Assembly: GCA_903838995.1 (NCBI GenBank)
Contig: CAIMAP010000013.1
Coordinates: 1-32,699, forward strand
DNA: 32,699 nucleotides
Reading direction: 5' to 3'
Source: an uncultured bacterium
GTDB lineage: Bacteria > Bacteroidota > Bacteroidia > Sphingobacteriales > Sphingobacteriaceae
In this document: positions 1-32,699 of the stretch, in pieces
Numbering within the stretch: position 1 is the stretch's first letter
How the letters are laid out: every line of letters begins with the position of its first letter
The notes under the pieces: model-generated
What the model was told of the DNA's origin: nothing
Databases searched by the model: none
The model's input: only the letters and a program-made list of their open reading frames with translations
Made by a program: the position numbers and the translations under genes

Positions 1-326
1 GTTATTTAGGTAAAGAATCATCTTTAGCTAAAATTAAAAATATTATGCTCGAATTAAATGCCTTAGGAGCACCAGTTACAAAAGTATTAGCACGTAAGGA
101 TTTCGATTATTTCAACTCAAAAAACGCTTTCGCAGAAGCTTTGAATATTCGCGAAAATCAAATTGCGGAGGGTTTATTTCGTGGATTGAGCTATAAGCTG
201 ATTGCCATAGAAAACAACATTTCCATCGATACTGTTCGTAAATATATTAAAAGCTTGTATCGTAAATTACAAATTCACAGTAAAGGCGAATTGTCCTTCA
301 AATACTTTCAAGACAAAAAGCATTAA
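1..326 (+). CDS. LuxR/NarL-type response regulator, C-terminal part (5' end outside window)
   Basis: The reading frame is open from base 3 through the stop at 324-326 and clearly begins upstream of the window; the ATG at 45 is internal, because the codons before it match the receiver-domain end (YLGKESS) of the neighbouring full-length copy. The visible part holds the receiver-to-HTH linker and a complete LuxR-type helix-turn-helix (IRENQIAEGLFRG ... ISIDTVRKYIKSLYRKLQI), a DNA-binding module of two-component response regulators. It faces the paralogue at 298-894 tail to tail, and the two genes overlap by 29 bp at their 3' ends. The first ~92 bases visible are identical to the paralogue, while the middle of the HTH region is diverged, which suggests recent duplication or gene conversion. 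Its partner kinase is not in view. Confidence 0.85.
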   Translation, partial: YLGKESSLAKIKNIMLELNALGAPVTKVLARKDFDYFNSKNAFAEALNIRENQIAEGLFRGLSYKLIAIENNISIDTVRKYIKSLYRKLQIHSKGELSFKYFQDKKH

Positions 327-600
327 TTTTTAATTTACGATACAAGCTTTTAATGTATTTACGAACAGTATCGATGGAAATGTTGTGTTCAAAAGCAATC
401 AGTTTATAGCTCAATCCACTTGCTAAACCCACTGCAATTTGCTTTTCGCGATTATTCAATGATACCAATAAAGTGTTTTTTAAATTGAAATAATCATAAT
501 CCTTACGCGCTAATACTTTTGTAACTGGTGCTCCTAAGGCATTTAATTCGAGCATAATATTTTTAATTTTAGCTAAAGATGATTCTTTACCTAAATAACT
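1..600. repeat. Long inverted repeat formed by tail-to-tail response regulator genes
   Basis: Bases 1-275 pair with 600-325 in a single ungapped register (position i matches the complement of position 600-i), leaving a 49-base unique spacer. The outer ~92 bases of the arms are identical, including silent positions; the section around 104-210 is diverged; identity rises again at 219-270 (one mismatch, at 245, over roughly 50 bases). The left arm probably continues beyond the window. The repeat is explained by a duplicated gene in inverted orientation. No transposase or terminal repeat of an insertion sequence is seen. Confidence 0.9.
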
Positions 601-894
601 GACTGCATCTTCTTTTATTAATGGAGAAACACTTTCGTTATCATTAATATCGCTCCACAAAATAATGGCAGCTGTAGGGTATAAAGAGTTAATGATTGGA
701 ATAAATTCGGCTCCAGATTTTTTGGGGGATTTAATGTCTAACAAAAAAATAGTTGGAATATATGAGAGTGTAGCAGATTCGAAACTTTCTCCGGAACTAA
801 AAACGGAAATGTTTTCAAATTCTGATTGTGCTTTTAAATATTGGCTAAAGCTTGACTGAATACTTAAATCATCTTCTATTAAAACTAAATTCAT
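298..894 (-). CDS. Response regulator, receiver domain plus LuxR-type HTH
   Basis: A 198-residue protein starting at an ATG. Residues 1-115 form a CheY-like receiver: acidic pocket E7/D8/D9, phospho-acceptor D53 in LLDIKSPKKSG, S81 at the usual Thr/Ser position, and conserved K103 (YLGKES). Residues 145-190 form a LuxR/FixJ-type helix-turn-helix (NNREKQIAVGLASG ... DTVRKYIKSLYRKL). By family knowledge it is a cytoplasmic transcription regulator phosphorylated by a sensor kinase; no kinase gene is visible. It lies tail to tail with a near-copy at the window edge, with overlapping 3' ends. The last residues (NAFCLESI) are read from the unique spacer of the inverted repeat and are not shared with the copy. 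A 20-nt imperfect palindrome at 931-950 lies just upstream and may be an operator. The target genes are unknown. Confidence 0.92.
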   Translation of the reverse strand: MNLVLIEDDLSIQSSFSQYLKAQSEFENISVFSSGESFESATLSYIPTIFLLDIKSPKKSGAEFIPIINSLYPTAAIILWSDINDNESVSPLIKEDAVSYLGKESSLAKIKNIMLELNALGAPVTKVLARKDYDYFNLKNTLLVSLNNREKQIAVGLASGLSYKLIAFEHNISIDTVRKYIKSLYRKLKINAFCLESI

Positions 895-930
895 AGCGCA
901 AATTAGGTATAAATATCAACCAAACTTGAA

Positions 931-950
931 AGGTACATGTTTATGCACCT
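931..950. promoter_or_regulatory. Imperfect 20-nt palindrome, candidate operator
   Basis: The sequence aggtacat-gttt-atgcacct has two 8-nt arms that pair with one mismatch. It sits in the 134-bp gap between the divergent response regulator (start at 894) and the gene at 1029, about 37-56 bases upstream of the regulator's ATG. Position and symmetry fit a binding site for a dimeric LuxR-type regulator, possibly autoregulation. This is inference only. Confidence 0.35.
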
Positions 951-1028
951 GCTATAATTGCTAAATATTAAAATAATCCATTTTAATCCATTCTTAATAT
1001 TTAATAGAAAAAAGGCTTAAATTGCTAT

Positions 1029-2204
1029 ATGCAAAATGATGGTATAAAAAAACTTGTAGAAACCAGATATGGAAAAAATATTGCATTCTCTAACGAGTGC
1101 GAAGAACTTTCCTTACATATCAAAAAATCTATTCAAGCAATCATTAGCCCACAGACACTCCGAAGATTACTAGGTTTTATTGAGGATGGTGTGCTTCCAT
1201 CTAAAAGAACACTGCATTATATCAGTATGTATTGTGGTTTTCAAAATTTTCAAGAACTAGAAAAAAATCTAAGTCATAAAAAGGAAGATATCTTAACAGA
1301 AAAAATTGATACAACTTTAATTAAACAATTTTATGATATAGAGCTTTCGGAAGATAATATTGATATAAATTACCAAAGAGCTTGCGGAAATATTGCTAAA
1401 ATTATTCTTAAAAACCCAAAATTATTTGAGGAATTAGCTGGCTATTTAAGTAAAAATCCTGTTAGTCAAATTTATTTTTTTGAACGTTATCCATTTATTT
1501 CTGGCTTATGTAATGGTTATCTAATTCACTTAAAAAAATATTTACAAGAGAAGAAAACTTCGGAAGCTAAATTATTTGCTAATTGCTTGTTCTTTTTAGG
1601 GGCCTATTTATCTAACAATCTTAAAGATCAAAAAAAATATTTAGATATTATCAATGCCATTCAAGATATAGATAAACTCCACCCTTTCCCTATTGCAAGA
1701 AAAATAATGTCTAATATTCTTTATGCTTCTCAAATTAAAGACACGGAAAGCATTAAACATTGGACAAAAAAAGCATTCGAGCAGGAGCGTAAATTTCAAA
1801 CAGATTGGAAATCAAGAAATATTTTTCCGTTCTACCACTATTTAATGGTTGATTGTTTTAATTTAATTGGTGATTATGATACTTCTTTGAAGTTCATAAA
1901 AATAGCTGAACTCGATTATAAAAGTTATAACGACGGTACTATAGAAATTGGTTATTACGAGAGCTTTGATTTAATGAAAGCTATTTGTTTTTATCATTTA
2001 GGAGAAAAAAATAATGCCAAGCGAATTTTAAATAGAACCGATAGCAGTGCTTTACAATTTACTTTTTACGAATACCATTTAATACATCGATTAAGGTTAG
2101 AAATAAAAATGTGCAGCAATACAAATAGTGTAAAAAAACAAAAACTCCAAAAAGCATTAGCCGATTTAATTATTAAAACGGGATTTACTCAACTTGCACT
2201 TTAA
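1029..2204 (+). CDS. Uncharacterised protein with Bacteroidota-type N-terminal putative DNA-binding domain and helical repeats
   Basis: A 391-residue protein without signal peptide or membrane segment, so probably cytoplasmic. Residues ~1-80 contain a pattern seen at the N-terminus of many uncharacterised Bacteroidota proteins: a helix (CEELSLHIKK), then ISPQTLRRLLGF, then PSKRTLHYISMYCGFQNFQEL. It looks like a helix-turn-helix or winged-helix fold, but I do not know an experimentally studied member. The rest is nearly all alpha-helical with TPR-like segments around residues 270-360 (for example FNLIGDYDTSLKFIKIAELD and ICFYHLGEKNNAKRIL). It is divergent from the response regulator and shares its 134-bp upstream gap. 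Composition is very AT-rich, like a weakly expressed gene. A regulatory role is inferred, not shown. Confidence 0.75.
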   Translation: MQNDGIKKLVETRYGKNIAFSNECEELSLHIKKSIQAIISPQTLRRLLGFIEDGVLPSKRTLHYISMYCGFQNFQELEKNLSHKKEDILTEKIDTTLIKQFYDIELSEDNIDINYQRACGNIAKIILKNPKLFEELAGYLSKNPVSQIYFFERYPFISGLCNGYLIHLKKYLQEKKTSEAKLFANCLFFLGAYLSNNLKDQKKYLDIINAIQDIDKLHPFPIARKIMSNILYASQIKDTESIKHWTKKAFEQERKFQTDWKSRNIFPFYHYLMVDCFNLIGDYDTSLKFIKIAELDYKSYNDGTIEIGYYESFDLMKAICFYHLGEKNNAKRILNRTDSSALQFTFYEYHLIHRLRLEIKMCSNTNSVKKQKLQKALADLIIKTGFTQLAL

Positions 2205-2232
2205 TTCATACCTATTTCCTGTTTAATTTCCT

Positions 2233-2240
2233 TATTTTTG
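2233..2240 (+). promoter_or_regulatory. Candidate Bacteroidota -7 box (TATTTTTG) for the S4 gene
   Basis: It matches the TAnnTTTG consensus of Bacteroidota sigma-ABfr promoters and lies only four bases upstream of the ATG at 2245. If used, the transcript would be leaderless or almost so. There is no clear -33 TTG at the usual distance, and such boxes arise easily in AT-rich DNA, so confidence is low. Confidence 0.3.
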
Positions 2241-2244
2241 AAAT

Positions 2245-2466
2245 ATGGAAAACTTCAATATTACTGGCGAATACATTCAACTCAATCAATTACTAAAAGT
2301 AATTGGCTGGGCAAATGATGGCGCAGAAGCCAATCAATTAATTGATGACGGTATGGTCAAAGTTAACGGTGAAGTTGAATACAGACGCAGAAATAAACTT
2401 TTACCTGGCTATAATGTAGCATTTAATGGAAAAAAAGTAGAGATTTTGCCTCCTGAATTAAAATAA
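2245..2466 (+). CDS. S4-domain RNA-binding protein, YbcJ-like
   Basis: A 73-residue protein that is essentially a single S4 RNA-binding domain: YIQLNQLLKVIGWANDGAEANQLIDDGMVKVNGEVEYRR-type layout with the conserved G..V.VNG turn and the basic RRRNKL patch. Small S4 proteins of the YbcJ/RlbA group bind structured RNA, probably rRNA or tRNA, but the target is not established. It is cytoplasmic. The gene stands 40 bp after the preceding gene and may have its own promoter (box at 2233-2240). Length is normal for the family. Confidence 0.88.
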   Translation: MENFNITGEYIQLNQLLKVIGWANDGAEANQLIDDGMVKVNGEVEYRRRNKLLPGYNVAFNGKKVEILPPELK

Positions 2467-2532
2467 TAGCCTAATTTTGGGTTTTTAATTTTTGGCAGCA
2501 AATTTGCTGTACTCGCACCTAAAACCCATTTT

Positions 2533-4278
2533 ATGAAAAAAATTGTACTCAGTTTATTTTTATCATTCGTAGTATTTAGCGTATTTAATTTATTAGCGCC
2601 AAATGCCATTTCTGAACCTTCTGGCGGACCTGCAGGAAATTCAGGCTCCCCATCAGATGCTACTACCTGCGCAGAGTCTTGCCATGGTGGAAGTGCAGTT
2701 ACACAAGCAGGTTTAATTACTTCTAATATTCCAACTGCTGGTTATACCCCAGGATCAACATATACCATAACCGCATCGGTTAGTGGATCTGGCAATAAAG
2801 GATTTCAAGTTTCACCCCAAAACACTTCGGGAACACTATTGGGCTCTTTGATTGCGGGTTCGGGATCAAAAATTGTTGGCATCAAATACATCACACATTC
2901 CTCATCAAAATCTTCTTCTACTGCAACCTGGACTTTCCAATGGATTGCACCGGCAGCAGGAACCGGAAGTGTAACTTTTTATGGTGCATTTGCAATAACT
3001 CAAAATACAACTAAGAAAAGTACATTAGTTGTAAACGAAGCGGTGGTAGTAGTTGCACCAGTTATAACCAGCTTTACTCCAACTAATGCTGCAAGTGGCA
3101 CTACAGTTACCATCACAGGCACAGGATTTACTGGTGCCACAGCTGTTAAATTTGGTGGTACTCCCGCAAGTTCTTTTAATGTTGTTAATGGTACTAGTAT
3201 TCATGCAGTCGTAGGCGCCGGTGCCTCAGGCGATATATCTGTAACCACTCCGGCAGGAACAGCAACTAAAGCTGGATTTGTTTTGGTAATACCCCCAACT
3301 ATAACGCAATTTACACCTATAGCTGCTAAAAGCGGAGAAACGGTTACTATATTAGGTACAAACTTTACGAATGCCAGCGCAGTAAGATTTGGTGGCGTTA
3401 ATGCTAGGGCATTTACCATTCAAAATGATAATTTAATTACTGCCTCTTTAGCAAATGGCGCAACTGGTGATATATCAGTTGTTACACCAAACGGAACTGC
3501 TTCCTTAGCTGGATTTACATTTTTGAAAACAATTAAAATCAAATCATTCTATCCCGATTCTGCAAAAACTAACGATACCATTACCATTATAGGCGAAAAC
3601 TTTTCAGAGGTTTTAGATGTAACTTTTGGTAGCACAGCCGCATCTAGTTTTACCATCTTAAATGATACAATGATATTGGCTGCTGTTGGTGCTGGATCTA
3701 CTGGAGATGTAGGCTTGTCAGACAAATCAGGTACGGTAAGTGCCCCAGGATTTGTATACCTAGCGGTACCAAGAATTGGATCTTTTAGTCCAACAACAGC
3801 TAAAAGAGATGAAGTGGTTACCATTTATGGTAATGAATTATTAGATGTGAGCAATGTGTTGTTTGGTGGTCAAGCTGCAAATAGCTTTACTGTAATTTCA
3901 AATACTCAAATTGAAGCGCATGTTGGTAATGGCAACAGTGGTAATGTAACCGTTGTCGCACCAAATGGTTCGGATTCAAAACCAGGATTTATTTTTGGAA
4001 CAAGTATTGGAATTAATCAGCAGGGCAATACAAATGGTTTATTAAAGGCCTACCCTAACCCTGCTAACAATAATATTCAAATTCAAATTCCAATTTCTTT
4101 AACGAATAGTAAAATTGCGATCTACAATTTATTAGGGGAAGAAATTTTTAGCCATGAAATTGCAGCACAAACAAATGCTATTTTCATTGCGATAAATGAC
4201 TGGAAAGCGGGAAGCTATATTATCAGATGGAATGATCAAAGTACTACACTAAGTAGTTCATTCCTTAAATCAAATTAA
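2533..4278 (+). CDS. Secreted surface protein: choice-of-anchor V domain, four IPT/TIG repeats, T9SS sorting domain
   Basis: A 581-residue protein with a signal peptide (residues 1-27). Residues ~29-173 match the paralogue at 5418 and resemble the choice-of-anchor V (Reelin-like) group: GGPAGNSGSP, then C46-AES-C50-H51, then GFQVSPQ, GSLIAGSGSKI and APAAGTG. Four IPT/TIG immunoglobulin-like repeats follow at about 177-253, 256-331, 336-411 and 414-488, each opening with a variant of I.SFTP..A..G..VTI.G..F and ending in a GF hydrophobic strand. The C-terminus (~504-580, AYPNP ... GSYIIRW) is a T9SS type A sorting domain, so the protein should be exported across the outer membrane and attached to or released from the surface. 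The CX3CH motif is one residue longer than the standard haem c site. Its ligand is unknown. It faces the exosortase operon and ends at a bidirectional terminator. Confidence 0.88.
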   Translation: MKKIVLSLFLSFVVFSVFNLLAPNAISEPSGGPAGNSGSPSDATTCAESCHGGSAVTQAGLITSNIPTAGYTPGSTYTITASVSGSGNKGFQVSPQNTSGTLLGSLIAGSGSKIVGIKYITHSSSKSSSTATWTFQWIAPAAGTGSVTFYGAFAITQNTTKKSTLVVNEAVVVVAPVITSFTPTNAASGTTVTITGTGFTGATAVKFGGTPASSFNVVNGTSIHAVVGAGASGDISVTTPAGTATKAGFVLVIPPTITQFTPIAAKSGETVTILGTNFTNASAVRFGGVNARAFTIQNDNLITASLANGATGDISVVTPNGTASLAGFTFLKTIKIKSFYPDSAKTNDTITIIGENFSEVLDVTFGSTAASSFTILNDTMILAAVGAGSTGDVGLSDKSGTVSAPGFVYLAVPRIGSFSPTTAKRDEVVTIYGNELLDVSNVLFGGQAANSFTVISNTQIEAHVGNGNSGNVTVVAPNGSDSKPGFIFGTSIGINQQGNTNGLLKAYPNPANNNIQIQIPISLTNSKIAIYNLLGEEIFSHEIAAQTNAIFIAINDWKAGSYIIRWNDQSTTLSSSFLKSN

Positions 4279-4296
4279 TAATAGAATTGTAAAATT

Positions 4297-4333
4297 AAAA
4301 AAGAGGAATAGGTTATACTTATTCCTCTTTTTT
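4297..4333. terminator. Bidirectional intrinsic terminator
   Basis: Perfect 14-bp stem (4297-4310 with 4320-4333: aaaaaagaggaata / tattcctctttttt) around a 9-nt loop, with T-runs on the 3' side in both directions. It terminates the surface-protein gene from the left and the exosortase operon from the right. The minus-strand stop codon (4319-4321) and the last codons (KKEE) of the small membrane protein are encoded inside it. Confidence 0.88.
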
Positions 4334-4711
4334 TTCTTCCAATAAAAATTTATGTAATAGCCCCATCGATACATAAAGTGTGGGTGCAATTAAAAACTCA
4401 TTAATTTCAAATAATACCACCCTGATATTTAAAGGCAGCGGATGAACGATCCAATCAAATGCTCCAAAGCTAATGATGATAGAGATTCCAGAGATATGTA
4501 CAATATGCCAAATAGTTTGCATCCAGGCTATTTTTTCTAAATTCAATTGCCTTAAACCAATTAAATAAACCGTAATCAACATCGTAAATTTAATCAGGTG
4601 TCTTATTTTACGAGGAATTAATTCGAAGTTTGGTGATTCAAAAAAGAAAATATAATATGCAGAATACAGTAAAAACAATACCGTTAAACCAATCCAAAAT
4701 TTCCTAGGCAT
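4319..4711 (-). CDS. Small polytopic membrane protein partnered with the exosortase
   Basis: The ATG at 4711 gives 130 residues and overlaps the exosortase stop by 8 bp (ATG...TAG), so translation is probably coupled; a longer frame to 4771 runs deep into the exosortase gene and lacks support. Hydrophobic segments suggest about four membrane helices (near residues 5-22, 40-54, 66-84 and 105-120), with a charged tail EEKKEE. Bacteroidota exosortases such as XrtF and XrtX types are known to sit beside a small uncharacterised membrane protein of about this size; this gene fits by size, topology and position, but I cannot assign the precise family. A role as exosortase accessory or stabiliser is inference. 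The 3' end is embedded in a bidirectional terminator. Confidence 0.8.
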   Translation of the reverse strand: MPRKFWIGLTVLFLLYSAYYIFFFESPNFELIPRKIRHLIKFTMLITVYLIGLRQLNLEKIAWMQTIWHIVHISGISIIISFGAFDWIVHPLPLNIRVVLFEINEFLIAPTLYVSMGLLHKFLLEEKKEE

Positions 4712-5300
4712 GTTGATTAATTTTTTGATTGATTTGTGTAAAACGAACCCATAAGAAAAATACAATTCCATATACCATTACCTTAAATAAATAATGGTGG
4801 GCAAAAAATAAAACTTTAGGATTAAAGTAGGCAAACATGGCTAGCCCCGTGCATCTTAATATGTTCACCAAAACAATTAATATTAAACCTAAAAATCCAT
4901 ACCTAATTTTAAGCCATAAAGATGCTGGATAAGCAATAAGGAAACCAATAAATAAAATAAATAAGCTTAGTCCATTGCAACCATCTGCAATACCAATTAA
5001 TTTCATTCCATCGGCAAAAATGGTTGTTTTTAAATAATCGAATTCTAGGGCTTCTACTTTTTCTCTTTGCAATACTTCTTTCACCACTATAGAATGCCCA
5101 GGCATCAATTTCTTAACACACCATGCAGTTGCATTGCCGGTAAACATGGAAAGTGGTTTATCGATAATACGAGTAGGTGCTAAAAAACCTAAGTAAACAA
5201 CCTGCCAAACTATTAATAAAACGAGTGCTTTAGTTGCAAAAGTTTTTACCGGTTTAGGGATCTCATTGATTGCTTTTAATGCTTTGTGTAAGTAATTCAT
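4704..5300 (-). CDS. Exosortase/archaeosortase-family transpeptidase
   Basis: A polytopic membrane protein of 198 residues from the ATG at 5300 (an upstream TTG two codons earlier is less likely). It shows the exosortase catalytic triad: Cys108 in ADGCNGLSLF, Arg149 in NILRCTG, and His168/His169 in FFAHHYLFK. Hydrophobic segments surround these motifs (near 24-41, 108-125, 135-150, 152-160 and 172-186). Exosortases cleave C-terminal sorting signals of exported proteins and are proposed to transfer them to a surface carrier. No classic PEP-CTERM-like tail (motif, transmembrane segment, basic end) is seen in this window; both flanking secreted proteins carry T9SS domains instead. It is the first gene of a two-gene minus-strand operon. 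The family is firm; the subtype and substrate are unknown. Confidence 0.9.
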   Translation of the reverse strand: MNYLHKALKAINEIPKPVKTFATKALVLLIVWQVVYLGFLAPTRIIDKPLSMFTGNATAWCVKKLMPGHSIVVKEVLQREKVEALEFDYLKTTIFADGMKLIGIADGCNGLSLFILFIGFLIAYPASLWLKIRYGFLGLILIVLVNILRCTGLAMFAYFNPKVLFFAHHYLFKVMVYGIVFFLWVRFTQINQKINQHA

Positions 5301-5417
5301 GTCCAAAATTAAACATACAATATTAAGAAATTAATTTAAATCTTATGTTTTTTGGTATTTGTCTATATTATTTTTTTTTGATCAATTTATTGCCTAGTTT
5401 GAAAAAAAAATAATTAG

Positions 5418-6200
5418 ATGAAAAAAATAGTAATCCTATCTTGCTTAACAATAGTAATTTCTGTTACTATTAGTTTATTTTCGAATATTGCGAGTTCTAA
5501 CCCTTCTGGAGGTCCAGCAGGCAACACGGGCTCCCCTGCAGATAAACAAACTTGTGCGCATTCGGGCTGTCATTCGGGTTCTGCATCAACTGTTTCAACT
5601 GGAATTTTATCGAGCTCTGTGCCAACCGAGGGATATAAACCAGGTGCTACTTATAATGTAATGGTTTCTCAAACTGGAACAGGTAGAAAAGGATTTCAAG
5701 TTTCTCCTCAAACAACTGCAGGTTTATTACGGGGTTCTTTAATTGCGGGTTCTGGTAGTAAAATAGTAAGTACAAAATATATAACACATAATGCATCTAA
5801 CTCTAGCAATCCATGTACTTGGAATTTTAAATGGGTAGCTCCTGCTGCTGGAACTGGCGATGTAACTTTTTACGGAGTTGTCGTTTTAGGCACTACTTCA
5901 ACCAAAAAAACCACTTTATTAGTTCATGAAGCAAGCACGGTACAAGGTGTAAGCAACGAGGCTAATGCCAAAATAAGCCTATATCCTAATCCTGCCATAG
6001 ATCAAATTCAAATTAAATTAGCAGATCATTTAACAACTGGTAAAGCGATGATATTTGATGAAAATGGGGAACTTATTCAAACTGAAAATTTCGATTCGAA
6101 TGAATTCAGTATGGATGTACAATCTATTCCTGCGGGGAACTATTACCTAAGGGTTACGGATGGTCAACACCAATACTTTAATCATTTTGTGAAAAAATAA
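5418..6200 (+). CDS. Secreted surface protein: choice-of-anchor V domain plus T9SS sorting domain
   Basis: A 260-residue protein that is a shorter paralogue of the one at 2533, lacking the IPT/TIG repeats. It has a signal peptide (residues ~1-27), then GGPAGNTGSP and C46-AHSG-C51-H52, a CX4CH spacing different from the CX3CH of its paralogue. The body keeps GFQVSPQ, GSLIAGSGSKI, KYITHN, and APAAGTGDVTFYG. The C-terminal 75 residues (LYPNPAIDQIQI ... AGNYYLRV) are a T9SS type A sorting domain. It is divergent from the exosortase gene across a 117-bp AT-rich gap and ends at a strong terminator. Function is unknown; the domain is described as occurring with several alternative anchors, which makes the adjacent exosortase noteworthy. 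Confidence 0.88.
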   Translation: MKKIVILSCLTIVISVTISLFSNIASSNPSGGPAGNTGSPADKQTCAHSGCHSGSASTVSTGILSSSVPTEGYKPGATYNVMVSQTGTGRKGFQVSPQTTAGLLRGSLIAGSGSKIVSTKYITHNASNSSNPCTWNFKWVAPAAGTGDVTFYGVVVLGTTSTKKTTLLVHEASTVQGVSNEANAKISLYPNPAIDQIQIKLADHLTTGKAMIFDENGELIQTENFDSNEFSMDVQSIPAGNYYLRVTDGQHQYFNHFVKK

Positions 6201-6215
6201 TTAAATTTTAATTAT

Positions 6216-6251
6216 AAAAAAAAAGACCAATTTAACGATTGGTCTTTTTTT
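6216..6251. terminator. Bidirectional intrinsic terminator
   Basis: The stem aaagaccaat / attggtcttt, extended by A-run and T-run to about 14-16 bp, encloses the 6-nt loop ttaacg. T-runs follow on both strands. It lies between the convergent surface-protein gene and the valS-to-EVE operon. Confidence 0.9.
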
Positions 6252-6260
6252 ATGGAAATT

Positions 6261-6668
6261 TTATTCTTCCGAAAGCGCCAGGATCCGATCAAATTCGGCT
6301 GCTTTTAAGGGCATCACAGACAATCTGCCTTGTCTGATTAAGCCAATGTCTTTTAATTGCTTATCGGCTTTAATTTGCGCTAATCCAATCGATTTTTTAA
6401 GCGTCTTATAAGGTTTCAAATCTACTACCACCCAGTTGGCATCGTCGGTAGTTGGATCTTGATAAAATTCTTTTTGTACAATGGCAATTCCAACTACACA
6501 TTTTCCTTCATTGCTATGGTAAAACAAAACCATATCGCCTTTTTTCATTTCGCGTAAATTATTACGCGCTTGGTAATTGCGCACGCCATCCCAAAAAGTT
6601 TTTTTGTCTTTTAAGAATTGTTCCCATGCATATTTATGCGGTTCTGATTTAACTAACCAATAATTCAT
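6261..6668 (-). CDS. EVE-domain protein (THYN1-like)
   Basis: A 135-residue protein that is a single EVE domain: MNYWLVKSEPHKYAWE at the start, W26DGVRNYQARNNLR, the turn MKKGDMVLFYHS, and a closing RQGRLSVMPL. EVE domains are PUA-like folds that bind modified bases in DNA or RNA; the substrate of this stand-alone bacterial group is not established. It is cytoplasmic. It is the last gene of the valS-HsdR_N-holA-EVE operon, 9 bp behind holA, and is followed directly by a terminator. Length is typical. Confidence 0.93.
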   Translation of the reverse strand: MNYWLVKSEPHKYAWEQFLKDKKTFWDGVRNYQARNNLREMKKGDMVLFYHSNEGKCVVGIAIVQKEFYQDPTTDDANWVVVDLKPYKTLKKSIGLAQIKADKQLKDIGLIRQGRLSVMPLKAAEFDRILALSEE

Positions 6669-6677
6669 GTCGTGTTT

Positions 6678-7700
6678 TTAGTGTAAAATTTGAAAAACCA
6701 ATTCTTTCATTAATTCGCCATCTTCTGTATTACCAGTACTTTCCACTCCTTTAGATTTTAAATCGTAATTGCGTAATAAAGTAATAATGTTACAAGTTTT
6801 TTCGAAAGAAAAATTCCTTCCAGCCGTTTCATAATCTTGTACAAAGTATGGATTTACTTTGAGTACACTGGCTACATTGGCTCTCGATTTATCGGGTAGA
6901 AAATGATACATTAATAATTTGCTAAAATATCCATTTAACACCCCAAGTACCATTACCAATGGATGGTCTTTTTTATTTTCCGCAAAATAATCGATGATTT
7001 TATTGGCTTTCAAAACATCTCTTTTACCTAATGCCGCAGTCAATTCAAAACTGTTAAAATCTTTACTGATGCCAATATTTTTTTCAATGTCGTCTGCGGT
7101 AATGGTTTTACCTGCAGTGGTGTTAATGGCTAGCTTAGAAAGCTCATTGGCTACTTTAGATAAATCGTTTCCTAAAAATTCGGGGATAAGTGCTGCCGCT
7201 TTGGGTTCAATTTTTAAATTTAAACTATGCACATATTTTTGCACCCAATCTGCAATTTGATTATCGTATAACTTTTTAGATTCAAAAAGTACGCCGTGTT
7301 TATCAATAAGCTTCGCTACTTTTAAGCGTTTATCAAGCGAACCATATTTATAACAAAATACTAAAACTGTACTTCGTAAAGGGTTCTCGAGGTATGCAGC
7401 AAAAGGATCTTGGTCTTTTTTATCTTCTTTACCAAATTTAATATTTTGAGCTTCTTTTACAATCACCAATTGAAATTCAGACATCATTGGAAATCTTTTA
7501 GCTGCAGAAATTAAAGTAACTAAATCTGTTTCTTTACCATATAATATCGTTTGATTAAAGCCTTTTTCGGCTTCGGTCAAAACGGTTTTTTCTAATTCAT
7601 CTGCAATTAAATCGATATAAAAAGATTCATCGCCATGTAAAAAATAAACGGGTTGAAACTTGCGTTGTTTTATATCTGCTAAAATTTGCTCAATTGTCAT
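6678..7700 (-). CDS. holA: DNA polymerase III delta subunit
   Basis: A 340-residue protein with the delta-subunit N-terminus (FQPVYFLHGDESFYIDLIADEL), the clamp-loader region with AKRFPMMSEFQLVIVKEAQ, the SLDKRLKVAKLI segment, and the helical collar domain (LIPEFLGNDLSKVANELSKLAI ... FELTAALGKRD). As part of the clamp-loader complex it opens the beta sliding clamp during replication. The ATG at 7700 is the natural start. It is third in the minus-strand operon, 18 bp after the HsdR_N-like gene. Confidence 0.93.
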   Translation of the reverse strand: MTIEQILADIKQRKFQPVYFLHGDESFYIDLIADELEKTVLTEAEKGFNQTILYGKETDLVTLISAAKRFPMMSEFQLVIVKEAQNIKFGKEDKKDQDPFAAYLENPLRSTVLVFCYKYGSLDKRLKVAKLIDKHGVLFESKKLYDNQIADWVQKYVHSLNLKIEPKAAALIPEFLGNDLSKVANELSKLAINTTAGKTITADDIEKNIGISKDFNSFELTAALGKRDVLKANKIIDYFAENKKDHPLVMVLGVLNGYFSKLLMYHFLPDKSRANVASVLKVNPYFVQDYETAGRNFSFEKTCNIITLLRNYDLKSKGVESTGNTEDGELMKELVFQILH

Positions 7701-7718
7701 AATTCAAAGATAAAAAGA

Positions 7719-8180
7719 TTAGCAATTTATTGATGAATATTCGGGTATATCGGAAATGAATTCCAAATGTTCTTTTTCATAATCTACGGCACAACAAAAA
7801 TGTTCGAGACCATTACTCAAGACCAAGTATTTAGCTTGATGCACATAATTATATCGAATAATTTGATCAAATACGCTTTGATCTATTTTAATAGTAGGCG
7901 CCTTACATTCCACAATTAGCATTGGTTTGGCTTCGCTATTATAAATGACAATGTCTGTTCGTTTATTTCTTTCGTGCAGCTTCAAACCTTTTTCTATGGC
8001 AAACAATGCTTTTGGGTATTGCTTTTGATTAATTAAAAATTGAATGAAATGTTGACGCACCCACTCTTCTGGGGTTATTAAAATGTCTTTCTTGCGCAGT
8101 CCATCAAATAAATAGTAACCCTGCTCCGTCTTTTTAATTTTAAAAGGATAAGGCGGTAAATTGAGGGCTTGAAAAGGCAT
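7719..8180 (-). CDS. Orphan HsdR N-terminal-like (PD-(D/E)xK) domain protein
   Basis: A 153-residue protein made of one domain related to the N-terminus of type I restriction enzyme R subunits. It shows the nuclease-fold signature D76 (RTDIVIY), then E91-C-K93 (LIVECKAP), followed by the helix DQIIRYNYVHQAKYLVLSNG. There are no helicase motifs and no hsdM or hsdS neighbours, so it is not a restriction system. Such short proteins next to holA or valS recur in Bacteroidota; a housekeeping nucleic-acid role is possible but unproven. The putative metal-binding residues are intact. It sits 3 bp downstream of valS, in the same operon. Confidence 0.88.
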   Translation of the reverse strand: MPFQALNLPPYPFKIKKTEQGYYLFDGLRKKDILITPEEWVRQHFIQFLINQKQYPKALFAIEKGLKLHERNKRTDIVIYNSEAKPMLIVECKAPTIKIDQSVFDQIIRYNYVHQAKYLVLSNGLEHFCCAVDYEKEHLEFISDIPEYSSINC

Positions 8181-8183
8181 AAA

Positions 8184-10847
8184 CTAGATTAGTTTTTTTA
8201 AGGCTGCAATTTTAGTTTCCGCATCGGCTCTTTTCTTTTGCTCGTTTGCAATTACTTCTGGTTTGGCATTTTGTACAAACTTTTCGTTGCTCAATTTTTT
8301 ATCCACCGAAATTAAAAATCCTTCTAAATAGGCAATTTCTTCCACAGCTTTTTTTCGCTCTGCTGCTTCATCTATGTTCGCACCTAAATTTATAAAAAAC
8401 TCATGGGTGTTTACCATAAATGAAATAGCACTTGCCGGATTTTCTGAAATTGTGCTAAACTCCGAAAGGTTAGCCAACTTTACAATTACATGTTCTGTTT
8501 CTTTGAAATAACTATTGGTATTGAGTTTCATGGCTAAAGGCAATGCAACTTTAGGCGCAATTTGTTTGCTATTCCTAATCATCCTTATTTCAGAAACCAA
8601 AGATTTTACTTGTGCTACTTTTTGCAATAAGTCGGTGTTGATATTACCAGATGTTGGATAGCTTGAAACGATACAACAGTCTGAATTTGCTCGATGACCA
8701 AATAATTCTTCGTCGTGCCATAATTCTTCGGTGAGGAATGGCATAAAGGGATGCAATAAAGATAAAATATTGCTTAACTGCACAATCATAAACTCGTGTG
8801 TTGCACTATCGATGGGGTCTTGCAGGCCTTCGCCATTTTCGTTTTTCACAAATGCTGGCTTCACCATTTCTAAATACCAAGAACAGAAATCGTCCCAAAC
8901 TAATTTATAACAAGCCATTAAGGCTTCCGATAATTTATATTGATCGAAACTGCTTTCAATTTCTTTTAATGCTTCGTTGAATCTAGCAGCAAACCAATCG
9001 TTGGCAACATTATTTTTATTTGGCATTGTTGGATCTACGCGTAAACCCTTTACCATTTTAAAGGCATTCCAAATTTTATTAGCAAAGTTTCTTCCTTGCT
9101 CACAATAGCTCTCGTCAAACATTAAATCGTTACCAGCAGGCGCGCAAAGTAGCATACCTACGCGCACGCCATCTGCTCCATATTGGTTCATTAATTCAAT
9201 TGGATCGGGCGAATTACCTAAACTTTTCGACATTTTACGACCCACTTTATCGCGCACAATGCCAGTTAAATAAACGTTTTTAAATGGAATGGCTTGTTTA
9301 AATTCTTGACCCGCCATAATCATTCGCGCCACCCAAAAAAATAAAATATCTGGACCCGTTACTAAATCGTTGGTTGGATAATAATAATTTAAATCGGCGT
9401 TACCTTTATTTGGTTTTTCTCCGAATACGGTTGTATCGAATACAGCAATGGGCCACAACCAAGAAGAAAACCAGGTATCCACCACATCTTCATCTTGTTT
9501 TAAATCGGCAATGGTTAAACTGGCATTAGTCGTATTTTGTTGAAATATTTGTAAGGCTTCTAAAGCTGTTTTAGCAACTACTACTTCCCCATTGGGTGCG
9601 TAAAATGCTGGAATTTGTTGACCCCACCACAACTGACGAGAAATACACCAGTCTTTTACATTATCCATCCAATGCTTGTAGGTATTGGTATATTTTTCAG
9701 GAATTAATTTTACCTCTCCACTCAAAACCACATCTAATGCAGGCTTTGCCATGTCTGTCATTTTGCAAAACCATTGCATCGACAATTTAGGTTCGATCAC
9801 CGCATCGCTTCTTTCCGAAAATCCAACTTGAGATTTATATTCTTCTACTTTTAATAATTGACCTGCATCTTCTAAAAGTTGAATGATTTTTTTTCTGGCA
9901 ATAAAACGATCTTCATTAATTAAAATTTGTGCCTTTTCATTTAAAGTACCGTTGTCATTTAAAATATCAATTACAGGTAAATGATGCCTAATACCTAATT
10001 CGTAATCGTTCAAATCGTGTGCTGGCGTTACTTTTAAGCAACCCGTTCCAAATTCAATATCAACATATTCATCTAATATAATGGGAATTTCTTTTTGAAT
10101 TAATGGAATGAAAACACTTTTGCCATGTAAGGCAACATACCTTTCATCTTTTGGATTGATACAAATTGCTGCATCGGCCATAATGGTTTCAGGACGTGTG
10201 GTGGCAATGGTTAAAAATTCATTTGTCGCACCAACAATTTGATAATTAATATAAACTAATTTTTGATTGACTTCTTTTCTGATCACTTCTTCGTCGGAAA
10301 CAGCCGTTAATCCTTTCGGATCCCAATTCACCATGCGTACGCCTCGGTAAATTAATCCCTTATTATATAAATTAATAAATGCGTCTGTTACTCCTTCCGA
10401 TAAATCCGGGTCCATCGTAAATTTGGTTCGATCCCAATCGCAAGAAGCTCCTAGTTTTTTGAGCTGTTCCAAAATAATCCCACCGTATTTATCTTTCCAA
10501 TCGTAAGCATGAGCTAAAAATTCGGCTCTCGAAATATCTTTTTTCTCTATCCCTTTTTCGCGTAATAAATTTACCACTTTAGTTTCGGTGGCAATAGATG
10601 CATGATCCGTACCCGGAACCCAACAGGCATTTTTGCCCATCATGCGGGCTCTTCGAATTAAAACATCTTGAATGGTATTATTTAACATATGGCCCATATG
10701 CAGCATACCCGTAACATTGGGCGGCGGAATGACAATGGTGTAAGGCTCTCTGTGGTCTGGAACAGATTTAAAAAACTGTTGCTCCATCCAATAGCTATAC
10801 CATTTATTTTCAAACTCTTGCGGGCTATAGGTCTTTGGGGTATTCAT
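8184..10847 (-). CDS. valS: Valine--tRNA ligase
   Basis: An 887-residue class I aminoacyl-tRNA synthetase that charges tRNA-Val with valine in the cytoplasm. Visible motifs: HMGH (residues 50-53, HIGH equivalent), WVPGTDHASIATE (77-88), the CP1 editing domain with ATTRPETIMAD and GTGCLKVTPAHDLNDYELG (about 190-350), WCISRQLWWGQQIP (400-413), KMSKS at 538-542, the anticodon-binding domain, and a C-terminal coiled-coil arm rich in K, E and A (about 835-887). Length is normal. It leads a four-gene minus-strand operon. A TATTTTTG box about 30 bases upstream of the ATG is a plausible promoter. Confidence 0.98.
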   Translation of the reverse strand: MNTPKTYSPQEFENKWYSYWMEQQFFKSVPDHREPYTIVIPPPNVTGMLHMGHMLNNTIQDVLIRRARMMGKNACWVPGTDHASIATETKVVNLLREKGIEKKDISRAEFLAHAYDWKDKYGGIILEQLKKLGASCDWDRTKFTMDPDLSEGVTDAFINLYNKGLIYRGVRMVNWDPKGLTAVSDEEVIRKEVNQKLVYINYQIVGATNEFLTIATTRPETIMADAAICINPKDERYVALHGKSVFIPLIQKEIPIILDEYVDIEFGTGCLKVTPAHDLNDYELGIRHHLPVIDILNDNGTLNEKAQILINEDRFIARKKIIQLLEDAGQLLKVEEYKSQVGFSERSDAVIEPKLSMQWFCKMTDMAKPALDVVLSGEVKLIPEKYTNTYKHWMDNVKDWCISRQLWWGQQIPAFYAPNGEVVVAKTALEALQIFQQNTTNASLTIADLKQDEDVVDTWFSSWLWPIAVFDTTVFGEKPNKGNADLNYYYPTNDLVTGPDILFFWVARMIMAGQEFKQAIPFKNVYLTGIVRDKVGRKMSKSLGNSPDPIELMNQYGADGVRVGMLLCAPAGNDLMFDESYCEQGRNFANKIWNAFKMVKGLRVDPTMPNKNNVANDWFAARFNEALKEIESSFDQYKLSEALMACYKLVWDDFCSWYLEMVKPAFVKNENGEGLQDPIDSATHEFMIVQLSNILSLLHPFMPFLTEELWHDEELFGHRANSDCCIVSSYPTSGNINTDLLQKVAQVKSLVSEIRMIRNSKQIAPKVALPLAMKLNTNSYFKETEHVIVKLANLSEFSTISENPASAISFMVNTHEFFINLGANIDEAAERKKAVEEIAYLEGFLISVDKKLSNEKFVQNAKPEVIANEQKKRADAETKIAALKKLI

Positions 10848-10877
10848 TAAAAATTAAATTTTGGGGTCGATAAAGCT

Positions 10878-10885
10878 CAAAAATA
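10878..10885 (-). promoter_or_regulatory. Candidate -7 box (TATTTTTG) for the valS operon
   Basis: On the minus strand it matches TAnnTTTG and lies 30 bases upstream of the valS ATG, giving a leader of plausible length. No convincing -33 TTG was found at the usual 19-21 bp spacing. Confidence 0.4.
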
Positions 10886-10957
10886 ACAAATTATCGATTT
10901 CTTTCGGTATTTTAAGTGTAGGATATTAACCTAAGGCAAAATTAAAATGAAATTCTT

Positions 10958-10988
10958 GGCATTTAACTATCAAATGCTCCCAAATGCC
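10958..10988. promoter_or_regulatory. Inverted repeat abutting the lpoB-like promoter, candidate operator
   Basis: GGCATTT (10958-10964) pairs perfectly with AAATGCC (10982-10988), and a second AAATGC lies between them (10972-10977). The right arm ends exactly where the candidate -7 box begins. This is the layout expected of a regulator-binding site, but the protein and its effect are unknown. Confidence 0.3.
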
Positions 10989-10996
10989 TATATTTG
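10989..10996 (+). promoter_or_regulatory. Candidate -7 box (TATATTTG) for the LpoB-like gene
   Basis: A perfect match to TAnnTTTG, 38 bases upstream of the ATG at 11035. No clear -33 TTG lies 19-21 bp upstream; the nearest TTG (10956-10958) is 30 bp away. Confidence 0.45.
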
Positions 10997-11034
10997 ATGG
11001 AAGAAATTACATGAAAATTAATTAATAAAATTAT

Positions 11035-11622
11035 ATGAAAAAAATAGCCTTAGTGTTTACAGCCATATTAATGGGCAGTATTATTTCTGGATGTAAAACA
11101 AAAAAAATCGAACGCATAGACCCAACTCAACAAACCGATTTAAGTGGTAGATGGAATGATACCGATTCGAGATTGGTTTCTAACGAAATGATTAGCGATT
11201 GCATGTCTAGACCATGGAGAACAGAATTTACTGCTGTTAAAGGTAAAAAACCAATGGTAATAGTTGGCAATATTAAAAACAAAACAACCGAGCACATCGA
11301 ATCCGAAACTTTTATCAAGGATATCGAAAAAGCCTATATCAATTCTGGTTTAGTAGGTGTAGTGCAAGCTGCCGATGCTAGAAAAGAATTAAGAGAAGAA
11401 CGCAATGACCAACAAACTTATTCTTCTGAAGAAACTAAAAAGAAATGGGGCTTAGAAAAAGGAGCCGACTTTATGTTAAACGGTGTGATTACTTCTATTG
11501 TAGACCAATACGGTAAAAACAAAGTGGTATTTTATCAAATCGATTTAGAATTAACCGATTTACAAACAAACGAAAAAGTTTGGATCGGAGATAAAAAAAT
11601 TAAAAAAGCAATTACCAATTAA
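11035..11622 (+). CDS. LpoB-like lipoprotein (penicillin-binding protein activator family)
   Basis: A 195-residue lipoprotein with a signal peptide and lipobox ISGC (Cys20). The body matches the LpoB/PF13036 family: DLSGRWNDTDSRLVSNEMISDC near residues 38-60, the strand KPMVIVGNIKNKT, the helix ESETFIKDIEKAYINSG, the REERNDQQTYSSEET segment and the strand GADFMLNGVITSIVD. In gamma-proteobacteria LpoB stimulates PBP1b; in Bacteroidota the role is not established. It should be anchored in an outer or inner membrane leaflet facing the periplasm. It is followed by a strong terminator and then by a COG3014-like lipoprotein, a pairing known from other phyla. Confidence 0.87.
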   Translation: MKKIALVFTAILMGSIISGCKTKKIERIDPTQQTDLSGRWNDTDSRLVSNEMISDCMSRPWRTEFTAVKGKKPMVIVGNIKNKTTEHIESETFIKDIEKAYINSGLVGVVQAADARKELREERNDQQTYSSEETKKKWGLEKGADFMLNGVITSIVDQYGKNKVVFYQIDLELTDLQTNEKVWIGDKKIKKAITN

Positions 11623-11625
11623 ATA

Positions 11626-11666
11626 AAAAAAACACCCTGTAACTTAGATTTACAGGGTGTTTTTTT
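11626..11666 (+). terminator. Intrinsic terminator after the LpoB-like gene
   Basis: A 17-bp stem (11626-11642 with 11650-11666, core acaccctgtaa / ttacagggtgt) with a 7-nt loop, continuing into a run of T. It lies just 43 bases upstream of the next start codon, so the next gene needs its own promoter or depends on read-through. Confidence 0.9.
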
Positions 11667-11709
11667 GTTATACTACCTTGCCTATCGGCTAGCAATAAAT
11701 AATCTTCTA

Positions 11710-13116
11710 TTGAAAATTTTATCGTCTTTTTTTCTTTTCATTTGCGCAGCCTTGCTATTATCTGCTTGTGCCACTTATTACCAAAAATTAGCGGTATTTA
11801 ATAACGATTTCGAAAGTGGAAATCTGGTAAAAGCAAATGATTTTTTAACAAAAGATGTAAAAGGCCATACGGGTAAAAACGAATTACTTTACCATTTTAA
11901 CAAAGGCACTATTGAACATTTATTGGGTAATTATTCCGAAAGTAATACCCAATTTAACCAAGCAGACCTGCTCATTGAAGACTATCAGAAAAAAATAGCC
12001 GATCAAGCATTGGCCATGGTTACCAATCAAATGAATACGCCTTATCCGGGCGAAGATTTTGAAAAAGTAATGATCCATTATTACAAGGCGATTAATTATT
12101 TACGATTAAATGATAGCGAAAATGCCTTGATTGAAGCCCGTCGATTAAATTTAAAACTTCAACTACTGAATGATAAATATAAAAACAAAAATAAGTATGT
12201 AGTGGATGCTTTTGGTTTGAATTTAATAGGCATCATTTATCAAGCAGACCACGATTATAACAATGCTTTTATTGCTTATAGAAATGCGCTAGAAGCCTAT
12301 GAAAATAGCTATGCTAAGCAGTTTAATATTATTACACCTTTGCAATTAAAAAAGGATTTAATTTATACTGCTTATCAAAGTGGCTTTGCAGAAGAAGGCT
12401 TGTTTTACGAAAAAAAATTTGATTTAAAACTCGAAAATCCAGCAGCTACCAATGGAGATCTTATCTTCTTTTGGAATAATGGATTAGGCCCTATTAAATC
12501 GGAGAACAGTATCAACTTTACTAAAACCGGAGCAAACCAAAATTATATGACCTTTGTGAACCAAGAATATAATTTAAATTTTACGGTGCCTTACCAAAGC
12601 AGCTCCAATAAAAAAGAAAAAGAAGGTTTTGCTTCTTTAGAATTATTGCGAATTGCATTCCCAAAATATGTAGCCAGAACACCTTATTATGAAAAAGGGT
12701 ACATCAGTTTTGAAAACAACAAGAAAGAACTGGAATTAGCCGAAAATATCAATTTAATTGCCTTTAAAAATTTAGAAGACAGAATGCAAAGAGAAATTGG
12801 TAACGCCCTCATTCGATTAGCGACTAAAAAAGCGGCAGAATATGCCATGAGAGACCAAAACGAAAACTTAGGCACCTTGGTTGGCGTAGTGAATGCGGTA
12901 ACCGAAAAAGCAGACACTAGAAATTGGCAAACCTTGCCTTATAGCATTTCCTATACCAGAATGAGCTTACCGGCTGGTAATCAAACTATAAAATGGACCG
13001 GAAAAGCAATAAAAGGCGGACAGGATAAAGAACAATTGTTTACCTTTGATATTGTAAAAGGCCGAACAACATTTCAGCTGTTCCAATCGTTAGAAATTGT
13101 TAAAGCTGCGAATTAA
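11710..13116 (+). CDS. COG3014-like TPR lipoprotein, likely TTG start
   Basis: The TTG at 11710 yields MKILSSFFLFICAALLLSAC, a textbook lipoprotein signal with Cys20; a longer frame from TTG 11665 would start inside the terminator stem and is unlikely. The mature protein (~468 residues in total) opens with TPR-like helices (ELLYHFNKGTIEHLLGNYSES; YYKAINYLRLNDSENALIEAR; LNLIGIIYQADHDYNNAFIAYRNALEAYE). The C-terminal half is a beta-rich region ending in AGNQTIKWTGKAIKG. This layout matches the uncharacterised COG3014 family, often encoded beside LpoB and LPP20 lipoproteins. Periplasmic location and an envelope role are inferred; no activity is known. Confidence 0.85.
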   Translation: MKILSSFFLFICAALLLSACATYYQKLAVFNNDFESGNLVKANDFLTKDVKGHTGKNELLYHFNKGTIEHLLGNYSESNTQFNQADLLIEDYQKKIADQALAMVTNQMNTPYPGEDFEKVMIHYYKAINYLRLNDSENALIEARRLNLKLQLLNDKYKNKNKYVVDAFGLNLIGIIYQADHDYNNAFIAYRNALEAYENSYAKQFNIITPLQLKKDLIYTAYQSGFAEEGLFYEKKFDLKLENPAATNGDLIFFWNNGLGPIKSENSINFTKTGANQNYMTFVNQEYNLNFTVPYQSSSNKKEKEGFASLELLRIAFPKYVARTPYYEKGYISFENNKKELELAENINLIAFKNLEDRMQREIGNALIRLATKKAAEYAMRDQNENLGTLVGVVNAVTEKADTRNWQTLPYSISYTRMSLPAGNQTIKWTGKAIKGGQDKEQLFTFDIVKGRTTFQLFQSLEIVKAAN

Positions 13117-13134
13117 TCGGTACTCCTAAAATTC

Positions 13135-13512
13135 ATGAAAAAATATTTACTTGCCATTAGTTTTTTGTTCCTCAGCATTTTTGTAATGGGGCAATCGGCA
13201 TTGAAAGTAAATTCAATTGAATTCAAAGCCAATTATTATAAATATAAAGGTCAAATAATTGATGTGCGTACTGCGCAAGAATTTGCTGAAGGGCATATAG
13301 AAGGTGCCAAAAACATTGATATTACCAATGATGCTTTTGAATCCGAAATTGAAAAGTTAGATAAAAATCAAGCACTTTTTGTTTACTGTGCCATTGGCGT
13401 AAGAAGCGGCAGAGCAGCGGCATTGCTGCGTAAAAAAGGTTTTAAAAATGTCATTGATTTAAATGGTGGATACGAAGACCTTTTAAAAGTTGGCATGAAA
13501 AACGCGAAATAA
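13135..13512 (+). CDS. Exported single-domain rhodanese
   Basis: A 125-residue protein with a signal peptide (residues 1-19, ending VMGQ) and one rhodanese domain: QIIDVRTAQEFAEGHIEGAKNID (40-62), then the active-site loop C85-AIGVR, and the C-terminal GGYEDL. Cys85 is the sulfur-carrying nucleophile. The six-residue loop is typical of sulfurtransferases. By the signal peptide it acts in the periplasm, where the sulfur donor is unknown. It directly abuts mnmD (stop and start adjacent), so the two are co-transcribed, though MnmD is cytoplasmic and no functional link follows. Confidence 0.93.
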   Translation: MKKYLLAISFLFLSIFVMGQSALKVNSIEFKANYYKYKGQIIDVRTAQEFAEGHIEGAKNIDITNDAFESEIEKLDKNQALFVYCAIGVRSGRAAALLRKKGFKNVIDLNGGYEDLLKVGMKNAK

Positions 13513-14202
13513 ATGCAGCCCGAAAATATTCGCAGCATTCAAACTGAAGATGGATCTACCACTTTTTATCATGCAGATTTAAACGAACACTATCATTCCA
13601 TACATGGCGCGCATCAAGAATCGCAACATGTATATATCGAAAATGGGCTGCAGTATTTTCATCAAAAAACATCGGCTAAACAAATTGCTATATTAGAAAT
13701 GGGCTTTGGTACTGGATTAAATTATTTACTCAGCCTAGACTACGCATTAAATAAAGGATTGAGCCTAGCCTATACTGGCATTGAAGCTTACCCACTTCCG
13801 CTTTCGTTGATTCAACAAACCAATTATCAACAATTTTTAATCAAGCCCGAATTAATGGATTGGTATTATTCAAAATACGAAGCAGCCTTGCTTTCCGATC
13901 AAGAAATAACTGGGGAACAAACACTTCAAATTATGGAGAAAAAATTAGCCGATTTTACCAGTGATAAAAAATACGACATCATCTATTTTGATGCCTTTGC
14001 TAGCAGTAAACAACCGGCCCTATGGACCGAAGAAATGATCGAACATATTTGTCAATTTTTAAATGATAAAGGTATATTTGTAACCTATAGCGTAACTGGA
14101 AATTTAAAGAGATGTTTACGCAAGCTAGGATTTAGCATAGAAAGGCCAAATGGCGCCTTAGGCAAGCGCGAAATGATGAGAGCAACACTAACTCAATTAT
14201 AA
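13513..14202 (+). CDS. mnmD: tRNA (5-methylaminomethyl-2-thiouridine)(34)-methyltransferase MnmD
   Basis: A 229-residue SAM-dependent methyltransferase corresponding to the MnmC2 half of E. coli MnmC, without the FAD oxidase half. SAM loop EMGFGTGLN at 62-70; catalytic region [14 protein letters not shown] at 158-171; C-terminal GKREMMRA. It methylates aminomethyl-(thio)uridine at the wobble position of tRNAs to give mnm5(s2)U. Length fits the stand-alone MnmD family common in Bacteroidota. Its ATG follows the rhodanese stop codon directly, and its own stop overlaps the pyrD start by one base. Confidence 0.93.
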
Positions 14203-15239
14203 TGTACAAATCGATTATAAGGCCTATATTATTTTGTTTCGATCCCGAAAAAATTCACCATTTTATATTTGCTTGCATTTTATGGATGAATCGTATCCCT
14301 GGCGTTTCGATCTTGATCAGCAAAATATTTGTAGTTCAACACCCTGCCCTACATCGAAAAGTATTTGGAATTGATTTTCCTAATCCGGTAGGCTTAGCCG
14401 CTGGCTTTGATAAAGACGCGAAACTATTTAATGAATTAAGCCATTTTGGATTTGGTTTTATTGAAGTGGGAACCCTTACTCCTGTTGCACAGCAAGGCAA
14501 TCCAAAGCCTAGGATGTTTAGGTTACCTAAAGATTCCGGATTAATAAACAGGATGGGCTTTAATAACGAAGGTGTAGCAGCTGCTGCCATTCGCTTGAAA
14601 AAAAGAAATAAAAATTTAATTATTGGCGGCAATATTGGTAAAAATAAAATTACCGAAAACGAAAATGCCGTGCAAGATTATGAAAAATGTTTTGAGGCAT
14701 TATTTGAAGTAGTAGATTATTTTGTGGTCAATGTAAGCTCGCCCAATACCCCTAATTTAAGGGCATTACAAGAAAAAGAGCCCCTTAAAGCTTTACTCCT
14801 TCATTTGCAAAAAATCAATCAATTAAAAGCAAATCCTAAACCCATTGCATTGAAAATTGCACCCGATTTAACAAATGAACAGTTAGATGATGTGGTAGAA
14901 ATTATGCTCGAAACAAAATTAGCAGGTTTAATTGCAACCAATACTACTTTAGATCGCAGCGGTTTGCAAACCGACGAGATTACTTTAACAAACATTGGCG
15001 CCGGAGGTTTAAGCGGCAAGCCTTTGCGCCAAAGAGCCACCGAAGTGATTCAATATTTAAGCACACAAAGTAAAGGGCAATTTCCGATCATTGCGGTGGG
15101 AGGTATTCATTCTGCAGCAGACGCGCTCGAAAAACTAAATGCGGGCGCTAGCTTGATTCAACTTTATACCGGTTTTATATACGAAGGACCAGCTTTGATC
15201 AAACAAATTAACCAAGCAATTCTAAAAAAAACTGCATAA
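14202..15239 (+). CDS. pyrD: Dihydroorotate dehydrogenase (quinone), class 2
   Basis: A 345-residue flavoenzyme that oxidises dihydroorotate to orotate in pyrimidine synthesis and passes electrons to quinone. The N-terminal helices (residues ~1-45, [20 protein letters not shown]) are the membrane-associating quinone-tunnel segment of class 2. Then [45 protein letters not shown], the catalytic serine in [20 protein letters not shown], and the FMN-binding GGLSGKPL and [10 protein letters not shown]. It is the last gene of the rhodanese-mnmD-pyrD operon (TAATG overlap). Confidence 0.97.
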
Positions 15240-15270
15240 AAAAAGCCGTTTAAGTTTCCTTAAACAGCTT
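15238..15270 (-). terminator. Intrinsic terminator for the 46-residue gene (minus strand)
   Basis: Stem AAGCCGTTTAAG (15243-15254) and CTTAAACAGCTT (15259-15270), with one mismatch and a 4-nt loop. On the minus strand it is followed by a seven-T run (15238-15244), which overlaps the pyrD stop region. On the plus strand no U-run follows, so for pyrD it is a weaker stop. Confidence 0.7.
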
Positions 15271-15289
15271 CAAATAGGGTATATAAAAA

Positions 15290-15430
15290 TTATTCTGCTG
15301 CGTTATTTTCTTCTGGACGCGCAACTGGTCTCTTAATAGATTTATCAGTAGCCATCTTTTTGTGTTGTACTTTCAATCTAGAAACAGTTTTATTTTTTCT
15401 GTCTTTTCTTTTTAATCTTGTAACTGCCAT
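15290..15430 (-). CDS. Very basic 46-residue small protein
   Basis: A short frame (ATG at 15430, stop at 15290-15292) that is easily missed by length cut-offs. The product starts MAVTRLKRKDRKNKTVSRLK and has 15 Lys/Arg residues in 46, mostly in the first 37, with an acidic/Asn/Ala tail (PEENNAAE). Composition resembles small ribosomal or RNA-binding proteins. I recall similar MA.TRLKRK-type small proteins in other Bacteroidota but cannot name a family. Support for reality: a clean ATG start, a dedicated terminator just downstream (15238-15270), and its position behind tRNA-Cys on the same strand. A ribosome-associated role is inference. Confidence 0.72.
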   Translation of the reverse strand: MAVTRLKRKDRKNKTVSRLKVQHKKMATDKSIKRPVARPEENNAAE

Positions 15431-15466
15431 TTTCTTAAAATTAATTTTTTAAATACTGTTTTTTTG

Positions 15467-15537
15467 AGGTCGAGAGCGGATTCGAACCGCTGTACAAGGT
15501 TTTGCAGACCTCTGCCTAGCCACTCGGCCACTCGACC
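15467..15537 (-). tRNA. tRNA-Cys (GCA)
   Basis: A 71-nt cloverleaf on the minus strand. Acceptor stem GGTCGAG/CTCGACC, D-arm GCCGAGTGGCTAGGC, anticodon loop CTGCAAA with anticodon GCA, T-arm GCGGTTCGAATCCGC, and discriminator U73 as expected for cysteine. CCA is not encoded. It lies 36 bp upstream of the 46-residue gene, in the same direction. Confidence 0.97.
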
Positions 15538-15606
15538 TTTTTTTAGCGTCTGCAAATGTAGTAAAATTATATTTGAACACAAGAATTTATCGGTTTTTTA
15601 AGCTAA

Positions 15607-16380
15607 TCAGCTATTAAACTGATTTCTTTTATACTCTGAGCAAATTACCGCGGTTGCTACTGCAACATTCAGACTTTCTGCCCCACCAAAGGCCGGAATG
15701 GTAATTGGGCTGGAAATAAAAGGTATCAAATTGGCAGAAATGCCCTGAGACTCACTGCCCATTAATATAAAGCCTCCTTTTTGCCAATGCTGCTGATATA
15801 TGTTTTCTCCTTTTAATAAAGCGCCATAAACGGGCAAATGGGCATAATTAGCAAATAAATCGGGTAAATGTTGGAAGCTAACTGTAACCCTTGCTATAGA
15901 ACCCATGGTAGCTTGTACCACCTTTGGATTATAGATTTCTACACAATTTTCGGAGCAAATAATGTTTTTAAAGCCAAACCAATCTGCTATTCTAATCATT
16001 GTACCTAAATTTCCAGGGTCTTTGATATCGTCTAGCACCAAAGTCATTTGATTGTCAAAATCAATCACATCAAGGTTTTCGGGTTTGTTTTTTGGCATTT
16101 TAACAATAGCCAAAACATCCGAAGCCGATTTAAGCAAAGATATTCTATCCATTTCTGCCTCAGAAACTAAGCCAATTTCTATATTTTTCGATACCTTTGA
16201 AAGCAAAGATGATAACCATTGCACTTTATTTTCGGTGCAGTAGATTTGGTCAATTGTAAACGCAGAATCGATGATTTCGGCTACCAATTTATCTCCTTCG
16301 ACTAAGAATAACTGGTATTCTTGTCGATATTTTTTTTGATGGATAGACTTTATAAAACTGATTTGTGCTTTTGAAATCAT
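15607..16380 (-). CDS. SpoU/TrmH-family RNA 2'-O-methyltransferase
   Basis: From the ATG at 16380 the protein has 257 residues; a TTG nine codons upstream is less likely. The N-terminal L30e-like substrate-binding domain (SKAQISFIKSIHQKKYRQEYQLFLVEG pattern) is followed by the SPOUT trefoil-knot domain with its three motifs: LDDIKDPGNLGTMIRIADWFG, FILMGSESQGIS, and IPAFGGAESLNVAVATAVICSEY. It transfers a methyl group from SAM to ribose 2'-OH in rRNA or tRNA; the exact target (TsnR/RlmB-like) cannot be told. It is arranged head to head with the TamL-like gene with no free DNA between the start codons. Confidence 0.93.
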   Translation of the reverse strand: MISKAQISFIKSIHQKKYRQEYQLFLVEGDKLVAEIIDSAFTIDQIYCTENKVQWLSSLLSKVSKNIEIGLVSEAEMDRISLLKSASDVLAIVKMPKNKPENLDVIDFDNQMTLVLDDIKDPGNLGTMIRIADWFGFKNIICSENCVEIYNPKVVQATMGSIARVTVSFQHLPDLFANYAHLPVYGALLKGENIYQQHWQKGGFILMGSESQGISANLIPFISSPITIPAFGGAESLNVAVATAVICSEYKRNQFNS

Positions 16381-18692
16381 TGAATAAAAATACTTTTCGA
16401 AATACAATTATACTCATTTCTATTGTTTTGTTAGCAAGTGGCTGCAGCAGTACGCGAAATTTTAACGAAGGACAAAGCTTATTAAAGAATTATCAAATTA
16501 AAGGGGTAGATGCTAGCTTAAAAGAGAAAATCACGCCTTTTATTCGTCAAAAACCAAATAAAAAGCTATTTGGCATTAGTAAAGTGAGCTTACACCTTCA
16601 CCAACTTTTAGATCGAAAAAAGCCCACAAAACTTAGTAATTGGATTATAAATAATTTAGCGGAGCCTCCTGTAATTTACGACAGTACACTTTCTCGTATT
16701 TCTGTTATTCAAATTCAACAATTATTAATGAACAATGGCTACTTTTTAGCAAAAGTAAAATATGAGGATACTACTAGGCGTAAAAAAACCAATGTTATTT
16801 ATACCATTGAACCAAATCAAGCGTACCACATTAGAAATATTCAATATACTATTAAAGACAGCATTGTAAAATCAATTTATTTTTACAAATTAAACGAATC
16901 AAATTTAAAAATCGGAATGCAATTCGATCAAGCGGCATTAGCCAACGAAAGAGATAGAATTACGAAAGATTTAAGAAATTTTGGCTATTATTATTTCAAT
17001 AGAGAATACATCCATTTCGATATTGATACCGCATTAAAATCGCAGCAATTAGATATCAATGTAATTATTGAAAATCCAGAAAATACCAGTAAACATGAGT
17101 CTTTCAAGCTCAAAAATATTGAAACAAACATTATTTCAGATAATGTAAATGACCGTTTATTAAGCGATACCATAGTATTAAATAATCTTAGATTCATTCA
17201 TACAAAAAATAAAATTCAAGCCAAAATTTTACGCAGGATGTTGTTTTTGGAACAAGGAAAAAAATTCAAGGAAGACGACCTCCTACTCACTTACAATCGC
17301 TTAGGAGATTTAGGCGTTTTTAAATATATTAATATTGATTTTGAAAAAGACAGCATCGATAGCACGCAATTAAATGCAAATATCCAATTAAGCTTAGCTA
17401 AAAAACAAAGCACCAATACCGAATTAGAAGGGTATGTCGCTTCCGAAAATGTGGGTACCTCTGCCAATTTTATTTATAGTAATCGAAATATTTTTAAAGG
17501 TGCCGAAGTATTTGAATTTAAAATAAGAGCCGGTATAGAAACCCAAGCCTTTGTAGATGCAAACCAATCAAGCATTCCAGTATTCAATAGCCGCGAAACC
17601 AATACCTCGGCAAGTTTAACTTTCCCAGGTTTTATTTTCTTTCGAGACAAACCAACCTATGTACTTTTTTCAAATCCAAAATCACGCATTGGCTTAAACT
17701 ACATCAGCGAAAACAGACCAGAATATAGCAGAAGAACTTTAAACAGCAGTTTTAGTTACGAGTGGAAACAAAACAACTATGTCAGTCATTCTTTTGCACC
17801 AATGACCATTAATTTTGTCAACTCCTTTTTATCTTCAGAAGCTACTAACTTATTAGATAGCTTAAATAATATTTATTTAAGAGAAAGTTTTGAGCCGCAT
17901 ATTACCCTAGGAATGCGCTATTCATTAGTAATCAGCAATCAACAACTCAATCAATTCAAAAAAAATTATTACTATATTAAATTCAACCTGGAAGTAATGG
18001 GTACGGGTTTATATGCCGCAAGTAAATTGCTAAATGAGCAAAAAAATAATTTCAACCAATACGAATTTTTCAATCTCCCCTATTATAATTTTACCCGACC
18101 AGAAATTGACGCAAGGTATTTTAGCAGTTTTGGAACAAGAAGTCAAATCGTTTATCGTTTTAATACAGGCGTAGGTTTTGCTTATTGGAATTCAAAAGTA
18201 ATGCCTTTCGAAAGACAGTTTTTTACTGGAGGAGCAAACAGTATTAGGGCATTTAGGGCTAGGTCTGTTGGGCCCGGTGGCTACAGAAACATCGACCTAT
18301 CTTCTTTGAATTTAGACCAAACAGGTAATTTTAAAATCGAAGGAAATATAGAATACCGATTCGATATTTTAGAAAGATTTATTGGCGCAAAATTAAAAGG
18401 TGCTAGTTTTATAGACTTTGGAAATGTTTGGGACATTCAAAAAAATGCAAACGAATTAGAAGGATTTAAAACGAGCACATTTTATAAAGAGCTAGCCATT
18501 GGTACAGGAGTTGGATTAAGACTAGACTATCGCTTCTTACTTTTCCGATTCGACCTAGGCTTAAAATTAAGAGACCCTCGATTCGAAAATGCCAATAGAT
18601 GGGTGATCCAACAATTCAATAATAATGACTGGAAAAATGCTAACAATTATAACTTCTATAATTTTAATTTTGGAATTGGTTATCCTTTCTAA
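16365..18692 (+). CDS. tamL: TamA-like outer membrane lipoprotein (TamL type), BamA/Omp85 superfamily
   Basis: About 770-775 residues. Possible starts are GTG 16365, TTG 16371 or TTG 16380; all place a signal peptide before lipobox LASGC (Cys27 from GTG, Cys22 from TTG 16380). POTRA-like segments follow (VIYTIEPNQAYHIRNIQY; FDQAALANERDRITKDLRNFGYY; GKKFKEDDLLLTYNRLGDLGVFKYI), then a C-terminal Omp85 beta-barrel with FFTGGANSIRAFRARSVGPGGY (the conserved GG..S.RG-like loop-6 region) and a terminal strand ending GIGYPF. Lipidated TamA homologues called TamL occur in Bacteroidota and work with TamB in envelope assembly; tamB is not in this window. The reading frame begins inside the methyltransferase gene. 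Confidence 0.88.
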   Translation: MLLKSLNKNTFRNTIILISIVLLASGCSSTRNFNEGQSLLKNYQIKGVDASLKEKITPFIRQKPNKKLFGISKVSLHLHQLLDRKKPTKLSNWIINNLAEPPVIYDSTLSRISVIQIQQLLMNNGYFLAKVKYEDTTRRKKTNVIYTIEPNQAYHIRNIQYTIKDSIVKSIYFYKLNESNLKIGMQFDQAALANERDRITKDLRNFGYYYFNREYIHFDIDTALKSQQLDINVIIENPENTSKHESFKLKNIETNIISDNVNDRLLSDTIVLNNLRFIHTKNKIQAKILRRMLFLEQGKKFKEDDLLLTYNRLGDLGVFKYINIDFEKDSIDSTQLNANIQLSLAKKQSTNTELEGYVASENVGTSANFIYSNRNIFKGAEVFEFKIRAGIETQAFVDANQSSIPVFNSRETNTSASLTFPGFIFFRDKPTYVLFSNPKSRIGLNYISENRPEYSRRTLNSSFSYEWKQNNYVSHSFAPMTINFVNSFLSSEATNLLDSLNNIYLRESFEPHITLGMRYSLVISNQQLNQFKKNYYYIKFNLEVMGTGLYAASKLLNEQKNNFNQYEFFNLPYYNFTRPEIDARYFSSFGTRSQIVYRFNTGVGFAYWNSKVMPFERQFFTGGANSIRAFRARSVGPGGYRNIDLSSLNLDQTGNFKIEGNIEYRFDILERFIGAKLKGASFIDFGNVWDIQKNANELEGFKTSTFYKELAIGTGVGLRLDYRFLLFRFDLGLKLRDPRFENANRWVIQQFNNNDWKNANNYNFYNFNFGIGYPF

Positions 18693-18698
18693 AATGCT

Positions 18699-19238
18699 TT
18701 AAAATATAGAATGATAGGCCGAGCTCATTAAATTAATAAAGGCCGAAAAATCGATTCCCTGTGTCACAAAAAATAACACAAAAAAGAGTATCAATAAAAC
18801 CATCAATATTCTTTTAATAATTAAAGCAATCACCACAATAGCAATGGGAATTACAAGGAGTAACCACAAAGGAATAGGAATTACAAAGCCTGCTAGAATA
18901 TAATATAAATGATATTTAGCCGTGTTTACTGTTTCGTGTTTAATAAATAACACATTGCTTTTCATATCTTCTGGTAAAGCAGCAGCACCATTTTTAAAAT
19001 CAATTTTTTCTACAAAACCATTTATCACAAACTCATATTTACCCTCAATGCTTTTATCAATATTGGCATCTTTTAATTCTGCAATAATTTTTAATTGCGT
19101 TTGACCATTATGGGTTAATCTAGTTAAACTAAAATCTTGAATTGGAAATAATTCTGATAAGTTGAAATAAACGGTTTGTTGCGCTTGCAACTGAATTGTT
19201 ATAAAAAAAGTAATCAGAAATAATAAAATAATACGCAT
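18699..19238 (-). CDS. Uncharacterised membrane protein with signal peptide
   Basis: From the ATG at 19238: 179 residues (a TTG nine codons upstream is less likely). The start MRIILLFLITFFITIQLQAQQ is a signal peptide. A soluble beta-type region (about 20-110) follows, then very hydrophobic segments covering roughly 112-165 (LYYILAGFVIPIPLWLLLV; IAIVVIALI; ILMVLLILFFVLFFV), probably two or three membrane helices. I do not recognise a family. It is divergent from the FG-GAP gene across only 29 bases and convergent with the TamL-like gene (6-bp gap). Confidence 0.72.
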   Translation of the reverse strand: MRIILLFLITFFITIQLQAQQTVYFNLSELFPIQDFSLTRLTHNGQTQLKIIAELKDANIDKSIEGKYEFVINGFVEKIDFKNGAAALPEDMKSNVLFIKHETVNTAKYHLYYILAGFVIPIPLWLLLVIPIAIVVIALIIKRILMVLLILFFVLFFVTQGIDFSAFINLMSSAYHSIF

Positions 19239-19267
19239 ATTTATATTGATTGATTGATTTGACAAAA

Positions 19268-21550
19268 ATGAAAAAAATATTGGGATTTTGCCTCATCCTT
19301 TTAAATCTTACCCTTTCGGGCAATGCGCAGCATATTTTAGATTTTAAGCCTTATGATACCCAAAAAGCGGCCATTGTTGTAATTGAGAACGGTAAAACGC
19401 TTAAAGCTCCTTTTGCCGGAGGGGTTGATGCTGCTCAATTTGCCAGTTGCGACCTCAACTTAGATGGCAAAAAAGATATCATTGTGCATGATCGAGAGGG
19501 TTCCAAACTTTCTTGTTTCCTTAATATTGGAGGACCAAACGAAATAAATTATCAATACGATATTCGATATAACAATCGATTCCCTGTAATTGGCGAATGG
19601 ATGTTGATGATGGATTATAATGGAGATGGTAAAGAAGATTTATTTTGTGATAGAAATGGTGGCATTGCTTGCTACCAAAATATTTCCACCGATTCTTCAG
19701 GTTTAAAGTTTAAGTTAATTATAGATCAAATTATATTCAGCACCGCGCAATTTACCATAGCCATTGGCGTACCATCGAACGATATACCAAGTATTGCAGA
19801 TGTTGACGGAGATGGTGACTTAGACATTTTAAGATTTGGAGCTGCAACTATTACACCAGGCGAACCGATTGAATGGTTTAAAAATTTAACGGTAGAAAAA
19901 ACAGGCGTGGCAGGTATTGATACATTTGTGATTTGGAAAAGATGTTGGGGTAGATTTATTGAAGACAATAATGGTTGTACCATTCTGCTAAATTATGCCG
20001 GCACGCCTTGTAGCACAGGCAACAAAGTAGAAGTGCAATTGAGCCTTTCTGAATACCAAGCAAATTTAAATTTAGCGAACAAAAGCAATAGACATGCGGG
20101 TTCTACCTGTTTAGTTTATGACTTTACAGGTGATGGCAAAAATGATGTTTTAATTGGGGATGCCGGTTGCAACCAAATGTATTTAGCCATTAATGGTAGC
20201 GATAATACCAATGCCATCATGAATCAAGTTGTTACTAACTTTCCGAGTAGCTTACCTATTAATTTTGCCACCTTTCCTGCTGCATTTTTAATGGATGTAA
20301 ATAACGATGGCTTGAAAGATTTAATTGCTTGCCCCAATACACCTAATGCTAGCGAGAACTTTCAAAATGTATACTTGTATTTGAATCGAGGAAATGCAAG
20401 TTTACCTTATTATGTTTATGATAATGCACGCTTTTTAGCAGAAGAACAAATAGACATTGGAGAAGGCGCTTGCCCTAGTTTTGTCGATTATAACCAAGAT
20501 GGTTTAATAGATATTATGATTGGTAGCACTGGTTATTACCAAAGTAACGGCAGCTATAAAAGTGGTCTTACATTATATAAAAATATTGGCACTAAAACAA
20601 TTCCAAAATATGAGTTACAAACCCGCGATTATGCTGGGTTTTCGAGTATTGGCATTCAAAAGTTTTCGCCGGTATTTTTTGATGCAGACGCAGATGGCGA
20701 CATCGATATGATCACAGGAAGTAGCGATGGTAATTTTTATTATTTTAATAATAGTGCGGGTGCAGGTCAAATATTCAATTTAAATTATATTCCAAATACC
20801 TTTAGCAATTTAGATATTGGAAATAACTCCAGCCCTACTGCTTACGACCTCGATAAAGATGGCATACAAGATTTAATTTCTGGAGAAAATTTTTACAATA
20901 TTAATTTTCTTAAAGGGCAGTCAAATAGCCAACCTGCTTATGTTTTAGCCACCGATTCGCTTTATAAAATAAACCTAGGTAACATGTTTAATTATCCAAG
21001 TGGTAGAGCTTCGGTTGCAATCAAAAAGTTATTTACAAATGACCGAGATCGATTTATGTTTAGCGATGCGAATGGTTATGTTTACTGTTTAGATAGTTTA
21101 TACACCGACCCCAATCAATCAAATGTAAAAATTACGAATTTGGTAGATTTGATGCAAGGTGTTTATTCCTATTCAAACGGCGGTTTTAAAATTGATTTAG
21201 CAGATATAGATGACGATGGTAAAGCGGAATTAATTGCCGGTACCCCAAGAGGTGGTGTGGCCATTTATTGGAATGCTAGTTCGGCGCCAGTTGGATTAAA
21301 TCAAATCAGAAACAACACCTTAATCTCATACCCAAACCCATGTGAATCAATATTTTACATTGAAATTCCTTGGAATGAAAAATTAAATTTATTGAGGGTA
21401 ACCGACTTAATGGGCATTAAAAAAGATATTCCATTTAGCCTGCAAAACAATCAAATTAAACTAGAAAGTAGTAGCTTAGTACCTGGTTTTTATGTAGTAG
21501 ATATACAAACAAATCAACACCGTTACAGTTCCAAGTTTATCAAAAAATAA
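19268..21550 (+). CDS. FG-GAP/VCBS-repeat secreted protein with T9SS sorting domain, copy 1
   Basis: A 760-residue protein from the ATG at 19268 (a TTG six codons upstream is unlikely). Signal peptide MKKILGFCLILLNLTLSGNAQ. The body contains about nine calcium-loop motifs of FG-GAP/VCBS type (DLNLDGKKD, DYNGDGKED, DVDGDGDLD, DFTGDGKND, DVNNDGLKD, DYNQDGLID, DADADGDID, DLDKDGIQD, DIDDDGKAE), suggesting a seven-bladed integrin-alpha-like propeller plus extra repeats. The C-terminal ~75 residues (SYPNPCESIFYI ... PGFYVVDI) are a T9SS type A sorting domain, so the product is expected on the cell surface or secreted. Its tandem paralogue starts directly after its stop codon. Role (adhesion or polymer binding) is inference. 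Confidence 0.92.
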   Translation: MKKILGFCLILLNLTLSGNAQHILDFKPYDTQKAAIVVIENGKTLKAPFAGGVDAAQFASCDLNLDGKKDIIVHDREGSKLSCFLNIGGPNEINYQYDIRYNNRFPVIGEWMLMMDYNGDGKEDLFCDRNGGIACYQNISTDSSGLKFKLIIDQIIFSTAQFTIAIGVPSNDIPSIADVDGDGDLDILRFGAATITPGEPIEWFKNLTVEKTGVAGIDTFVIWKRCWGRFIEDNNGCTILLNYAGTPCSTGNKVEVQLSLSEYQANLNLANKSNRHAGSTCLVYDFTGDGKNDVLIGDAGCNQMYLAINGSDNTNAIMNQVVTNFPSSLPINFATFPAAFLMDVNNDGLKDLIACPNTPNASENFQNVYLYLNRGNASLPYYVYDNARFLAEEQIDIGEGACPSFVDYNQDGLIDIMIGSTGYYQSNGSYKSGLTLYKNIGTKTIPKYELQTRDYAGFSSIGIQKFSPVFFDADADGDIDMITGSSDGNFYYFNNSAGAGQIFNLNYIPNTFSNLDIGNNSSPTAYDLDKDGIQDLISGENFYNINFLKGQSNSQPAYVLATDSLYKINLGNMFNYPSGRASVAIKKLFTNDRDRFMFSDANGYVYCLDSLYTDPNQSNVKITNLVDLMQGVYSYSNGGFKIDLADIDDDGKAELIAGTPRGGVAIYWNASSAPVGLNQIRNNTLISYPNPCESIFYIEIPWNEKLNLLRVTDLMGIKKDIPFSLQNNQIKLESSSLVPGFYVVDIQTNQHRYSSKFIKK

Positions 21551-23839
21551 ATGAAAAAAATATTATTAATTGCGTGTTGTTTTTTAGTTGACATCGCCTT
21601 AGCACAAAATTTCACAGGAGGTTTTATCCCCTACCCAAATACCATTCCAGTAAATCAAAACAATAAAAATATTAGTTTGCCATTTGGTGGAGGCTTTGAT
21701 GTAACGCAGTTTTCGGCTTGTGACTTAGATTTTGATGGCAAAAAAGATATCGTCATTTTTGATCGAGAAGGCGGCAAAATTACTTGCTACCTTAATAAAG
21801 GAAATACCGGACAAATTGCTTATGAATATGCGCCACAATACGCCGCTAAATTTCCTAAAAAACTAACGGAATGGATGTTATTAGTCGATTATAATGGCGA
21901 TGGCAAAGAAGATATTTTTACAGCCATTCCTGGCGGTGTAAAAATTTATAAAAATACTTCAACTACCTTAAATGGTATTTCCTTTAGTTTAGTCAATGGA
22001 GATGTACAAGCCGACTTTGGCTCTTTTATAACAAGGCTATATAGCGGCCCTGCAGACATTCCAGCGATTATAGATGCAGACGATGATGGTGATATAGATA
22101 TACTTAGTATGGAGCTAGGAATCGATACCGCAGGCGACGGCATTTATATGTATAAAAACATGTCGATGGAAACCTATGGTAACAAAGATTCTGTCAATAA
22201 TTTTATCGTTCATAAAAGATGTTGGGGAAGGTTTAGAGAATCTTACCAAAATTGCAATGTATCATTACAATACCAAAGTGGTCCTTGTGCTACTGGCAAT
22301 CGTTACATACCTGAATATACAAAATCTGAATTTGAAAATTTAGTTGCCAAAAAATTAACAAGTGGCAAACATTCGGGCTCTACTTTATTGGTTTTTGATT
22401 CGAATGGCGATGGTAAAAAAGATGTTTTAATCGGTGATATTGGATGTAATAATATGTACCTGTTAGAAAATACCGAAAACAATACCAACCCTATATTTAC
22501 AGCATTTTACAGGTTTTATCCAACTATAGATCCAATTTTAGTGGAGAGTTTTCCGGCGGCATTTTTTATTGATGTAAATAACGATAATAAACGAGATTTA
22601 ATTGCCGCGCCTAATACAACAGGCAATGCAGACAATTTTGAAAATTGTAAATTGTATTTGAACATGGGAACAGATTCGGCACCAGATTTTGTACTGAGCA
22701 CCAATGCATTTTTAGAAGAAGAAATGATTGAAGTGGGCGAAGGTTCACATCCGGTATTTGTTGATTTCGACCAACATGGACTCATGGATTTTGTTGTGAG
22801 TACCACCGGTTATTTTCATTCAAATGGTACTTATAAATCTGGATTAACTGCGTATAAAAATGTGGGAAGCCCTACTATCCCTGCATTTGAGCTCGTTAGT
22901 AGAGACCTGTGGTCATTATCAAATTTTAATATCTCCAACATGGTTCCAACTTTTGGAGATGTAGATTTAGACGGTGATATAGATATGATAACGGGCGCTA
23001 ATGATGGCACCTTTTATTATTTCGAAAATACGGCAGGTGCTAGTAATCCATTTCAATTTAATTTTAAATCTAATTATTTGACTGGTTTAGATGTTGGCAA
23101 TTTATCTACCCCATTTTTAAATACAAGCTTGAGTATGAGTCCAAACTCAAGACTAGCAATGATTTCGGGCGAAAGATTTGACAATATTAATTATTGGCAG
23201 GATACTTCAAATACGGCAGAACCTAAATTTAAATTAAAGTCCGACTCTTTATTTAAAATTAATATGAGAGCCGTTTCGGGTTTTCCAAGTGGAAGAACCA
23301 CCGCAATTATTCAAAAATTATTTAACAGCGACCAAGAACGATTAGTGGTATCAAATGCCAATGGGAAAGTTTATATTTTCAACCATATCGATAAATTAAT
23401 GTTATCTGTTGGTCCTGCAGTAATAGATTCTATCGATTTAATGCAAGGCCAATATACTTTAAGCAATGGAGGGTTTGGTATTACCATGGCAGATATTGAC
23501 GGAGACAACAAGCCAGAGCTTTTGGCAGGCAATCCTCAGGGCGGTTTAGTTTTGTTTAAAAATCAAATTACGCCCTATGGCATTAAACAAACACAACTTA
23601 GCCAATCGACTGTTAAATGTTACCCCAATCCTACTAGCCATCTGCTGCAGTTACAAAGTATAACAAACAATAAAATAAAGGCTTGTACCTTGATGAATCA
23701 ATTAGGTCAATCAATCATCCAACAAAACATAGATGCGATTGCTGGCGAATTGAATGTAAGTGCAATTCCTAATGGCGTTTATATTTTAAAAATAGCAACA
23801 ACCGATGGTATTCAATTTGAAAAAATAATAAAGCAGTAA
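21551..23839 (+). CDS. FG-GAP/VCBS-repeat secreted protein with T9SS sorting domain, copy 2
   Basis: A 762-residue tandem paralogue of the preceding gene, beginning at the very next base after its stop. Signal peptide MKKILLIACCFLVDIALAQN. The order of repeats is conserved (DLDFDGKKD, DYNGDGKED, DADDDGDID, DSNGDGKKD, DVNNDNKRD, DFDQHGLMD, DVDLDGDID, DIDGDNKPE); two loops are degenerate compared with copy 1 (DVNNDNKRD lacks the loop glycine, DFDQHGLMD has His for Asp). Both copies share KRCWGRF and the Cys-containing segment GPCATGN / GTPCSTGN. The C-terminus (CYPNPTSHLLQL ... NGVYILKI) is a T9SS type A domain. It is convergent with the MbnH-like gene with a one-base gap and no terminator that I can see. 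Confidence 0.92.
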   Translation: MKKILLIACCFLVDIALAQNFTGGFIPYPNTIPVNQNNKNISLPFGGGFDVTQFSACDLDFDGKKDIVIFDREGGKITCYLNKGNTGQIAYEYAPQYAAKFPKKLTEWMLLVDYNGDGKEDIFTAIPGGVKIYKNTSTTLNGISFSLVNGDVQADFGSFITRLYSGPADIPAIIDADDDGDIDILSMELGIDTAGDGIYMYKNMSMETYGNKDSVNNFIVHKRCWGRFRESYQNCNVSLQYQSGPCATGNRYIPEYTKSEFENLVAKKLTSGKHSGSTLLVFDSNGDGKKDVLIGDIGCNNMYLLENTENNTNPIFTAFYRFYPTIDPILVESFPAAFFIDVNNDNKRDLIAAPNTTGNADNFENCKLYLNMGTDSAPDFVLSTNAFLEEEMIEVGEGSHPVFVDFDQHGLMDFVVSTTGYFHSNGTYKSGLTAYKNVGSPTIPAFELVSRDLWSLSNFNISNMVPTFGDVDLDGDIDMITGANDGTFYYFENTAGASNPFQFNFKSNYLTGLDVGNLSTPFLNTSLSMSPNSRLAMISGERFDNINYWQDTSNTAEPKFKLKSDSLFKINMRAVSGFPSGRTTAIIQKLFNSDQERLVVSNANGKVYIFNHIDKLMLSVGPAVIDSIDLMQGQYTLSNGGFGITMADIDGDNKPELLAGNPQGGLVLFKNQITPYGIKQTQLSQSTVKCYPNPTSHLLQLQSITNNKIKACTLMNQLGQSIIQQNIDAIAGELNVSAIPNGVYILKIATTDGIQFEKIIKQ

Positions 23840-23840
23840 A

Positions 23841-24926
23841 TTATTTTTTGAAAGGATTTTGATAGGCAGGATTGTGTGTAAAAGCAGTATCTGTTAATGT
23901 TTTTAAGAACGCAATAACTTGTTGTTTTTCGGTGCTTGTTAAACCTAAACCACCATACTGCTCAAGCCTTTCGGGCGATTTAGTAAAATTAATATCTAAA
24001 TTGGCATTTTGCTTAATTCCCGAACTATAAAAATCCATTACATCGGCCAAAGTTGCCAAACGACCATCGTGCATATAAGGCCCTGTCAATTCAATATTAC
24101 GCAAGGTAGGCACCTTAAACTTTCCATTGTCTGTTGCTTTTTTAGTAACAAATGATAATCCTTTTCCAATCATTTCTTGATCAGTAAGCAAACCATTATT
24201 TCTGAAAATAGTATCTAAATTATGGGCAAGCAAAGTGCCATTTGCTCCATGACAATGAAAACATTGGCCTCTTTCGGTAAAGAAAATTCTAAAGCCTGCA
24301 TATTCTTCTGCTGTGAATGCCCGCTCTTGTATTTCGTAAAACTTGTCGTAAGTAGATTGGTTCGAAACAATAATTCTTTCAAATTGTGAAATGGCTTTGG
24401 CAATCATTTCTGGCGTTACCGTTGCGCTGCCAAATGCTTGTTTAAATAGCGGTGCATATCTTTTAGAACGACTTAATTTTGTAGCCACATTTTCGCTGGT
24501 TTCGTGCATTTCTAATGGGTTGTTTATTGGGCCCAATGCTTGCTCCTCCAAGCTTCCTGCACGTCCGTTCCAAAAGAATTTTCTCTGCCAAGCTAAGTTA
24601 ATTATTGCCATTGCATTAACATCACCTGTAGCACCTGCAACTCCTACACTGTATTTTTTATTTTCAGCAAATGAACTCGATATGTTATGACAACTTGCAC
24701 AACTAATGGTACTGTCACTTGATAAAATTGGATCGTAAAATAACATTCTACCCAAACTAACACCAGACTTAGTCAAAGGGTTGTTTGTTGGTGAAATTAA
24801 TTGAGGAAAATAAGGAGGTGCTTTAAAATCATAAGTGTCGTCTGGCGCTGCAGTATGCTCTACACATGCCTGCATAATTAGCACAGCCGATAATAACAAT
24901 ATTCCAATTACAGCAAACTTTTTCAT
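23841..24926 (-). CDS. Dihaem cytochrome c peroxidase, MauG/MbnH-like lipoprotein
   Basis: A 361-residue protein with an export signal ending in a probable lipobox (MQAC, Cys21). Two covalent haem c sites: C76-AS-C79-H80 and C222-FH-C225-H226. It also shows FWNGRAGSLEEQALGPINNPLEM, TERGQCFHCHG, PTLRNIELTGPYMHDGRLATL (285-286 Met-His) and the C-terminal IAFLKTL of the bacterial dihaem peroxidase/MauG superfamily. It sits 2 bp behind an MbnP-like gene. In methanobactin systems the MauG relative MbnH oxidises a tryptophan of MbnP to kynurenine; here the pairing suggests protein modification or copper-linked chemistry instead of simple H2O2 removal. No methanobactin precursor or biosynthesis genes are present. 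Confidence 0.9.
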   Translation of the reverse strand: MKKFAVIGILLLSAVLIMQACVEHTAAPDDTYDFKAPPYFPQLISPTNNPLTKSGVSLGRMLFYDPILSSDSTISCASCHNISSSFAENKKYSVGVAGATGDVNAMAIINLAWQRKFFWNGRAGSLEEQALGPINNPLEMHETSENVATKLSRSKRYAPLFKQAFGSATVTPEMIAKAISQFERIIVSNQSTYDKFYEIQERAFTAEEYAGFRIFFTERGQCFHCHGANGTLLAHNLDTIFRNNGLLTDQEMIGKGLSFVTKKATDNGKFKVPTLRNIELTGPYMHDGRLATLADVMDFYSSGIKQNANLDINFTKSPERLEQYGGLGLTSTEKQQVIAFLKTLTDTAFTHNPAYQNPFKK

Positions 24927-24928
24927 CC

Positions 24929-25660
24929 TTATTTAAGTGTAAAAACACTTACCCCGTTTTGTTTAAACAACAATTGTTTTTGTTGGTCTTCCATCATATA
25001 ACCATAACCATCGTTCAAATTGATTTTATTAATGCCGTTAAACCATTGCTCCATGTTCACTTGCAAATCTATATTTTGATCGTTGCTATTGACCGTTAAA
25101 TCTAAAGGGAATTCGTTGTAAAATTGATTAGGTGTAACGCCTAAGTGAATTGCATAACCTACGGTATCGTTTTTCGTATTTTGAAACACCCCTTCCATCA
25201 TCATAAAATGATAGCCGCCTCCTAAGGTAAATGGCCATTCCATCGAATTGTTTTCAGAATTATTTGGCAAACCAAAAGGGAAAGTATTTCTAGCAGAATC
25301 CACACCAAACACAAAAGAAATTTTACTGTACTTTCCGTTTGGAATATTTGCTAAAGTATAATTTTGATAATTAGTATTTTGTTCCATAGGGTTAATTAAT
25401 TTAACCATATTCACATCATACTTAGCCCCATTATTTTGGTAAAGTGTTAATTTAGAAATATAATATTTTAAATTTTTGATATTAAATTTATTCCCAGTTG
25501 TGGTAGTATAAATTAACTGATTGCTTTCTAAAATTTGTAAAGAAGAATCTTGAAAAGTATGCACAAAATTTACTTTTAAAGAACCGATTGAATCTTGGTT
25601 TTCCCAAGTACATCCCATCAAACTGAAAAACAATAAAACGAATAATAATTGAAGTTTCAT
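24929..25660 (-). CDS. MbnP-like lipoprotein, partner of the dihaem peroxidase
   Basis: A 243-residue lipoprotein with lipobox LMGC (Cys17). The layout matches the MbnP family: strand SLKVNFVHTFQ (His34), GNKFNIKNLKYYISKLTL, NIPNGKYSKISFVFGVDSA, then M140-E-W142-PFTLGGGYHFMMMEG (His151, three Met), and YAIHLG (His172). MbnP proteins are periplasmic copper binders in which a tryptophan is converted to kynurenine by the cognate MbnH; Trp142 in the MEW motif is my candidate for that residue, by inference. It is first in a two-gene operon with the MbnH-like peroxidase. A TAAATTTG box at 25677-25684 is a likely -7 element. Confidence 0.86.
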   Translation of the reverse strand: MKLQLLFVLLFFSLMGCTWENQDSIGSLKVNFVHTFQDSSLQILESNQLIYTTTTGNKFNIKNLKYYISKLTLYQNNGAKYDVNMVKLINPMEQNTNYQNYTLANIPNGKYSKISFVFGVDSARNTFPFGLPNNSENNSMEWPFTLGGGYHFMMMEGVFQNTKNDTVGYAIHLGVTPNQFYNEFPLDLTVNSNDQNIDLQVNMEQWFNGINKINLNDGYGYMMEDQQKQLLFKQNGVSVFTLK

Positions 25661-25676
25661 GACTTCGTATTTTTAT

Positions 25677-25684
25677 CAAATTTA
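25677..25684 (-). promoter_or_regulatory. Candidate -7 box (TAAATTTG) for the MbnP/MbnH-like operon
   Basis: On the minus strand it matches TAnnTTTG and lies 16 bases upstream of the ATG at 25660. No clear -33 TTG at the usual distance. Confidence 0.4.
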
Positions 25685-25803
25685 AACTAAAAAAAATAGA
25701 TTTAGGGTTATTTTAAGGGTATTTATACCGATGTGAATAAAAAACAAAAAAAGCTCCATTTGGTTCATTTATTTATGAATATTTTTAGTTTTTAATTCAA
25801 TAT

Positions 25804-27612
25804 ATGGCCAGGGCAAGATTAAACAGCAGTAATACACCAGAAGAGGAGCTTCCAAAAGCAAAAATCAACAAAGAATCGTTGAAAAGCGTGAAAGTTTTAT
25901 TGAAATACCTTTACCCGCATCGCAAGAAGTTTTTGATTGGTATTTTCTTTCTCATTTTATCGAGTGTAGCCTCTTTGGCCTTTCCAAAAGCCATGGGAAT
26001 GCTCATCGATGGTGCAACAAAAGGAATTGGCAACATTAACGAAATCGCGCTAATATTGATGAGTGTATTATTAATTCAGGCTACCTTTTCCTTTTTTAGG
26101 GTAATCTGGTTTGTCGAAGTATCCGAAAGATCTTTGGCCGATTTAAGAAAAGACACCTATTTTAAATTAGTTACCCTACCCATGACTTTCTTCTCTCAAA
26201 GAAGAGTGGGCGAACTCAATTCCAGAATTTCGGCAGATTTAGCGCAAATACAAGATAGTATTACCGGCACCATCGCCGAACTATTAAGGCAAATCATCGT
26301 ATTTATTGGCGGCATCATTGCCCTCAGTTTGGTATCGGGTAAATTAACTTTAATGATGCTCAGTGTATTTCCTGTACTCGTTATTGTTGCAGTTGTTTTT
26401 GGAAAATTCATCAGAAACTTATCTAGAAAAGCGCAAGATAAATTAGCAGAATCCAATGTAGTAGTCGAAGAAACGCTACAAGGAATTGCCAATGTAAAAG
26501 CATTTGTCAACGAAAGTTATGAAACCAATCGCTATGCCAATTCGGTAGACCAGGTTGTTTTATTGGCTTTAAAAGGAGCAAAATATAGAGGCGCCTTTGC
26601 ATCCTTTATTATTTTCTGTTTATTCGGTTCTATAGTAGCCGTGGTTTGGTATGGTGCCACCCTAGTGCAAATTGGCGAAATTACCGTTGGTCAACTCACT
26701 TCCTTTATTTTGTATTCTACTTTTGTAGGCGCAGCCATGGGGAGTTTTGCAGAGCTTTATGCACAGCTACAAAAAATTGTAGGCGCTAGTGAAAGAGTGG
26801 TCGAATTACTGAATGAAGTAAATGAAGATTTACCTTTAGTAAAAGATGCCCATCTAATTGATAAAAAAATTGTCGGCTCGCTTAAATTCGAAAAACTAAG
26901 TTTTAATTATCCTTCTAGAAAAGAAATTAAAGTATTAGATGAAATTTCTTTTGAAGCTAAAATAGGTGAAAGGGTTGCTATTGTTGGGCCTAGCGGTGCT
27001 GGAAAATCTACCATTGCCTCGATGATACTACGATTCTACGAACCCAATTCCGGTGTTTTATTATTCGACAATCAACCGGCTAGCTCCTACTCTTTAACAG
27101 ATATTCGAAATCAAGTGGCCATTGTTCCGCAAGATGTTTTATTGTTTGGTGGAAGCATCGAAGAAAACATTGCCTACGGAAAAATTAATGCAAGTAAAGC
27201 GGAAATTATTTTAGCCGCGCAAAGAGCCAATGCAGATCAATTTATTCAGGGATTTCCGGAAGGTTATCAAACCATTGTTGGCGAACGCGGGGTTAAATTA
27301 TCGGGTGGTCAAAGACAACGAATAGCCATTGCAAGAGCATTATTAAAAAATCCTGCGATATTAATTTTAGATGAAGCGACTAGTTCGCTCGATTCGGAAT
27401 CAGAAAGATTAGTGCAAGAGGCCTTAGAAGAGCTCATGAAGGGCAGAACATCGATTATCATTGCCCATCGATTATCGACCATTAGAGAGGCCGATAGAAT
27501 AGTTGTAATAGATAACGGGAAGGTAATAGAGAATGGCAGCCACGAAGCGCTTATGCAGTCGGAAGGCGGTTTATATAAATACTTAAGTCAACTTCAAACA
27601 GAAAAACAATAA
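25804..27612 (+). CDS. ABC exporter half-transporter (fused permease and ATPase, MsbA/LmrA-like)
   Basis: A 602-residue protein. Residues ~25-335 form a type I exporter membrane domain with six helices; residues ~355-602 form the nucleotide-binding domain: Walker A GPSGAGKST (395-403), Q-loop VPQDVLLF (441-448), signature LSGGQ (499-503), Walker B ILILDE (519-524), D-loop SSLD and switch His555 (IIAHRLS). It works as a homodimer in the inner membrane, pumping lipids, drugs or peptides; the substrate cannot be told. It opens a tight four-gene operon; the next ATG follows its stop directly. A possible promoter (TTTGG at 25759, TATTTTTA at 25780) lies upstream but deviates from consensus. Confidence 0.94.
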   Translation: MARARLNSSNTPEEELPKAKINKESLKSVKVLLKYLYPHRKKFLIGIFFLILSSVASLAFPKAMGMLIDGATKGIGNINEIALILMSVLLIQATFSFFRVIWFVEVSERSLADLRKDTYFKLVTLPMTFFSQRRVGELNSRISADLAQIQDSITGTIAELLRQIIVFIGGIIALSLVSGKLTLMMLSVFPVLVIVAVVFGKFIRNLSRKAQDKLAESNVVVEETLQGIANVKAFVNESYETNRYANSVDQVVLLALKGAKYRGAFASFIIFCLFGSIVAVVWYGATLVQIGEITVGQLTSFILYSTFVGAAMGSFAELYAQLQKIVGASERVVELLNEVNEDLPLVKDAHLIDKKIVGSLKFEKLSFNYPSRKEIKVLDEISFEAKIGERVAIVGPSGAGKSTIASMILRFYEPNSGVLLFDNQPASSYSLTDIRNQVAIVPQDVLLFGGSIEENIAYGKINASKAEIILAAQRANADQFIQGFPEGYQTIVGERGVKLSGGQRQRIAIARALLKNPAILILDEATSSLDSESERLVQEALEELMKGRTSIIIAHRLSTIREADRIVVIDNGKVIENGSHEALMQSEGGLYKYLSQLQTEKQ

Positions 27613-29007
27613 ATGAATTTTACCAGTTGGGGTGCCGCAGAACAAGTTACGGGTAGCATGCATTTAATCGAATTGCAAGATGGTTACCGCGTGCTCATAG
27701 ATTGTGGTTTAGATTACGAAAAAGATAGGTCGAGTGTAGAAAACGAAATATTTCCATTTGAACCCAGTAGCATCGATTTAGTTATTTTAACACATGCTCA
27801 TATAGATCATTCGGGTAATTTACCCACACTAGTAAAAAACGGATACAATGGTCAAATCCTTTGTACATCAGCAACTGCAGATCTTTGTCAGATATTATTA
27901 ACCGACTCGGTGAATGTTTTTTTAGCTAAAAACAAAGACAACAAAAAAAACCGTCGAGGTAAAAATGAATTCAAACACGCCCCACTCTATTTGCATAAAC
28001 ATGTAATGGATACCATGGATCGTTTTTTTTGTGTTCCATTTCACAAAAAATTTGAAGCGCGCGCAAATCTAAGTATCACCTTAATTCCAGCTGGACATTT
28101 ATTAGGCGCAGCGGCTATTTTGTTAGAAATTCAGGAAGATGATAACCTTAAAAGAGTCGTTTTTTCGGGAGATATAGGCCGTTACAACTATCCTATTTTA
28201 GCCGATCCAGAAACTATTCCAGATGTTGATTACATGATCTGCGAATCAACCTATGGTGGCAGATTACACTCAAAAGATAAAACGGTAGAAGAAGTATTAA
28301 TAGAAAATATCAAACACAGTTGCATCGATACACCAGGACGCTTAATTATTCCTGCATTTAGTATTGGCAGAACACAAGCATTGGTTTATAGCATCAATAA
28401 AATATTTGCGGCTAAAAAACTTCCGCCAATCAAAGTTTTTGTTGATAGCCCGCTGGGAATGGCAGGCACAGATATCTACCGCAAACACCATCATTTATTG
28501 AATGATAGCGCGCAAGCCTTTTACCAAAGCAATGGCGATCAATTTACTTTTGATTCTTTAGATTATATAGAGACCTTAAATGAAAGCAAGCAAATATCGG
28601 ATTACTTCGAACCTTGCATTATTATTTCTTCTGCAGGTATGTTAGAAGGCGGTCGAATTCAAGATCATCTTTATTTTAATTTACAAAATTATTATTGCAC
28701 TATTTTATTTATTGGCTATTGTGCTAAAGGAACTTTAGGCAGGAAATTACTCGATGGCATTCCCATGGTAAAAATATATGGCCGAGAACTCTATGTCTTT
28801 GCGAGTATCAAACAAACCGACCTCTTTAGCGCCCATGCCGATCAAGATGGCTTATTAAATTTTATCATGGCTACGCCGCCAAGTAAATTAAAAAAAGTAT
28901 TTTTGGTGCATGGCGAAAAATCATCGATGCAGCAATTAGCAGCTATATTGAATGAAAAAGAATACCAAGTTTGTATTCCGCAAAAAGGAAAGCAATTTAT
29001 TTTATAG
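27613..29007 (+). CDS. Beta-CASP metallo-beta-lactamase-fold hydrolase (COG1236-type RNA-processing nuclease)
   Basis: A 464-residue protein with the zinc motif H61-A-H63-I-D65-H66 (LTHAHIDHSG), then PAGHLLGAAAILLE, VFSGDIGR (metal-bridging Asp) and the beta-CASP motifs: ESTYGGR, IPAFSIGRTQAL, ISSAGMLEGGR and FSAHADQDG. This is the CPSF73-like group of bacterial exo/endoribonucleases (YSH1/COG1236). It is probably cytoplasmic and acts on RNA. Length is normal, and the gene abuts the ABC exporter gene upstream. No direct functional link with its neighbours is evident. Confidence 0.93.
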   Translation: MNFTSWGAAEQVTGSMHLIELQDGYRVLIDCGLDYEKDRSSVENEIFPFEPSSIDLVILTHAHIDHSGNLPTLVKNGYNGQILCTSATADLCQILLTDSVNVFLAKNKDNKKNRRGKNEFKHAPLYLHKHVMDTMDRFFCVPFHKKFEARANLSITLIPAGHLLGAAAILLEIQEDDNLKRVVFSGDIGRYNYPILADPETIPDVDYMICESTYGGRLHSKDKTVEEVLIENIKHSCIDTPGRLIIPAFSIGRTQALVYSINKIFAAKKLPPIKVFVDSPLGMAGTDIYRKHHHLLNDSAQAFYQSNGDQFTFDSLDYIETLNESKQISDYFEPCIIISSAGMLEGGRIQDHLYFNLQNYYCTILFIGYCAKGTLGRKLLDGIPMVKIYGRELYVFASIKQTDLFSAHADQDGLLNFIMATPPSKLKKVFLVHGEKSSMQQLAAILNEKEYQVCIPQKGKQFIL

Positions 29008-29015
29008 ACAAGCAC

Positions 29016-29408
29016 ATGAAAACATTTAAAAAATATTTCGAATTACCAACCAGTCCAGATCAAGTGTATTTAGCCCTTACCAACCCTATGACCATTCAGT
29101 TGTGGTCTGGTGCAGAAGCGCAAATGAGTACCGAAGAAGGCAGCGAATTCTCTCTTTTTGATGGAGATATTTGTGGTAAAAACTTGGAATTCGAAGAAAA
29201 TAAAAAAATTGTTCAACATTGGTATTTCGAGGGCGAACCCGAAGAATCTATCGTGACTTTTAAATTACACCCAGGCAAAAGACCCGACTCCACTTCTATT
29301 GAACTCAGTCAAACTAATATTCCAGACGAAGCATTTGAAGACATGATAGATGGTTGGAATGATATTTATTTTGCATCATTGGAAGAATTTTTTGAAGAAG
29401 AAGCCTAA
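29016..29408 (+). CDS. START-like (START_2/AHA1-type) domain protein
   Basis: A 130-residue protein from the ATG at 29016; the longer frame from TTG 28971 overlaps the upstream gene and is unlikely. The fold pattern is [64 protein letters not shown], and a C-terminal helix [16 protein letters not shown]. The acidic composition and length match the Bacteroidota START_2 family. Function is unknown; members have a hydrophobic ligand pocket. It lies 8 bp after the beta-CASP gene and its stop overlaps the next start by one base. Confidence 0.88.
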
Positions 29409-29626
29409 TGGAAAGTCAAGCTAACAATCCATTACACGGCATTACACTTGCCCAAATACTCGAATTTTTAGTGGCCAATTATGGTTGGGAATATTTAGAC
29501 GAAGCCATTCGCATCAATTGTTTTAAACACGACCCTAGTATAAAATCATCTTTAACCTTTTTGCGAAAAACACCTTGGGCAAGAGCCAAAGTTGAAGCGC
29601 TTTATTTGGAATTAAAAGGGAAGTAA
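29408..29626 (+). CDS. VF530-family small DNA-binding-type protein (DUF2132)
   Basis: A 72-residue protein matching the VF530/DUF2132 family: [56 protein letters not shown]. The family forms a compact helical fold, found by structure determination to resemble SWIB/DNA-binding-like helices; function is not known. It overlaps the START-like gene by one base (TAATG) and ends the operon that begins with the ABC exporter. It is convergent with the DUF1015 gene across 7 bp with no terminator that I can see. Confidence 0.92.
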
Positions 29627-29633
29627 AATAATA

Positions 29634-30866
29634 TTACAAACTATGAACCACTAAGCCACAAGGCATTTTAGGTTCGAACCAAGTAGATTTAGGTGGCATT
29701 ACTGATCCAGCATTCGAAACAGCCACCAACTCTTCGATAGAGGTTGGAAATAATATAAAAGCAGCAACACTTTCTCCGGCATCTATACTTTTGGTAATAT
29801 CTTGTATTGGTACAATACCACCCACAAAAGAAATTCGAGGATCTCTTCTAGGATTGTCAATTCCCAAAATGGGATGTAATATTTGCGTTTGCAAAATACT
29901 CACATCTAATAAATCAATGGGCTCTGTAAGTGTTGTATTTAGTCGCTTTGGAGTTATTTTATACCAAGTATGATCGAGGTATAATTTAAACTCACGAGCC
30001 TGCATCGGCTTTGCTGCATCGCTTAATATTATCTCAAAATTTTCAGCAAGTTTAGCTAGAAATTCGCTGTTACTTAAGCCATTTAAATCTTTCAAGACAC
30101 GTTGAAACTCAAAAATTTGTAACTCTTCAAAACTAAAATAGATGGTACTAAAGAAATTATATTCTTCTCGGCCATGGTGTTTGAAATTATTTTTTCGTTT
30201 TTGTGTGCCTGCAAGTGCAGCAGCAGCGGCACGATGGTGACCATCGGCAATATAAGTAGCCTCAAATTTTTTGAATTCAGAAATTAATTCTTGATTAGTT
30301 TGCACTGAATCGATACGCCATAATTGATGTTGCTGATCGTTGGCATGGTAATCAAAATCGGGCGAGTTTGCCATTACCTGATTCAATATTTCTTTAATTT
30401 TTGAACTTCCTTGGTAAGTCACTAAAACGGGATTAGCATCGATTCCCGTATTATCTAAATATTCAATTAAATCTTTTTCTCTTTCGGTACGGGTAAGCTC
30501 GTGCTTTTTTAAGAAATTATTTAAGTAATCGTCTATTGAGGTTAAACACCAAATACCTTGCTGCCATTGGCCCCTATTGAATGTGCGATAAGCATAAATA
30601 CTATCCGATGCATCACTTTGCAATACACCATCTTCCAAAAATTCATCAAAAAACTCTTTTGCTTTTTTGAATACAATTTCTTCTCTTGAACCTTGCTGAA
30701 AAGGATTAGCAATTAAGGGTTCTATGGTATGTAAAAATGAGATAGGATTATTTTCTAAAATTTGTTTGGCAGCTGGCGTATAAAAAGTATCAAAAGGTTT
30801 AGCAACCACTTGTGCTACTAAATCTTTTCGGGGTCTAATACCTTTGAATGCTTTTATATTTGCCAT
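29634..30866 (-). CDS. DUF1015-family protein
   Basis: A 410-residue protein of the DUF1015 family. It opens with IKAFKGIRPRKDLVAQVVAKPFD and NPISFLHTIEP, with YIADGHHRAAAAAL near residue 210 as the family signature, later PIDLLDVSILQTQILHPILGI and RISFVGG, and a C-terminus with MPPKSTWFEPKMPCGLVVH. No enzymatic activity is established. In Bacteroidota it commonly follows serC and serA, as here (2 bp after serA), which suggests a link to serine metabolism. Cytoplasmic, normal length. Confidence 0.92.
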   Translation of the reverse strand: MANIKAFKGIRPRKDLVAQVVAKPFDTFYTPAAKQILENNPISFLHTIEPLIANPFQQGSREEIVFKKAKEFFDEFLEDGVLQSDASDSIYAYRTFNRGQWQQGIWCLTSIDDYLNNFLKKHELTRTEREKDLIEYLDNTGIDANPVLVTYQGSSKIKEILNQVMANSPDFDYHANDQQHQLWRIDSVQTNQELISEFKKFEATYIADGHHRAAAAALAGTQKRKNNFKHHGREEYNFFSTIYFSFEELQIFEFQRVLKDLNGLSNSEFLAKLAENFEIILSDAAKPMQAREFKLYLDHTWYKITPKRLNTTLTEPIDLLDVSILQTQILHPILGIDNPRRDPRISFVGGIVPIQDITKSIDAGESVAAFILFPTSIEELVAVSNAGSVMPPKSTWFEPKMPCGLVVHSL

Positions 30867-30868
30867 TA

Positions 30869-31819
30869 TTATTTCTTAAAAAAATCAATAATCAAACTCG
30901 CTAACTCCACACCAATGCGCTCTTGCGCTTCGTTGGTTGCAGCGCCAATATGAGGCGTTAAAGAAATTTTAGGATGATGTAAAATTGCGGTAGATGGTGT
31001 TGGTTCGTTATCAAAAACATCTAATCCAGCAAATGCTATTTGTTGATTATCTAATGCTGCTAATAAAGCCGTTTCATCAATCACCCCACCCCTTGCACAA
31101 TTCACAATAGCCGCGCCTTTTTTCATCATGGCAAATTCAGCAGCACCTATTACGGGCTTACCATCTATTGCTGGCACATGTAAAGTAATAAAATCGGCTC
31201 TTTGAAGTAATAAGGATTTACTAGCTATTTGAACTGTTAATGGTAAAGTAATGTCACCAGAAAAACGCATTTCTACGGTAGGATTAAATTCAAATAAATC
31301 GTAAGCAAGCACATCCATGCCTAAACCAAATGCAATTTTAGCCACTTCTCTTCCAATGCGACCAAAACCTAAAATGCCAATGGTTTTACCTTTTAATTCG
31401 AGGCCTTTTGCATATTGTTTTTTCAAATCATTGAATTGAGAATCTCCATGCAAAGGCATAGCCCTGTTGGCTTGCGCTAAAAAACGAACACCCGAAAATA
31501 GATGAGCGAAAACTAATTCTGCAACAGAAATTGAAGATGCCGCTGGTGTATTAATAACTGTTTTCCCTACAGATTTTGCGTAGTCTACATCTATATTATC
31601 CATCCCTACACCACCTCTACCAATTAATTTTAAATGAGGACAAGCATCAATTAATTCTTTACGAATTTTGGTTGCCGAACGAACCGTAACGGCATCGTAT
31701 TGATTTAATTTTGAAAGCAATTGATCTTGTGGAATTGTCTCTGTATCTACTGTAAAACCAGCATCTTCGAGCATTTTTTTACCAATTGGATCAATCCCAT
31801 CATTCGCTAATATTTTCAT
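30869..31819 (-). CDS. serA: D-3-phosphoglycerate dehydrogenase (D-2-hydroxyacid dehydrogenase)
   Basis: A 316-residue NAD-dependent dehydrogenase without a C-terminal ACT domain (short type). Motifs: RSATKIRKELIDACPHLKLIGRGGVGMDNID, the NAD-binding GILGFGRIGREVAKIA, NCARGGVIDETALL with the catalytic Arg, DVFDNEPTP with the Glu, and TPHIGAATNEAQ with the catalytic His. It oxidises 3-phosphoglycerate in the first step of serine synthesis; the assignment rests on adjacency to serC (4-bp gap) as well as sequence, since related hydroxyacid dehydrogenases share these motifs. Lack of an ACT domain argues against allosteric control by serine. Confidence 0.92.
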   Translation of the reverse strand: MKILANDGIDPIGKKMLEDAGFTVDTETIPQDQLLSKLNQYDAVTVRSATKIRKELIDACPHLKLIGRGGVGMDNIDVDYAKSVGKTVINTPAASSISVAELVFAHLFSGVRFLAQANRAMPLHGDSQFNDLKKQYAKGLELKGKTIGILGFGRIGREVAKIAFGLGMDVLAYDLFEFNPTVEMRFSGDITLPLTVQIASKSLLLQRADFITLHVPAIDGKPVIGAAEFAMMKKGAAIVNCARGGVIDETALLAALDNQQIAFAGLDVFDNEPTPSTAILHHPKISLTPHIGAATNEAQERIGVELASLIIDFFKK

Positions 31820-31823
31820 CTTC

Positions 31824-32699
31824 TTATTTTTTTAAAGCTTCAAAATTTTTCATGGTATCTACTAAAACTTGAACGCTAGCTAATGGCAATGCATTATACA
31901 TAGATGCCCTAAATCCACCCACACTTCGATGTCCTTTTAAACCAACACATCCAACCGCTTCGGCCATTTGTAAAAATTCTTTTTCATAAGATGCATCATT
32001 CATTACAAAACAAATATTCATTTTAGAACGATCTTCTATTGCGCAAGTACCTTTAAACATAGCGTTACGGTCAATCTCGGAATAAAGTAAATTGGCTTTC
32101 TCCACATTTCTTCTTTCCATTTCTTTTACCCCACCTTGTTTTTTTAACCAACGTAAATTTAACATGGCCACATAAATGGCAAATACTGGAGGCGTATTGT
32201 ACATCGATCCACCTTCAATATGAATGCGATAATCGAGCATCGAAGTTATTTTTCTGTTAACTTTTCCTAAAATTTCTGATTTTAAAATGACAACGGTATT
32301 TCCTGCAGGCCCAATGTTTTTCTGTGCTCCAGCATATATTAAATCAAAATCTGCTACATTAATTTCCCTACTTAAAATATCAGAAGACATATCACACACC
32401 ATACTAACTGGTGATTTAGGAAAGGATTGCATTTGCGTTCCGTAAATAGTATTATTAGAGGTACAATGAAAATACTTTGCATCTGCTGGAATTTGATAAT
32501 CTTTTGGAATGAAGGTATAGTTAGCCTCTTTAGAAGATGCTACTACATTTACATTCCCAAAAAGTTTAGCTTCTTTCCATGCTTTGTTGGCCCAAACACC
32601 CGTATCTAAATAAGCTGCCGACTCTTCTTCGTTTAATAAATTCATGGGCAACATACCAAATTGCAAACTAGCACCACCTTGTACAAAAATTACTTCGTA
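31824..32699 (-). CDS. serC: Phosphoserine aminotransferase (N-terminus outside window)
   Basis: The frame is open to the window edge at 32699, which is the first base of a codon, so 291 residues are visible and roughly the first 60-70 are missing. The visible part begins [22 protein letters not shown], the SerC signature; an apparent start at 32666 is only an internal Leu codon. Later come [10 protein letters not shown], the PLP-lysine motif [11 protein letters not shown], and the C-terminal [20 protein letters not shown]. It is a PLP enzyme transferring an amino group from glutamate to 3-phosphohydroxypyruvate, next to serA, which makes that substrate. Confidence 0.96.

Follow-up and report, generated by a model that had tools for sequence, protein, structure and literature searches.

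A divergent XrtX-type exosortase encoded between two T9SS-tailed proteins probably serves PID-CTERM proteins encoded elsewhere in a Bacteroidota genome

Introduction

The exosortase studied here, whose gene lies between two genes for choice-of-anchor V (CAV) proteins, most probably serves proteins with PID-CTERM tails that are encoded elsewhere in the same genome, its CAV neighbours being incidental. This view draws on sequence, synteny and co-occurrence, from which we infer the activity of the enzyme, the identity of its clients and the role of its membrane partner. The locus itself is an ordinary one: a divergent XrtX-type exosortase, a partner of unrecognised sequence, and a setting specific to one genus. 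What we call here the window is the whole stretch of DNA that was analysed, with a length of 32,699 nucleotides; it corresponds to contig C13 in the 2.0-Mb genome assembly of a lake bacterium from the Bacteroidota.

Organization of the locus

The general layout of the locus (Table 1) is the one proposed in an earlier, sequence-only reading of the window. ORF calls agree with its gene positions and orientations, with the exosortase and a small membrane protein inverted between two paralogous secreted proteins, CAV1 and CAV2 (58% identity over 175 aa), and with the 8-bp overlap of the exosortase and membrane-protein genes (4704-4711). The exosortase starts at a TTG at 5306 or, more likely, at an ATG at 5300. 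The same reading had the exosortase pair sealed on each side by a bidirectional terminator, which holds only in part: both hairpins are real (z -6.6 and -3.8 on the two strands for the one next to CAV1, and -4.6 and -4.9 for the one after CAV2), but they enclose a block formed by the membrane protein, the exosortase and CAV2, and not the exosortase pair alone. The hairpin next to CAV1 was missed by the consensus terminator scan and detected by the fold analysis, and no terminator was found in the gap of ~111-117 bp between the divergent exosortase and CAV2 genes. Elsewhere in the window, the contig end (3-894) carries a pair of related LuxR-type response regulators encoded in opposite directions, one of them cut by the edge.

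Table 1. Features of the exosortase locus, in window coordinates.
Feature	Position	Strand	Basis
CAV1: choice-of-anchor V domain, four TIG repeats, T9SS type A tail	2533..4278	+	ORF and family matches
Bidirectional hairpin terminator between the convergent CAV1 and membrane-protein genes	~4297..4333	.	Folds on both strands
Membrane protein, 130 aa, multi-helix, exosortase partner, no family match	4319..4711	-	Adjoins exosortase in other lineages too
XrtX-like exosortase; catalytic C108, R149, H168 (198-aa numbering)	4704..5306	-	Family match and alignments
Divergent intergenic region between exosortase and CAV2	5307..5417	.	Terminator scan: none found
CAV2: choice-of-anchor V domain, T9SS type A tail, without TIG repeats	5418..6200	+	Family matches
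Bidirectional hairpin terminator between the convergent CAV2 and EVE-domain genes	~6218..6251	.	Consensus scan and fold on both strands

The exosortase and its membrane partner

Membership of the exosortase/archaeosortase superfamily was judged by the curated cut-off of TIGR04178 and by the conserved Cys, Arg and His in membrane helices. The window enzyme scores 52.1 bits against that model (cut-off 23), and its C108, R149 and H168 do not vary when it is aligned with canonical XrtX or with its nearest relatives, in keeping with the intact motifs first read from the sequence. Its best family is exosortase X (NF046081), with 107.7 bits and below the curated cut-off of 170, followed by XrtF (TIGR04128), with 61.7 bits and below the curated cut-off of 90, and XrtY, with 48.5 bits. 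By these matches it is a divergent XrtX-type enzyme, which we call XrtX-like rather than file as XrtX. A genome-wide search found no second exosortase in the window's genome.

The 130-aa membrane protein has no Pfam or NCBIfam match, and a profile comparison with the XrtX-associated protein (NF046082) gave no match either. The AlphaFold models of the two proteins have a similar predicted order of helices, with the last helix broken near an invariant proline in both (P110 in the partner and P138 in the XrtX-associated protein), and Foldseek found no match with E <= 0.001 in the PDB for either. From these models a shared role or a remote kinship of the two proteins would be possible, though unproven. 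Outside the genus, a small membrane protein also follows the exosortase in loci L235-L240 and L215, with the 8-bp overlap recurring in L235, L237, L239 and L215.

PID-CTERM proteins as likely substrates

The sequence-only reading had considered a substrate encoded elsewhere, to be sought by scanning the genome for tagged tails, and this possibility is supported. In the window's genome, contigs C122, C128 and C186 each encode a PID-CTERM tail (NF046080) that scores over the cut-off. Two of the three are the C-termini of small secreted proteins that are complete (125 and 106 aa) and consist of PIDGG or PVDGG, then a hydrophobic stretch, and then a basic end. The tail on C122 (L120, 1-900) appears fused to an unrelated ORF, probably at a chimeric assembly junction.

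Among 100 relatives, an XrtX-like match was found in 36 of the 37 PID-CTERM-positive genomes (odds ratio 83, Fisher p 7e-12; like all the co-occurrence p-values here, this one ignores relatedness). The nearest exosortases outside the genus, found by a single-protein query, come from seven genomes (35-50% identity, one a partial match); all seven have PID-CTERM genes, and CAV was detected in none, in a search that had no positive of its own, although its model had matched 35 of 100 genomes in an earlier one. Together, the three tails elsewhere in the genome and this distribution argue that the exosortase most likely serves PID-CTERM proteins. Against this, genome G001 (84% complete) has the exosortase and gave no PID-CTERM match.

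In the canonical XrtX loci of other families, a gene for a large surface protein comes together with the gene of a PID-CTERM protein of ~60-80 aa, which adjoins XrtX, with XrtX itself, and with a gene for a ~155-aa membrane protein; a large Wzz/GNVR-AAA protein of exopolysaccharide type is often encoded close by. The window locus retains only the exosortase and the small membrane protein of this set, and the PID-CTERM genes of its genome are not adjacent to the exosortase. The pair at 4704-5306 and 4319-4711 most likely represents a stand-alone inner-membrane unit of XrtX type, consisting of a Cys/Arg/His enzyme and a small membrane partner. The PID-CTERM tail (P-[IV]-D-G-G, a hydrophobic helix and a basic end) would retain a small secreted protein in the inner membrane after Sec export, and the exosortase would cleave near the motif and pass it on to be displayed, probably in attachment to exopolysaccharide or a lipid. 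The PID-CTERM proteins on the three contigs named above are the likely clients. A literature search on PID-CTERM found no paper, and one including XrtX found none on the XrtX enzyme.

PID-CTERM genes downstream of T9SS type A genes

An unexpected pattern came to light in the gene order around PID-CTERM genes. We counted the neighbours of these genes in loci L116, L117, L123-L151, L182-L210 and L242-L251, with a profile built from 26 of the T9SS tails of the window's own genome. A T9SS type A gene lies directly upstream, on the same strand, of 43 of 64 PID-CTERM genes, or 43 of the 52 that have a same-strand upstream neighbour, usually within ~110 bp, and a T9SS-tailed neighbour lies downstream of none of the 64; only four other T9SS-tailed ORFs occur in the same stretches. 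This context count relies on mechanical gene calls and on a sample that favours high-scoring PID hits. The order is seen in 32 of the 39 PID-CTERM genes without XrtX within 1.5 kb; in the window's genome, two of its three PID-CTERM genes conform to it. An NCBIfam scan of ten upstream proteins placed all ten above the threshold of TIGR04183. A literature search, in an incomplete library, found no report of this gene order.

These counts suggest an extension, and not a replacement, of the reading in which the exosortase serves PID-CTERM proteins: the clients would act as partners of the T9SS surface proteins encoded just upstream, with XrtX and T9SS co-operating there and the CAV flanks again incidental. 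We hold this extension tentatively, at somewhat short of an even chance. Its evidence is that of gene order, only 11 of 25 XrtX-adjacent loci fit, some tails there being without the YPNP motif, and the upstream proteins, with their tails removed, form one single-linkage homology cluster, so that the whole arrangement may be one widespread two-gene cassette. In its most specific form, which is possible though slightly less than probable, XrtX of Bacteroidota would work with T9SS in that the PID-CTERM substrate, whose gene immediately follows that of a large T9SS type A surface protein, is needed for the assembly of the latter, its retention, or its link to a polysaccharide matrix. If true, exosortase and T9SS sorting would converge on one surface complex.

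In F. johnsoniae, mutants deleted for xrtF or for its partner show defects in biofilm and colonisation that resemble those of T9SS mutants (PMC10936215), phenotypes that fit, without proving, a functional link between exosortase and T9SS. The substrates of Bacteroidota exosortases are poorly known, and a group of genes that tracks XrtX-like genes and follows T9SS type A genes in 33 of the 45 genera sampled (genera that are not independent, with some of the labels for the last ten loci grouped by hand) would offer a testable reason for the biofilm phenotypes shared by exosortase and T9SS mutants. The idea, already present in the sequence-only reading, that the exosortase system touches T9SS cargo gains support from the position of PID-CTERM genes beside T9SS genes, and not from the CAV flanks. 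The gene order supports a link between XrtX and T9SS that is genomic, not yet functional, and that would not run via the flanking proteins.

The flanking proteins

CAV1 and CAV2, the only choice-of-anchor V proteins in the window's genome, score 76.8 and 69.6 bits against choice_anch_V (NF041895; cut-off 42), and their tails score 37.3 and 38.9 bits against the T9SS type A model Por_Secre_tail (TIGR04183; cut-off 23). Neither has a PID-CTERM match, a C-terminal helix or a CTERM motif, and both end in the T9SS domain, as had been noticed from the sequence. The genome contains 62 T9SS type A tails, and because of them the T9SS machinery (PorU and others) is implied to be present. As T9SS cargo with T9SS tails, CAV1 and CAV2 would presumably be substrates of the T9SS sortase.

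A different alternative, also raised in the sequence-only reading, is that CAV1 and CAV2, or T9SS cargo generally, are direct targets of the exosortase or its partner, which might, for instance, attach a lipid or sugar carrier to them; the locus would then join two anchoring systems. The sandwich is present in five of the six genomes of the genus, which led us to reject the idea of a sandwich confined to a single genome; the sixth genome is 83% complete and is missing the upstream gene as well. This retained adjacency would favour direct action, as would the frequent position of PID-CTERM genes immediately downstream of T9SS type A genes and the F. johnsoniae mutants mentioned above. However, synteny extends beyond the window's genome only as far as the genus: among the 100 relatives and the further loci read, no XrtX-like gene outside it had a CAV gene as its neighbour. 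The exosortase and membrane-protein pair occurs without CAV in L235-L240, and the order in L215 is PID-CTERM, exosortase, membrane protein. Over the 100 relatives, XrtX and CAV co-occur more weakly than XrtX and PID-CTERM, with an odds ratio of 3.6, the genus itself being included, and within the class the odds ratio is 1.0, with no co-variation; CAV is common in genomes without an XrtX-like match. Moreover, some adjacency of XrtX-like genes and T9SS tails is expected because each is widespread, and the CAV proteins lack the C-terminal features of exosortase substrates described above. With CAV also undetected in the seven genomes of the nearest non-genus exosortases, we rejected the CAV flanks as exosortase clients, and consider direct action on CAV or T9SS cargo improbable. 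A literature search for choice-of-anchor proteins with exosortases found no report.

In the tree, the ten CAV domains of the genus group together as a single, fully supported clade, which fits a single duplication in the ancestor of the genus as the origin of CAV1 and CAV2. The simplest reading is that the CAV neighbours are an incidental quirk of the genus, their position resulting from a local duplication that took place beside or around an exosortase unit independent of them.

Least likely of all is that the exosortase gene is a remnant, in decay or without function: it does lie away from exopolysaccharide and PID-CTERM genes, but the catalytic residues are intact, the protein is 95-98% identical among close species, a conservation equal to that of the housekeeping genes nearby, and PID-CTERM tails exist in the genome.

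Some additional features of these proteins and of the window deserve mention. CAV2 (5418-6200) shares only 62-65% identity with its counterparts in three species, where neighbouring genes are 91-100% identical, and is closer (77%) to the counterpart in the more distant G002; as a surface protein, it may have changed rapidly or been subject to allele exchange. Near the start of 39 of 40 choice-of-anchor V domains (window 2533-3060 and 5418-5900; L034-L063) there is a C-x(2-5)-CH motif, a putative haem site that resembles a c-type one with variable spacing. At 23841-25660, a di-haem peroxidase (CCP_MauG) adjoins an MbnP-family protein, a pair that we take to resemble MbnH-MbnP pairs. Another pair of paralogues is encoded at 19268-23839, where the genes of two T9SS-tailed proteins with FG-GAP repeats lie in tandem.

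Comparison with known systems

Both flanking proteins belong with the known choice-of-anchor V proteins with a T9SS type A tail (NF041895, TIGR04183), scoring above both cut-offs, and differ from them in that CAV1 has four additional TIG repeats. Their tie to the exosortase is one of position only, within the genus.

The window pair is also similar to XrtF (TIGR04128) and TIGR04127 of F. johnsoniae (Fjoh_1448/1449), a two-gene set of exosortase and small membrane protein from Bacteroidota in which deletion of either gene affects biofilm, and whose XrtF substrates are not identified in that study (PMC10936215). It differs in the score of its exosortase (61.7 bits, under the cut-off of 90) and in its partner, which has no TIGR04127 match.

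A further close system is that of XrtX (NF046081, with PID-CTERM, NF046080, and the XrtX-associated membrane protein, NF046082). The window exosortase differs from it in scoring 107.7 bits against a cut-off of 170 and in having AHHYLF where canonical XrtX has NHTYTF, its partner has no NF046082 match, and the locus has no PID-CTERM or exopolysaccharide gene. Nevertheless, XrtX is its best-scoring family, the catalytic residues are the same, a small multi-helix membrane protein is encoded directly downstream of the exosortase, and PID-CTERM tails are present in the same genome.
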